Of a stretch of DNA of 64,000 nucleotides, positions 1-64,000 are shown piece by piece. The notes below the pieces were generated by a model. The model saw only the letters and a list, made by a program, of their open reading frames with translations. It was not told the DNA's origin and did no database searches. Position numbers and translations under genes: made by a program. The stretch covers positions 1-64,000 of the forward strand of contig NW_013651722.1 in NCBI RefSeq assembly GCF_000499385.1, given 5' to 3'. Each line of letters opens with the position of its first letter. The first letter of the stretch is position 1. The stretch comes from Eimeria necatrix. Its lineage: Eukaryota; Apicomplexa; Conoidasida; Eucoccidiorida; Eimeriidae.

Positions 1-80
1 CGGGGGGCCCCCCTGGGGGCCCCCCGGGGGGCCCCCAGGGGGGCCCCCAGGGGCCCCCGGGGGGCCCCCGGGGGCCCCTA
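1..80. repeat. GGGGGCCCCC palindromic array
   Basis: Alternating runs of G and C form overlapping self-complementary units with almost no other bases. The same family recurs at 8.4-8.9, 12.4-12.8, 14.0-14.9, 15.2-16.4 and 58.7-59.4 kb, and inside exons of the Dicer-like and Rab genes as Gly/Pro-coding sequence. The array runs off the left edge of the window. Confidence 0.9.
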
Positions 81-83
81 GAT

Positions 84-232
84 ATGTCTAAAGTGGTGTT
101 GAAGGAATATGAAGAAACCCCTGCGGGGCCCACAACGCCGACGGGCAATATTATAATAGACTCTGTGAATCGTTTGCTGGATGAGTGGTACTTTGGCAAA
201 GAAGAAGTGCAGCAGCAGCAGCAGCTGCTGCT

Positions 233-271
<39 letters not shown>

Positions 272-687
272 CGCGGCTGCAGCGGCGCGTGCAGCAGCAG
301 CAAACAAGTGCAGAGGCAGCACGGACTACAGGGCCTTTTTGTCTTCTCTTTTTTCTTTTTCTTTTTTCCAAAAAAGTTCTTTTCCTCCGCTTCCTGCTGC
401 AGTGCAGCAGGGCCGTTTTGCTGCTGCAGATCCTTTTTCGCGGGAGCTGCTGAGTCAGCTTTCTCAGGGGGAAGCGGAAGTCCATTTGCCCTACCTTCAC
501 TTCCACAAGCCGCTGCTGCAGCAGCAGCAGCAGCAGCAGCAGCAGCTGCAGCAGCAGCAGCTGCAGCAGCAGCTGCTGCAGCAGCAGCTGCTGCAGCAGC
601 AGCACAGAAGCTCGAGCACCCCGAGGGAGGCGCGGCTGCTGCGGACAACAGCAGTCTATTCCGGCACAAAAGACAGCAGCAGAAAGG
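84..687 (+). CDS. Hypothetical gene, probably two or more exons, interrupted by CAG arrays
   Basis: An ATG at 84 opens about 40 residues of ordinary composition (MSKVVLKEYEETPAG, then a segment ending LLDEWYFGKEE) before a CAG array begins. A second non-repetitive stretch (DPFSRELLSQLSQGEAEVHL, about 428-510) follows a CTGCTGCAG that could be a 3' splice site. It runs through poly-Gln to a possible donor AAG|GTAAGC near 687. The T-rich block at 335-370 is probably intronic. I recognise no domain. Frame across the arrays is uncertain because CAG repeats are open in all three frames. The gene could continue through the CTG-rich block to about 1090, just before the GCTA array. Confidence 0.3.
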
Positions 688-1060
688 TAAGCAGCAAAAC
701 AGCAAGCAGCTAGTCCTGCTGCTCGTGCTGCTGCTGCAGCTCTTTTTGCGCAGCGCAGTCGCGTCTCTCTAGGGTGTCTCGACAGCTTGCGGGCCGGAGA
801 GGCAGAAAGCAACAGCAGCAGCTGCTGCCTGGCTCTTCTGCTGCTGCTGCTGCTGCTGCTGCAGTTGCTGCAGCTGATGCAGTGGCTGCTGTTGCTGCTG
901 CTGCTCTTGCTGCTGCAGTTGCTGCAGCTGATGCAGTGGCTGCAGTTGCTGCTGCTGCTCCTGCTGCTGCAGTTGCTGCAGCTGATGCAGTGGCTGCAGC
1001 AGCTGCTGCTGCTGCTGCTCTTGCTGCTGCAGTTGTTTCTGCTGCTGCACGTGTTTCACT
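201..1060. repeat. CAG/CTG trinucleotide arrays
   Basis: Near-perfect CAG runs lie at about 208-270 and 512-605. CTG runs at about 837-1035 are organised in a longer imperfect period of about 60 bp (CTGCAGTTGCTGCAGCTGATG appears three times). These arrays create long open frames in every frame on both strands, so open frames here are not evidence of genes. Confidence 0.95.
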
Positions 1061-1164
1061 TTGCTTCCTTTTTCAAATTCAGAAATATTTAATTCCAAAT
1101 AAATTTATTTAAAATCAAAAAGCCTTCTGCAGCAGCAAAAACCCACAAGCCCCAGCGCTCTCGC

Positions 1165-2285
1165 CGCAGCCAACTCACTGGCTAGCCAGCTAGCTAGCCA
1201 CGCAGCTAGCTAGCCACTGAGCCAGCTAGCTAGCTAGCTAGCCACTGAGCCAGCTAGCTAGCTAGCTTTATCTACACTAGCTAGCTAGCTAGCTGGCGTG
1301 CCTGGCTAGGTCGATGGCTAGCTAGCTAGGATGCCTGGCTTAGTAGCTCTCCGTAGCTACCTAGCTGGCTAGCTAGCTGGCTAACTAGCTGGCTAGCTAG
1401 CTGGCTAGCTAGCTAGTGTAGCTAGCTAGCCAGCCAGCACGGCTTCGTAGCTAGCCAGCTGGATGGCTAGCTAGTGACTAGCTAGCTGCTCAACTAGCTA
1501 GCTACAAGACCACCGGCCCGGCCAGCAACGCAGCTAGTTAGCTAGCTAGCTAGCTAACTAGCCAAATAGCTAGCTGGCTGGCTAGCTAGCTAGATAATAG
1601 CTAGATAGCAGCTAGATAACAAACTAAATAGCCAGCAGGCTAGCTAGCTAACTAGCTAACTAAATAGCTCCCTGGCTAGCTAGCTAGCTAACTAACTAAC
1701 TAACTAAATAGCTAGCCAGCTAGCCAGCTAGCCAGCTAGCTAGCCAGCTAGCTAGCCAGCTGGCTAGCTAGCTAGCCTACTAACTAACCAAATAGCTAGC
1801 TAGCTAGCTAGCTAGCTAGCTAGCTAACTAGCTAACTAACTAACCAAATAGCTAGCTAGCTAGCTAGCTAGCTAGCTAGCGAAGGAAGACCCAAGAAGGC
1901 ACCCCACATTAGGCCGCAGCCGCAAAGGCCCAGCGGAAAGAAAGAAAATAAAACTCCGTCGGCGGACTGCAGGCCGCGCCGCGTTTGCATGCGCAGTCTG
2001 CACAGAGCTGCAGCTAGCTAGCTAGCTAGCTAGCTAGCTAGCTAGCTAGCTAGCTAGCTAGCTAGCTAGCTGGCTGGCTAGCTAGCTGGCTAGCTGGCCA
2101 GCTGGCTGGCTAGCTAGCTGGAGATGGCTGTGTACCTGGATAGCTCGCGAGCCGCCTGAGGCGGGTCGCGCAGCTAGCCAGCTAGCCAGCTAGCTAGCTG
2201 GCTAGCTAGCTAGCCGCCTGTTAGCTAGCTAGCTAGCTAGCTAGCTAGCTAGCTAGCTAGCTAGCTAGCTGGCTGGCTAGCTAGG
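1165..2285. repeat. GCTA/CTAG tetranucleotide array
   Basis: About 1.1 kb of GCTAGCTA units with drifted GCTAGCC, GCTGGCTA and AACTAGCTA variants. The array is broken by short unique stretches at about 1500-1520, 1880-2010 and 2125-2175. The unit is fully self-complementary. No open frame of consequence is present. Smaller relatives, as AGCTAGCCAC units, occur at 7.9-8.4 kb and 14.9-15.0 kb. Confidence 0.95.
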
Positions 2286-2459
2286 GATAGGAGGGGGCAC
2301 ACATCCCTGCAGGCAGCAAATGTTTGTGAACTGCATTCGCCACTAGGGCCTGGAAGCCTGAAGCAGCAAACCCCGCGCTGCTGCTGCTGCTGCTGCTTCC
2401 ATTATTTTGCTGTTTCTTGCTGCTGCTTCTTTAGCTGCTGCAGCACGAGGCCTCAGGTG

Positions 2460-2526
2460 TCACTTCATCGAGAACAGACGCATGCAGATCTGCAGCTCGC
2501 CCATAGAAGGCGTCGCGAGGCTGTCG

Positions 2527-2571
<45 letters not shown>

Positions 2572-2897
2572 TCTCCTGTTGCTGCTGCTTCTTCTGCTGC
2601 TGCTGCTTCCGCTTCTGCTGCTGCGTCCCAATCCATGGCCTCGTCCTCTTGCCTGCTCCCTCCAAGCTCTGCCTCTCGAGCAGCAGCAGCTGCTGCTGCT
2701 GCGGAGTCAGCTTCAGCAGCAGCAGCAGCTGCTGCTGCAGCAGCAGCACCGCCGCAGCCTGCAGCATTTTCTCCACAGCTGCTGCCTGCTGCTGCTTGCT
2801 GCTGCTGCTGCGGAACCCCTGAAGCCCCACTCGCCGAAGCAGCAGGTCCGGCCCCCCAAGGCGCGGGGCGCACTCTACGGCGCTGCCGGCGAAAGGG

Positions 2898-2951
<54 letters not shown>

Positions 2952-3143
2952 AGGATCGTCTTCGTCAATGAGCGCCGCCAGGGCTGACAGCAAATGGTTT
3001 TTCTTGAACTCTGCTGAAGTGGGAACGCGCGTCAGGAACAGCGGGTGGTCTTCTATGGAGGGTTCCGCAGCAGCAGCAGCAGCAGCTGCTGCTGCTGCTG
3101 CTGCAGCAGCTGCTGCTGCCGCCTTTTCCCCCCCTGCGGCCAT
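2460..3143 (-). CDS. Hypothetical protein with a weak Cns1/TTC4-like N-terminus
   Basis: The chosen start is the ATG at 3143, which opens MAAGGEK followed by about 20 Ala. The next segment (IEDHPLFLTRVPTSAEFKKN, then HLLSALAALIDEDD) resembles the conserved N-terminal segment of Cns1/TTC4 co-chaperones, where a short aromatic/Arg-Pro motif is followed by a helix ending in acidic residues. After a poly-Gln run, the same frame continues through a basic patch, Ala-rich blocks and an acidic stretch (EDEAMDW) to a stop at 2460, giving about 227 residues. No TPR repeats are visible, so the family match covers only the N-terminus and may be chance. Later exons could have been missed. Confidence 0.35.
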
Positions 3144-3227
3144 TCTGGGAGCAGCAGCAGAATCAAAGGCGCTGCAGGCCGACTGGCATTGCGGTGGGCC
3201 GGCAGACGCCGAGCGTGGACTGAAGAA

Positions 3228-3266
<39 letters not shown>

Positions 3267-3922
3267 AGCGGGCGCCGCTCGGCAGATTACTGGCGGCAGT
3301 TGGAAGGAAAATGCAAAACGAAAGTAAATTCCTTTTTGAAAGAGAATCTGAGCCGCGAAAATGGCGAAGATTCCCTCCTGAGAAGTTGGTCGCCACCAGC
3401 CCCAGCGCACGAACTTGAACAGGCGCGAATACGCGGGAAACTCGGGTCTATAGGACTCCCGGAGAGTTGAAAAAAAAGAGAAGAGAGTTTTCGTTCTAAA
3501 GGGAGAAGTTATTTGCAATTTGAAGGCCAACTTCAGCCAAGTTCAAAGAGCTGCCGCCGGACTGGCTGCATGCAAGTTGAACTGCCGCGTCGGCCGCGGG
3601 GCGGAAAGCAGCAGATTTCTCCCCAGTTCAGCGCTGTTTCCCTCAAATAAATGCAAATAAACGTATTTATAAACATTTCAATTTAAACGAGCCTCTTTTT
3701 CCGGCGAATTCCCCACGCCTGCGCCGAAATGCCTGCGGTTCCTCCTCAGTGAGCCGCTGCCGACTGCAGCCTCAATAGGAGTTCTCAGGCAGCCACCCAA
3801 CCCCTTCGCAGCAAACAAGCAAATTAAAATCGACAAATTACAAACAAAAACGATAAAAAAACTAAATTTAAAACTAAAAAGGAAAGCTGGAGCTGAACTG
3901 CGTTTCGCGCCGCCGCTGCTGC

Positions 3923-3957
<35 letters not shown>

Positions 3958-4250
3958 ATTCAAGTTCCCGCTGCGTTCATATTCGCCAGCTGAGGCGATC
4001 TTCTGCGTTTTTTTCCCCTTATTGGTTTATTTTTGAATTATTTATTTCATTTATTTTTAATTATTTATTTCATTTGTTTCATTAATTCAATTTTTCAGCT
4101 TTTTCGGCCACAAACACCTCGCTGCTGCTGCTACTCACCTGCAGGGTCTGCTTGCTCTTTGGCTCTGCGCGCACAGGGCAGCAGCAACTGGGGAAAGACA
4201 AGTGGGACTCCCAAGTGGAATTCGAAAGCATTTGAAACGCTGAAGACATT
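3144..4250. other. Intergenic sequence, AT-rich, with one CTG run
   Basis: It contains CTG runs at 3229-3262 and 3910-3957, a T/A-rich stretch at 4020-4100 and no convincing coding segment. It may include the promoter of the minus-strand gene that ends at 2460. Confidence 0.5.
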
Positions 4251-4355
4251 TAAATTAAATTAAATTAAATTAAATTAAATTAAATTAAATTAAATTAAAT
4301 TAAATTAAATTAAATTAAATTAATTAAATTAAATTAAATTAAATTAAATTAATTC
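4248..4355. repeat. TTAAA pentanucleotide microsatellite
   Basis: About twenty consecutive TTAAA units, with one unit broken near 4320. Confidence 0.95.
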
Positions 4356-4537
4356 GAAATTTGAATCGAATTCGAAACATGAAGCGAATTATTCGCCGCT
4401 GTGGGTTCCCGCGGCTGCGCGGCGGTTCTGCGGGAGCTTTTCGCGGCGTTTGAACGCAAATTAACTCCAATTTGAAGATTAAAAGGCCAATTAAAACAAT
4501 TAAAACAATTAAAAGCATTTAAAACATTAAAAAGCGT

Positions 4538-4759
4538 TTAATTGAGTCCAAAAACCCACGGCCGCTCCCAAATTCCGCTGCGATCGCGCGGAGTCGGCGC
4601 CTCCGTGTCGCTGCTGCTGAAGATTTCCGGAGCAGCAGTTTTGGCTTTTACAGCTTCTCTTTTGCGCTGCGACCTGTACATACACCTCAAATTGACAAGT
4701 CCAGTCAAACTCTGCGCTTTTTTTAATGCCATTTTCTCTTTTCGGCGCTCCAAACGCAC
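4538..4759 (-). CDS. Possible C-terminal exon: basic/acidic tail
   Basis: A minus-strand reading of ordinary composition (KMALKKAQSLTGLVNL, then a Lys/Arg-rich stretch, a SSSDTEAPTP segment and a Trp-containing end WVFGLN before the stop at 4538). It lies downstream, in transcriptional order, of the transmembrane exon at 4981-5090. The two would be separated by an intron filled with AGGGTTT repeats, and together they would make a type I membrane protein with a short cytoplasmic tail. I could not make the splice phases agree, so the link is conjecture. The exon spans one copy of the dispersed GGTGTAYRTACA element. Confidence 0.25.
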   Translation of the reverse strand: MRLERRKEKMALKKAQSLTGLVNLRCMYRSQRKREAVKAKTAAPEIFSSSDTEAPTPRDRSGIWERPWVFGLN

Positions 4760-4766
4760 CCAGAAA

Positions 4767-4979
4767 CCCTAAACCCTAAACCCTAAACCCTAAACCCTCA
4801 ACCTGAACGAAGCCAGTAACTGGCTGCTGGCCTGTAGATACACCTGGAGCCAGCCGCCGCCGCGCCAAACCCTCGGCGGCTCTGGCCTAGGGTTTAGGGT
4901 TTCCGAGGGTTTAGGGTTTAGGGTTTAGGGTTTAGGGTTTCCGAGGGTTTAGGGTTTAGGGTTTAGGGTTTAGGGTTTA
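4767..4979. repeat. Telomere-type heptamer arrays in both orientations
   Basis: AAACCCT units at about 4767-4799 and AGGGTTT units at about 4887-4979 face each other across about 90 bp. Opposite orientations and flanking unique DNA show that these are interstitial copies, not a chromosome end. Confidence 0.95.
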
Positions 4980-4980
4980 C

Positions 4981-5090
4981 CTGTAATTCGCGCAGTGAAT
5001 TATACCCACTGTTGCCACTGCCCCCAAAACAAAGGCCACCAAAATCATGCAGGGCACAAACCACTTTTCCCCTCCCGGTTCTGCTGCTGC
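4981..5090 (-). CDS. Possible exon encoding a transmembrane segment
   Basis: The minus strand encodes EKWFVPCMILVAFVLGAVAT followed by VGIIHCANY, a hydrophobic run long enough to span a membrane. It ends exactly at a canonical donor (TACAG|GTAAAC) that opens into the AGGGTTT array. The upstream side is CAG/CTG repeat, where many 3' splice sites are possible. This is either part of a membrane protein gene or a chance hydrophobic frame. The precise donor favours a real exon. Confidence 0.35.
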
Positions 5091-5220
5091 AGCGCAGCAG
5101 CAGCGCAGCAGCAGCGCAGCAGCAGCGCAGGAGCAGCACAGCAGCAGCGCAGCAGCAAGTTGCACTTGCGTGAGAAGCAAAGTGAAAAGAAGCAGCAGCG
5201 CAGCAGCAGCGCAGCAGCAA
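5086..5220. repeat. CAG/GCAGCGCAG array
   Basis: Imperfect CAG repeats with a frequent GCGCAGCAG variant (9-bp period). Open in all frames, with no separate gene inferred. Confidence 0.85.
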
Positions 5221-5255
5221 ATTGAATTTGTGGGAAGAAATAATAAGGCAGCAGC

Positions 5256-5486
5256 AAACATAATTAATTAATTAATTAATAATTAATTAATTAATTAATT
5301 AATTAATTAATTAATTAATTAATTAATTAATTAATTAATTAATTAATTAATAACTTAAGTCAAAATTTTAAAAACAAAATTAATTTTGAAATTAACATTT
5401 AAAAAAAGAAAAAAACGCTGCAGACAGATGGGGAGCAAAAGCCGCTGCAGCAGCAGCAGCAGCAGCAGCAGCAAAGCAGCACTTAA

Positions 5487-5570
<84 letters not shown>

Positions 5571-5752
5571 AAAACAAATTAATTAATTAATTAATGATAA
5601 ATAATTAATTAAATAATATAAAATATAAGCGGAAAAATAATAACAAACGAAGTGGCTAATAATTCAGATAAATTAATTAATTAATTAAAACAAATAAAAC
5701 AATCATTTAAATGAATAAATAAACAATTAATTAAATTAAGTAATTAATTGTT

Positions 5753-5811
<59 letters not shown>

Positions 5812-5830
5812 TATATTGAATAATAATTAG
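5256..5830. repeat. Cluster of AT microsatellites: TTAA, TAAA and TTTA
   Basis: (TTAA)n runs at about 5256-5350, (AAAT)n at about 5484-5568 and (TTTA)n at about 5750-5812. The two tetranucleotide arrays are inverted relative to each other across about 180 bp of AT-rich sequence and could fold into a hairpin. No coding potential apart from the CAG run at 5446-5473. Confidence 0.95.
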
Positions 5831-5854
5831 TTTCTTACTGGCATCTGTTTCGCC

Positions 5855-5857
5855 GTC

Positions 5858-5894
<37 letters not shown>

Positions 5895-6005
5895 GAAAGT
5901 TCTGTTTGTTTGCTTCCAAGTTTTAAAGCATTTCCCAAGACAAGTCGACAAAAAAAGGCAAAAGAAGCAAAATATAAAAGAAAGCTGCTGCAGCAGCGGG
6001 GCCCC

Positions 6006-6038
<33 letters not shown>

Positions 6039-6360
6039 GTTGCAGCAGCAGCAGCAGCAGCAGCAGCTGCTGCTGCTGCTGCAGGCAGCTGTCGCGCCCC
6101 CATTTCCAGGCAAATGCGGCGACGTCTTTGCTGCCTCTTTTGCTTCTTTTGAATTTATTTGAATTTGTTTTTTATTTTTTATTTTATTTATTTTATTTAT
6201 TTTATTTATTTGTTTTATTTATTTATTTTATTTCTTTTTATTTCTTTTTGCTGCTTCTGCTGCTTATTTGCTGCTTATTTCTCCCTTGAGTCTTTTTGTT
6301 TTTCTTTTTATTTTTGTTTAAAGGCAGAAGAAGCTGCAGCAGCAGCAGCAGCAGAAGAAA

Positions 6361-6408
<48 letters not shown>

Positions 6409-6513
6409 AAAAAATAAAAAACAAACAAACAAATGCTTATTTATTTGCAAAGACGCAGCTCTCCATATACAAAAGCGGCTGAGTCCACGCTGTTTGCTGC
6501 TGCTGCTGCTGCA

Positions 6514-6548
<35 letters not shown>

Positions 6549-6960
6549 TGCGCGTGTGCTGCTGCTACGGCTGCTGCTGCATCTGCTGCCTCATCTGCTG
6601 CTGTTGCTGCTGCTGCAGCTGCTGCTGCAGCGGCGCGGCGCGCGTGCTGCTGCGCCTCCCTGCTGCTCCCAGGCCTCCTTTTTGCGGCTTTTTGTTGCTT
6701 TTTGCTGCTGCTGCTTTGCTGCTGCTTTGCTGCTGCTTTGCTGCTGCTTGCTGCTGCTATTTTGTCTCCTTTTTGCTTCTTTTTGTCCCTTTTTTGTCCC
6801 TTTTTGTGTCCTTTTTGCTGCCTCTTTCTCCCTTTATTTGCCAGCCAAAAAGCTGCCTCCTGCTGCCTTCTGGCCAGCCATCGAGGGGGCCCCTCAGCAG
6901 CAGCAGCTGCTGCGCCCAGGCCGCCGCGGCGCAGCAGCAGCAGCAGCAGCAGCAGCCCCC

Positions 6961-6996
<36 letters not shown>

Positions 6997-7087
6997 GGAG
7001 GAGACGCTGCAGGTGGGGTTGGCATGAGAAGAGGAGGCAGCAAGTTGCGGAAGAGACAGAAGAGCTCGTGGCAAAAATGGCAACTTC

Positions 7088-7124
<37 letters not shown>

Positions 7125-7279
7125 GGAGTTGAGGTGTACGTACACCTCAGGGGCCTCGAGTCGCTGCAGCGAGTTTCGGGTGTATGTACACCTCGGGGAG
7201 TTGGGGCGAGTGCAGCAGAAGGAAGAGCGGAACGGGATTTGCTGCGGGCTGTTGCTGCTGCAGCGGCGGCAGCAACGAC

Positions 7280-7321
<42 letters not shown>

Positions 7322-7340
7322 GGGAATGAGAAATGTGGAG
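5855..7340. repeat. CAG/CTG arrays with an AAAT run
   Basis: CTG and CAG runs of 20-50 bp alternate with T-rich blocks (6160-6320, 6660-6850), and an (AAAT)n array lies at about 6357-6410. The 7020-7250 part has more ordinary composition and carries two copies of the GGTGTAYRTACACC element. I found no coding segment that I could support. Confidence 0.7.
7133..7192. repeat. Two copies of the dispersed near-palindrome GGTGTAYRTACACC
   Basis: GGTGTACGTACACC at 7133-7146 and GGTGTATGTACACC at 7179-7192, 46 bp apart. Two more follow at 7623 and 7763. The element recurs about twenty times in the window (see findings). The perfect form is a 14-bp inverted repeat. Confidence 0.8.
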
Positions 7341-7825
7341 GGAAGTGAGGGGAGTGGAGGGAAAAGAAAGTTGAGGAAAGAAGAAAAGCCCGAAAGCGCA
7401 AACAGAGCCACTCAAGCGCCAGCTAGCCACTGCCAGGCTAGCAGGGAGGCCTCGGCGAGGGGCCCCGGAGGGATTTTCGAGGAGTTTTCGGAGTTAAAAA
7501 TAATTAATAAGTTCTTTTTGAGTTTATTTCAGTGTTTGCGCGGCGGGGGGCTGCTGCTGCGGCCGCAGCGCAGCAGCAGCAGCAGCAGCAGCAGCCGCCG
7601 CCGCTGCTGCTGCTGCTGCTGCGGTGTACAGACACCGCCCGCGCCGCCTCCTCAAGCCGCAATTTGCTAATTAATTCATTTATTTCATTCTTTTAATTCG
7701 CCGCGCAGCGCAGCAAAGAGCTCTGCGGGCGCTGGCGGCGGCGCCGCAGCCGCGGGTGTTGCGGTGTACGTACACCCCAACACCACGCAACAACCTACTG
7801 CGACCCCCACACCGCCCTCCCTACC
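7341..7825. other. Non-coding spacer with short CAG/CTG runs
   Basis: G/A-rich sequence, CAG and CTG runs at 7570-7622, two near-palindromes (7623, 7763) and GC-rich sequence. No gene seen. Confidence 0.5.
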
Positions 7826-7862
7826 CTAAACCCTAAACCCTAAACCCTAAACCCTAAACCCT
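7826..7862. repeat. Interstitial AAACCCT array
   Basis: Five tandem heptamers, bounded on both sides by unique sequence containing CACACCGCCCTCC, which occurs on each side as a short direct repeat. Confidence 0.95.
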
Positions 7863-7928
7863 CAACTTCGACCCACACACCGCCCTCCGGAGCCCGCAGA
7901 CCCCGAAAACGGGCCTCGCCGCCACCAC

Positions 7929-8390
7929 GGCCAGCCACAGCTAGCCACAGCTAGCCCCAGCTAGCCACAGCTAGCCCCAGCTAGCCCCAGCTAGCCCCAG
8001 CGAGCCACAGCTAGCCCCAGCTAGCCACACGCAGCCACAGGCGGCCCCAGCTAGCCACGGGCGCCCCCAGCTAGCCGCAGGCAGGCCCCAGCTAGCCACA
8101 GCGAGCCACGGGCAGCCACAGCTAGCCACGGGCAGCCACGGGAGGCCTCAGCTAGCCACGGGCAGCTGCTCGAAGCCCCAGCTAGCCACACAGAGCCCCA
8201 GCTAGCCACAGCTAGCCACAGGAGCAGCAGCTAGCCACAGGTAGCCGCAGCTAGCCACGGCTGCCCAAGGACAGCCACGGGCAGCCACAGCTAGCTGCAA
8301 ACAGCTTAACACAGGCCCTGGCAGCCCCAGCTAGCCACAGCTAGCCACAGCTAGCCAAATGCCCCCACAGAGACCCACAGCTAGCCACAG
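7929..8390. repeat. AGCTAGCCAC minisatellite
   Basis: More than thirty units of about 10 bp (AGCTAGCCCC, AGCTAGCCAC and diverged forms such as GGGCAGCCAC). It shares the GCTAGC core with the array at 1.2-2.3 kb and the shorter array at 14.9-15.0 kb. Confidence 0.9.
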
Positions 8391-8454
8391 GCAGCCGTGG
8401 GGGCCCCCAAAGTCCCGGCAGCTAGCTGAACTTAGCCCATCTCCAGGGGCCCTC

Positions 8455-8925
8455 GTGTTGCTGGGGGCCCCTGTCTCGGGGGCCCCTAGGGGGCCCCCTA
8501 GGGGGCCCCCTAGGGGCCCCTTAGGGGGCCCCCAAGACATAAAGATGAAACCCTTTTGGGGCCCCTAGGGGGCCCCAAAAGGGTTTCATCTTTCTTAAGA
8601 AGGGCCCCAAGTTTGAGCCTTTTGCAGAAAGTCTTTATTTCCAAATCAGTCATATCTTTGGGGGCCCCAGGGGCCCCTGGGGCCCCCACAGATATGACTG
8701 GGGGCCCCCAAGGGGCCTCTATTGGGCTGGGGGCCCTTGGGGGCCCCCCAAAGGGCCCCAGGGGGCCCTCAAAGGGCCCCTGGGGGACTCCTGAAGGGCC
8801 CCCAAGGGCTTCCCAAGGGGCCCCCAAGGGGCCCCCAAGGGGGCCCCCAAAAGGGCCCCCAAGGGGGCCCCAAAGGGCCCCCAAGGGGGCCCCTGGGGGC
8901 CCCAAAAGAAAGGAATTGGGGGCCC
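8455..8925. repeat. GGGGGCCCC array
   Basis: Irregularly spaced GGGGCCCC cores joined by short AAG- or AGG-containing linkers. About 8535-8595 and 8600-8690 contain an imperfect inverted repeat around CTAGGGGGCCCC, flanked by AAACCCTTTTGGGG and CCCCAAAAGGGTTT. Confidence 0.9.
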
Positions 8926-9472
8926 CCTTTAGAGAGGGTTTGGGGGCCCCTTTAAAGGTTTGGTTTCCTCTTCAATGAGGGTGTGGGGGCCCCCTTAAAA
9001 AGGGTTTTGGGGTTCCCTTTGAAGAGGGTTTCGGGGGCCCTCCAATGAGGGTTTGGGGGCCCCCAAGAGGGTTTGGGGGCCCCCTTTGAAGAGCTTTTGG
9101 GGGCCCCCAGAGGGTTTGGAGGGTTTGGCGGACCTTAAAAGGGTTTGGGGGCCCCCATGAGGCTTTAAGAACCTCTAAGAGGGTCTGGGGGCCCCTAAAA
9201 GGCTTTGGGGGCCCCCAAAGGGTTTGAAGGCCCCTGAAAGGGTTTGGGGGCCCCCGAAAGGGTTTGGGGGCCCCCAAAAGGGTTTGGGGGCCCCTAGGAG
9301 GGTTTGGGAGCCCCCAAAAGGGTTTAGGGTCCCCTAAAAGGGTTTGGGGGCCCCTAAAAGGGTTTGGGAGCCCTTAAAAGGGTTTGGGGGCCCCCAAAAG
9401 GGTTTGGGGGCCCCCAAAAGGGTTTGGGGGCCCCCAAAAGGGTTTGGGGGCCCCTAGGAGGGTTTGGGAAAT
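8926..9472. repeat. 20-bp minisatellite GGGGGCCCCCAAAAGGGTTT
   Basis: About 25 tandem copies, most uniform at 9230-9460. Each unit joins the GGGGGCCCCC palindrome to a GGGTTT segment that matches most of the telomere-type heptamer, so two of the window's repeat families are fused in one unit. Confidence 0.95.
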
Positions 9473-9569
9473 CTGCGGTGGTTCCAAACATCCATCATGA
9501 GGCCCTTCCTGTCTATGAAGTTGGGGTCTTTCCAGGAGGCAGGCAGGGGGACCTCGGGCAGCTGCAGAA

Positions 9570-10403
9570 ACCCTTAACCCTAAACCCTAAACCCTAAACC
9601 CTAAACCCTTAACCCTAAACCCTAAACTCTAATGAATATACAAGGAGCATCCTAGACTGGCAGCAGGTGCGCATGCGGAGAAAGCCACGTGGAGACAAAT
9701 AAATGCGCAGATTAGTGAATATAACAAGCCCCAAACCCTAAACCCTAAACCCTAAACCCTAAACCCTAAACCCTAAACCCTAAACCCTTGCCTGAGGCGT
9801 TCTTCATACACGGTGGAACGAAGCAGCTGCTGGGAGCTCGACTTGACAATGCTTTAGGGTTTAGGAACAAGGGCTTAGGAGCTCGGGTTTAGGGACTCAA
9901 AATTAGGGTTTAGGGTTTAGGGTTTAGGGTTTAGGGTTTGGGGTCCACACTCACCGAGCCAACCTCATAGGCCCACGCAACTTCTTCTTTAGGGTTTAGA
10001 GAAGGTGCAAAGCGCGCTGTTCCATCGCGCGGCAGCTGGTCCTGAAAAAACCCTAAACCCTAAACCCTAAACCCTAAACCCTAAACCCTAAACCCTAAAC
10101 CCTAGGGGCTGACGCGACCGCTGCACTCCTCTGGTAACACTGGCGCTGCAGTCCCAGCGCTCCCCACCCGGAAACCCCAAACCCCAACCCCAAACCCCAA
10201 ACCCCAAGCCCTAAACCCTAAACCCTAAACCCTAAACCCTAAACCCTAAACCCTAAACCCTCACTTTGAGGGTTTCGAGAGTCACTGCAGAGTAGGGGGG
10301 GGAAAACCGCAGCTGCGAAACATCTACGAAAAGAGGGGGCGGGGGTTCGGGCCCCACAAACTGCACGGGGACTGTTGGCCGCGCGAGCTCCACGTGGTAG
10401 CCT

Positions 10404-10469
<66 letters not shown>

Positions 10470-11324
10470 GCGGGGGCGGCGGCGGGAGATGCAGCGGCGG
10501 CGGCGGCGGCGCGAGGCCGCAGCAGCAGCGGGAACGGGCGCAGCAGCGAGCAGCAGCAGCTGCTGCAGGCAGCAGCAGCAGCAGCAGCAGGGCCTAGGGT
10601 TTAGGGTTTAGGGTTTAGGGTTTAGGGTTTAGGGGTACCTTGGTGGTAGGCCGGGCAGGCCAAAAGGCCCAAAAGGGTTAAGGGCAAATCCACTTGGGAA
10701 ACTTCTCCTTCTTTGTGTCTTTGAAAAAGAATGAAGTATATGTGGCGGGCCACTGACACGCAAACCCTAAACCCTAAACCCTAAACCCTAAACCCTAAAC
10801 CCTAGCGCTGTGTCGGGAGCCTCTGCGCCAAGAACCCCAAACCCTAAACCCTAGGCCTCAACCGTAAACCCTAAACCCTAAGCCCGAAACAACAGCATGC
10901 GCATACACGCGAGCAGCCACTGCAGCACAGCAAACCCTAAACCCTAAACCCTAAACCCTAAACCCTAAACCCTAAACCCTAAACCCTTGTTTCTTTTAGG
11001 GTTTCGCAGACTCACGGGGGTCTACCTTTGCTGCCTTCACCAGACAATGCTCTATTACATTGCCCACGCGCAGCTTGTAGAGGCGCGCCTTAAACACTGC
11101 GCGCAAACCCTAAACCCTAAACCCTAAACCCTAAACCCTAAACCCTAAACCCTTGCCCCCAGGCCTACGGCCCTGGGCCCACGCCCTGAGCAAGGATTCA
11201 GCTTGGCCGCAGCAGCAGCAAACCCTACAAAACCCTAAACCCTAAACCCTACAAAACCCCAAACCCCAAACCCTAAACCCTAAACCCTAAACCCTAAACC
11301 CTAAACCCTAAACCCTAAACCCTA
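9570..11324. repeat. Cluster of ten or more interstitial telomere-type arrays
   Basis: AAACCCT arrays lie at about 9570-9625, 9730-9787, 10048-10104, 10207-10262, 10761-10804, 10931-10987, 11104-11154 and 11225-11324. AGGGTTT arrays lie at about 9903-9940 and 10594-10633. Spacers of 60-200 bp are unique sequence. Some blocks carry AAACCCC variants. A CAG run (10405-10470) followed by CGG-rich DNA lies inside. No gene seen. Confidence 0.95.
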
Positions 11325-11508
11325 CGGTGGGAAAGGTGTCCGTGGGCCTCGTCGAAGGCGAGGGGGAAAACAGCAGCAGCAGCAATTGCCAGTTTTCTAT
11401 AAGGCCCTTTTCCTTCAATTGCTGCTGCAACAAATCCAGCAGCAGCAAGCTGCTGGCTGCTGACGAAGCGCTCCCACGGGCTGCAGGCCACGCTCACGCT
11501 GCTGCTGC

Positions 11509-11555
<47 letters not shown>

Positions 11556-11672
11556 AGGTCTGAAAGACTCGTTGCGGGGCCCCGCAGCTGCTGCTCGAAG
11601 AAGACAGCCATTTCTTCGCGCAGCAGCGGCCACTGCAGCCGCCGCATGGCGCGCTGGAAGCTGGCAATCCCC

Positions 11673-11717
<45 letters not shown>

Positions 11718-11977
11718 AGCTGCTGCTGCGGGGAAGGGAAGTGGGGGGGCGCAGTCAGGCGCTGCAGCCCCTGCTGCGGCAGGGCTCCGGTGTGGCCGCT
11801 GCGAGGCGCCCCCTGCTGCAGCAAGTGCTGCTGCTGCCGCTGCTGCCGCATGTGTTGCTGCTGCTGCTGCTGCAGCACGTGTTGCTGCTGCTGCTGCTGC
11901 TGCGGCCTTGAAGCCTGCAGACGCAGCCAAAGCGGGGCTAAGCCCCTACAAATCGGGGGGCCCCCCAGCCGCTGCAT
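11315..11977 (-). CDS. Hypothetical Gln/Ala-rich protein, probably partial
   Basis: From the ATG at 11977 the minus strand reads through poly-Gln blocks separated by non-repetitive segments (GIASFQRAMRRLQWPLLREE, AVFFEQQLRGPATSLSDL, ACSPWERFVSSQQLAAAG). The mixed composition suggests real exons. The frame ends near 11330, where the coding strand runs straight into an AGGGTTT array. The stop there is made by the repeat, so an intron starting at CACC|GTAGGG is as likely as a true C-terminus. I recognise no family. Confidence 0.35.
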
Positions 11978-12068
11978 TTGTGGGGCCTCAGCAGCAGCAG
12001 CAAGGGGCCCCCGAATGCCTTCAAGGCAGCAGGGGCCCTCTGCGGTCCCACTGCTGTGTGGATCCAAG

Positions 12069-12110
<42 letters not shown>

Positions 12111-12830
12111 AGATGGCTGCGGGGGCCCTTTGGGCTTATCTTTCAATTGTTTAAATATATTTAACTAATTAATTCAAACGAAGTAAGACACAAAGAGAAA
12201 GAAAGCAGCAGCGCAGCAGCAGCAGCAGCAGCAGCTGCAGCGGGAGCTGCTGGGGGCCCCCAAGGCGCAGCCGTCGAGGCACTGTGTGTTCGAATATCAG
12301 ATTTGTTATTTATTTGAATTTTAAATTAATTTATTTTTATTTTTTATTTATTTAAATTCAAATTTAATTTTCTTTCCTTCTTTTTATTCCCATTCCCCTT
12401 CACAAGCCCGCACACCCGCAGCACGGCGGCACAGGGGCCCCCTGGGTACTTCGGGGGCCCCCAGGGGGCCCCTTGGGGCCCCCCGGGGGCCCCCTGGGGC
12501 CCCCCGGGACACTTTTTGGTACTTTAAGGCCCACTAGAAGCTTCTTTAGCTTCTGATTGGCATTAAGCTTTCTTAATTTCCCCTCTGAGGCCCCCAGGGC
12601 CCCCTGGGGGCCCCCAGGGGCCCCCGTAACTTCTTATGACCCCTCCAGGGGCCCCTTAAACACAAAAGGGTACCCTCTGGGGGCCCCCTAGGGGCCATTC
12701 CTAGCTTCTTAAGTACCCCCAGGGGCCCCGGGGGGCCCCTGGCAGCTGTGGGGGCCCCAGGGGTCGCACTGGCCAGTTTGCTGCTTCCGTTTTTATCTAT
12801 TTGCTGCTGCTGCTGGACCCAAAGGCGCCC
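11978..12830. other. Spacer with GGGGCCCC array and an AT-rich block
   Basis: A CTG run lies at 12069-12112, an AT-rich block at 12140-12400 and GGGGCCCC palindromes at about 12430-12760. No gene seen. The upstream part may hold the promoter of the minus-strand gene before it. Confidence 0.5.
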
Positions 12831-12833
12831 TAC

Positions 12834-12843
12834 TCAAGCAACT

Positions 12844-12892
<49 letters not shown>

Positions 12893-13294
12893 CGCGTTCG
12901 TCGGGGTAGCAAATGGGGTGGTAGTGGCTGTGCTGCATTCTGCTGCTGCTGCTGAAGGCCCCCTGCAGACACTGCAGCAGCAGCACGCCGAGGACTTGGC
13001 CGTGGCGAGTGTGTCTTCTGTCTTGGCTTGCTTCGGTGTACAGACACGGCTGGCAAGAAACTGCTGCTAAGTTTGCTGCTGCAGCAGCAGCACAAACCAC
13101 CTGCAGCTCTTGGGGGGGGGCCCCCAGCTGCAGCAGGTACTCCTGGAGGCCCTCTTCGTAGACCTTTTTGTCAGCAGCAGGAACATAAAAGGCCGACAAA
13201 ACGGTCTTTCCGGGGGCCCCCCGGGGGGCCCCCCTGGGGGGCCCCCGCGCAAGGAATACGCAGCGCACCACGTCGCTGCTCCAGCCACCCGGCG

Positions 13295-13339
<45 letters not shown>

Positions 13340-13436
13340 GGGATATCGGAAGCAGCGAACCCTCAGTCCCCCGCGGCCCACTCAGCAGGCCCGCCAACGA
13401 GCCCAGACACAGCCACAAACCCCACAAAGTCTTCAT
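12834..13436 (-). CDS. Putative secreted protein, exon 1 and possible downstream exon
   Basis: The start is the ATG at 13436, whose first residues (MKTLWGLWLCLGSLAGLLSG) form a typical signal peptide. After a Ser run come WSSDVVRCVFLARG, a GGGGCCCC-encoded Gly/Pro/Arg patch, and TVLSAFYVPAADKKVYEEGL then QEYLLQL. A donor CTGCAG|GTGGTT ends exon 1 at 13101, in phase 0. A further Cys-containing stretch (SCQPCLYTEASQDRR) lies downstream, but its frame is not settled. The size and N-terminus would fit one of the coccidian secreted surface-antigen families, but I do not see a diagnostic cysteine pattern, so that is only a suggestion. Confidence 0.4.
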
Positions 13437-13597
13437 TTCAAACAACTGCTGCTGCTGCTGCTGCTGCTGCGCTGCTGCTGCTGCTGCTGCTGCTGCTGGG
13501 AGTGTGGGGTGGCGACACAGAGAGACCGACAGTCGAACACGCCCAAAAAACTAAAAGAAAACACACGAAGAGCAACAACTGCTGCTGCTGCTGCTGC

Positions 13598-13639
<42 letters not shown>

Positions 13640-13787
13640 GTCTCGAGGCTTCAGGGGGAAAAGCCTGCAGCCAGAGACGCCAGAGATCGCAGGCGTGGGG
13701 TGTATGTTCAACTTGAGATTAAAAAAAATAAATATTTTATTTGAAATTCAACTTTCAAACAGAGCCAGCAGCAGCACAGCTGCTGCC

Positions 13788-13834
<47 letters not shown>

Positions 13835-14059
13835 GGAGCACTGCGAGAGGCGCAGCGTGGGCCCCACAACTGGGTTTGTCCTTGTGTCTATCGGCCTTTT
13901 TCCTTTCTTTCTTTCTTTTCTTTTAAAATATTTATTTTTAAATATAAAATAAAGTATTTTGAGGCTTCAAATTAATCAAAGATGCCCCGCACTGCCGATA
14001 CACCCCACTGCCCCCGGTGTCTTCTCTTCCCGCTGTACATACACCCCACAAGCAGACAC
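13437..14059. other. Spacer with CTG arrays
   Basis: CTG runs at 13447-13497, 13580-13640 and 13790-13833, an AT-rich block at 13720-13980 and two near-palindromes (about 13697 partial, 14032). No coding segment supported. Confidence 0.5.
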
Positions 14060-14870
14060 AGGGGCCCCCCAAATGGCCCCTAGGGGCCCCTTGAGAGGCC
14101 CCAGGGGACTTTTGGGGGCCCCCAAGGCCATTTAGGGGGCCTCTAGGATCTCATGGGGGCCCCTAGGGGCCCCCAAGTGATCCTTGATCTGGGGGGTCTC
14201 CTAGGGGCTCCCTGGGGCCCACAGGAACTCCTTGAGGTCCATTGGGGGCCCCCATGGGGCCCCTAAGTGAGTCCAAGGGTCACCCGGGGGCCCCAGGGGT
14301 CCTTTTGGGGCCCCCAGAGGATCTTAAAAAGCCCCAAAACGGTCTTGGGGGCCCCAGGGGACCCCCAAGACTGTTTTGGGGCTTTTTTAGATCCTCTGGG
14401 GGCCCCTTGGGGGCCTCAGGGGCCCCTTAGGGGCCCCAGGGGCCCCTTGGGGGCCCCAGGGGCCCCTTGAGGGTGTCTGGAGTACCTCAGTGCTGAGGTG
14501 TAGATACACCCCAGAAGGTCTCTACAGTTAAAACAAAAGATACATTTGCAGCTATGACGAGGCCACGCACACACTCTAGGGTCCACAAGGGGGCCCCCAA
14601 GGGGCCCCCAGGGGGCCCCCAGGGGGCCCCCAAGGGGCCCCCAAAGGGCCCCCGAAGGGCCCCCAAAGAAGCCGCTAATGAGCTCTTCGAGGGCCCTTAA
14701 AGAGAGCCCCAAAGGGGCCCCCAAAGGGGCCCCCAAAGGGGCCCCCAAAGGGGCCCCCAAAGGGGCCCCCAAAGGGGCCTTCTAAAAAGTCCCTTTTGTG
14801 GGGGCCCCCCACATTAGGCCCGCAGGGGCCCCCAGAAGTGCATTTTTAGTTCCTAAGAAGACCCTATTTG
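14060..14870. repeat. GGGGCCCC array
   Basis: GGGGGCCCCCAAAG and GGGGCCCCAGG units. About 14700-14780 is a regular run of GGGGCCCCCAAA units of about 12 bp. 14290-14410 contains an imperfect inverted duplication (GATCTTAAAAAGCCCCAAAAC against GGGGCTTTTTTAGATC). Confidence 0.9.
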
Positions 14871-14880
14871 ATTTGATAGA

Positions 14881-15030
14881 ATACCAGCTAGCTGTAGCTA
14901 GCTGTAGCTAGCCACAGCTAGCCATAGCTAGCCACAGCTAGCCATAGCTAGCCACAGCTAGCCGTAGCTAGCTGTGGCTAGCTGTAGCTAGCTATAGCTA
15001 GCTGTAGCTAGCTGTGGCTAGCTCTACTTC
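14881..15030. repeat. AGCTAGCCAT/AGCTAGCTGT minisatellite
   Basis: About fourteen units of 10 bp with the GCTAGC core, alternating A and G at the variable position. Confidence 0.95.
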
Positions 15031-15235
15031 GCTGGAGGCATTCTGCAGCCAGTTCTGGCTAGCTGCAGCAGCTGCACACCCCACCCTTTCTATCTCTTTA
15101 GCACTTTTGTCTTCTTTTTAATTATTTATTTTTAAATGTTTTCTTTTGCTGCTTTTTTTTTAAAGCTGCTTCTTTCTCAGTCTCAAGCAGCAGCAAGCCG
15201 GCCCTTTAAGCTGCACAAACACAGCAGCCACAAGC

Positions 15236-15787
15236 CCCTAGGGGCCCCTAGGGGCCCCCCTGAAGTGTGGGGCCCCCGGGGGGCCCCCACGAAGTCTGGG
15301 GGCCCCTGGGGGCCCCCACGAAGTCTGGGGCCCCCTGGGGGCCCCCATGAAGTCTGGGGGCCCCTGGGGGTCCCCACGAAGTCTGGGGGCCCCTGGGGGC
15401 CCCTCGTTTCGGGGCCCCAAAGGGGCCCTGAGAACTGCTAGTTTGGGGGCCCCCTAGGGGCCCCCAGGGGCCCCTAGTGTGGGGTTTCTAGGGTTTCATT
15501 TAGGGGGCCCCTAGGGGCCCCTAGGGACCCCGAGGGGCCCCTAGTGTGGGGTTTAGGGGTTGATTTAGGGGGCCCCTGGGGGCCCCTAGGGGCCCCCAGG
15601 GGCCCCTAGTGTGGGGTTTCTAGGGGTTAATTTAGGGGGCCCCTTAAAGACCTTAAGGGCCCCTAAAAGGGCTACTTAAGGGAACTCTTTGGGGCCCCTT
15701 TTGGGGCGTCCTTAGGGGCCCCTCTAGAACTCCCTTAAGGGGCCCCCTAGGGGCCCCTTTAGGCTTTGGGATTCCTAAGTGCCTACT

Positions 15788-15837
<50 letters not shown>

Positions 15838-16392
15838 TTGGGCAAGCAGGGGCCTCCGAGGCTCCTTGGGTTGCAAAGTCTATTCTAAGGGCCCCTAAAG
15901 GCTCCAGGGGCCCCCAGTACCCTGTGAACCCCAGGGGCTTAGGGGGCCCCTCAAGGGGCCCCTGAAGCACCCAGGGGCTTCAGGGGCCCCTCAAGGGGCC
16001 CCCCAAAGGCCCACAAGCTATTGGGGGGTCTAGGGGCCCCCAGGGGCCCCAGGAAGGTCTAGGAGCCCCTGGGGGCCCCTAAGGGGTCTAGGGGCCCCCA
16101 GGGGCCCCCAGGGGCCCCTAATGGGTCTAGGGGCCCCCAGGGGCCACAGAAAAGGGTTCAAAAACCCAGGGGCCCCCCGATGTCTCTAGGGGCCCCTGGC
16201 AACTCTGGGGGCCCCCCATAGAAAACCCCCAGTGACTCTGGGGGCCCCTGGGGGCCTCTGGGGACCCTTGGGGGCCCCTGGGGGTTCTTGGAGGCCCCGG
16301 AGGGCCCTTGAGGGACCCTGGGGGCCCTTGGGGGCCCCTGAGGGCCCCTGGAGGCCCCTGAGGGCCCCTGGGGGCCCCTGAGGGCCCCTGGG
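15236..16392. repeat. GGGGCCCC arrays with higher-order units
   Basis: Two longer units are superimposed on the palindromes. One contains ACGAAGTCTGGGGGCCCC with a period of about 33 bp (15285-15400). The other begins CTAGTGTGGGGTTTCTAGGG with a period of about 75 bp (15472-15640, three copies). A CTG run sits at 15790-15840. No gene seen. Confidence 0.9.
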
Positions 16393-16429
16393 TGTTGTGG
16401 GTTTTTGCAGCAAAATGCGAATAAGTGGC

Positions 16430-16438
16430 TCACAGGGG

Positions 16439-16476
<38 letters not shown>

Positions 16477-17129
16477 GCTGCTTCTTTTTGTGGGCATCGC
16501 TGGCTGGCGAAGGCGTTGCTGTTGGCGCTGCAGTTATCCCTTGTTCTGCTGCTGCTGCTTCAGCGCCTTGCTCTTGCTTCTGCTGCTGCTGCTGCTGTTG
16601 CTGCTGCCGCTGCTGCTGTTGCTGCTGCTGCTGCGCAGCGCGTGAGGGAGGCTCGTGGAGGCGGCGGAGACACATGAGGGCTACAGCAGCAGCAGCGCGC
16701 TCTTCCTCCAGCTGCTGTGCTGCTGCTGCTGCTGCTGCTGCTGCTGCGCTGTGTGGCAGCTTCTTCCCTGCAGCAGCTTCTGCTGCATCTGCAGCAGCAG
16801 CACGCGCGCTGCCGCCTGCGGCTTTTGCTGCTGCTGCTGCTGCTGCTGGACCCCCTGCTGGGATGGGAGACCGCAGCTTCAGCAAGCTGCACAGCTGCCT
16901 GCAGGCAGCATAGCGAAGCACAGCAGCAGCAGCAAGTTGCGAAGAGCAGCAGCAGCAGCAGCAGGTAAATGGCAGCAGCATCAGCAGCAAGTCGAGAAGA
17001 GCAGCAGAAGGAGCAGCAGCAGCAGCAGAAATATGGCAGCCGCAAGCAACAGCAAGTTGAGAATAACAGAAGCCGCAGCACCAGCAGCAGCAGCAGCAGG
17101 AGTACGGCAGCAGGAGCAGCACCCAGCCT

Positions 17130-17164
<35 letters not shown>

Positions 17165-17314
17165 CGTGCCTGCAGCAGCAGCTGGCGAGGCCCTGGGCAA
17201 TTAGGACTGGGGGCCCCTCCAGGTAAGAGTTGAGGGGCTGCTGGCAGCAAAGGTCATTAAAGGCTTGCGTGATGCATGCAGCAGCAACAGCAGCACAGAG
17301 AAACAGCTGCAGCT

Positions 17315-17350
<36 letters not shown>

Positions 17351-17505
17351 GGGTGAGGGCGAAGCACTGCAGCGCCTGCTGCAGCTGCAGCAGCACCTCG
17401 TCGTCAGCATCAACAGCAGCAGAAGAGACACAAAGAATAGGACCACTTTGCTGATTTGCTGCTGCTTGGCTTTGCTGCCTGCTGGGCGCAAACGCCGAGA
17501 ACAGC

Positions 17506-17553
<48 letters not shown>

Positions 17554-17663
17554 GGGTTTATGGGGCCCCCCTCGGGGGGCAAGTGGGGCCCCGGGGGCCT
17601 CGAAATGAAAAACAGCATTTGCTGCCAACGCTGCACTGCTGCTGTCTCACGCAACTCCGACTC
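16430..17663 (-). CDS. 3'-terminal exons of the giant gene, or a separate gene
   Basis: An exon starts at 17663 after an excellent acceptor, a long T-rich tract ending CTTTTTAG|GAGTCG. It encodes ESELRETAAVQRWQQMLFFI, a poly-Gln run, LCVSSAAVDADDEVLLQLQQ and FLCAAVAAACITQAFNDLCC. A later exon contains CRQLCSLLKLRSPIPAGG, EERAAAAVALMCLRRLHEPP and a Gln/Ala-rich tail ending at the stop at 16430. The T-rich intron of about 400 bp (17664-18080) and the gap upstream make continuity with the giant gene uncertain. Confidence 0.4.
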
Positions 17664-18100
17664 CTAAAAAGAAAATAAAAAGAAGACAAAAAAGAAATTA
17701 AAAGAAATAAAATAAAAAAGAAATTAAATAAATTAAATAAATTAAATAAAAAGAAATTAAAAAGAAGATTAAAGAGGTATTAAAAGGAAAATAAAAAGAG
17801 GAAATTAGGAAGAAGGTAAAAGAGAAAATGAAAAAGAAATTTAAAACGTTAAAAGGAAATCAAAACAAATTACAAACAAAAAAGAAATAAAGAAATGAAA
17901 AAAGAAATAAAAGAGAACAAGAAAAGAAATAATTGGAGACGAAAAGAGATTTAAAAAAACAAAAAAAAGAAAAAAGAAAAAAGTAGAAGGTAAAAACGAA
18001 AAAGGAAAAAGGACAAAAGGACAAAGGGAATTAAAAAGAATAAAGATCAAAAAACGAACAAAAAAGACACAAAAGGACATATTAAGCAAAAACCAGTCAT

Positions 18101-18171
<71 letters not shown>

Positions 18172-18731
18172 CACCGCCTCGCTCTGCTCCGTCTCCTCCA
18201 ACGACTGCTGCTGCTGCTCCTCTGCTGCTGCTTCTGTGTCTTCTTCTCCTTGGCCAAAAAGTCCCGCAACAGTTCTTATCAAACCCGCGCCATCCAAAGC
18301 CCTCAAAGCAGCAGCTCGGTTNNNNNNNNNNNNNNNNNNNNNNNNNNNNNNNNNNNNNNNNNNNNNNNNNNNNNNNNNNNNNNNNNNNNNNNNNNNNNNN
18401 NNNNNNNNNNNNNNNNNNNNNCCCTGGGGGGGCCCCCGGGGGGGCCCCCGAGGGGCCCCCCGCGGGGGCCCCCCCGGGGGCCCCCTCGCCACCCAAACGC
18501 CCGAAGAAGAGCCAGTCCACACGGCGCTGCCGCCGACGTGCTGCTGCTTGCTGCTTGTGCTGCAGCACAGCGGGGTGGGGCCCCGGAGTGCTGCTGCTGC
18601 TGCTGCTGCTGCTCTCTGGGAAGTAAAGTCTGCAGCACTGCAGCAAATGGCACACCCGCAGACACAAACGCCGCGAGGCCCGGTAGCCCCGGTCCCGCAT
18701 CATCAGGCTGTGCGGGTCCAAAATGCTGCTG

Positions 18732-18771
<40 letters not shown>

Positions 18772-18890
18772 CGCTGCTGCTGCTGCTGCTGCTGCTGCCA
18801 GTGCTTTTCTTGGGGCCTAAGGAGCCGCTCGTCTCGCCCCGCTCCGTCTTCTTGCTCTCCGGGACGCTGTCCTCCTTGCTGCTGCTGCCA

Positions 18891-18928
<38 letters not shown>

Positions 18929-19107
18929 AGGCGCAGCCACTGCCTCCAGCTGGGAAGCAAAAGGGTCTGGCTTGTCCAAATCACAGAGGCAGCAAAGTCT
19001 CTCAATGTCCCCTTGAGATTCTGCTGCCAGCAGGCACTGCAGCACGGGCCGCAGCAGCCGCTGCAGCAGTTCGCTGCGGTCGACCAGCGAGCAGTAGCTG
19101 CGGCGCC

Positions 19108-19148
<41 letters not shown>

Positions 19149-19419
19149 GGGTCTTGAGAACACCAAGGGCCCCAGGGGATGTACAAGAAAGGCTCAGCAG
19201 CATCAATGAGGGCTGCAGCCTCTTGCGGCATCCTATTTAGCGATTGCTGCTGCTGCTCCTGCTGCTCCTGTTGTTGCTGTTGCTGCTGCTGCTGCTGCTG
19301 CACACAGCAGCAAGCGCACGGCAGCTTCTGCTGCTCTTTTCCGTGCAAGAGACGCACGGGACGAAGAAGGCCTTGTGCTTCGAGCTCCTTCTGAAGTTCG
19401 CCTCTTAGTCGCTGCAGAA

Positions 19420-19457
<38 letters not shown>

Positions 19458-20163
19458 ATGTCTGGAAACCCCAGCAGCGGCAGCAGCGTGAGGAGGCACT
19501 CCGCTGCTGCTTCTGCTGCTGCTGCAGTTGTGGCAGCGCAATAAAAAAGAGCAGCAAGAACCAGTTCGTCTCCTTCTCGCGGCCCCAGGAAGTGGGTGTT
19601 GAGGGCCACTGCTGCTGCTGCTGCTGCCGTTGCTGCTCCTGCTGCTGCTGCTCCTTCTGCTGGCTGCTGCTGCACATGCACCTCCAGCAGCAGCTGCACA
19701 CTTCGCCGCAGAGCGCGGAACAGCAGCGGCAGCAGCTCGGTCTCCTGCGCAAACGCATGCAGCCCCGACGCAAATCCACATTTGCTGCAGCAGCAAGAGC
19801 AGCAGCAAGAGCAGCAGCAAGAGCAGCAGCAAGAGCAGCAGCAAAAGCAGCAGCAAGAGCAGCAGCAAGAGCAGCAGCAAGAGCAGCAACAGCTTTAGAA
19901 GGAGCATCGCCAATTTTGGCAGCAGCATAGGCAGGAGGTCAGCGTCAGCAGCAGTAGAAGCAGCAGCAGCAGCAGCAGAGGTGGGAAAAGCATGGCAGCA
20001 ACAGCAGCACCCGCAGCAGCAGCAATCACTCAACAGCAGCACTAGCGCAAGTGCCCACAGTGCTTGCAAAAGCGTCAGCAGCAGCAAAGAAGTCAAAAGG
20101 AGCAGCAGCAGCAGCAGCAACAACAGTAGTCGCAGTAGGAGTAGCAGCAGCAGCAGCAGTAGC

Positions 20164-20195
<32 letters not shown>

Positions 20196-20482
20196 TGTCA
20201 AGTTACGCTGATTGTCGCCAGGGGCAAGAAGCAGCAGGGCCGCAGCAGCCGCCGCTTCAGCAGCAAAAAGACAGCAGCACGAGCTGCAGCAGAGGGCCAG
20301 GTGCAGCAGGGGAGCGCAGCGCAGTGTACCACGCACTGCAGCGTGGCAGCAAATGCTCCTGCTGCTGCTGCTGCGGCTGCTGCTGCTGCTGCTTCTGCTG
20401 CCGGGTCCGAAGAGTCTTCCTGCTCGCGCTGCTGCTGCCCCATGGCCAACACGCACCTCATGGCTGGATAAACTGCGAAGCC

Positions 20483-20520
<38 letters not shown>

Positions 20521-20813
20521 GCAAAAGCAGCAGCAGCGACAACAGCGAGTGCAAGTAGGCGAGCTACAAGGGCGCTATAACAGCGAGGCAGCAGGCAGCA
20601 GCAGGAGCAGGCAGCAGCAGGGGCAGGCAGCAGCTGGAGCAGAAGCAGGAGCAGCAGCAGCAGGAGCGGCAGCAGCAGCAGCAGCAGCAGCAACAGCGCT
20701 CACTACTTCAAGAACATCCAAGACCCTCATCGCTCTGCTTTCAGTCCCAAAGGCGGAGACGTCAAGGTGACTTGCTGCTGCTGTTGCTGCTGCCTTGTCT
20801 ACTGTCCGTGACT

Positions 20814-20856
<43 letters not shown>

Positions 20857-21160
20857 CCCTTGCCCCTCTTCTGCTTCTGCTGCTGCCCTGTGGAGACCCA
20901 CCCACAAGTGCGTCAGAGTCTGGAGACAGCCAAGTGCTGCGCGGAGGCAGTGCAGCGAGTCAGCAGCAAGCCAGTTTTCTGCTGCTGCTTCTGCTGCTGC
21001 AGGTGCAGCAGCAGCAGCAGATGCTGCTGCTGCTGATGATTTGCCAGAGAAAAGAGTCTCAAGGCGCAGCACTTGGGGATGCAGGTCGTCTAGTGTCATT
21101 GCTGCTGCGTCGATTGCTGCGTCAGTTGCAGCAGCAAGCAGCACCTGCATGCGGTGCGCC

Positions 21161-21207
<47 letters not shown>

Positions 21208-21352
21208 CCCCTGCTCTTTGGGGGACGTTCCCTGGCCTTCCGGCACACCAGCAGCAACAGCAGCGCTTGCTGGTGCTGCTGCTGCTGCTCTGTCTGTGGC
21301 TAGCGACGACAAAAAGCCACCAGGAAGCAAAGACGTCCATGCGCCGCAGGCG

Positions 21353-21391
<39 letters not shown>

Positions 21392-21879
21392 GGCAGCGGC
21401 AGCTACGGCTGCTGCAGCGCCTGGAGAGTTCGTGAGGGGCCCCAGGACTGCTTCAAAGTTAATGAGAGCTAGGCGGCGGAGACACTCAACAGCTGCTGCT
21501 TTTAGCTGCGACTCCTGCTGCTGCAGCCGCTGCAGCCACAAGGCCTGGGCCTCGTGCTCCAGTGCAGCAGCAGCAAAGTTGCTGCTGCTGCTGTCTGCCT
21601 CTGTGTCTTCTTGCTTCGAAGCATCCCCCTTCTGCTGGGGCCCCCTGTTGGCGCAGGGCATGCCGGCGACCGGCGCAGCAGCAGCAGCAGCAGCTGCTGC
21701 TGCTGCTGCTGCTATTGCCTCTGCTGCCTCGCCCCTGCCCTCAGCAGCAGCAACTGCTTCCAGCCGCTGCCGCAGCCGCTGCAGCGTCGCTCGCCGGGCC
21801 AGCAGCCGCTCCCTGCGTAAGTCCATTGTGGCAAAAAGGGCTCGAGAAACTCCCCAAACAACTGCAGCAGACAGCAGCA

Positions 21880-21933
<54 letters not shown>

Positions 21934-22020
21934 GGTTCTCGGGGGACTGGTGCGAGGGACCGCGGGAGAAAGAAGGCTCTTCCCCCTCACACGCTTGCAG
22001 CTGCTGCTGCTGCTGCGCAG

Positions 22021-22051
<31 letters not shown>

Positions 22052-22516
22052 CTGCGGACACAGCAGCTCAGTGAGGCACTGTAGAGACACAAGAGCGGGG
22101 GAGACTTCTGTCTCGGCCAGCGGCAGCAGCAGCAGGGAGATGGCCTCGTGAGCTGCTGAAGGGCTTGCTGCTACTTGGGGGCGCAGCAGCAGCAGCAGCT
22201 GCTGCTGCTGCCGTTGCAGCAGCAGCTGGTGCCTGCTCTCTAGCTGCAACTGCAGCCTTCCGAAACTGTCGTGCTTCCGCGCACCGCCATTCTGGCTGGG
22301 GTCCTGCAGCAGCATCCGCTGCTGCTGCTGCTGCTGCTGCTCCTTCTCTGCTGCAGCTGCTGCTTCTGCTGCAGCACGCGCTGCAGCACGGCCTTCTGGG
22401 GCCTTCGCAGCAAGAACGTCAAATGCCTGCAGCGCGAGGGCTGCCAGCTGGAGGCAGCTGTCTCCTCCTCTGGGGAACAGCAGCAGCAGCAGCTGCAGCC
22501 ACACCCTTGCATCAGC

Positions 22517-22552
<36 letters not shown>

Positions 22553-23754
22553 GCTGCTGCTGTCCTCATCCTCCTCCCCGTGAACTTTCTGCCCACGAAT
22601 GGCGGGAGCAGCAGCAACAATGCGTGCTGCTGCGCAGAGGCCTCGCCATCGAACGAAAGGGCTGCTGCTGCTGCAGAGCCTCATGTGTACTGCCTGCAGC
22701 AACAGCAACAGCAGCAGCAGCAGCAGCAGCAGCACGAACCCAGTAAGCGCAGCGAATGCGCCTGCAGCAGAACTAGAGAGGGACGGACCACAGTGGGCAC
22801 CCTAGTAAAAGCAGAAGCAGCAACAATAGCAGAAGCAGCAGCAGCAGCTGCTGCTGCTGATGCTGCTGCTGGTTCTGCTATTGTGAAGCAGCAACAATAG
22901 CAGAAGCAGCAGCAGAAGCAGCAGCAGCAGCTGCTGCTGCTGCAGCAAGACGTACTCTCAGTAGAAGGGCGGTGACCTGCCAAGTGTTGTGGTGTACAGA
23001 CAGCCCAAGGAGGCAGTCAGTTGCTGCTGCAGCAAGATCAGCAGCAGCTTTTTCTGCAGCAGCAAGAGCATCGAAGCAGACTTCAGGGATGAGTCCGTCT
23101 TCTGCTGCAGCCCTTGTGTCCGCTGCTAGCTGCTGAATGTCTCCCGCTGCTGCTGCTGCTGCTGCTGCTGCTGCGGGGCCACCAGCTGCTGCAGCCTGCA
23201 CCCGCATGCTGCGGTAAGACTCTGAGGGCCTGCAGCTGTCCCCCAAAACCTGCGCCATGCTGTCAGCAACATCTTGGCTCTGCAGCAGCAGCTGCTGCTG
23301 CATCTGATCCTCATCTGCTGCTGCTGCTGCTGCTGCTGCGCCCCGTCCCCCGCGCGGCTCCAGCTGGTACTGCGGCTGCAGGAACGCCCTTCCCTGCTGC
23401 TGCTGCTGCTGCAGCAGCTGCTGCTGCTGCTGCTGTCGAGGGCTGTCCACGTATGGGGCCTCTAGACTAGGAGGACCCGAAATGGGGGCCCCCGGACCCC
23501 GGGGGGCCCCCTGCTGCTCCTCTGGGGCCCGGGGGGCCCCCAGCAGCAGCGCGAGGGGCCCCCTTTTCCCTCTCCAGTTTGTGCTGCTGAGGGGGGCAGA
23601 AACTGCCCTTATATAAAGTGTGCGTATATATGCTGCTGCTGCAGCAGGGACCTGACAGGCAGGCAGCAGCAGGCAACGAGAGCAGCAGCAGCAAGTAACG
23701 AGAGCAGCAGCAGGCAACGAGAAGCACCTCATGTGGCTCAAGCATCGTCAGAAA

Positions 23755-23786
<32 letters not shown>

Positions 23787-23927
23787 GGCTGCTGCGGCTG
23801 CTGCAGCACGGGAGCGAGCCTACCTGCGCGCGAAGCACGTGAAGAGCAGCAACAAGCAACATGCAGCAGAGGCCTTTATGGAGCTGCAGCTCTTCGCTGA
23901 CAGACTTCTCGAGTTGCAGCAGCAAGC

Positions 23928-23973
<46 letters not shown>

Positions 23974-24175
23974 ATGGTGACTTTGCAGCCGCGGGGGCAG
24001 GACAGCTGCAGCGCAGCTGAAGGCAGCAATTGAAAGAGGAGACACCTGATCGTCGTTGGCAGCAGCAGCAGCTGCTGCTGCTGCTGTTGCTGCTGCAGCT
24101 CGCCCGCTCTTTGTAATGCCTAAGAGGGCCTCAACAGCAGCCAGAGGGTCTAAAGAAAAACATCCGAATGCACAC

Positions 24176-24209
<34 letters not shown>

Positions 24210-24829
24210 AATCACTGAGAAGCGAAGTCCGTCATAAACAAAAATGCTGCCTCGCTGCTCGACCTACCCTACCGCAAAAGCAGCAGCAGCAGTTACACCT
24301 GCGGCGAGTACTGCAGCAGCAGCAGCTAGCACAGCAGCAGACGCAGCAACTAACACAGCGGCAAAGGCAGCAGCTAGTGCAGCAGCAGCAGCAGCAGCAG
24401 CTAGAGCAGGAGCACCAGCACCCAGTGCACCAGCATCAGCACCTAGTGCAGCAGCAGCAGCAGCAGCAGCACCTAGTGCAGCAGTAGCAGCAGCAGCAGC
24501 AGTAGCAGCAGCAGCAGCAGGAGCAACTAGTGCAGCAGCAGCAGCAGCAGCAGCAGCACCTAGTGCAGCAGCAGCAGCAGCAGGTGACGCACCTCTGGCC
24601 AGCAGCTCGCGGCCAGAGTCCCAGGTGTTTGCTGCTTCCCTTAGCTGCTGCGCAGAAGCCTGCAGCCGCGGGAGAGGCAGCTTTTTGTGGGGCCTCCAAG
24701 AAAGACAAAAAGGCAGCAAAAAAGAAATAATTAATTCTGAGCCCCTCCCGAGGGCCCCCCCCAAAGCAGCAGCAGCCTGCAGCAGCTCTTCCCCCCGGTT
24801 CGCGAGGTCTTCGGGGGCTGGCGCTGCGT

Positions 24830-24876
<47 letters not shown>

Positions 24877-25196
24877 ATTCTTTCCTGGAAAATCCTGGGA
24901 ACGGCTAGCGGGCCCTCCAGCGGCTGCTGCAGGCCTGGGTGCTTGTCTTGCAGCGCTCCAGTGGTGAGGTACTCCATGCTGCTGCTGCTGCTGCTGGTGT
25001 AGATGGCAGCAGCAGCAGCAGCCTCCTCGGCCTCCACAGCAGTGCTGCAGCGCAGAGACACGCCGCAGTGCCTCTCCACCCACTGAGTCCGAGGCATAAC
25101 TGTAGCAGCAGAAGGAGTTTCAAAGGCCGAGAGAATGCTGCTGCTGCTTCTCCTGGGGGCCCCCTCCTGCGTCGCTGGGGGGCCCCAGGGAGCCGC

Positions 25197-25237
<41 letters not shown>

Positions 25238-26408
25238 AGCTGCCGCTGCTGCGGCTCGCCGACGCCTGGAGGGAGGCGTCGCTGCCTTCGTCGTCTTCGC
25301 CGCGGTGGCCGGCCTTCCGGCGGTGGGGGTGGTGGCGGTGATGCTGCTGCTGCTGCTGCTGCCGCTGCTGCCGCTGCTGCTGCTGCAGCAGCTCCTGCGC
25401 CGCCAGCCTCCAGCGCCGGCCCATGGCCTGAAGAGTCTCCGCCACTGTGACAGCAAGGGCGTGGTCTGTCTCCTTTTGGAAGGCCAGAAGCAGCGACAGC
25501 AGCAGCGCAACAAAGAGGAAGAAGCAGCACGGCTGCTGCTGCTGCTGCTGCTGCTGGCGGTCCGCAGCAGCAGCAGCAGCTTCTGCTGCGGCCAGGAAAG
25601 CCTCAGCCTTCTCCACCAGCTGCAGCGCGTCATCTCCCTCTCGGTGAAAAACCCCCAACATTGATTGCTTCGCTTGCTGCACTAGTCCTCTATAACTTGC
25701 TGCTGCAGCTGTGCTGCTGCTGCTGCCGAAGAGCCAGGTGCCCAGGGGGCGTTCGCTGCCGGTGGCGGGTGCTGCAGCAGCAGCAGCAGCAACCAGCGCC
25801 GCGGCCTCGCCGTTCGCGGCCGTAGCTGCTGCAGCAGCAGCAGCAGCAGCAGCAGCAGACAGCAGACGCGGCCCAGAAAAGTCAAACAACTCCCAAGGAG
25901 GAGACATGGCCAAGGCCGCGCGACACAGCAGCAGCTGCACTCTGCCTGCTTCTAGCTGCTTCTTGCTGCTGCTGCTGCTGCTGAAGAAAGGAAAGACCCC
26001 GAAGGACCTTCTTTGGGCGGGCGGGGCCCCCACGGCCTGCAGCAGCCGCAGCAAAGAGGCGAAGCTGCTGCTGCTGCTGCTGGCAGCAAGTGCAACAGCA
26101 CGCGCTGTGGCCCTCTGCTCCTGCAGCACAGCTGTGTCTGTCTGAGCAGCAAGAGGCCGAGTTGCTGCAGCAGCATCAGCAGCAAAGAACACAAGCGGCT
26201 GCAGCTCTTGCTGCAGCCACAGAGTGCCCCCGCTGCTGCCCAGCCAGCCCACAACCCTCCGCAGCCGCTCGGGGTGGCAGTACCTGACTGCAGCAGCAGC
26301 AGCAGCACCTGCTGCTGCTGCTGCAGGCGCTGCTGCTTCTTCTTCGGCGCTCGCGAGGCTCCTTCGCCGGCTCGCCTCCCCGGACCCGAACCCGCCCCAC
26401 GAGCTGCC

Positions 26409-26444
<36 letters not shown>

Positions 26445-27220
26445 CTGCCTGCTGCTGCCAGCAAAAGCCTCGTTCTCATCAGACCACTCCCCGCCCAAAG
26501 AACTCTCCCCATCATCCCTGGGGGGCCCCTCAGGGGCCTCGGGGGCCCTCGAGAGCAGCAGCAAACTCTCAAGGAGGCCCCCCTCTGCCCTGCCTGCTCG
26601 GGGGGCCTCCACAGGCCTTGCGAGGGAGAGCCAGAGGGCGGGGGGCCCCTCTGCTGCTGCAGCAGCACCTGCTGCTGCTGCTGCTGCTGCTTCCGCGGGG
26701 GCCCCCGACTTGTCTTCTGCTGCTGCGCACTGCCCGCAGCCCAAGAAGACCCGCGTGAGGCTCTGCTGTACAGACAGCGAAAGCGAGCGCCCCACAACTC
26801 CCAGGAACTGCAGCGCAGCAAGAGCGCGGCGTTGCTGCTGCTGCTGCAGGTCCTCCAGCGCTGCTTCCTCTGCTGCTGCTGCTGCTGCTTCGCCCAAAGA
26901 CGCGCCGCGGCGCAGACTCAGCGCTGCAGAGGCGCTGCCCTGCCGCTTCAGCTCTTCGCTGCTGGGGGGCCTCTCAGCTTCCTTGCGCGCTGCTGCTGCT
27001 GCAGCAGCAAAGCCCCGCAGGAGGCAGCAGGAAACGAAGAGCTGCTGCGTCTCGCTGCTGCCGTAGTGCGACAGCAAACCCAAGTGCAGCAGCAGCAGCA
27101 ACTCGCACAGCGCCGACACCCAACCCTCACTCGACAGCGGAATGGCCCCGCCCGCATGTTCCTCGAGGGCGTCAGTAAGGCGTTCTACGAAGACAGCAGC
27201 TCTTGCTGCGAAGGAGGCCC

Positions 27221-27269
<49 letters not shown>

Positions 27270-28280
27270 GTGCTGGCGCTGCGGGTGCGGGTGCTGCGGG
27301 TGGTGAGGCCTGTGGACGTCCCAGTGCAGCATCTGGGTTCGGGAGGGGAGGGCTTGGGAGCGCAGCAGCAGCAGCTGCTGCTGCTGCTGCTGCTGAGGCG
27401 TGGGCAGCAGGCTGGGTATCAGCTTCGCCACCGCGCGAAGAGCAGCAGCAGCAAGACCGCCCCTGTCCCAATGGATGCTGGAGGCATGCAGCAGCAGCTC
27501 GCAGAGTGCAGCAACTTGGGACTGCGGCACTGCAGGCGCCACCCACAGCGGAGTGCACAGGGCAGCAGCAGCAGCAGCAGCCGGGTTTACATGAGGCGTG
27601 GGGCTCGGGCACTGCAGCAGCGCCACTGCCTAGCAGCAACAAGGGACGGAGCAGCAGCAGCAAAATGGAAGAGACTCACCCGGCGCGTCTTGGGCGAGGA
27701 CTTTGAAGAGCACGTGAGCTGCAGCTTCCCTGAGAATAGCTGCTGGGGAGGTCCCGAGCTGCTGCTGCTGCTGCTGCTGCTGCTGCAGCGGCGAAGACGC
27801 TGGCCATCTCGCTGCTGCTGCTGCTGCCGCAGCTGCTGCTGCCTCGTCGCTGCTGTCGGATGGGGAGAGACAAAGCAGCCGCAGCACGAAGACAAATATC
27901 CCACAGATTGCTGCAGGGGGCGGGTGAGTCCAGGCTGCAGCAGCAGCAGCAGCTGCTGCTGCTGCGCTGGGCCCTGCTGCAGCCGCCATTTCTGCTGCTG
28001 ACGCCTCTCCCGCTGCAGCCAGCAGGCGCTGCTGCGCCGCGCGGCCCCACGGGCCCCCAGCTGCTGCTGCTGCTGCTGCTGCATGCAGCCCTTCTCTTCT
28101 AAAGGGCTGTTTGCGTCTGCGGCCAAGAGAAGGCCTGCGGTGTATGTACAGCTCCTCTTCAGAGCTGCTGCTGCTGCCTTCAGGATCCACTAAAGCCATT
28201 GTGTCCCACCTGAAGGATCTTTCTTGGGGCCAGAGCAGCGGGAGCTTGAAGTCTATGCTTAGCTGCAGCTCGCTGCAGCA

Positions 28281-28335
<55 letters not shown>

Positions 28336-29804
28336 AGGAGCTGCCGCTGTCGCTGCTGCTCGAAGCCGGCGGAGGCCCCGTCAGCGCCCCTCGCAAAGTG
28401 CTGCTGCTGCTGCTGCTGCAGCTGGTACTGCTGCAGCTGCAGCAGCTGCTGCTGCTCGTCCTCCCCCGATAAGTGGGCAGCAGCAACAGGCAGCAGACGC
28501 GACAGCGCGAGGGATCGACATGCTGCCAGCACAGCAGCAGCTTGAGATGGCGAAAGTCTTCTTTTTGCTGCCAAAGTAAAGAGACAAGAGACAAACTTTG
28601 CTGCTGTCTCTGCTCTATCCCACAGCAGCCGCATCCTCTCCGTTTCCTGCTGCTGCGTGTCCTCCGCCTGCTGGTTCAGGTAGACCTGCTGCTGCTGCTG
28701 CTGCTGCTGCAGCGGCGGCTGCAGCAGCTGCTGCTCTCTGGGCCTCGCCCACCTCGCCGCGCAGCAGCAAATGCTGCTGGGCTGCTGCCACGGCGTGAGG
28801 GCCAGCCGGGGGGAGGGGCAGCCGCACCTCTGTGCTTCTGCGCACACACATGGGTTTGCAGCAGCAGCAGCAGCAGTAGCAGCAGCAACAGCAGCAGCTA
28901 ACGCAGCAGCAGCAGCAGCAACAGTAGCAGCAGCAGAGGCAGCAGTGGTAGTGGCAGCAACAGCAGCAACCTGCTTGTAGCCTCACCAGCTACTCTGCCC
29001 ATGAAGACAAGTGCAGCACACTGTATGGCCCTCAGCCGCTGCTGCTGCTGTGGGTCCCCTCGTAGCCCACCGGAGCGCTTGGTTGCTGCTGCTGCAGCAG
29101 CAAACACGTCTGCTGCTGTGTTCAAAGCAGCAGCAGCAAGGCCTCCTCCGCAGCACAAAGGAAGGCTCAGAAACCGGGCAAGGCCCTCTGTGAAGAGCCG
29201 CGCGGCGCCGCCGTCCCGCAGCAGCTGCTGCTGCTGCGCTGCAGCAGCAGCAGCAGCACGGGACAGCTGCCGTGCTGCAGCGCCCCCCGCAACCGACAGC
29301 AGCAAACCCTCCGGGGATCCCTCAAGGGACAAAGATGCTGGGGAGCACCACCTGAGTTCATTTAAAGCTCTTTCTTGTCTCTCTTGTGTTGCTGCTGCTG
29401 CTTCTGCTGCTGCTGCCTGGTCAAGAGCCTGCAGCACCCAGTCCACCTGCTGCAGATACGGAGGAGCAGCAGCGTCGCTGCAGGAAGCAGCAGCAACAGC
29501 AGCAGCAGCGGGACTAGGAGCAGCTATGGGCGAAATCAGAGAAAGCCCTGCAAGTGACCCCTCGCAGGGAGGCGCTGTGATGCAGTCTGCTGCTGCTGCC
29601 GTCGCTGCTGCTGCTGCTGCTGCTGCTGATGCGGAGGACAGCCCCGCGGTCTTCGCCTCGTGCTGCAGCTGCACAGCGCTAAGAGAAGACACTGCAGCAA
29701 AGACGATGCTGCAGCGCCGCATTGACTCACACACAAGCAAATTGAGTGTACATACACCCGAGGAGCCCTGCACAGTCTGGACACAAGTCTAGCGGGGCAT
29801 AAGT

Positions 29805-29835
<31 letters not shown>

Positions 29836-30274
29836 TAGCAGTAGCAGCAGCAGCCGCTGCTACAGCCCTCCGCAATGTTGCTTTTGATGCACTGTTTGGA
29901 GATGCGCTACATCGGGTGCCTCTGTCGCTGCAACAACGGAAGCAGCAGCAGCAGCAGCAGCAGCAGCAAGCAGCAGCAGAGGCAGCAGCAGCATCTAGGT
30001 GAAGCCGCTTACGGCTCCACCATTCGTTTGAGGGTCTCGTCCGCTAGCAGATCTCCAAAGGGATCCCTGGGAGCGAGAGAACGCCTGCTGGCATGCAGCA
30101 GCAGCAGCAGCAGCAGCTGCTGCAGCTCGGCTGCGTGCTGCTCCGTGCGCCAGTGCTGCTGCCCTGCAGCAAGAACTTCCGTGAGGTGGGACAAAGAGGC
30201 AGCAGCTTGCATGAAGAAGGCAGCAGCTCTTGGGCCCTCAAGTCTGACGCCGTCGCCCAAGTCATTGTCGTTGC

Positions 30275-30309
<35 letters not shown>

Positions 30310-30902
30310 AGAGCTGCTTCCTCCTGCTGCTCAGAGAGGGTCATATCCGTGTGCTGCAGCAGACGCTGCTTGTACGCTGCTTCCCCCCCTTGACCTTCAG
30401 CATCATCTGCTGCTGCAGCAGCTGCAGCAGCTGCTGCTGTCTCGAGTCCGCCTTGCTCCAGCAGCCGCTGTCGCTGCTTCTGCAGAGCCTTGCGCTGGTC
30501 CTGAGTGTTGGCTGCTGCTGCTGCTGCTGCTGCTGCTGCGGCGCGGTTGCTCGCGTGCTGCTGGTCGTCCTGCAGCAGCTCTGCTGCGGGGACGCCAGAG
30601 ACTTCGCTGCAAATGTGCAGCAGCAGCAGCTGCAGCAGCAGCAGCACGGGGTCGTGCCGCACCATCCCCGACTGCTCGTCGTCCCAGTGTCTGAGCATCA
30701 GGGGGCTGCTGAGGTGTACAGGCAGCAGCAGCAGCATAGCAGCAGCTCGCAGCAGCGCGGAAATGACCCCTGGGGGAGCACTAGCTAGCAGCATGCGAGG
30801 CAGCAAAATGTACACAACTCTTTCTGCTGTTGCTGCCATCAAAGGAAGGTATTCAATTCCGCAGCCGCCTTCGCCTCCTGGCGGCAGTTCGCCCTCTCCT
30901 CG

Positions 30903-30939
<37 letters not shown>

Positions 30940-31572
30940 CCCTCTTCCAGCGCGCGCTGCAGCCCCACGGCGTCGCGGCCGGCGTCGTTTTCGCGGGCGA
31001 GGGGCTGCTGCCGCTGCTGCTGCTGCTCTTCCTGCTGCTGCTTCTGCTGCTGCTTCTGCAGAGCCAGCAGCAGCGAACGGCAGTTTCCCGTTGCTGCTGC
31101 TGCAGCAAAGGCACTCAGAGCCTCTGCAGCACGCAGCGAGATGCTCCAGCGGATGGGGAGCGACAGGCGGCGCTGCGAGCCTGCAGCATCCTGCGGCTGC
31201 AGCGGCAGCAGCAGCAGCTGCAGCAGCACCACAAGCACCTGCTTCGTCAGAGACACAGAGATCGCTGGCCATCCCGAAGATGAAAAGATCTTCTCCAGCA
31301 GCAGCAGCAACGAGCAGCAAGCTGCGCCCTCTGTGGCTGTTTCCTCCGGAGCCCCGGGAGACACTAAAGCTGCAGCAGCACACGCCGCAGCAGCAGCGCT
31401 GGAGTCACACTGAGCGCACTTATTAGCAGCAGCAGCAGCAGCAGCAGCAACAGCAAAAGCAACTAGCAGCAGCGTGTAGAGAGATCTGGACTAGGCAGTC
31501 CCGTCTACAGAGCTGCAAACGCCTTTTGAGCAGCGAACGGCGCAGCCGCTGCAGCAGCAGCCTGTGCTGCAC

Positions 31573-31618
<46 letters not shown>

Positions 31619-31812
31619 GCAGCGCACCTGCTTTCTTTGTGGCCTTCACTAACTTAGATATGACGATGTGGGGGGCGCAGCGCGCAATGATCTGCAGCAC
31701 TTCCAGCAGCAACTCGCGGCGTTCGTCGCCGTCTCCAAGTGCAGCAGCTTCTTGAATGGCAAGTGCAGCAACTCTCCCGAGCCACGTTGCTGCAGCAGCC
31801 TGCGGGCGGCTG

Positions 31813-31844
<32 letters not shown>

Positions 31845-32804
31845 GAGGGGCGCCCCCGCTGCTGCGGCCTCTGCTGGCTGCAGGGCCGCCAAGCCTTGGG
31901 GGCCCCCGAAGTCCACAAAGGGGGCCCCCCGGCTCTTTGCAAGAAGCTGGGGGAGGCCCAGGTGGCTGTGGAGGGCCCAGCGGAACAGCAGCAGCCGCAG
32001 CAGCAGCAGCAGCGCAACCTGGTGGTCCTGTGTGGCGGGCCGGACCTCAAGAAAAGCCCTTATTGCAAGAGCCACGCGGCCTGTGTCTGCTGCAGCAAAA
32101 GAAAGCAAAGAAGCCCCTGCAGCAAGACATGCGGAGTAGAGGGGCCCCGAGGGCCTCGAGATGGGGGCACTTAGCTGCGCCTCTGCTGCCCGCAGCGCCA
32201 AGTCCCGCTCTGCTGCTGCTGCGGGGGCCCCCGCTGCTGCTGCTGCTGCTGCTGCTGCCGCCGGGGGCCCCTCCAGCAGCTCGTGCAGCAGCTTTTCTGG
32301 CCTCCAGGTCTCGCGCAGCAGCGGCAGCAAAGAAGAGCCCTCTACGGCGGTTATGCCCGCGTGGGGGCGTCGGGCTGCTGCTGCACTTGCATCGCTCCCC
32401 GGCCCCGCAGCTGCTGCGGGCGCTGCTGCTGCTGCTGCTGCTGCTGCTGCAGCGTCCGGCAAGGACGGCTGCAGGGAGTCCAGCAGCACAAAGAGGAAGT
32501 CATCGATGTCTATCCCAGCCAAGAAGCCCTCCTCGGAGCCACACGAAACTGCCTCATGGCCCTGCATTGCAGCCACTTCTGCTGCAGATCGTTTTGCCCC
32601 TGAGGGCTGCGAAGCTGCGGTCTGTTCGGCAGCGGCTGCTGCAGCTGCTGCTGTACGTGCTGCTGCTGCTGCTGCTCCCCTCTGGCCGCCGGGCGGCCCT
32701 GCCGGACTCGTGGAACTCAGGCTAGAAGTCTTTGTCCGCTCGGGTTCTTCATCTGTAGAGGCCACACTGGACAGCCCACTGCTGCCCAGTGTTTCCCCAG
32801 GCAA
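16430..32804 (-). CDS. Giant minus-strand coding region, probably one alpha-solenoid-like protein
   Basis: For 16 kb the minus strand offers non-repetitive protein segments, almost all Leu/Ala-rich and helical. They are separated by homopolymer Ala, Ser or Gln runs and by likely introns with clear donors, for example at 31627 (GCAG|GTGCGC), 30012 (GAGCC|GTAAGC) and 27679 (CCGG|GTGAGT). The pattern fits a HEAT/ARM-like repeat protein of several thousand residues. I could not name the family. It could also be two or three adjacent genes, because no internal promoter or terminator can be recognised by eye. The 5' end is taken near 32804, at the edge of the repeat-poor island. The first in-frame ATG there is at about 32565. 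The 3' end is the stop at 16430. Confidence 0.5.
17664..18100. other. A/G-rich stretch (T-rich on the minus strand), probable intron
   Basis: Over 400 bp of AAAAAG/AAATTAAAA sequence without coding potential, ending at a strong minus-strand 3' splice site. Confidence 0.6.
18322..18421. other. Assembly gap (100 N)
   Basis: Exactly 100 N between CAG-rich DNA and a GGGGGGCCCCC array. The round length suggests a placeholder, so the true length and reading frame across it are unknown. On the low-coordinate side the best minus-strand coding frame is the one giving ALRALDGAGLIRTVAGLFGQ and an acidic Glu-rich stretch, not the one that appears contiguous across the gap. Confidence 0.98.
18422..23741 (-). 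CDS. Giant gene, 3' half exon blocks
   Basis: Coding segments include VCFDALAAAEKAAADLAAAA with SVHHNTWQVTALLLRVRL (about 22.95-23.1 kb), LAETEVSPALVSLQCLTELL and SAAVVWGVSRALFATMDLRR (21.8-22.2 kb), AENWLAADSLHCLRAALGCL (20.9-21.0 kb), and LNTHFLGPREGDELVLAALF, FLYIPWGPWCSQDPKA and ILDPHSLMMRDRGYRASRRL (18.6-19.7 kb). The last segment runs through a Gly/Pro patch encoded by GGGGCCCC into the 100-N gap. Confidence 0.45.
24264..27626 (-). CDS. Giant gene, largest open block
   Basis: 3.3 kb open on the minus strand. Distinctive parts are TPLWVAPAVPQSQVAALCEL, GWVSALCELLLLLHLGLLSH, LAALQFLGVVGRSLSLSVQQ, GTLWLQQELQPLVFFAADAA, AALAMSPPWELFDFSGPRLL, GLVQQAKQSMLGVFHREGDD and HALAVTVAETLQAMGRRWRL. 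The final 250 residues (24264-25000) degrade into Ala/Gln/Leu repeats and probably belong partly to an intron. No named domain was recognised. Confidence 0.5.
27680..29773 (-). CDS. Giant gene, third exon block
   Basis: Two successive coding stretches. 28898-29773 contains LQQVDWVLQALDQA, RWCSPASLSLEGSPEGLLLS and ARLFTEGLARFLSLPLCCGG. 27680-28847 contains RMRLLWDRAETAAKFVSCLF, LSIDFKLPLLWPQERSFRWD and ILREAAAHVLFKVLAQDAPG, ending at donor CCGG|GTGAGT. At least one intron lies near 28850-28900. A near-palindrome copy at 28139 falls inside the second stretch and would be translated as LYIHR. Confidence 0.5.
30013..31364 (-). CDS. Giant gene, second exon block
   Basis: Continuous frame with VLVVLLQLLLLPLQPQDAAG, EYLPLMAATAERVVYILLPR, ALLRAAAMLLLLPVHLSSPL, MLRHWDDEQSGMVRHDPVLL and DPFGDLLADETLKRMVEP. 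It ends at donor GAGCC|GTAAGC (exon end 30013). Charged linkers rich in Gln and Asp lie between hydrophobic helices. Confidence 0.5.
31628..32804 (-). CDS. Giant gene, 5' exon block
   Basis: Begins with a Glu/Ser/Thr-rich stretch, then FLAGIDIDDFLFVLLDSLQP, alternating Ala runs, LRETWRPEKLLHELLEGP, IRAFLEVRPATQDHQVALLL and IIARCAPHIVISKLVKATKK. The exon ends at a good donor (GCAG|GTGCGC), with exon end 31628. The helical, Leu-rich segments are what one expects of an alpha-solenoid. No catalytic motif is visible. Confidence 0.5.
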
Positions 32805-34152
32805 AAAGGCTCCTATGGAGCAAATCTCCGACTATTTCCAACGCTGTGCACACAAAGATGTTCTCGAAATGCAGCTGGCGGCCCCAGGCCGGCGGGATAC
32901 ACAGGGATCGGTGTGGCCAGCCGGCGACGCCCTTGGTCTTGCATTCAGCAGCGTCGGCAGCGGTAGGCGGAGCCTCGGGGCCGTGCAAAGCAGTAGAAAT
33001 GAGCTGCTAATGGAAAATAAATCGAAAAGTAGTCCTTTAAGGCTATCTGCAGCCGGCCACAGAAGGAATGGACCATTCAAGACTCAGCGGCCGGCGGATT
33101 CCAAAAGCTGCAACGCGTGTGGTAAAGGCACTGACAAGGATAAACAACGACTCTCCCTGCACGCCCTCAGCCTCACCTTTTTAGTTTTATTTCTGCAGTT
33201 TAGAGCGGAAGATATCAGCAGACAGGCTCCGCCCGCCGCCTGATCAGCAGCGTGGGCCATTCGCAGCTGCTGCCACGTGCGACCCTGCAAGCAGTGTCGT
33301 GGGGCTTCTTTACGGAATCTTTCTCAAAAGAAGGTGAATTATGTTTACTCTGTATAATGCAGCTTTTGTTAGTCTCCTGGATCTCCACGTAATGAGCACA
33401 GAGCTCCTTGTTCTTCCCTTGCCACGAGCAGCCCGCTTGAGTCCGCTGCGGTCCACCTGCGGCTGCGCTGCAGCCACTATGTGCAGCCTTTACGCCGCAG
33501 CCAGTGAGTGAAGCCTTTATTTATTATCTCCTTCAGCAGCCTAAATCATCTATAGGCATTTTGCAGCTTCAGATGGGCCGAAGTCGCCGGCCCAGAGCTG
33601 CGCCGCCGTTCCCCTGCAGCGGTCTGGGCGGCTCTGCCACCGCAGAAATTCTGAACTTGAAGTTCCACATAACGCAAAGCTGCGCAAGACAGCATTTCTG
33701 TCTATCTTAGAGGCTCTAGGAGTTTACTTTGGCCTCTTCTTAGCGCTAAGTCTTGGGAGTCACTGCCAGCAGCCAGCAGGGGCACCAAAGGATCTGACAA
33801 ACAGCCTGCAGCTTTCCTTACGAATGGGCCCCGTGGGGCTGCTGAGCACGAAGAGACAAGCAAATTCGTCACAAGTATACGTTTTAAGTCCTTTACGAGG
33901 CAAAGAAACACTTCAAAGCCACAGGACTCCTCGCAGCAGATGTGACCTATGGAGTGGATTGCACTGAGACCATTTGGCCTCCACGGGAAGTGCCCCAGTG
34001 GCAGCATTATAAGCAAAGAAGTGAAGCCCAGCCGACTGTCTTTGCCGAAACACAGCAGCAGATCACTCCATAGAGGCATTTCTCCTTGTCCAGGGCAATA
34101 AAGCTGTCATTAGAGCTGCTATTTTCTGCAGAAGGGGGGTGGCTTCAGCCTT

Positions 34153-34186
<34 letters not shown>

Positions 34187-37100
34187 TATTGTTTTCACCC
34201 TTGCTCGGATGCTGTGTAATGTATCTAGGGCGCCGCGAGTCTGCTGCTGCTGCTTCAGATTCTCCCTCGCCAGCCCATTTCTCCAGGGTGAAGACAAAAG
34301 CCTTTGGCTATGAATGCATCGGCTTTGCATTTTAATCGTATAAGTCTTTGGCTATGAGTGCATAAGAGTTGCATCTTCACCTTGGAGGCCTCCTAGCCTC
34401 CGTCTTTGCCATCAACTTGGATTTAGCGGTCCCGCCATATGCAGCAGTTGCATGAAGAAACGAAGCCAGTTGCTTCACAAGCGCTGATGAAGCCTTCAAT
34501 TCAGCTGCTTTTGCTTCTTTAAATGCCTTTTATTTATCCTTCCCAAACGCCTCTAACTGCCCATTCTTTGCGCAGCAAATTCAGATGGTGCATTTCGCAT
34601 TAGCGAAGCCCTGGGCAAAAGAATGCGCGGCGATCTGACCCCTCAGAACCTTCCGTTGCAGCTGCTGCTGCACTTTTTTCGGCTTTATTTGTTTTTCAAA
34701 ACACACAGCGCAGGTCTTGGCCGGGAAAACAGCAGAGCTGCGTAGACAAAGGGCTGGTGCTGCCGCTGAGTTACAGGCGTTGAGAAAGCAGATGAAAGCT
34801 GTGGCTTTCAAGATAAAGAAGTAACAACAGCTCTTTTTAGAAGACTCAGAGGCGCATATAAGAGTTAGCTACAGCTTAGAAGTTCCCCCTGCCCTATTAT
34901 CTGCTGCGAAGGTGAGCGCTAGCCCAGGCAGTGTCATTTGCAAGGCTGCAAGGAATTGAGCTTCAGGAAGTGGAATGACTCGTTTAAATCCCCCTCAAAT
35001 GGAAGGGAAAAGAGGAAAACAAGAAAGAAAGAGAATGAAACAAAGGAATGCAGCTGTGCTGCTTAGAAGCTCTTTTTTTCCAACCTTGAGCGGGTGTCCC
35101 AGAAACTTGAATTCTGAAGTGCACAGTACGCTAGGCTGTAGCCACAGGCTGCAGCAAAATGAAATGCAGCCAGTGACTGCTGCCACAGGCTGCAGCAAAG
35201 TGAAATGCCTCCTGTAACTGCAGTAAGAAGCTGCAGCAAAGTGAAATGAAGCCTATGGCTGCAGCCACAGGCTGCAGCAAATTGAAATGCTGCCTGTGGC
35301 TGCAGTCACAAGCTGCAGCAAAGTGAAATGAAGCCTATGGCTGCAGCCACAGGCTTCCATGGGTCTTAACTCAGGGCCAATCGGCGGGCCACACGAAGCC
35401 GCCTGCAGTGACAAGGAGCCTCGCTGCTCTCTTTTCAAGTCTCTGCCTTAGCAGCGGCCTGTCCTTTTACTTTTGTTCTCATTTTTAAAAAGATTTGAGC
35501 AGACAGGGAGTAATGAAGACCGTTTCCTCTGCCTAATAGCACAGTTTAGCTGCAGCTGCCCAGTACGGTAGCTCGTAGGCGCAGGCTTTCCGCGGAAAGG
35601 CCCTTATCTGCTATTGTTCTTGAAACACTTTTGCTGCGAAGACTGCACAGGGGCTGGCAAGTGGCTGCGGGCTGCTGAACTCTGGCATTTTTTGGCTCAT
35701 ATGCTGGCCTTGCACAGGCATATAGGCAGCAGTCATTACTAGGCCGCGTCAGCCTCTCTCCGCTACCCAGTTTCCACCCACAAGTGGACTCAGACTCAAA
35801 AGCCTTTAATTAAGGCAGCATTCTTTTGACTGGTTAGGCTGCAGCTCCAGCGAATGTTGCTCACAGCATCATCCCCTGCATGCAAAGCCGGCTCAGAATG
35901 GCTTACTAATTATCAACCCCTTCAAGCAGCCCATTGTCTTAAAGGAAGTCTTTATCGGGCGATTTCCATGCCGCTACATTTGGGATATTACGCTTGACAT
36001 CTTCTACCCATCATTACTCTTTTTGTGGCTCTGTTTCGGGCTGTTTATGGCCCTAAACACCTCCCTGTTGCCTCCTTTTAGCTGTATTCCTGCGTTTCCT
36101 TCTTCCCCCTCCGTTGCTGTATTTCCTGCTTGCAACTTGCCCTGCCGTAACAGCTCAGCTGCCCAGAAGGGCGCGGAGCTGCAGCGCAGCGCAGAAGTTC
36201 AGATTTTCCCCGGGGCAATAGAAGGCAGTGGCAAGCGCCGAAGGGGTAAAAGGGAAGCAAAGTGGGGTTATTAAAGTGCAGAGAGAGCCCATTCTAGGGT
36301 ATAAACTGGTTTTATTTTCATTTTATTTTCAAGAAACATATTAATTTAAACAGTTCGAAACTGCATGCGGCGAAAATCCAAGACATTCTTTCCATCTTGG
36401 CCTAAAACCTGCGCCTAACTGGGCTGTGCTGTCACTGCGTGAAGTGGCGCTCCGGTGGTCTTTAAGCAGAAAGTTAAGGACTGTTTTTGCAAATTGCTGC
36501 TGCGGTTCTGATTTTCATTGACCTGCGAGTCAGTGCCGGCAGCCTCTGCTGCTCAGAGGCGACTTTGGGCTGTAAGAAGAAAGCAGAACTGGCTCGGATA
36601 AAAAGCTGCCAGTTCGTTTCAATGGCTAGCTCTTGGGCCACAGAAGCCCCAGATACACCGGCAGCAGCAACGACTGCCAAGATCTCAAGGGCTTTTTGCA
36701 GTGTTGGGCTACAAAATAGCTTCTAATGGGTGCCGAGGAAGGAGTAGCAGGCTTCTGAGTGAGCCTAATAGAGGCGAAGGCGACTCTGCTGTTGCAGTCC
36801 CGCAGCAAGACCAGTTCAGCTGAATTTCCGTGGCCCTGGGCTTTGCTACAAACCCAATTTCAGGAGCAGTGAGCCCAGTCTTAGCCTCCTGGCACTGGCT
36901 TTCTAGTGCTGCCAGCAAGTTCCCCTAGCTAATGGGGGTTGCAGCAACTTCGTGGGGGACCCCAGCCGTTTGTTAGGTAATTGTGCTAGGCTGAATGCTT
37001 ATAAGGCACCCTGGGCTGCAGGGGGGTAGCCTTGTCCTGCAGCGACGTCCCGTTTCAAGCTAAGGGGCCTCCCCGCAGCGGGCTCGTGGGCTAGCTCGCG

Positions 37101-38410
37101 CAGTCTTCGGGTCTTCAGCCGTCTGTGCGGCTTCTGTGCATTGGAGTTGGTGCTAAGTTTCAGTTTCAGAGCTTTATAGCGAAAATAATGAAGCTCATTC
37201 AATGGCGAACTGCTGCCAGCGGAGCTCGCTCGAGAAGGCAGCCACGGGCGACTTCGCCGCAAAGAGCGTGCAGCGCCACAAGGGGAACCCCTGGCCGTGT
37301 TCTAAACTGAAGACTTGTAATAAAATTATACCTGGGAGTCTTCTGGAGGCTGAGGCGGTGTCTGGGGCAGTGCGCACCGCGGCTGCGCGTGGCTGTGCTG
37401 CTATTCGGCCTGCGGCTCCCGCGGCGCTCGTGCGCAGTAACAGCAGCTTCAGCAGCTTTTCAGGGACGTTTTAGCTGCAACAAGCTGGGGAAAATGCAAA
37501 GAAAATCAAAGAAACGCAGAGGCGTGAGGTGACAGGCTGCTGCGGATAGCAGCAGCAGCCAGCCCACGGGACACAGAGCAGTCTTGCTGCGATGCCATTG
37601 CCGGCGCTGCGCTGGGAACGGAAGCCGCTAGCTGCCGCCTATTGTTAAAAAGCTGCGGCTAGCGCTAAATAATAATGGTAAAGGCTTGCTGAAACCGAAA
37701 AGGCGGCTTTAATAGGCAGGCGCTGCAGGAGCTGCTGCTGCTTCGCCGCCGATCAGCTGGGCGCTGCTCCCATGCCTTCTCCGTCGGGGTTTGCTGTTCT
37801 TTGTCTGCCCCCAAATCCTTCTATTATATATTGGCCAGGTGCAGCTGGGCCTGGCCGTATCTCAACACTTATGTGGGTAACAAGTCCTGCTGCCCTTTGC
37901 TGACGCTGCTGCTGCTGGAGTCGCAGACACCACGAGGCCTTCTTGTTCTCCGCAAGCAAGCGGGTCCTTCCTTCGTCTTTTTTTCTTTATTAGATTTGCG
38001 TCAGTTTTTTCATCTCCAGCCCTCGGGCTGCAACAGCCGGCCGCAGCAACGGCTGCACCAGCTACGCCGCCAGCAGCGCCCGTTGCTTCGCCAGTGCTGC
38101 TTCTAAGTATCCGGCCTTCTGTAAATTCCATGGCCTCGGCGGCCCTCCTTTTGCCGCTTCGGAACATCTGAGCCTCTGGCGAAGCTGTTCCCAGCAGCAG
38201 CAGCAGCAGCAGCAACGGCGGCGGCAGCAGCGGGAGCAGCAGCGGGAGCGCTGCGCCTCTGGCAGTGCTTGCTGCTGCTGGGAGCCCCCCCTCCCATTTT
38301 TTAAGCTTTGTTGGCCGCGTTTTATTGCAGCGTTTCGCAAAGTCTGCAAGAACTGAAACAGGGGAAGGGGGGCCGCGGGAGCGGGCGATAGGTAACTGCA
38401 GGTAAGCGGC
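32805..38410. other. Repeat-poor island without convincing genes
   Basis: 5.6 kb of balanced base composition with almost no CAG, GGGGCCCC or heptamer repeats. The only exceptions are short CTG runs (34154-34190, 34239-34252) and one 45-bp tandem array. Open frames are short, 60-125 codons, with no recognisable domain, and they overlap on both strands. It probably holds the promoters of the giant minus-strand gene and of the secreted-protein gene at 38411, plus non-coding sequence. Confidence 0.6.
35130..35356. repeat. Imperfect tandem repeat, period about 45 bp
   Basis: About five copies of a unit built from GCAGCCACAGGCTGCAGCAA followed by AGTGAAATGAAGCCTATGGC. Each copy contains an inverted repeat (CTGTGGC / GCCACAG). 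It is the only ordered array in the repeat-poor island. Confidence 0.9.
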
Positions 38411-39745
38411 ATGAGGGCTCGCAATGGTCCGGCGCTGCTGCTGCTGCTGCTGCTGCTGCCGTTCGTGCTGCAGCAGCAGCCCGTGAGGGGGGTCCGGGGG
38501 GCCTTCGAGGTCGCGGGGGGCCCCCCGGAGCAGCAGCCCGCAGTAGGGTCATATTCCTTGGGGGCCCTCTTGAAAGGGGGGGGCCCCCCTGGGTTGGAGG
38601 GGGATTCTGCGGTGGTTGGTAAGAAGCCGCGTCGGCGTCAGGCGGAGGGCGTGTCTCAGCAGCAGCTGCAGCAGCTGGCGCTGTTGCAGCAGCTGCAGCA
38701 GCAGCTGCAGCAGCTGCAGCAGCAGCAGTTGCTGCAGCTGGGCGGCGCGGAGGGCGTTTCTGCGGGCGAGCTGCCCCCCGCGGCCGCAGCCGCGCTGGAG
38801 CTGCTGCAGCGCGAGGGCGCAGCAGCAGCAGGGGCTGCTCTGGGGGCCCCCCCGGGGTCCTCCGTGGCCGCGACGGGCGCGTCGCTGCGGGCGGGGGCCC
38901 CCGGGGGCCCCCCCGGGGGCCCCCCCGGGGGCCCCGGGGGCCCCGGGGGCCCCCGGGGGCCCCGGGGGGCCCCCCAAGTGGGGCTGCTGCGGCGGCTGGC
39001 GTACCGCGTGAGGAACACGGGGCTGGTGGACGAACTGCTGGCAGTGCTGCGGTACTTCGTGGGGTCGAGCCCGGGGCGGCCTACGAAGGCTTTGCTGCAG
39101 CAGAGCGACGCTGTGGGGCTGGGGCTGGGGCTGCTGCTGTACGTGCTGCGCATGCAGCAGCCAGGGAGCCGCAGCAAGCTGGCCAGGAGCGTGCTGCAGT
39201 GCCCCGAAGTGGCCCGGTTTGTGGCGCGGTTTGGGTACTTGGCGGAGCCGGAGAGAAGCAGCGACGAGCTGCTGCAGCAGCTGCTGCGGGCGCGCAGCAC
39301 TGCAGCACGGCTGGCGCTGGGCGCCTACGGCGCGCGGCAGCAAGCCGAGTTCCTGCAGCTGGTGGCGGAGTTCAAAAAGCAGTACTTCCACTTGCTGGGC
39401 TTTGCTGCGCTTTGCCTCAGCCACTTGCCGCAGAGTTTGCCCGCGCTGGCTCTCTTCGTGGACCGTTTGCTGCTGCCGCTGCAGGACGCGCTGCGCAGCA
39501 TCGCCTCTGTGTCTGCGCGCTTCAAGGGCTTCTCCGTGGCGCTGGCGCAGCAGCAGCTGCTGGGCTGGGTGCAGCAGCTCAGCGCGCTGGACGCTGCGCT
39601 GCTGCAGCAGCTCCCGGGCGGCCGCCACGCGCTCAACACTCTCAAGGCTGCTTCCAGCTACGAGGCCACTCTCGAGGAAACTGAGAGCAGCTACGGCAGC
39701 CAGGAGGCCGAGGAGCCTGCAGCGGCTCTCAACAGCCAGCTTTGA
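38411..39745 (+). CDS. Secreted alpha-helical protein, single exon, function unknown
   Basis: 444 residues from the ATG at 38411. Residues 1-25 are an N-terminal signal peptide with a Leu-rich core after MRARNGP. Residues 26-110 are basic and Gln-rich, with poly-Gln from CAG repeats. Residues 160-190 are a Gly/Pro run encoded by a GGGGCCCC array. From about 195 to the end the protein is non-repetitive and predicted all-helical (LAYRVRNTGLVDELLAVLRY, LLLYVLRMQQ, EFKKQYFHLLGFAALCLSHL, LPALALFVDRLLLPLQDALR, KGFSVALAQQQLLGWVQQLS), closing with an acidic Ser/Glu tail. No further membrane segment or known domain is evident. With a signal peptide in a coccidian, a secretory-organelle or dense-granule destination is possible but unproven. 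It stands alone on the plus strand at the edge of the repeat-poor island. Confidence 0.75.
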   Translation: MRARNGPALLLLLLLLPFVLQQQPVRGVRGAFEVAGGPPEQQPAVGSYSLGALLKGGGPPGLEGDSAVVGKKPRRRQAEGVSQQQLQQLALLQQLQQQLQQLQQQQLLQLGGAEGVSAGELPPAAAAALELLQREGAAAAGAALGAPPGSSVAATGASLRAGAPGGPPGGPPGGPGGPGGPRGPRGAPQVGLLRRLAYRVRNTGLVDELLAVLRYFVGSSPGRPTKALLQQSDAVGLGLGLLLYVLRMQQPGSRSKLARSVLQCPEVARFVARFGYLAEPERSSDELLQQLLRARSTAARLALGAYGARQQAEFLQLVAEFKKQYFHLLGFAALCLSHLPQSLPALALFVDRLLLPLQDALRSIASVSARFKGFSVALAQQQLLGWVQQLSALDAALLQQLPGGRHALNTLKAASSYEATLEETESSYGSQEAEEPAAALNSQL

Positions 39746-40265
39746 GCCGCCGCTGCGGCCCCGCGCCTCTGCTGCAGCGCAGCTGCTGCAGCACAGCGGC
39801 TGCAGCAGCAGCAGCTGTGCTGCTGCTGCTGCAGCAGCCGCTGCACCGCGCGCCGGGACACGCGCGACGCGCTGCAGCAGCCCGCAGGGCCGCCACACAC
39901 GCTGCAGCAGCGAAGCCGCCGTGCACCCACCAGCGGCAGCGCCAGCTGCTGCTGCAGCTCGAGCAGCAGCGCCAGCACCACCAGCAGCTCCTGCTGCTGC
40001 TGCTGAGGGGCTCCCGGGGCGCCCCGCCGCAGCCCCACCAGCAGAGCCCGCTCTTGGCGAAGACGAGAATGCAGGCGATGTGCAAAGAGGTGCAGCAAAG
40101 CCACCAACGAAATAGAACAACCGCGCTGCGGCGACTGCAGCTGGAGCAGCAGCTGCAGCGCCAGCTGCTGCGGCAGCAGCAGACGCTGCGGTGGTCACCT
40201 TAGTAGTACCGAAACGACGGGAAACAGCGGCACGCGTAGCAGCTGCACCGGCAGCCGCCAGCTCT

Positions 40266-40301
<36 letters not shown>

Positions 40302-40877
40302 CCGGCAGCAGCAGCAGTGCCCTGTAAGCAACGTACTTTCAGGCGGGGGCACGACCTGAGTTAGAAGTAGTACGAAAGGGCCTGCTGGGCTCTCAGGTAC
40401 TCAGTTTGAAATAGAGTCTTTCGCGCATGCAGCAGCGCGTGGGGCGGGGAAGTTAGTCAGTGAGGGCTCTTCGCGCTGCTGCTGCGCTGGCGCTGCACGC
40501 TGCAGCAGCTGCGGTGTACGTACAGCTTTCCAGTGGCGCCTCCCAGCAGGGAGTCGTGGAACGAACGAACTTTGTGCTCCTTGTAGCTACCATTTATATC
40601 TCTGACAGCTTTACTGAACGTTTTTGGCCTTGGGGGCCCCCAGACAGTCTCACAGCTCCGTAGCGCTAGCGAAAAAACACGAAATTTGCACTGAGTCGTT
40701 GCTGGGGCAGCACAGTCGGTAGCTAGTCTAGGCAGGGAGCCAAGCGAGGCTGTGGGAGTGCGGGTTGAACGCGACGCAGCAGCAGCATCAGCAGCAGCAG
40801 CTGCTGCTGCTGCTGCTGAGTGCACAAAAGCTCTCAACAGGACCACCGGCCCCGCAGCTGTACGTACACCCCAACAC
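39746..40877. other. Intergenic region between convergent genes
   Basis: GC-rich sequence with CAG runs (39800-39835, 40270-40320, 40780-40818) and two near-palindrome copies (40513, 40858). The convergent ends of the secreted-protein gene and the Dicer-like gene flank it. No supported coding segment. Confidence 0.5.
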
Positions 40878-41001
40878 TCAGTCGTCCGGCAGGGGCCCCA
40901 CTTGAGGAGCCTTTAGGCCTTTCACGGCCAGCGTAAAGGACTCCACCTGCAGCCTGCAGCTCTCAAAGTCCGCAGCAACTGCCGCCCAAAGCGCCTGCAG
41001 A

Positions 41002-41034
<33 letters not shown>

Positions 41035-43875
41035 GGCGGCAGCAGCAGCATCAGCTGCAGGGTAGGAAATTGACGAGACCCCGTTACAGGCGCCTTTGCT
41101 GTGGCTGCTGCAACGCAGCAGCAACTGCACTGTTGCAGCGACTGCAGCAGTGAAACGGAAGCAGGCGCGGCAGCAGCTGCACAACAGCAGCAAAACACCA
41201 GCTGCTGCAGGAACTTCAGCCTAAAAGCCTTCCCCACCTCAAGGCAAAAGCCCGATGATAGAAGCGCAGCACTTGCTAGGGACTCGTAGACGTCCCCAAG
41301 CTGCTTAATCCACTTTGGCGTACTGCTGCTGTGGCTGTTGCTGCTGCTGCTGCTGCTATCATCCCTGGGCTGAGCAGCAGCAGCAGCAGCAGCAGCGGGA
41401 GTGTTGTGAGGGAGCGTCAAGCGTGAGATCAGTTCTGCTGCTTCTCGCGCGAAGTCCTCTTCAGGGGGCAGTTGCACGAGCCGCTGCGCAACCTGCTGCT
41501 TCTTGGCGCTGCTGCAGCGGCGGCAGCAGCAGCAGCAGGGGCCCCCAGCCCGCAGGCCGCAGCCCGCTGCTTCTGCCTGCTGCCACAGGCACGCCAGAAG
41601 GCTGCTGCCGGGGGGGGGCCCCTCCCCAGAGGCCCCATCCCCGGGGGGCCCCAAGCACAGGCACAACTCGAGCTGGGGGGCCCCTTGCCCGCTCTCGATG
41701 ATCAGAGACTCCAGGGGCACTCCTGCTGCATGCAGCCTGCGCAGCAGCAGCAGCGGCAGCAGCAGCAGCAGCAGCTTGGGTTCCCAGCGAAACTATCAAA
41801 AGCCATGGCAGTGTATGATGAAGTGCTGCAGCAGCTCGCCGTCGCCGGCAGAAGCAGCAGCGGGCTGGGAAGACAATGGAAAAGCAGCAGCAAACACCCT
41901 TTTGATCGAAAAGCAAAACACCAAAATGAAGCAGAAGCAGAAAAGTGAGAAGCAGCGAGACGCAGCAAGCTGGAGGCAAACCCGAGGTGTATATACACCG
42001 CCAGCAGCACAGCAGCAAGGGGAAACATGAATTCCCGGCAAATGGCGAAAACGAAAAAGACACAAACAGCAGCAGCAAGACACAAGTCCTCAGCTGAGAC
42101 TCGAAAAGCTGCATGCACAAGTTGGGGAGTTCCTGCTGCTGCTGCTATTGAGTCTGCGAAGCAGCAGCAGAGCGGCCGAGGCACTCGAAAGCTCATTTTA
42201 TTTTGCTTCTTTTGAATTCCTTCAAAGAGCCAAAACAATAAGACTTTCCCCGCAGCTGCTGGGCACCTGCGGATCATCTTGGCAGCAAAAAATGCATTCG
42301 AAACCAAAATACTTCTCGCCATTGTCAGGGGCCCCTCGCGGGCTTCTGGAAACCGCCAGAAGAGCCACTCAGACACCAGAAGGCTCAGCACAGAGTCCCC
42401 CAGAAACTCCAGCAGCTGGTAGCTTTCTTGGGGGCCCCCCTGGGGGCCCTCCTGGGGGCCCCCCGGTGCCTGCAGCAGGCTTGCAGCCACAAGGCCTCAA
42501 GGCTTCAGCAGATAGACTGGGCTCTTAAGGCCACAGCGCAAACAGACTCACACAGCACTGCAGCAAAACAGGTAAGGGTAGGGAAACTTGCAAAGCTGTA
42601 ACAGACTTGCTGCAGGGGCCCCAAATGGCCTTCTAGCTAGGGGGGCCCCTGATGCGCTGCTGCTGCGCTGCTGCTGCGCAGCTGCTGCGCTGCTGCGGCG
42701 TGCGTTGCTGACCTCTGTTGACCGGGCGAGAGCCACGAGGCGGGGACAGAGGCCCCTTTCCTTCCAAAATGCTGCAGCTGTTTGGCAGTCTAGTGCTTCT
42801 TGGGAGCAGCAGCAGTTAAGGAGGTCCCGCGCAGGGGCCAGCCACAAGTCTGAGACAGTCTGTTCTGAAATGCTGCTGCCGGCCGCGCTGCTGCTGCAGC
42901 AGGAAGCCGGAACCGCAGCAGCCTGCGGCTTGCTGCTGCCTTCGCGGGGCCCCCTCAGCAGCTGCTGCAGCAAAACAGCCACTCGGCGGTCGGGGTGCAG
43001 GGGAGCGTGGGGCACTCCTGCTGGCAGCAGCAGAGTGCAGAGAAAGTCCACTTCTGCTGGCTCTTCAAATGTGTCTTTGGGGTCTCTGGGGGCCCCCTGG
43101 GGGCTCAGTGGGGGCCCGCAGCAAATGGCTGCAGAGATTGCTGCTGCAGCAGACAAGATATTAACCACGGGGGGCAGCTGCTTCGCTTTGAGGCCCTTCT
43201 CAGGAGGCTCTTGAGGCTCTTGAGACTCCCCGGCGCCAGTGTGAGCCTGGGGCCCCTTCCCAGGCGCAGGGGGCCCCCCCTGCAGCACGAACTGCCCAAT
43301 GAAGGCTGCAGCAGCAAGGAGGCCCCCGAAGGAGCCGGGGGGCCCCTGCGGGCGCTGGTGGGGCCCCCCGAGGGGCGCAGCCCGCGTAGCGCCTTGGTGG
43401 GCCTCCGCGGGGCCCCGGGGGCCCCCCAAAAGGCCCCTGTTGGACAAGTAGAAAGCTGCAGTGAGGGCCTCCATGGCGTCCGCCAGCATCTTGGGGGAAA
43501 GGACTTGTTCTCTGAGTCCCGCAAGAGCAGCAGCAGGAATGAAAGGCCTCGACAGCAAGTAGCCCGCGAGGCCCAGCCCGCGGGCGCAGCTGTGCAGGTG
43601 GCAGTTGGAAACAAAAGAACTTTTTTGCTGCGTCAGGGCCCCCTCGGGCTCCCCCCCGAAGTTTGTCAAGAAGCAAAACGCTGCAGCCACAAAGCCCAGC
43701 ACTGCGTCCCCCAGAAACTCCAGCCTTTGCCAGTGCCACCGGCTGCCCCCGGAGTCCACGGCCCCCGGCGGCCGCGCGGCTTTGCAGGTGAGCGCAGCAG
43801 CAAGCAGCTGCTGCTCGAGGCCTGAGCGCACACGCAGCGCCGCAGCAGACGGGGCCGTCGCGCGGCTGCCGCCGC

Positions 43876-43926
<51 letters not shown>

Positions 43927-43940
43927 TGCACCAGCGCAGG

Positions 43941-43985
<45 letters not shown>

Positions 43986-46900
43986 GGCTGCTGTTGCTGC
44001 ACCAGCGCAGGTACTGCTGCTGCTGCTGGTGAGGCTGCTGCGCAGGCGCTGCTGATGCAGCAGCAGCAGCAGGAACAGCAGCAGCAGACGCAGGGCGCAG
44101 CCAAGGCTGCCCTGGGTGCAGCGACAGAAACAGCCAGACTCAAGAGGCTGCTGCGGCACAGGGACACAGCCGCATCTTTGCAAAGCTGTCTGAAGGAACA
44201 CAGCTAAAGTGAGGCCTAGGGGGCAGGGGCCCCTGCAGGGGGCCCCTAAATGGGCAGTTACGCGCCTAGCCGCAGGGGCCCCTGGGGGCCCCTCAGCTCC
44301 GTTTGTTGCAGCAGCCGCGCCTTCAGCTCGAAGTGGCCCGCGGCCACCTCTAGTTGGAAGAAGGCTGGGGCTAGCCACGTCAGTTGCTGAGAAGCAAGCG
44401 CAGCAGCAGCAGCAGCAAAACAGACTGCAGCAGCAGCTGAGCAGCAGCGCCTTACCGCGCCTGCGCACTCAGCGGCCTGGCTCCTAGATGCCAAGCAACG
44501 CGGCCTTTGCTATTGCCGCCTTTGGCTGAGTCACTATTCGCAGCAGCACCCTAGCAAACTAGTTTATGGGGACTGCAGAGGGGCCCCCGGGGGCCCCCGA
44601 AGGGCCCCGAGGGCCCCCAAGACCCTGTTAAGTGCGGGTCTTTCCCTTGGTGTGCCCGTCTTTCTAGCTGCTGAGCCTTTTCCTAGTGCTGCAGCGACTG
44701 TCCCGGCCTCTGCTGCTGCTGCTGTGCTGCTGGACCAGTGGCCCCCACCAGGAAGACTGGCTCAGTCCAGGGGCAGAGGCGGGCGCACTGGGGCACATAA
44801 GCTGTTAGCTGCTCCTGGGGTGCTGCGCTGCGGCCTGCAGCAGCACCTGGGTCACCCCTGGTGAGCCACCTGCAGCCCTGCAGCAGCGCAGCAAAGCCCT
44901 GTGAGAGTGCCTTTGAGAAAAGCCGGGCTGCTGCTGCTGCTGCTGCTGCTCTCCTTGCTCAAAAAGCCCAATTTGCTGCTGCCAGGGGCCCACCTGGCGG
45001 ATACGCAGCCCCCGCAGCAGCCAGCAATTGCCCAGGGGGCCCCTCTCCGGGTCTGGGTACGGCGGCACTAGCCGGACTCCGGCCCTTGCCAGCTGCTGCA
45101 GGTATTCTTCGCTGAGGGGGCCCCGGGGGCCCCCCCCTGGGTCAGTCATGCTGGGGCCCGTCCACGGGGTGTTCTGCAGCAGCACAGCAGCAGCAACGCC
45201 CCCACCTCAACCCTTTTTGCTACTTGGTGCTGCCCATCAGTGGGCTAATTAACGCAGCTTCAGGGGAAGAGCTGCAGCTGCAGCGGGAAGCCTCGCAACG
45301 CTGGACTCTTTGGGGGCCCCCACCTACCGCGGTGTCAATGGCCTGGAGAGCTATGTACCGGTAGCTGCGCCTTTCTTCGTGAGTCAAGCGGACCACTGGT
45401 CTCTCCAGCCCCCGCAGCAAAAGGGCCTTGAAGATGAAAAGGCCCTTCTGCGGGTGCAGACTGTCAAGGCCTGAGAGCGGCTCCAGGGCCCCTCGCCCCG
45501 TGCCGCCTGCGAGCAGCAGCAACAAAGAGCAGCAGCAGCAAAGGCCTCCTTTGCTCTGCTGCAGGGCCGCTGCTGCTCAGCAGCTGCAGTAGCTGCAGCT
45601 GCTGCAGCAGCTGCAGCAGAGTGCAAGCAGCCTGGGGAAGCCTCGAGAGCTCTTGAAACCCTGCATTCACTCTGCTGCAGCAGCATCAAAATGCAGGCAG
45701 CCTGGGGGCCCCCCGGAGCTCTAAATGCCAGCTTTCACTCTGCTGCAGCAGCAGCAGAATGCAGGCAGCCTGGGGGCCCCTGGAGCTTCTAGAGGCAAAT
45801 TTTAGCTCTGCAGCAGCAGCAGCAGAATGCAAGCCGCTTGGGGGCCCCGGAGCTTCTAAATGCCAGCTTTCACTCTGCTGCTGCAGCAGCAGAATGCAAA
45901 GAGCCTGGGGGCCCCCGGAGCTGTGGCTGCTGGTGAGGCACTCACCCGCCCTGCGGAATTCTTCAAAGGGGAAATGGACTTTGACGCAGCGCAGCGGCGA
46001 GCTGGGGGAGAAGAGAAGCTCCTCAGGAGGCAGCTCGGACTCAGCATTTGGCGCTGCTGCTGCTGCCTCTGCTGCAGCTGGGCCGCCCGGCAGCAGCAGC
46101 CCTGCTGCTGCAGCAAGCGGCTGCTGCTGCTGCTCCTTTAGAAGACGAAGAGAGGACTGGATCAGCTCCGAAGCCAAGCCAGGGGCCCCGAGGCCCCGCA
46201 CTGCGGCTCTCAGCGCCTCCTCGCCATGCATTTCCATTAAAGACCGAGAGGCCTCTTCTGGTCTCCTGCGGACAAACAGAGGCATTCGAGGGCTCCTGCG
46301 CATGCAAAGCTGCCCACAAACTCGTGCGCCTGCAGCAGCAGCAGCAGCAGCACCAACAGCAGCAGCAGCAGCAGCTTCAGCAGCAGCAGCAACAGCAGCG
46401 TCGGCTTCTGCAGCAGCAGCAGCTGCTGCTGCCCTATCTACGTGTGGGACAGCGGGAGTCACAAGAGGAGAAGAAGCCAAGAGGGGCGGCAGCTGCTAAG
46501 GCCAGAGGCCCGCGGGGAAGCCCCGCAGGGCACAGAGGCCGCGCTGCATGCAGCAGCTGGGGGGAGCTGCTCACCATTTGCTGCTCAAGGCAAAAGCAGC
46601 AAGCAGCCTGAGGCAGCACAAGTGCGCCAGGTCCAGCCCGCGGCCATCCCAAGCCAGCGGGGCCACAGCAAAAAACGGCAGCAGCACCCGGCGGCAGTCA
46701 AGAACCCCCCCCTTGCGCAGCTGCTGCAGCACGCTCTCTCCGGGGGCCTCGGGGGGCCCCAGGCGGCCACAGGGGCCCCCGGGGCCCCCGGGGTCCTCCT
46801 GGCCCCCGGAGCCGTTGGGGCCCCCGGGGCCCCCCGGGGCCCCTGGGCCGGCAGGCTCTGGCTGCAGCGAGGCGGTCTGGCCACAGTAAGCTCCGTGGAG

Positions 46901-48149
46901 AGCAGCAAAGGCCTCTTGTGCTGCAGCATAAAGCCCCAGGCTGGCGCTGGAGAGCTGGCTGGAGGGGGGCCCCTCCCAGGTCTCGAGGGCGGGCCGGCCC
47001 GCAGCTGCAGCCAGCAACGCCTCCCAGAGGGGGGCCCCCCCGCTGCTGCCCCTGGCCAATGGCCTGAAGCTCTCAATGCTGAGGTGCCGCAGCAGCACTT
47101 CGTGGGTCAAGACCTGCGCAGGGGCCCCACAGCAGCTCACAAACGCGCAGTCCGCGGGGGCCCCAGCAGCTGCCCAGCGGCGGCCCGCAGCAGCAGGGGC
47201 CCCTGGGGGCCCCCGCTCGCGTGGGGCCCCCTGGTGCTGCTGTGGGGCCAGCAGCAGTGTCAGTGGGAAGTTAATTTGAAATTCTTGCTGGGCCTACCAG
47301 CAGCGCTTTCAGGGCTTCTGCGTTGGGCACTTTTAACTTCATGTTCTCCCCAGGGGGCTCTATTTCAATTCTTATGAGGCCCTCTTCTCCCGGGGTCTCA
47401 GGCTCCTCACAAATGCTATCTGCGTCGCTCGTTTCGGGGGGCCCCCCTTCCTCAGGGCCACTCTCTTCTTGGGGGCCCCCTGCTTCCCCCTGGGCAAAGC
47501 CAGGGGGCCCCTGCCAAGTGCCCAGAGGGTGCACTCCGTGAAACACCACAGCTTCCGGCAGAGGCGACGGCAAGAGAATCGCTAGTGGCTGCAGCAGCAG
47601 CAGCAGCGGCAGCAGCAGCAGCAGCAGCCACAGCAGCAGCGAGAACTTTTGCGGGCCTGCCGCGCTGACAGGATATGGAATAGTCTCACAAGGGCTCTTA
47701 CCTGCAGCACAGATGATAAGGGTCTATCTGGAAACAGCTGCGACAGCAAGTTTGCTGCGGCTGCCTTTGTTTCAGGCGTCACTGCTGCTGCAGCTCCTGC
47801 TGCAACTCCTGCTGCAGCTGCTGCAGCACGCGCTCGCTTGCTGCTGAAGGGCGCCCAGTACCCCAACAGACCCCCACTGTCATACACAGGGCTGTCGGGA
47901 AGGGGGAGGTCTGTCTCAGTCATAGGGCTACTCTTTGCTGCTGCTGCCGCTTCTCTTTGCTGCAGCTTGCTCTGCGTCTGCTGCTCCTGCTGCAGTTCGG
48001 GCCAAGTCAGCGGGGTGCACCAGACGCGGTGTATGTACAGGTCGACGGAGTGTTCAGTCCTGGGCACACACGAGAGCGACGCCGGGCAATTCTGCTTCAC
48101 CCTGTTGCTGCTGCTGCTGCTGCAGCGCCAGAGTCGGCGCTGCCGGCCT

Positions 48150-48180
<31 letters not shown>

Positions 48181-49169
48181 ACGGAGTCACAAACTGGGCA
48201 TCTCACGACTGAGGGTCTTGCAGCATTTCGCGTAGGGACTCTGGCGCGAGGAGGCTCTGGGGAATTTGTCTCCACATTCTTTCTCCGCCGCAGACAGCGC
48301 GTTCTCCCGTTGCTGCTGCGGGGCCCCTGGGGGCCCCTTCTTGCTGCTCGGGCAAGACCGGCTGCAGCAGCAAATTGTCGCTGAGGACCCCCAGCGCATG
48401 CAAACGCTGCAGGGCCTTCACTGCGAGGCCCTCCCAGGCTTCTCTCCAGTCCAGGGGCCTCTGCGTCTCTGCAAATTTCAGCTGCAGCTTCTCGGGCTTT
48501 ATTGGCGTTTCCCTAAACCCTTTAAGTGGGGGCAGCTCGAGGGCCGGGGGGCCCCCGGGGCCCCTGCGAGCCCGCAGGGGCCCCAGAAAGAACAGGGCCT
48601 CAGCAGCAGACCCTCGGGCCTCTCTAAAGCTGCTGCAGGCGGGTTCTCTGTAGCCTTGGGCCAGCACTTGCTGCAGTAGGGCCCAGGCCCTGCTGCAGGG
48701 CACAAAGGCCCCCGTTGCAGCCACATGGAGTCCGGGCTTTTGGTGGCCTGGGGGCCCCACAGGAGCTGCAGCAAGAGGGGCCCCCTGGGGCCCCGCAAGC
48801 CTCCGCAGCAGAGAGATGTGCTGCAGTACTGGGTACAGCTCGAAGACCACAGAAGCTGCTCTCTGTGAGCTGGGCCCGGGGCGGGTTTTGCTGCTGCTGG
48901 AGAAGGGCACGAGGGGCGGGGCCTCAGCAGCAAAGAGCAGCACGAGGGGGGAGGGCTCTAAGCATGTGCGCGCTTTGCTGCTGCAGCAGGCAGCAACCTG
49001 CAGCAGCTCGCTCGCCTTCTGGGGGGCCTCCGGCACCAAAACCAGCCCGTAGCTGCTGCTCCCAGCTGCATGCAGCGCAAGCTGCGGACTAGCTGCAACA
49101 AGCAGCCTCAGAGGGGGCCTCTTTCGAGCTTCCCAGCCCCCCAACCCCGCCGCTGCCCCGCTGCCGCGT

Positions 49170-49204
<35 letters not shown>

Positions 49205-50993
49205 CGCGCTGAAGGCCGCACAGGGCCCCCCCCTGGCCAAGAGGCACTCCACCTCTCCGAGGCCCCGGGCCGCGAGGTAGAGGCCCAAGCACCAGGCAGC
49301 AGTTTTGCTGCTGCAGACAATGAGGGCCCCCTCCGCGCTGCAGGGGCCCTCTTTGCCGGGGAGGCTGCAGGGGCCCCTTCCCAGGGGAGGGGGCCCGTGC
49401 TCTGCTGCAGCAAAGCCACAGAGGGCCCTGTCAAGTGCAGCAAGTCGAGGGCTGAAGAGGCCCCGCAGCACTTCCCCAGCCAGGCGGCGGCAGCAAGCTG
49501 CAGCCCCGGGCCCCAGCCCCTTCCCCTGCAGCTGCTGCTGCAGCAGCTGCATGCAGTTTTGCTGCTCCCCAGAGACCCCAAAGTGCAGCAAAGCCCCCAC
49601 AGTGCTGAGGCCCCCGCTGCAGTAGGCCCTGTAGTGCTTCAGTGCTGGCTGGCGCACGAAAGCCCCCAGAAGCTCCATGAAAAGAAAACAAATCCCCAGA
49701 TCCACACGAAGCTGCAGCAAGTAGGGGTCCGGCCTGAGGGGCCCTGCGGGGGCCCCTCCACTTCCAGGGGGGGCCCCTGTCTTGAAGTCCCCCGCAAAGG
49801 GCCAGAGCAGCCAGGGGGGCCCCCCAGCGTCGTCAACAGGGAAGCAGTGCCCTTGGCAGCTGCCTGAGGGGCCCCCCTCATGGGGGCCTCCTTTTGACTC
49901 CTCCAAGCAAGAAGACCCTCTTGGCTGGGGCCTTTTAATCTCCGTGCGAGGGGATAAGGAGCCGCCACAGGGGGGCCCCTCGGGCCCTAGGAATGGCTGC
50001 CACTCTAGAGGGTTCGGGGCCAGCTCAGCGCCAGGGGCCCCAGGGGCCCCAGGGGCCCCGGGGGCCCCGGGGGCCCCTGGGGCCCCCTGGGGGCTTGCGG
50101 CAGGGTACACGGGGGCACCAGTGAGGGCGAGGGCCCAGCGGTTGAGTTTGGCCCGGAGTCTTCCTGCTGCTGCGCAGAAGCACCAGAAGCCCCAGTCCTG
50201 CTGCATGCGCAGCAGCGCAGCACGAAGCTGCTTCCAGCGAGCAGCAGCAGCCCGTTTGTGGGGCGGGGAGAGAAGGCCAGCGAGCCTTCGCATGCAGCAG
50301 CAGTTTGCTAGCAGCAGGGGGTGGCCTTTGAGCTGCAGCGCCACAGCCTCCAGCAGCAGCTCCCCGCTCTCCCGCAGCGGCTGCTCCCAGGCCTCCCGCA
50401 AGCCAGAGTTCCCCGCGTTGGGGTGGGGGCCCTCTTGGGGGGGCCCCTCTTGGGGGGGCCCCTCTTGGGGGGGCCCCACAGGGGCCCCCTGGGCCTCTCC
50501 CGTAGCCAGCTCCTCCGAGGCTTCTGGGGAACAGCTCACTTCCAACTTGCTGCTGCTCCTAAGTGCATGCGCCAGAGCAGCATCGCAGGCTGCCAGTATG
50601 GCGCTGACAGCTTTGGTAAAGGCCCGGCCACGGGGGCCCCCTGGGGGGCCCCCCTGTGCTGGGAGCGATGGGGGGGTCGGGGGCCCCAGGGGGCCCTGGA
50701 TAGCTGCTGCTGCTGCAGCTGCCGCTGCTGCAGCAGCTGCCACCTCCTCTGCAGCCCAGTAAGGGGCTTCTTCGGGCTCGTAGCGAACTAGGCCGAGGTC
50801 AGGGGGGCCCCCGGGGCCCCAAAGGCACTCTGCCAATAAGAAAGAAGAGCAGCAAAGGCCTTGCAGCAGCCTCTTTAGCTGCTGCAAAGCTGCCATTGGG
50901 TTGCCCAAGGGGGGGCCCTCAGTAGTGCAGAGAATGCGCGGGAGGGAGGAGGCCCGGGAGGCGAAATCCGCCATGAGGCTCTCGTACGCCCCC

Positions 50994-51030
<37 letters not shown>

Positions 51031-52401
51031 CGCCGAAGCTTACCCCGTCCAGCAGCAGCAGCGCCACGTCTTCCAGCCGCAGAAAGCCGTGCATCAAAAG
51101 AGACACAAAGACAGACACCGAAGAGACAAAGACTCGAGGCCATCTCACAGCAGCCTCGCTGTTGACTGTTTCTTCCCAGGGGCGAAAAAAGTTCTCCGCA
51201 GCTGCACTGGGGGGCCCCCCGGGGGCCCCCAGGGGTCCCCCGGGGGCCCCCAGGGGCCCCCCGGGGGCCCCCAGGGGCCCCCGAGACTGCAGCGCCTCGC
51301 GCTGAGACCTGGCGTACCGAAAGGGAGCTAGGGGCTGGAGGAGGTTTAGCTGCTGCCTTTCTTGTGGGGTCCTTGGGGGCCACGGCAGCTGCAGCGCAGC
51401 AGCAGCAGGCCCACAGCTTGGGAGGCTATTTCTTCTTTTTCTCTCAGCCTCTGGCTTTGCCTTTTTAGTCTTTTTGGTTTCTTTTGTTTCTTTAGTCTCT
51501 TTAGTTTCTTTAGACTTTTAGTTTCTTCAGTCATTTTAGTTTCTTTAGTCTCTTTAGTCCCTTAGCTGGCAGCAAAGGCTCCTGCTGCAGCTGGAGGATT
51601 TAATGCGCCCTGCTGCTGTGTGCTGTACATACACCTAGCCATAATTAGTGTAGCTGTTAGGCTGCGCTCTGCGCATGCACTGCATGAAGCCACGGGGGAG
51701 GGTTTAGGGTTTAGGGTTTAGGTTTTAGGGTTTGGGGTCCGCGCTTGTGCTGCTGCTGGCTGCTTAGCTGCAGCAAAGCTATGGGGCCCCCTTACCCCTT
51801 TTTGGTCCCTGAGGGCCTCGCTGAATTCTTTAAGGGCCCCCCGGTAGGCTTCCCAGGTGGCGGGGGCCCCCCACTTGGCCTGCAGCTGCGTCTTTTGCCA
51901 GAGTTTCTCTCTGTAGTCTGCTGCTGCTGTTGCTGCTGTGCTGCGGGGAGCGCACAGCCGCACAATCAGGGGGTGGGGCCCCTCGGCGGCGCCCCCGGGG
52001 GGGCCCCCCGGGGTGCTGCAGTGGCCCTGCGGGTGCTGCAGCAGCAACGCAAAGGCCCGCTGCAGGGCCCCCTGCAGCTGGAGGGCCCCCCGCGGAGTTG
52101 CTGCGAGGCAGCAAATGGTCTGCGAAGCCACAGAGAAGTTCTGCAGAAAAGTGTAGACCACCAGGGCCGGCAGCAGCAGCAGCTCGCGCCTATTCAGCGG
52201 CAGCCACAGCATGCAGTTGCTGCGCACTGCAGCATCATATGCTGCTGCTTCTTCGGGCCCCAGCGAAATGCCCTGCAGCCCTGTGCAGCGCCACACGCAC
52301 CCAGCAGCAGCAAGGGGCCTCAGTGGCTGCTCTGGGGGCCCCCCGGGGCAGCTCAGGGGGCCTGGGGGCCCCTAGCTGCGGCCTTCGCCGCAGGGGCCTC
52401 C

Positions 52402-52440
<39 letters not shown>

Positions 52441-53546
52441 CCACAGCAGAGGGGCTGCTGCGGGGGCCCTGCAGCACGACCGCAGACGCAGCAGCAGGCT
52501 GCAGACTCACTCAAACCCTCAAGAAAGCTGCGGGGCAGCGGCTCCACGTAAGAGCAAGGGGGCAGGGGGGCCCCTGCTGGGGGGCCCCTAGGAGGAGGGG
52601 TTTGCTGCTGCCCGCAGCTAGAAAGCTTCTGTGGCTTTTCTGCGGGCCTTTGCAGACTGGGGGCCCCCTCAGGCTTCCCTGCAGCAGAGGGCCCCCTCTC
52701 TATTGGGGGTTCAGTGGGGAAGGGGCCCCTGGGAAGCAAAGAGGCCCTCGAGGTGGGGCCCCCTCGCAGCGCTGCTGCCCGCTGCAGCTGCTGCGAGGAG
52801 CAGCTACGGGCCAAGGGGGGCCCCCCAGGTACCCTTTCCCGCTGCGGGGTGCTGCTGCTTGCTGCAGGCCTCACTGAAGCCCCTGAGGGGGCCCCCACGC
52901 GGTGCTGAAGGGGCTTCAGGGGGGCCCCCAAGCTCTGCAAAGAAGCGCCCACAGCCCCCCCCAGAGGGCTCCTTGGGGCCCCAATAGAGGTACCCTTGGG
53001 GGGCCCCAAGGGTTTTTCTATTAAAGGCATTTTGAGGCCCCCCGCAGCTCCTCGAGAGGGTCTCCCTGAAGCCTGAGCGCTCAGGGGCCCCCCGGGGCTC
53101 AGGGGCCCCCCGGGGGCCCCTGAGTCAGCCAGCCCCGAAGGGGCCCCCAGGCCCGCAGGCCCCCGTGAGGGGCCCCGAAGGCCTCCCAGGGGGGCCCCTG
53201 TAGACCTCAGGGGGCCCCCCAGGACAGCACCACTCACTGGAGGGGCCCCCGGGGGCCCTCTGGCCAAGGCCCCCACTCCCCGTGGCTGGCCCAAACCCTC
53301 AGCAGGTGAAGAGCCTAGAGAGCCCAGGAGGCCCCGGCCCTTAATAGATCCCGGCAGAGCCCTAGGGCCCTCCTGAGGGGGGCAGGGGGGCCCCCTGGCT
53401 GCGCCCCTGGCGGGGCCCCTCTGGGGTCCGCAGGGCCCCCCTGGGGGCCCCGGGGGTCTCGCGGGGCCCTCCTGCTGGCTACGGAAGCTGGCTGGGGCCT
53501 TTCTGGGCCAGGGGGGCCCCCAGCCGCGGCTGCTGCCGGAGTCCAT
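40878..53546 (-). CDS. Dicer-like RNase III protein with degenerate helicase
   Basis: A double-stranded-RNA endonuclease of the RNA-interference pathway by family. Phase-consistent exons: 53546-52511, 52280-51796, 51388-48207, 48101-47702, 47588-47298, about 47230-46575, 46265-45946, 45470-45328, 45173-44994, one candidate near 44.9-44.7 kb, 44386-44262 and 44189 onward (RNase IIIa). RNase IIIb is split between about 42.45-42.267 kb and a last exon ending at the stop at 40878. Domain order is a low-complexity Gly/Pro N-terminus, helicase, Dicer dimerisation, platform/PAZ, RNase IIIa and RNase IIIb, which is the canonical Dicer order. The predicted protein is roughly 3,000 residues, against about 1,900 for animal Dicer, because of homopolymer and Gly/Pro insertions. 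The start at 53546 is the first in-frame ATG (MDSGSSRG); the true start could be elsewhere. Exons 10 and 13-14 are less certain. Confidence 0.85.
41215..42430 (-). other. RNase IIIb domain, split by an intron
   Basis: One exon has [20 protein letters not shown] and [20 protein letters not shown], ending at donor CGCAG|GTGCCC. The last exon has [20 protein letters not shown], the second RNase III signature (GDxxES, with catalytic Asp and Glu). All four acidic residues are present. The splice phase between the two exons is not resolved. The intron region carries a near-palindrome at 41986. The protein continues about 100 residues beyond, without a recognisable double-stranded-RNA-binding domain. 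Confidence 0.85.
43440..44189 (-). other. RNase IIIa domain
   Basis: After a Gln/Ser/Ala-rich stretch, the exon reads [39 protein letters not shown] and [20 protein letters not shown], then [20 protein letters not shown]. The RNase III signature LEFLGD gives the first acidic pair (Glu, Asp) and LADAMEA the second (Asp, Glu), so all four metal-binding residues are present. A Gly/Pro-rich insertion and about 300 further residues in the same frame follow before RNase IIIb. Confidence 0.9.
44994..48101 (-). other. Platform and PAZ region of the Dicer-like protein
   Basis: Exon 4 gives [20 protein letters not shown], exon 5 [15 protein letters not shown], exon 6 [20 protein letters not shown], exon 7 [20 protein letters not shown], exon 8 [13 protein letters not shown] and exon 9 NTPWTGPSM then [20 protein letters not shown]. 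The [17 protein letters not shown] and EEYLQ parts follow the order of a PAZ fold (strand, Leu/Thr-Pro-x-Ser, Ser-Tyr-x-Glu-Tyr, then the QPLL position). All junctions from exon 4 to exon 9 keep phase. Several pieces are weakly conserved, so the PAZ call rests on order and context as much as on sequence. Confidence 0.65.
45556..45910. repeat. Intronic minisatellite, period about 65-72 bp
   Basis: Four to five imperfect copies of CTCTGCTGCAGCAGCAGCAG, AATGCAGGCAGCCTGGGGGC and CCCCGGAGCTTCTAAATGCC joined in order. It lies within the Dicer-like gene's intron between exons 45470 and 45946 and mixes the CAG and GGGGCCCC families in one unit. Confidence 0.9.
48207..52280 (-). other. Degenerate Dicer helicase and dimerisation region
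   Basis: Exon 2 has [14 protein letters not shown], then LNRRELLLL where Walker A (TGxGKT) should follow Pro, then [20 protein letters not shown] for motif Ia. Exon 3 has [20 protein letters not shown] followed by [14 protein letters not shown], aligning with Dicer's LxxEDIxLLIFDECHH, then YESLMADF and [15 protein letters not shown] (usual TASP motif). The second lobe is traceable at [19 protein letters not shown] and [20 protein letters not shown], but the SVAEEG and QxxGRxGR motifs are gone. The exon ends with [20 protein letters not shown], matching the C-terminal part of the Dicer dimerisation domain. A GTAAGC inside the Walker B region (about 51038) could start a short in-frame intron, but the DECH residues would still be missing. 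Confidence 0.8.
51690..51740. repeat. AGGGTTT array in a Dicer-like gene intron
   Basis: About five heptamers, one with an extra T, inside the intron 51389-51795. The intron also holds a near-palindrome copy (51622) and a TTTAGTCTCTTTAG-type T-rich block. Confidence 0.85.
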
Positions 53547-54643
53547 CGTGGGCTCTGGGGTGTCTCGGGGCCGTCGGCTGCGGCCTTCTATGCATTGGGG
53601 GCCCCTGGGGGCCACCAAACAGCAGCAAAGATAAATTAAATGGCTGAAGATGGGAGGTGTGGGGCCCCAGCAGCCGCTGAGGCCGTCTCCTGGCCCTTCG
53701 CGGCTGCGGCTGGGGGCCCCCCGAGGGTCTCTCGGCTAGGGGNNNNNNNNNNNNNNNNNNNNNNNNNNNNNNNNNNNNNNNNNNNNNNNNNNNNNNNNNN
53801 NNNNNNNNNNNNNNNNNNNNNNNNNNNNNNNNNNNNNNNNNNCCCCCCCGAGTGTCTCTCGGCTAGGGGCCCCTGGGAGAACCTCTGAGCCTGGGGCCCC
53901 AGTAGCCTCTGTCAAGTTCAAATTGAGAAGACTAAATTGGATATAGTGGGGCGCTTTACTTTTAGAAACCGAAGGAAGCTAGAAGGCAGCCTTGCGTAGC
54001 AGCAGGGGCCCCCGCGCCGGTGGCTCTGTGGCGTTGCTGTTGTTCTGCTGCTGCCGCTGCTGCTGCTGCTGCTGTTAGCTGGACCCAAAGGCGTCTCCCG
54101 AGTTTGCTTTTCCTCTGGTTTCTTATTCCTTTATTTAATATTCACTTCAAACAGCGTTTCTTGCTGGAGTTCCCCTGTGCGGACCAGAGAGCAGCAGCAG
54201 GAGGCAGGGGCCCCTCGCCTCCTTCTTCGTCCACCTTCCTCTGCGCCCTTTCGCCTCCGTCATTTCCGTCTTTTCTGTATTTTACAACTCATTTCAAAAA
54301 GTGCATCAACGGGCCTTCTCGAGCCTGCTTTGGGCCCCACGCCCACCCCCCAGCGAAAGGGGGCCCTGGGGGGCCCCCGCGGCTTGCTGCGCAGCAGGAA
54401 GCAGCAGCTGACTGCACCTGTGGCTTCTAGCGAGCTGCTGCAGTTATTTCTGCTTCAAAGAGTCTCTTTTTGAGGAGCTGCAGCGTTAAACTGGCCCCAG
54501 CCGCAGCTGCTGCTGCCCCTGCACAGCACAGCGCAGCAGCAGCTTCAGCGCTGGCCCTTAATACCCAGCGAGGCCTTACTGAGCAGCAGCGGCTTGCCGA
54601 GCGGGTGTTCTCGGGCATTGAAACTCCCTACACACTGCATCAG

Positions 54644-54697
<54 letters not shown>

Positions 54698-54732
54698 TTG
54701 TGGCCTGTTGCTGCTGCTGCAGTGTGGCCAAA
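53547..54732. other. Divergent intergenic region, probable promoters of the Dicer-like and Rab genes
   Basis: About 1.2 kb between two divergent start codons, containing a 100-N gap, CTG and CAG runs (54047-54074, 54640-54695) and T-rich sequence at 54100-54300. No reliable coding segment. Confidence 0.55.
53743..53842. other. Assembly gap (100 N) between direct repeats
   Basis: Both edges carry nearly the same sequence (CCCCCGAGGGTCTCTCGGCT before, CCCCCGAGTGTCTCTCGGCT after, each followed by AGGGG). The gap therefore probably replaces a collapsed tandem repeat of this unit. Confidence 0.95.
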
Positions 54733-54851
54733 ATGGGGGAGTCGCCCTCAGACGCGCTGGCCTGTGCCCTGGAGGCGCTCGCAGGGGAAGGAGAGAGGCA
54801 AACCACTTTGGCTTATGACTACCTCATCAAGCTGGTCCTCATAGGCAAGCC

Positions 54852-54885
<34 letters not shown>

Positions 54886-56091
54886 ACTGCTGCTGCTATT
54901 GCTGCTGCTCTTGCTGCTGCTGCCCCTGCTGCTGCTCTTGCTGCTGCTCTTGCTGCTTCTCTTGCTGCTGCTCTTGCTGCTGCTGCTCTTGCTGCTGCTG
55001 CTCTTGCTGCTTCTCCTGCTGCTGCTCTTGCTGCTTTTCTTGCTGCTGCTGCTCTCGCTGCTGCTGTTGCTGCTGCTGCTCTTGCTGCTGCTGCTCTCGT
55101 TGCTGTTCTGCTGCTGTTGCTGCTGCTCTTGGTGCCGTTTCTTCTACGGATGCTGTTTTTTGTACTGCTGGTGCCCTTGCTCTGCTGCTCTTTCTGCTAA
55201 TTCCCTACTCTGCTGCTTCTAGTGCTGCTGCCCTTGTTGCTGCTGCCCTTGCTGCTGCTGGCCGTGTTGCTGCTGGCTTTATTGCTGCTGCCCGTAAGGC
55301 TGCTGCTTCCACTGCTGCTGGCCTTGCTGCTTCTGGCCCTGTTGCTGCTGCCTTCATCGCTTGTGCTCTTATTGCTGCTGTGGTTATTGCTGCTGCTGCT
55401 GCTGCTGCTGTGCTGCTGCTGCTGCGCTGCTGCTGCTGAGTGTCTGTAGTGCTTTCTGGGGCTGTTCTAGGGCAGCCTGCCTGCGGTGTACAGACACAGC
55501 TTACCTCTAAGTTGCTGCGGCCCACAATTCCCGATTTAATTATTTTTGATTTCTTTTCTTTTTTTAATTTCTTTTATTCTTTTATTTCTTTTATTCTTTT
55601 GTTTCTTTAAACTCGCAGGAGACAGCGGAGTGGGCAAAAGCAGCATGCTGCTGCGCTTTGTAGAGGGGGCCCCCCACCTGCCCCAGGGGCCCCACAGGGG
55701 GCCCCCCCGAAGGGGGGCCCCCCACGGCAGTCCCTGCAGCGAGGGCCCCCACGGCGAGGCCCGCAGCGAGGGGCCCCCCGAGCAGCACTCTAAGGGGGCC
55801 CCCCACGAGAGCCACCAGAACGGGGTGCCCCACGGGGGCCCCCACGGGGGCCCCCAGGGGGGCCCCCATGGGGGCCCCCACGGGGGCCCCCACGGGGGCC
55901 CCCACGGGGGGCCCCATGGGGGCCCCCATGGGCGCCCCCGGAGGAGGGGCCCCCACTGGATGCCGCCAGCACCCACAATAGGGATTGACTACAGAAGCAA
56001 AACTCTGCAGCTGGAGGGCAAAATAGCGAAAGTTCAAGTTTGGGATACTGCAGGACACGAGAGATTCAGAAGCGTCACACAGGGTCAGCTC

Positions 56092-56123
<32 letters not shown>

Positions 56124-56236
56124 GCTGCTGCTGCGTTGGTGCTTCAGCGCTGCTGCTCCTGCGGCGGCTGAGTTCGGCTAGTTTTTTTGCGGTGGCAGCG
56201 GCTGCTGCGGCATGGCATTGACTGCCGTTGCAGCAT

Positions 56237-56280
<44 letters not shown>

Positions 56281-56653
56281 GGGCTTGTGGAGTGTCTGTA
56301 CGCCTGGTTTGCTGCTGCAGCATACTTCCGTTCCGCTATGGGAGTGATGCTGGTCTTCGACGTGGGCTGCAGAAAGAGCTTCACTAGTGCGTTGTTCCAG
56401 AGCTGCGCCAGTCTAGGGTTTAGGGTTTAGGGTTTAGGTTGCAGTCTAGGGTTTAGGGTTTAGTCCAGGGCTTAGGCTGCAGTCACACTGTGTAGGCTGC
56501 TGTCTAGGGTTTAGGACTCACGTGTCAGTTTAGGGTTTCATGTGCACTTCAGGCTGCATTCTAGGGCTTCAGGTTTAGGGTTTAGGGTTTAGGGTTTAGG
56601 CTGCAGTCTGAGTTCTAGGGTTCAGCTCGTTCTTGAGCCTTTCCGAGGGGCTG

Positions 56654-56687
<34 letters not shown>

Positions 56688-57315
56688 AGCAGAGACCCCC
56701 CTTCCCCAAAACGAGCTTAGCTGAGGGCCGCTGAGCCAGATGGGCCTCGCGCCCGTGGCTGCTGTCAGCTCCTAGGGTTTAGGGTTTAGGGTTTAGGGTG
56801 CAGCCGAGGGTTTAGCGATAGCAGCAGGAAGCAGCTCCCGCTTGGGACTCTCGTTTTGTCTTTTTCCCGCATATTTCCTTCCCCTTTAGCTGCTGCACTG
56901 TGCCTTTGAGTGCCCTTTTGCCCCTCTCTGCTGCTGCGGCTGCTGCGGCTGCTGCTGCTGCTGCTGCTGTTGCTGCTGCTGCGCAGGCGTGGACTACTGG
57001 GCTTCGGTCATGCGCGAGGAGGCCCCTGCTCATGTGCAGGCGCTGCTTGTGGGCAACAAATGTGACCTAAGAGAGAGAGTGGGTCCTGGAAGCAGCAGAA
57101 AGTCATTTTGCTGCTGCTCATCTGCTGCTGCTCATTTGCTGCTGCTCATTTGCTGCTGCTCATTTGCTGCTGCTCATTTGCTGCTGCTTCCTTTTATAAG
57201 TCTTTTCAACTCTTTTCCCTTCTGCCCCTGGGTCCATTCGCCGCTGCTTCTTACCTTCACCACTTCCCGTTCTCCTCCTGTCCGCCTCTGCTGCTGCTGC
57301 TGCCGCTGCTGCTGC

Positions 57316-57360
<45 letters not shown>

Positions 57361-57704
57361 AGGAGGTGACTCGGGAGGAGGGCGAGGCTGCTGCGGGCCG
57401 CTTGGGGCTGCGTTACGTGGAGACGAGCGCAGTGTCGGGGCAGCAGCTGTGGGAGGCCTTTGGGGCCCTCAGCCTCAAAGTGCTGCACTACTTGTTGGCC
57501 GTGGAAAGTACCCTGGGGGCCCCCCCCCGGGGGCGGAGGCCCTCGGGCCTCTCCGAGGCCCTTTCCCAGGGTACTCTGGACACAGTGCAGGGCCTCTCTC
57601 TCCTAGAGGGGCCCCGGGGGCCCCTGGGGGGCCCCCACGGCCGCCGCATGCAGTTCCGCCGCTGCGCCATCGACGACCAGCTCGACAGGCTCTGTGCTGC
57701 CTAG
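54733..57704 (+). CDS. Rab-family small GTPase, five exons, atypical
   Basis: Exons 54733-54844, 55619-56083, 56321-56386, 56987-57078 and 57363-57704 join in phase to give 358 residues, against about 210 for a usual Rab. The ATG has a strong context (CCAAAATGG). Motifs in order: [11 protein letters not shown] (P-loop), TIGID (switch I Thr), [11 protein letters not shown] (switch II), [20 protein letters not shown] (guanine specificity) and ETSA (G5). The overall pattern is closest to Rab1/Rab8-type vesicle-transport GTPases. Oddities are a roughly 95-residue Gly/Pro/His insertion before switch I, His in place of the catalytic Gln, a C-terminus RLCAA with a single Cys instead of the usual CC or CXC prenylation motif, and a GC-AG first intron. 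The sequence between G5 and the C-terminus has a Gly/Pro insertion as well. Confidence 0.92.
54845..55618 (+). other. GC-AG intron of the Rab gene, filled with CTG
   Basis: The donor is ATAG|GCAAGC, not GT. Using it restores the exact P-loop codon (G plus GA gives Gly of IGDSG) with the acceptor CTCGCAG|GA at 55618. The intron holds about 580 bp of interrupted CTG repeats on the coding strand, one near-palindrome (55485) and a TTTTATTCTTTT tract before the acceptor. Confidence 0.85.
56410..56800. repeat. Degenerate AGGGTTT arrays in Rab intron 3
   Basis: Heptamer runs at about 56413-56437, 56575-56600 and 56772-56798, with many diverged copies (TAGGCTGCAGTC spacers) between. All lie in the intron 56387-56986. 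Confidence 0.9.
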
Positions 57705-57708
57705 CCCA

Positions 57709-57755
<47 letters not shown>

Positions 57756-58880
57756 AGGCGAGGCTGCTGGGGCCGGCGCTGTGTTGCTGCTTCTGCTGGC
57801 GCCGCTATTACTTTCTTTTGCTGCTGCTGCTGAGGCAGCCCGGCTGTTTCTCTCTACCACTTCTCGGCTGCGCCCCCCGACCTCTTCCAATCTCTTTCAA
57901 ATACCTTTCTATTTTCTGTCTACTACATTTCTTTTTCTACTTTTGCCTCTTCTTTCTTGAATTGCTGCTGCTGCTCTGCACTAGCTGCCTCTTGTGGCTG
58001 CCTAGTTGTCTCTGCCAGTTTCTCGTAGGGCTACAAAAGATTCGCGACAGATAGAAATCTCCTTTTCAAGGAGGCAGCAGCGTGACCTGCTGCTGCTGCT
58101 GCTGCTGCTGCAGCTGCTGCGTTGCCCGTCAAATAGAGGACGGCGCGGGAGAGCACTAATCCTGTGACGCCTCTCTTGGGCACTATAAGCCTGGCTTTAG
58201 AGGCCCTCTGCAGGCTTGCCGAGGGCCCCTTCGCCCCTCCCCAGAGGCCCCTCTGGGGGGCCCTGTAGGGTACTCTAGACCCTCTAGGGGTCCCTGTAGG
58301 GGCCTCTAGACCCTCTAGGGGCCTCTAGAGACCTTCTAGGAACCTCGAGACCCTCTAGAAATCTCTAGAGGCCCCCTAGGGGTCTAGAGGGGTCTCTGGA
58401 CCCTCTAGGAGCCTCTAGATCCTGTAGGAACTTGAGACCCTTTAGGGGCCTCTAGACCCTCTAGGGGCCTCTAGACCCTCTAGGGGCCTCTAGAGATCCC
58501 CTAGAAGCCTCTAGGCCCTCTCAGGGTCTCTAGACCCTCTAGGGGCCCGTATACCCTGTAGGAACTCTAGAACCTCTAGGGGGCCCTCTAGGAGCCTCTA
58601 GACCCTCTTGAGGCCTCGCAGGTAACTCTAGACCCTCTAGGGCCTCTAGACCCTGTAGAGGCCCCTACACCCTATAGGGGCCTCTAGACCCTCTAGGGGC
58701 CTCTGGAGGGTTCCTGGACTTCGGGGGCCCCAACAGGGGCCTCTGGGGTGCCTCTGGGCCTGAGAGGCCCCCGGCGTGGCCTCTAGGGGTGCCTCTGGGC
58801 TTTTAGAGGCCCCCACAGGGGCTCTGAGCTTCCAGGGGGGCCTCCTGTGGGGCCCCTTGAAGGGCCCCCTGGGGGCCCCT
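57705..58880. other. Intergenic region between convergent Rab and ING genes
   Basis: CTG runs at 57712-57753 and 58089-58113, T-rich sequence at 57860-57960, then the TCTAGACC minisatellite and the edge of a GGGGCCCC array. No supported gene. Confidence 0.55.
58245..58710. repeat. CTCTAGACCCTCTAGGGGC minisatellite
   Basis: About 20 imperfect copies of a unit of about 19 bp. The unit holds two overlapping self-complementary cores (TCTAGA and CCTCTAGAGG-like) and ends in GGGGCC, blending into the GGGGCCCC array that follows. Confidence 0.92.
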
Positions 58881-60861
58881 TCAAGGGCCCCCCGCAGCTC
58901 CTCCGCGGTAGCAGTCAGGACAGTACCAAGTGTCGTCCTCTCTTGTCTCGCCTGCATACCCCTGAAAAGGCAGCAAAAGACGCAAAAGAACTCCCAATCA
59001 ACTCTTAGAAGAAGTTCGCATGCATGCACAGAAAGCCCCAGCTGCAGGCGAAGCCCCAGCAGCACAGCTGCGCTCCACACCAGCCCCGCAGCAGCAGCAA
59101 AGGGAAACAGCAGCAGAGGGCTCGCAGCCGGGACCAGGGGGCCCCAAGGACTTCCAAGGGGCCCCCAAAGGCCCTCCAGAGGACTCCCAGAGGGCCTCTC
59201 GAGGGCCCCGAGAGGTCCCCCAGAGGGCCCCCAATGCACTTCCGGGGGCCTTATAAGGGCCCCCCGAGGGTCCTTAGGGGCCCCTTGAGGGCCCTTAGGG
59301 GCCCCCCGAGGGCCCTTAGGCGCCCCCCCAAAGCCCCCCAAGGGCCTTTAGGGGCCCCCCGATGGCTCCGAGGGCCCTTAGGGGCCCCCTGAGGGCCCCC
59401 AGGGGGCCCCGAGAGGGCGCTTAGGGGCCCCCAGAGGAGTCGCTGCTCACCACGCATTCAAAGTGGAACCAGCGGTTGCAGGAGTCGCAGGCGACCATTT
59501 TAATAACTTCTGTTGCTGCTTCTCCGCGGAGACAAACTGGGCAAACGCCTTCCCAGCTTTCCGAGCCGCCCCCCTGCGCCGCGGGCTCTTCCTGCAGCAG
59601 CAGCAGCCGCAGCAGCAGCGCGCACGCAGCTGACTCCCACCCGCGGCAGCAGCAGCAGCAGCAGGCGCAGCAGCAAACGCAGCAGCAAGTGCAACAGCTG
59701 CCACAGCGGCAGCCGCAGCAGCAGCCGCAACAGCAGCAGCAGCAGCAGACGCAGCAGACAGGCACAGCGCCCCACAGCCAGCAGCAACTGCAGCAAGCCC
59801 CTGAAGCAGCAGCTGGCGCAGCCAGAAGCAAAGACTCTCAGCTAAGCAAAATACATTTTTATAAGTATACGAAAATGCATTTTAATCCAAAACGCACTTA
59901 TAATATACTTATGAATACACCAAAATGCATTTAAATCTGCACAAATGTCCCAATTCTCTCCACTTGCAAACACCATCTCAAAAGGAACAGACAGAAATGA
60001 AGAAACAGATATAGAGGGGCCCCCCGGGGGCTCCAGGGGCCCCCGGGGGCCCCCGGGGGCCCCCCTGAGAGGGGCAGGCGCAGCAGCAGCACTGCGGGGC
60101 CCCCAGAAGAAGTTAAGGCAGTTACTTTCTATGCGAGGAGAAGCAAAGGTGCAGCAAGAAGATGAAAGCGCACTCGGTTTGCTGCTGCTGCTGCCTTGGC
60201 GCCTCCTTGCTTCCTAGAAGACGCTGCATGCGTCTTCACATTGGGGGCCACCTGGGGGCCCCCCCCAGCTGCGGGGGCCCCCAGGGGGCCCCCTGCTCCG
60301 GCTCTGAAGCCTTCGTTTGGGGGAGAGCTCGCGCTGCTGGCTGCTGTGCTGCTGCTGGGCTGCCGCAGCAGCACCAAATTTTCTGCTGCCTGAAGAAGCA
60401 ATTAAAACGAAAAGCAAACAGCGCAGAGCGATAGGCGCTGCTGGCACTGCTGCTGCTATTGCTGCTGCTGCTGCTGCTGCAAGGGCGCACATGCGCTTCA
60501 GCAGAAGCAGCAAGCACTAGCCATTCAGCTGCAGCTGCTGCTGCAGCTAGAACAAGCAGCTGCTGCAGCAGCAGCACGAACAGCGAAAGCAGCAGCAGCC
60601 GAGGAAGCAGCAGCAGCAGCCCAGGAAGCAACAGCAGCAGCTGACGAAGCAGCAGCAGCAGCAGCAGCAGCCCAGAAAGCAGCAGCAGCAGCAGCACGCG
60701 CCGGCGGCCCACCTTTCTGCCCCTGCGGGAGTGGCTGGCCCCGTGGGTAGGCCCCTCTGCTGCTGCTTGGCGAGAGCCAGAGCCTCCCGCGCCGACAGCA
60801 GCAGAGCTGCTGAGTCTTCCTCGCGCCGTTTTCGAGCTGCTGCTGCCACTCTGCAGCAACG

Positions 60862-60897
<36 letters not shown>

Positions 60898-62109
60898 ACA
60901 AAGGCAACAGCAAATGTGAACAGAACCAGCAAAGCCACTGTGCGCTCCACGATGCAGTTACGTGCAATGCACTGTTTGCTTGGAGAGTGCAGCAGCAGCA
61001 GCAGCAACAGTGCGGGAAGCAAGCAGCAGCAGCTCTTGCTGCAGCTGCTGCGTTTTGTACAACCCTATAGCACCGCAGGCACTCTCTCCATACAGAAAGT
61101 AGCGCCCCCAGGAGCAGCAGCAGCAGCAGCAGCAGCACAAGCTATACCTCTGCAGTTATCTCGCTGCCTTGGGACTGAGGTAAAGCTGTTGGGGCGGAAA
61201 AGCAGCGCGGCCCCTGCAGCTGCTGCTGCTGCTGCATGTACTGCTGTTGCATTGGATGCTGCTGCTGCATTGGATGCTGTTGCTGCTGCTGACCTTGCAG
61301 CTGCATCTGCTGCTGCTGCATGTGCTGCCTCTGCATTTGCTGCTGCATTTGCAGCTGCTGCTGCTGCTGCAAATAAGTCTGGTGGTGAAGCATCGCTGGG
61401 TCCTCCACATGCTGGTGCTGCAGCTGCTGCTGCGGAGCAGCAGCAGCAGGCCAAGCGCGGGTGGCATGGGAAGCGCCTGATACGGCTATGCCTGCTTGGT
61501 TCCGGTCTGTGTTGCTGCTGCTGCTGCTGCTGGCCCCGGCGAGCTGCTGCTGCTGCTGCTGCGCTGCTGCACCTCCTGCTGCCGACATGCGGTCACTGCC
61601 CCCGCGTCTTCTCAGAGCGCTGCTGCTGCCGCTGATCCCCCCTGCGTCTGCTGCAGCAGCAGTTGTATCTGCTGCTGACCCTGCTGCGCTGCCGCCAGCA
61701 GCAGCAGCAATGCCTGGGTTCTGCAGCAGCCGCTGCCGCTCAGCTGCAAGAGTTTGCTGCTCCGCATGCAGCACAGCAGCAGCGTGTCTGTTGATTTCTA
61801 CCTTTTCTCGCAGCAGCGCGCGGCTCTTGCGCTGCATCTCCTGCAGCAGCAGCAGCATAAGCAGCAGCAGCAGCAGCAGCAAAAGCACTGCAGCCCGAGT
61901 GACTGCGGCAGAAGCACTGCGAGGGCGGGCCCAGGCTGAGCCTCAGAGCCTGAACCCTAAACCCTAAACCCTAAACCCTAAACCCTAAACCCTTAAGCTT
62001 ACATGTATTTGTTTGAGCTCTTCCTCCATGCCCTCAAACACAAGAGGGCTGCCCTCTGCCTTCAGAGCCTCAAGACGACGCAGAAATTGCTCCTCTCGCT
62101 GCCGGACCT

Positions 62110-62165
<56 letters not shown>

Positions 62166-62267
62166 TAGGCATGCTTGAGGCGCAGCAGCAAATAGAAAGA
62201 AGACCAGAAGCTCCAGGAAGCCAGCAGCAGGCCCAGCAGGGCGAAGGCGCAGAGAGGGCCTCAGAAG

Positions 62268-62305
<38 letters not shown>

Positions 62306-62562
62306 TGAGAGCTGATAGGCAGCAGCACCGGGGCTCCAAAAGCCTTTAAGAGCAGCAGCAAGACCAAGCAGCCAGCAAAAAGGCAAAAGGAGACACAAAA
62401 GAAAAAGAAAAGAAGCAAAATTTAAAAACTCAAAAGAAACCCCACCTGCGCCTCTATTGCTGCACTTGCTGCGTCCAGCTGCGCCATCAGCCGCAGCTCC
62501 CGCTGCAGCCGCGCCGGCAGCGAGAGCGACTCCTCTAGCCACTGGTCTATGGGGTCTGCCAT
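58881..62562 (-). CDS. ING-family (inhibitor of growth) PHD-finger chromatin protein
   Basis: Five exons, all joined in phase 0: 62562-62446, 62107-62003, 61840-61148, 59591-59451 and 58961-58881, giving 378 residues. Exon 1 (MADPIDQWLEESLSLPARLQ, RELRLMAQLD) matches the ING N-terminal signature (Leu-Pro-x-x-Leu-Gln-Arg, then Leu-Met-x-x-Leu-Asp). Exons 2 and 3 continue it as a charged coiled-coil (REEQFLRRLEALK, MQRKSRALLREKVEINRHA). Exon 3 ends in a long Gln/Met/Ala linker. The PHD finger spans exons 4-5: CPVC, CDSC, WFHFEC and WYCPDC, a complete C4HC3 zinc pattern. ING proteins read methylated histone H3 Lys4 and target histone acetyltransferase or deacetylase complexes. The short tail YRGGAAGGP ends at 58881. 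The 1.56-kb intron before exon 4 could hide alternative exons, for example a charged stretch near 60.75-60.86 kb, but none is needed. Confidence 0.92.
59122..59445. repeat. GGGGCCCC/AGGGCCC array in the last ING intron
   Basis: AGGGGCCCCCAGAGG-type units fill most of the intron 58962-59450. This is one of several cases where the palindromic array lies between two halves of a conserved domain. Confidence 0.85.
60010..60965. other. Central part of the ING gene's large intron
   Basis: Contains a GGGGGCCCC patch (60015-60070), CTG and CAG arrays (60180-60195, 60445-60700, 60860-60895) and two minus-strand stretches of mixed composition (AAAARKRREEDSAALLL near 60.8 kb and RELSPKRRLQSRS near 60.3 kb) with usable splice sites. 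They may be alternative exons but do not fit the phase-0 chain. Confidence 0.4.
61956..61993. repeat. AAACCCT array in ING intron 2
   Basis: Five heptamers beginning a few bases inside the 5' splice site of the intron 61841-62002. On the coding strand this is an AGGGTTT run immediately after the donor CAT|GTAAGC. Confidence 0.95.
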
Positions 62563-63519
62563 CTTCCTGCTGCTGCTGCTGCTGCTGTGGCTGCTGCTGC
62601 TGCTGCTGCTGCGGCTGCTGCTGCTGTGTTTGCTGCGGGGTGCGCTGTCGCTGCGCGTGCATGCGCTCCCGGGCTGCAGGAAGAGAAGACAGTGTCTCGG
62701 CTGTCTTCGTCAGCAGCAGCAGGGCGCAGGGGCTTTGCCCGGAACGCAGTAGCAGCAGCAGGCCAGATCGAGGGACTGCTGCTGCTGCTGCTGCTGCTGC
62801 GGCGGGTGCAGCAGCAGACTCACGGGCTTCTCCCTGCTGCAGCCAGCCCCACGCAGCCCCTGCTGCAGCAACTGAGCGCCGGCTGCAGCGCAGCTACGCA
62901 GGCCAAAGACGGAGGCGCTGCGGGCCTGTAGAGGCCCATAGCAGCAGCTGGGGGCCCTAAGGGGGACGCAGCTGCCGCGGCGGACTGGGGGCTGCGTCAG
63001 AGAGACCCAATTCAGGCGCTGAGGCCGCGCTGGGCAACCCGCTGCTGCAGCAGCTGCTGCAGCAGCAGCAGCAGCAGCTGCAGCGGCGAGACTCGTGTGC
63101 GCAGTAGCGGTGACCGAGGAGAGCGGCGGCCGTGCCCGCTGCAAAGAAGCAAGATGGCAGTTTGTCGGTCTTTAATAAAAAACAAGTCGAGGGGCCCCTA
63201 AGCAAAAGGTGTCAGCGCTAGGAACGTATGGGACCTGGCCGCTTCACAGAAACAGCGGCACCAGCAGCAGCAGCAGCAGCAGCAGCTGGCTGGGGCCCTC
63301 CCCCCCTGGGGCCCTGGGTCTTCGCTGCTGCTGTGCTGCTCGCAGCCAAAACACAATTCTTTTTGCAAATACTTTCTTCTGTGAGCTCTCGAAGGGCCCC
63401 CCTAAAGCCAGACACTGCTGCGGGCCCCCCAGCGCCGCAGCTAGACCCCCGGCCCCCCCCCCAGAGGCCCCCAGCTGCCTGCAGCAGCTCTCTTCTCCAG
63501 CGCCTTTTATTTGTTCACC
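62563..63519. promoter_or_regulatory. Divergent promoter region for ING and PI synthase genes
   Basis: 957 bp between two outward-facing start codons (ING ATG at 62562, PI synthase ATG at 63520). It includes CTG/CAG runs, GGGGCCC-rich stretches and a TTTAATAAAAAAC segment near 63170. No other gene is supported, so both promoters must lie here. Exact sites cannot be assigned from sequence alone. Confidence 0.55.
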
Positions 63520-64000
63520 ATGGCTCAGCAGACGCCTCTCAGAGGAGACGCAGAGGTCCTCAAGGTCCTCTTGTACGTCCCCAACCTCATAGGTGAGGGC
63601 CCCCGCCGGCCCCGCCCTGGGGGCCCCAAGTGGGGCCCCCACCGTCCACTAGCTGCTGCAGACGTGTCTAGGGCCCCCCTGCGGCCAGAGAACCCAGGGG
63701 GCCAGCTTGGCCGCTGCAGGGCCCCCACTAGGGGGCCCCCGGAGGCCCTGGGGCACCAGTGGGGGCCTGGAAGCCCCCAGGGGCCCCTTCATGGCCGCAG
63801 CAGCAGCAGGAAATGCCCTTATTTGGTGCATGCGTTGTGGCTGCGTGTCTGCTGCTGCTGCTGCTGCTTAGGGTACTTGCGGCTGCTGCTGCTGCTGGTG
63901 GCTGCTCTCGTGGGGAGCCAGTGGCTCTGCCTGCTTTGCTACGCCGCCTCGCAGCTGCTGGACGCAGCAGACGGCCACACAGCGAGGCGTTTGAACCAAG
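63520..64000 (+). CDS. Phosphatidylinositol synthase (CDP-diacylglycerol-inositol 3-phosphatidyltransferase), 5' part
   Basis: Makes phosphatidylinositol from CDP-diacylglycerol and myo-inositol in the endoplasmic reticulum membrane. Exon 1 (63520-63592) starts at an ideal context (CACCATGG) and encodes MAQQTPLRGDAEVL then KVLLYVPNLI. The donor ATAG|GTGAGG and acceptor CTTAG|GGTAC (exon 2 from 63872) restore the Gly of PNLIGY. Exon 2 reads YLRLLLLLVAALVGSQWLCL, then CYAASQLLDAADGHTARRLN. PNLIGY plus DGxxAR is the start of the CDP-alcohol phosphatidyltransferase signature DGx2ARx8Gx3Dx3D. The remaining Gly and two Asp lie beyond the window. The first transmembrane helix is Leu-rich. The gene is cut by the window edge. 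Confidence 0.93.
   Translation, partial: MAQQTPLRGDAEVLKVLLYVPNLIGEGPRRPRPGGPKWGPHRPLAAADVSRAPLRPENPGGQLGRCRAPTRGPPEALGHQWGPGSPQGPLHGRSSSRKCPYLVHALWLRVCCCCCCLGYLRLLLLLVAALVGSQWLCLLCYAASQLLDAADGHTARRLNQ

Follow-up and report, generated by a model that had tools for sequence, protein, structure and literature searches.

Dicer-1 of Drosophila melanogaster is, according to the passages of PMC10328071 and PMC7827160 that deal with it, an ATP-independent enzyme in which a degenerate helicase accompanies intact tandem RNase III domains. For mammalian Dicer, the relevant part of PMC9645528 describes a structural role of HEL1 without need of its ATPase: in the mouse, ATPase-dead alleles are viable whereas deletion of HEL1 is lethal, and HEL1 maintains the closed state with RNase IIIb. 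Among coccidia, Tg-Dicer of Toxoplasma gondii is presented in the pertinent section of PMC2877743 as a protein with a helicase and two RNase III domains and no recognisable PAZ domain or dsRBD. Its helicase and DEXDc are reported as recognisable in the portion of PMC9353057 that compares such proteins, where Et-DCL of Eimeria tenella is described with two RNase III domains and without a recognisable helicase, PAZ domain or dsRBD. Finally, the helicase domain is wholly absent from the Dicer of Giardia (PMC3566956).

The locus considered here lies in a window of 64,000 nucleotides of Eimeria necatrix (contig NW_013651722.1, positions 1 to 64,000 of the forward strand), and encodes a Dicer on the minus strand. 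We regard it as probable that the N-terminal part of this protein is a helicase of Dicer descent that has lost its ATP motifs, that its HEL1 serves as an ATP-independent structural part, and that the nucleases cut without ATP-driven threading. The gene was delimited with the E. media protein P0003, which is colinear with the window from 53366 to 40881 (tblastn), and its features are as follows.

40881..53378, minus strand: whole Dicer gene (spliced alignment and colinear tblastn matches of E. media P0003)
51796..52280, minus strand: exon with Q-helix, pre-Walker A strand, Walker A position and motif Ia (HEL1a), with identical boundaries in both models
52180..52197, minus strand: Walker A position, LNRREL (ortholog alignment; register by ungapped rank test)
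48207..51388, minus strand: exons with motifs Ib, II and III, HEL2i, HEL2 and DUF283/Dicer_dimer (spliced alignment, hhalign blocks)
51038..51049, minus strand: motif II position, DGVS replacing DECH (ortholog alignment, rank test)
50912..50941, minus strand: motif III position (ortholog alignment)
49061..49111, minus strand: motif V position (ortholog alignment; weak register)
48980..49000, minus strand: motif VI position, QVAACCS (ortholog alignment; weak register)
43439..43729, minus strand: RNase IIIa domain, four acidic residues present (PF00636, E 3.9e-17)
42267..42479, minus strand: first half of RNase IIIb, acidic motif at 42386-42415 (PF00636, E 1.2e-9 at 42272-42415)
41238..41736, minus strand: second half of RNase IIIb, LGDVYESL at 41277-41300 (tblastn, spliced alignment, ortholog alignment)

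The model guided by E. media comprises 17 exons and 2813 aa and the one guided by E. stiedai 16 exons, the start codon and first exon being left unfixed by these ortholog-guided models, in which 48207 and 52280 are the outer limits of the helicase-plus-DUF283 exons. Boundaries agree between both guided models for exon 52280-51796 and for the exons from 48059 to 45328. The inner introns of 48207..51388 are uncertain, being placed at 50539-50393 and 49968-49852 under E. media guidance and at 50223-49852 under E. stiedai guidance, and all these alternatives fall within a single open frame. The exons are ortholog-guided rather than taken from transcripts and some of their boundaries are probably wrong; the GT-AG introns constitute no independent evidence, because the spliced alignment permitted GT-AG introns only. 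The motifs listed above are contained in minus-strand stop-to-stop frames, which are open across HEL1. Telomere-like TTTAGGG repeats are found at 51700-51735, in the intron separating the Walker A exon from the motif II exon, and a further stretch of this kind starts near 4907 of the window.

When proteins were searched with the RNase III part as query and the best 8000 candidates were scored, seven were returned, namely three from Eimeria and four other Dicers (P0006-P0009). The former, all predicted proteins of 2696-2974 aa annotated as hypothetical protein, derive from the rabbit parasites E. media (P0003), E. stiedai (P0004) and E. intestinalis (P0005), and share with the E. necatrix model 46% (1233/2688), 47% and 44% identity over aligned columns, respectively. 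In the P0005 model, RNase IIIb and the motif IV part are missing, and HEL1 contains an extra stretch that is probably a retained intron. Neither a sarcocystid ortholog nor one from a chicken Eimeria appeared there or in two further searches, one scoring the best 8000 candidates and one with 149 candidates, which gave the same three Eimeria proteins only within the length limits applied.

Helicase motif names and canonical forms follow the usage for the family and were compared against P0007-P0009. At the Walker A position, the window reads LNRREL, as the original prediction had it, and the three orthologs have LERR at the same site (LERRQV, LERRPG and LERRQA). The reading DGVS in place of DECH was likewise confirmed: the orthologs show DC.. 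here, so that Asp is retained and Glu lost in 4/4 proteins, the window also being without Cys and His. The motif III position shows PRILGLIRGP in the orthologs twice, compared with the canonical PRIFGMTASP of P0007 and PKVFGMTASP of P0008. At the motif VI position, where the register is weak, QVAACCS stands in the window and RAVAACR in all three orthologs. Replacement of SVAEEG and QxxGRxGR, which had also been predicted, thus holds insofar as the sequence at the motif V and VI positions is altered, and is qualified by the weak register of both. In the window and the three orthologs, none of the GxGKT, DExH and QxxGRxGR signatures of an active SF2 helicase is present, motif VI being judged in its weak register.

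Conceivably, an assembly, sequencing or gene-model artefact could conceal intact motifs, since the sequence is rich in GC and repeats, a run of N occupies 53743-53842 (outside the modelled exons), and the exon boundaries are ortholog-guided. However, comparison with other Eimeria Dicers, as had been proposed, revealed Walker A and motif II losses common to four species, and their occurrence in the proteins of three species besides E. necatrix argues against sequencing error. There is no frame shift at the two sites, because the alignment between window frames and orthologs runs through both of them. An alternative exon supplying intact motifs, the other circumstance under which the prediction was to fall, did not emerge either: a six-frame scan of 36-58 kb found no intact GxGKT/GxGKS or DECH-like motif on the minus strand, an intron-split motif being of a kind that would escape it. 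Motif-VI-like strings on this strand occur in the same interval only in the N-terminal low-complexity exon (53075) and, as a looser match, in an intron (48157). Concealment of intact motifs by an artefact is therefore considered extremely improbable. The sole Walker A of the six-frame scan lies on the plus strand at 55618; on that strand, positions 55540-56181 of the window show by eye a Rab GTPase-like frame, broken by a long GGPHGGPH repeat.

The helicase descent of the region was assessed with hhalign: the helicase regions of the window and the three orthologs were combined into one profile and set against a profile built from the Dicers P0006-P0009. For the motif-II block the score is 66.8 (E 1.1e-6), a value reached by 0/200 column shuffles (best 29.9; reversed profile 25.7), and the DUF283 block follows in order with a score of 48.1, as against 29.9 for the best of 200 column shuffles. 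A PDB comparison with an E limit of 1 gave 32 distinct sequences. Three of them match best over the motif-II block: DCL4 and DCL3, which head the PDB matches, and AncD1D2, an ancestral Dicer helicase that is matched on this block alone (E 1e-4; 0.0012 with the three-ortholog profile). The others match best over RNase III, apart from one chance match. Judged from sequence profiles, the motif-II block is thus clearly a Dicer helicase homolog.

Taken alone in hhalign, the Walker A part is not significant, since 66/150 shuffles score as high; its best placement is nonetheless the correct one, where 4/150 shuffles also land. In ungapped rank tests with the motif left out, for which the 20 residues preceding TGSGKT in three Dicers served as reference, the 20 residues before Walker A rank first among the 2676-2954 positions of every single protein and also when the four proteins are combined (rank 1/2199, score 21.4 versus 9.9). 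When the test runs from 12 residues before to 22 after, the ranks in the four proteins are 5, 12, 1 and 1, and the 16 residues after Walker A do not fit the Dicers (combined rank 175/2203). The 30 residues before motif II rank first in all four proteins. Those before motif VI reach combined rank 1/2832 by 4.8 versus 4.7 and come third or fourth when the proteins are taken singly; adding motif VI itself gives ranks of 1, 1, 2 and 7, with 6.2 versus 0.8 for the four proteins combined. In view of this weak register, the claim is at its weakest for motifs V and VI. The prediction that the helicase framework is still alignable stands for the motif-II block and for the register at Walker A and motif II; HEL2i and HEL2 are not significant alone, and in HEL2 the motifs are weakly placed.

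A sceptical reader may suppose that the region is a lineage-specific sequence that resembles a Dicer helicase by chance, citing the Pfam helicase result, the single-block tests of the Walker A part, HEL2i and HEL2, and the fold models. Pfam helicase models gave no match at E up to 10 in ten window frames and the three orthologs, although the Helicase_C and DEAD models do match at other places in the genome. Among single blocks tested with hhalign, HEL1b, DUF283 and RNase III are significant, and HEL1a (with the Walker A part), HEL2i, HEL2, platform, middle and PAZ-like blocks are not. Both AlphaFold models were unusable, with a mean pLDDT of 31.4 for HEL1-HEL2-DUF283 and of 38.0 for HEL1 with parts of two canonical Dicers. 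The Pfam DUF283/Dicer_dimer match is weak in the orthologs (E 0.053 and 0.12 in two, under the cut-off, and none in the third), and the same profile run over the whole genome had no match, the controls likewise being without one, and is hence uninformative. Against a resemblance by chance, the motif-II block beats 200 shuffles, and the PDB matches, the rank tests and the position of DUF283 in the correct order all speak for descent, so that chance resemblance is highly unlikely. Downstream, window exons 48059-44749 (P0003 1460-2200), located at the platform/PAZ place, are 53-65% identical between the window and two orthologs; this conserved stretch, for which neither a Pfam match nor a significant hhalign match to platform-PAZ was obtained, is possibly a hidden platform-PAZ.

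The degenerate helicase is part of a protein with tandem RNase III domains. All eight of their acidic residues, counted as catalytic in keeping with the family, were predicted to be kept and are indeed present in the window, as they are in E. media (8/8) and E. stiedai (8/8); E. intestinalis has 4/4 testable ones, its model stopping before RNase IIIb. With ATPase motif losses in four species and intact nuclease residues, the pseudo-helicase reading is supported. Over the genome (44.0 Mb, 1148 contigs), the Pfam RNase III profile had just two matches, which lie at 43439-43729 and 42272-42415 in the window. Both belong to this gene, and a single Dicer was therefore found, a count that is a lower bound given that the search proceeded exon by exon.

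As for the remainder of the RNAi pathway, an RdRP gene is matched in five pieces at C178:84993-88922 (L004-L008 of G000), with SGGDLDGD, which we take to be a form of the RdRP catalytic motif; a TAG occurs within one of the matched pieces and may mark an unrecognised intron. A PAZ domain is located at C187:107475-107720, and the Piwi profile had no match over the whole genome. Downstream of the PAZ exon, a candidate PIWI-like frame was noticed by eye (L010:2768-3571, G000 C187), in which VGIVGGTN and LLIYRSSPSG presumably sit at slicer positions where D is usual; Pfam and PDB give no support to a PIWI identity of this frame.

Selective constraint on the helicase was gauged from identities between the window and E. 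media, with region limits set by us. HEL1a (P0003 318-470) is identical at 83/152 positions (55%), HEL1b at 58/105 (55%) and the stretch between them at 29/66, compared with 93/271 (34%) for HEL2i, 79/222 (36%) for HEL2 and 92/181 for DUF283. The corresponding values are 70/130 (54%) for RNase IIIa, 60/91 for the first half of RNase IIIb and 67/204 (33%) for the inter-nuclease linker. HEL1 is thus conserved on a par with RNase IIIa and less than RNase IIIb, and HEL2 and HEL2i less so. The block that replaces Walker A, RSNCxLWLPLxRR, has 11/14 invariant columns, a number shared by the RNase IIIa block that contains the first pair of acidic residues; among 1239 gap-free 14-column windows of the alignment, 29 exceed 11 invariant columns and 65 equal it, both blocks included.

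These figures bear on the notion that the helicase is a relic without function, weakly constrained and in decay, in a Dicer acting as a nuclease only. The low identities of HEL2i and HEL2, similar to that of the inter-nuclease linker, leave room for decay of these parts. HEL1a and HEL1b, however, match RNase IIIa and lie above the 46% of the whole protein, the Walker A replacement is itself conserved, and the window frames remain open across HEL1. Since HEL1 resembles RNase IIIa in conservation and HEL2 is less conserved, a constrained pseudo-helicase is favoured over plain decay, and a functionless relic is judged unlikely.

Strong constraint on HEL1 and weaker constraint on HEL2, with the ATP motifs gone, fit a structural role of HEL1 like that in the mouse. 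In the mechanism we propose, the N-terminal helicase descends from the Dicer helicase, its ATP-binding loop and catalytic glutamate are gone, as is motif VI on weaker grounds, and the strongly constrained HEL1 would most likely be an ATP-independent structural part. As mouse HEL1 does, it would help to admit or position double-stranded RNA, and it would keep a closed state against RNase IIIb. Cleavage by both RNase III domains would then involve no ATP-driven threading along long dsRNA. We infer that the E. necatrix Dicer would dice without using ATP, that its cutting would be non-processive and that HEL1 would have a scaffold or lock role. More tentatively, the P-loop may have been rebuilt, the conserved WLPLxRR equipping HEL1 for a new task without ATP; its two arginines might grip RNA ends or phosphate, for instance, or HEL1 might be locked permanently onto RNase IIIb.

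ATPase activity could instead be supplied in trans, with the pseudo-helicase docking a separate active helicase and the complex staying ATP-dependent, as for worm Dicer and DRH-1. The genome does offer many helicase matches (45 to Helicase_C and at least 37 to DEAD, with 32/56 DEAD candidates scored), none of them on contig C218, but a motif scan of 7 ResIII loci, identified by exon-by-exon searches, found no DECH. A fungal Dicer query over the whole genome gave no match and missed the E. necatrix Dicer gene itself, and is hence uninformative. On balance, an ATPase in trans appears rather unlikely, if less so than a functionless relic.

Degenerate Dicer helicases are already known, with Drosophila Dicer-1 foremost in what PMC10328071 and PMC7827160 relate on this subject, and the kind is therefore not new. 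What is new is motif loss in both helicase halves together with the conserved replacement PLxRR, and it is likely that the published view of an Eimeria Dicer having no helicase is in need of correction; no earlier report of a degenerate helicase in an Eimeria Dicer was found in the open-licence literature. With ATP motifs replaced and the HEL1 framework constrained, loss of the Dicer motor is indicated in an apicomplexan lineage far from animals. This suggests that Dicers scored as helicase-less by family models may hide pseudo-helicases, which alters the reading of RNAi domain history in parasites. Four species, with nuclease residues intact where the models reach, allow a test of a structural role of the helicase separable from ATP. 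Should the Toxoplasma helicase be active, which its published domain assignment suggests, coccidia would provide a before-and-after comparison, made by nature, of a Dicer driven by ATP and one that has become free of it; this change, if true, took place in a lineage retaining an RdRP with its catalytic motif.

When set beside the known Dicers, the E. necatrix protein shares with Drosophila Dicer-1 a degenerate helicase and intact tandem RNase III domains. Dicer-1, however, belongs to an unrelated lineage and stands beside an ATP-using Dicer-2, whereas one Dicer was found in E. necatrix. It also presumably retains a recognisable Helicase_C, in contrast to the Eimeria proteins, which have no Pfam Helicase_C match. 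The likeness proposed to mammalian Dicer lies in HEL1 and the RNase IIIb lock, but the ATPase residues replaced in E. necatrix are retained in mammals, as stated in the section of PMC10328071 devoted to them. Giardia Dicer is likewise without helicase activity of its own, as would be the case in E. necatrix, the domain being missing altogether in the former. Tg-Dicer, compared here by its published description, differs in that its helicase is recognisable. Et-DCL, known to us by description only, was published without a recognisable helicase, and, because the E. necatrix gene and its three orthologs keep a degenerate one, this absence may reflect a failure of family models.
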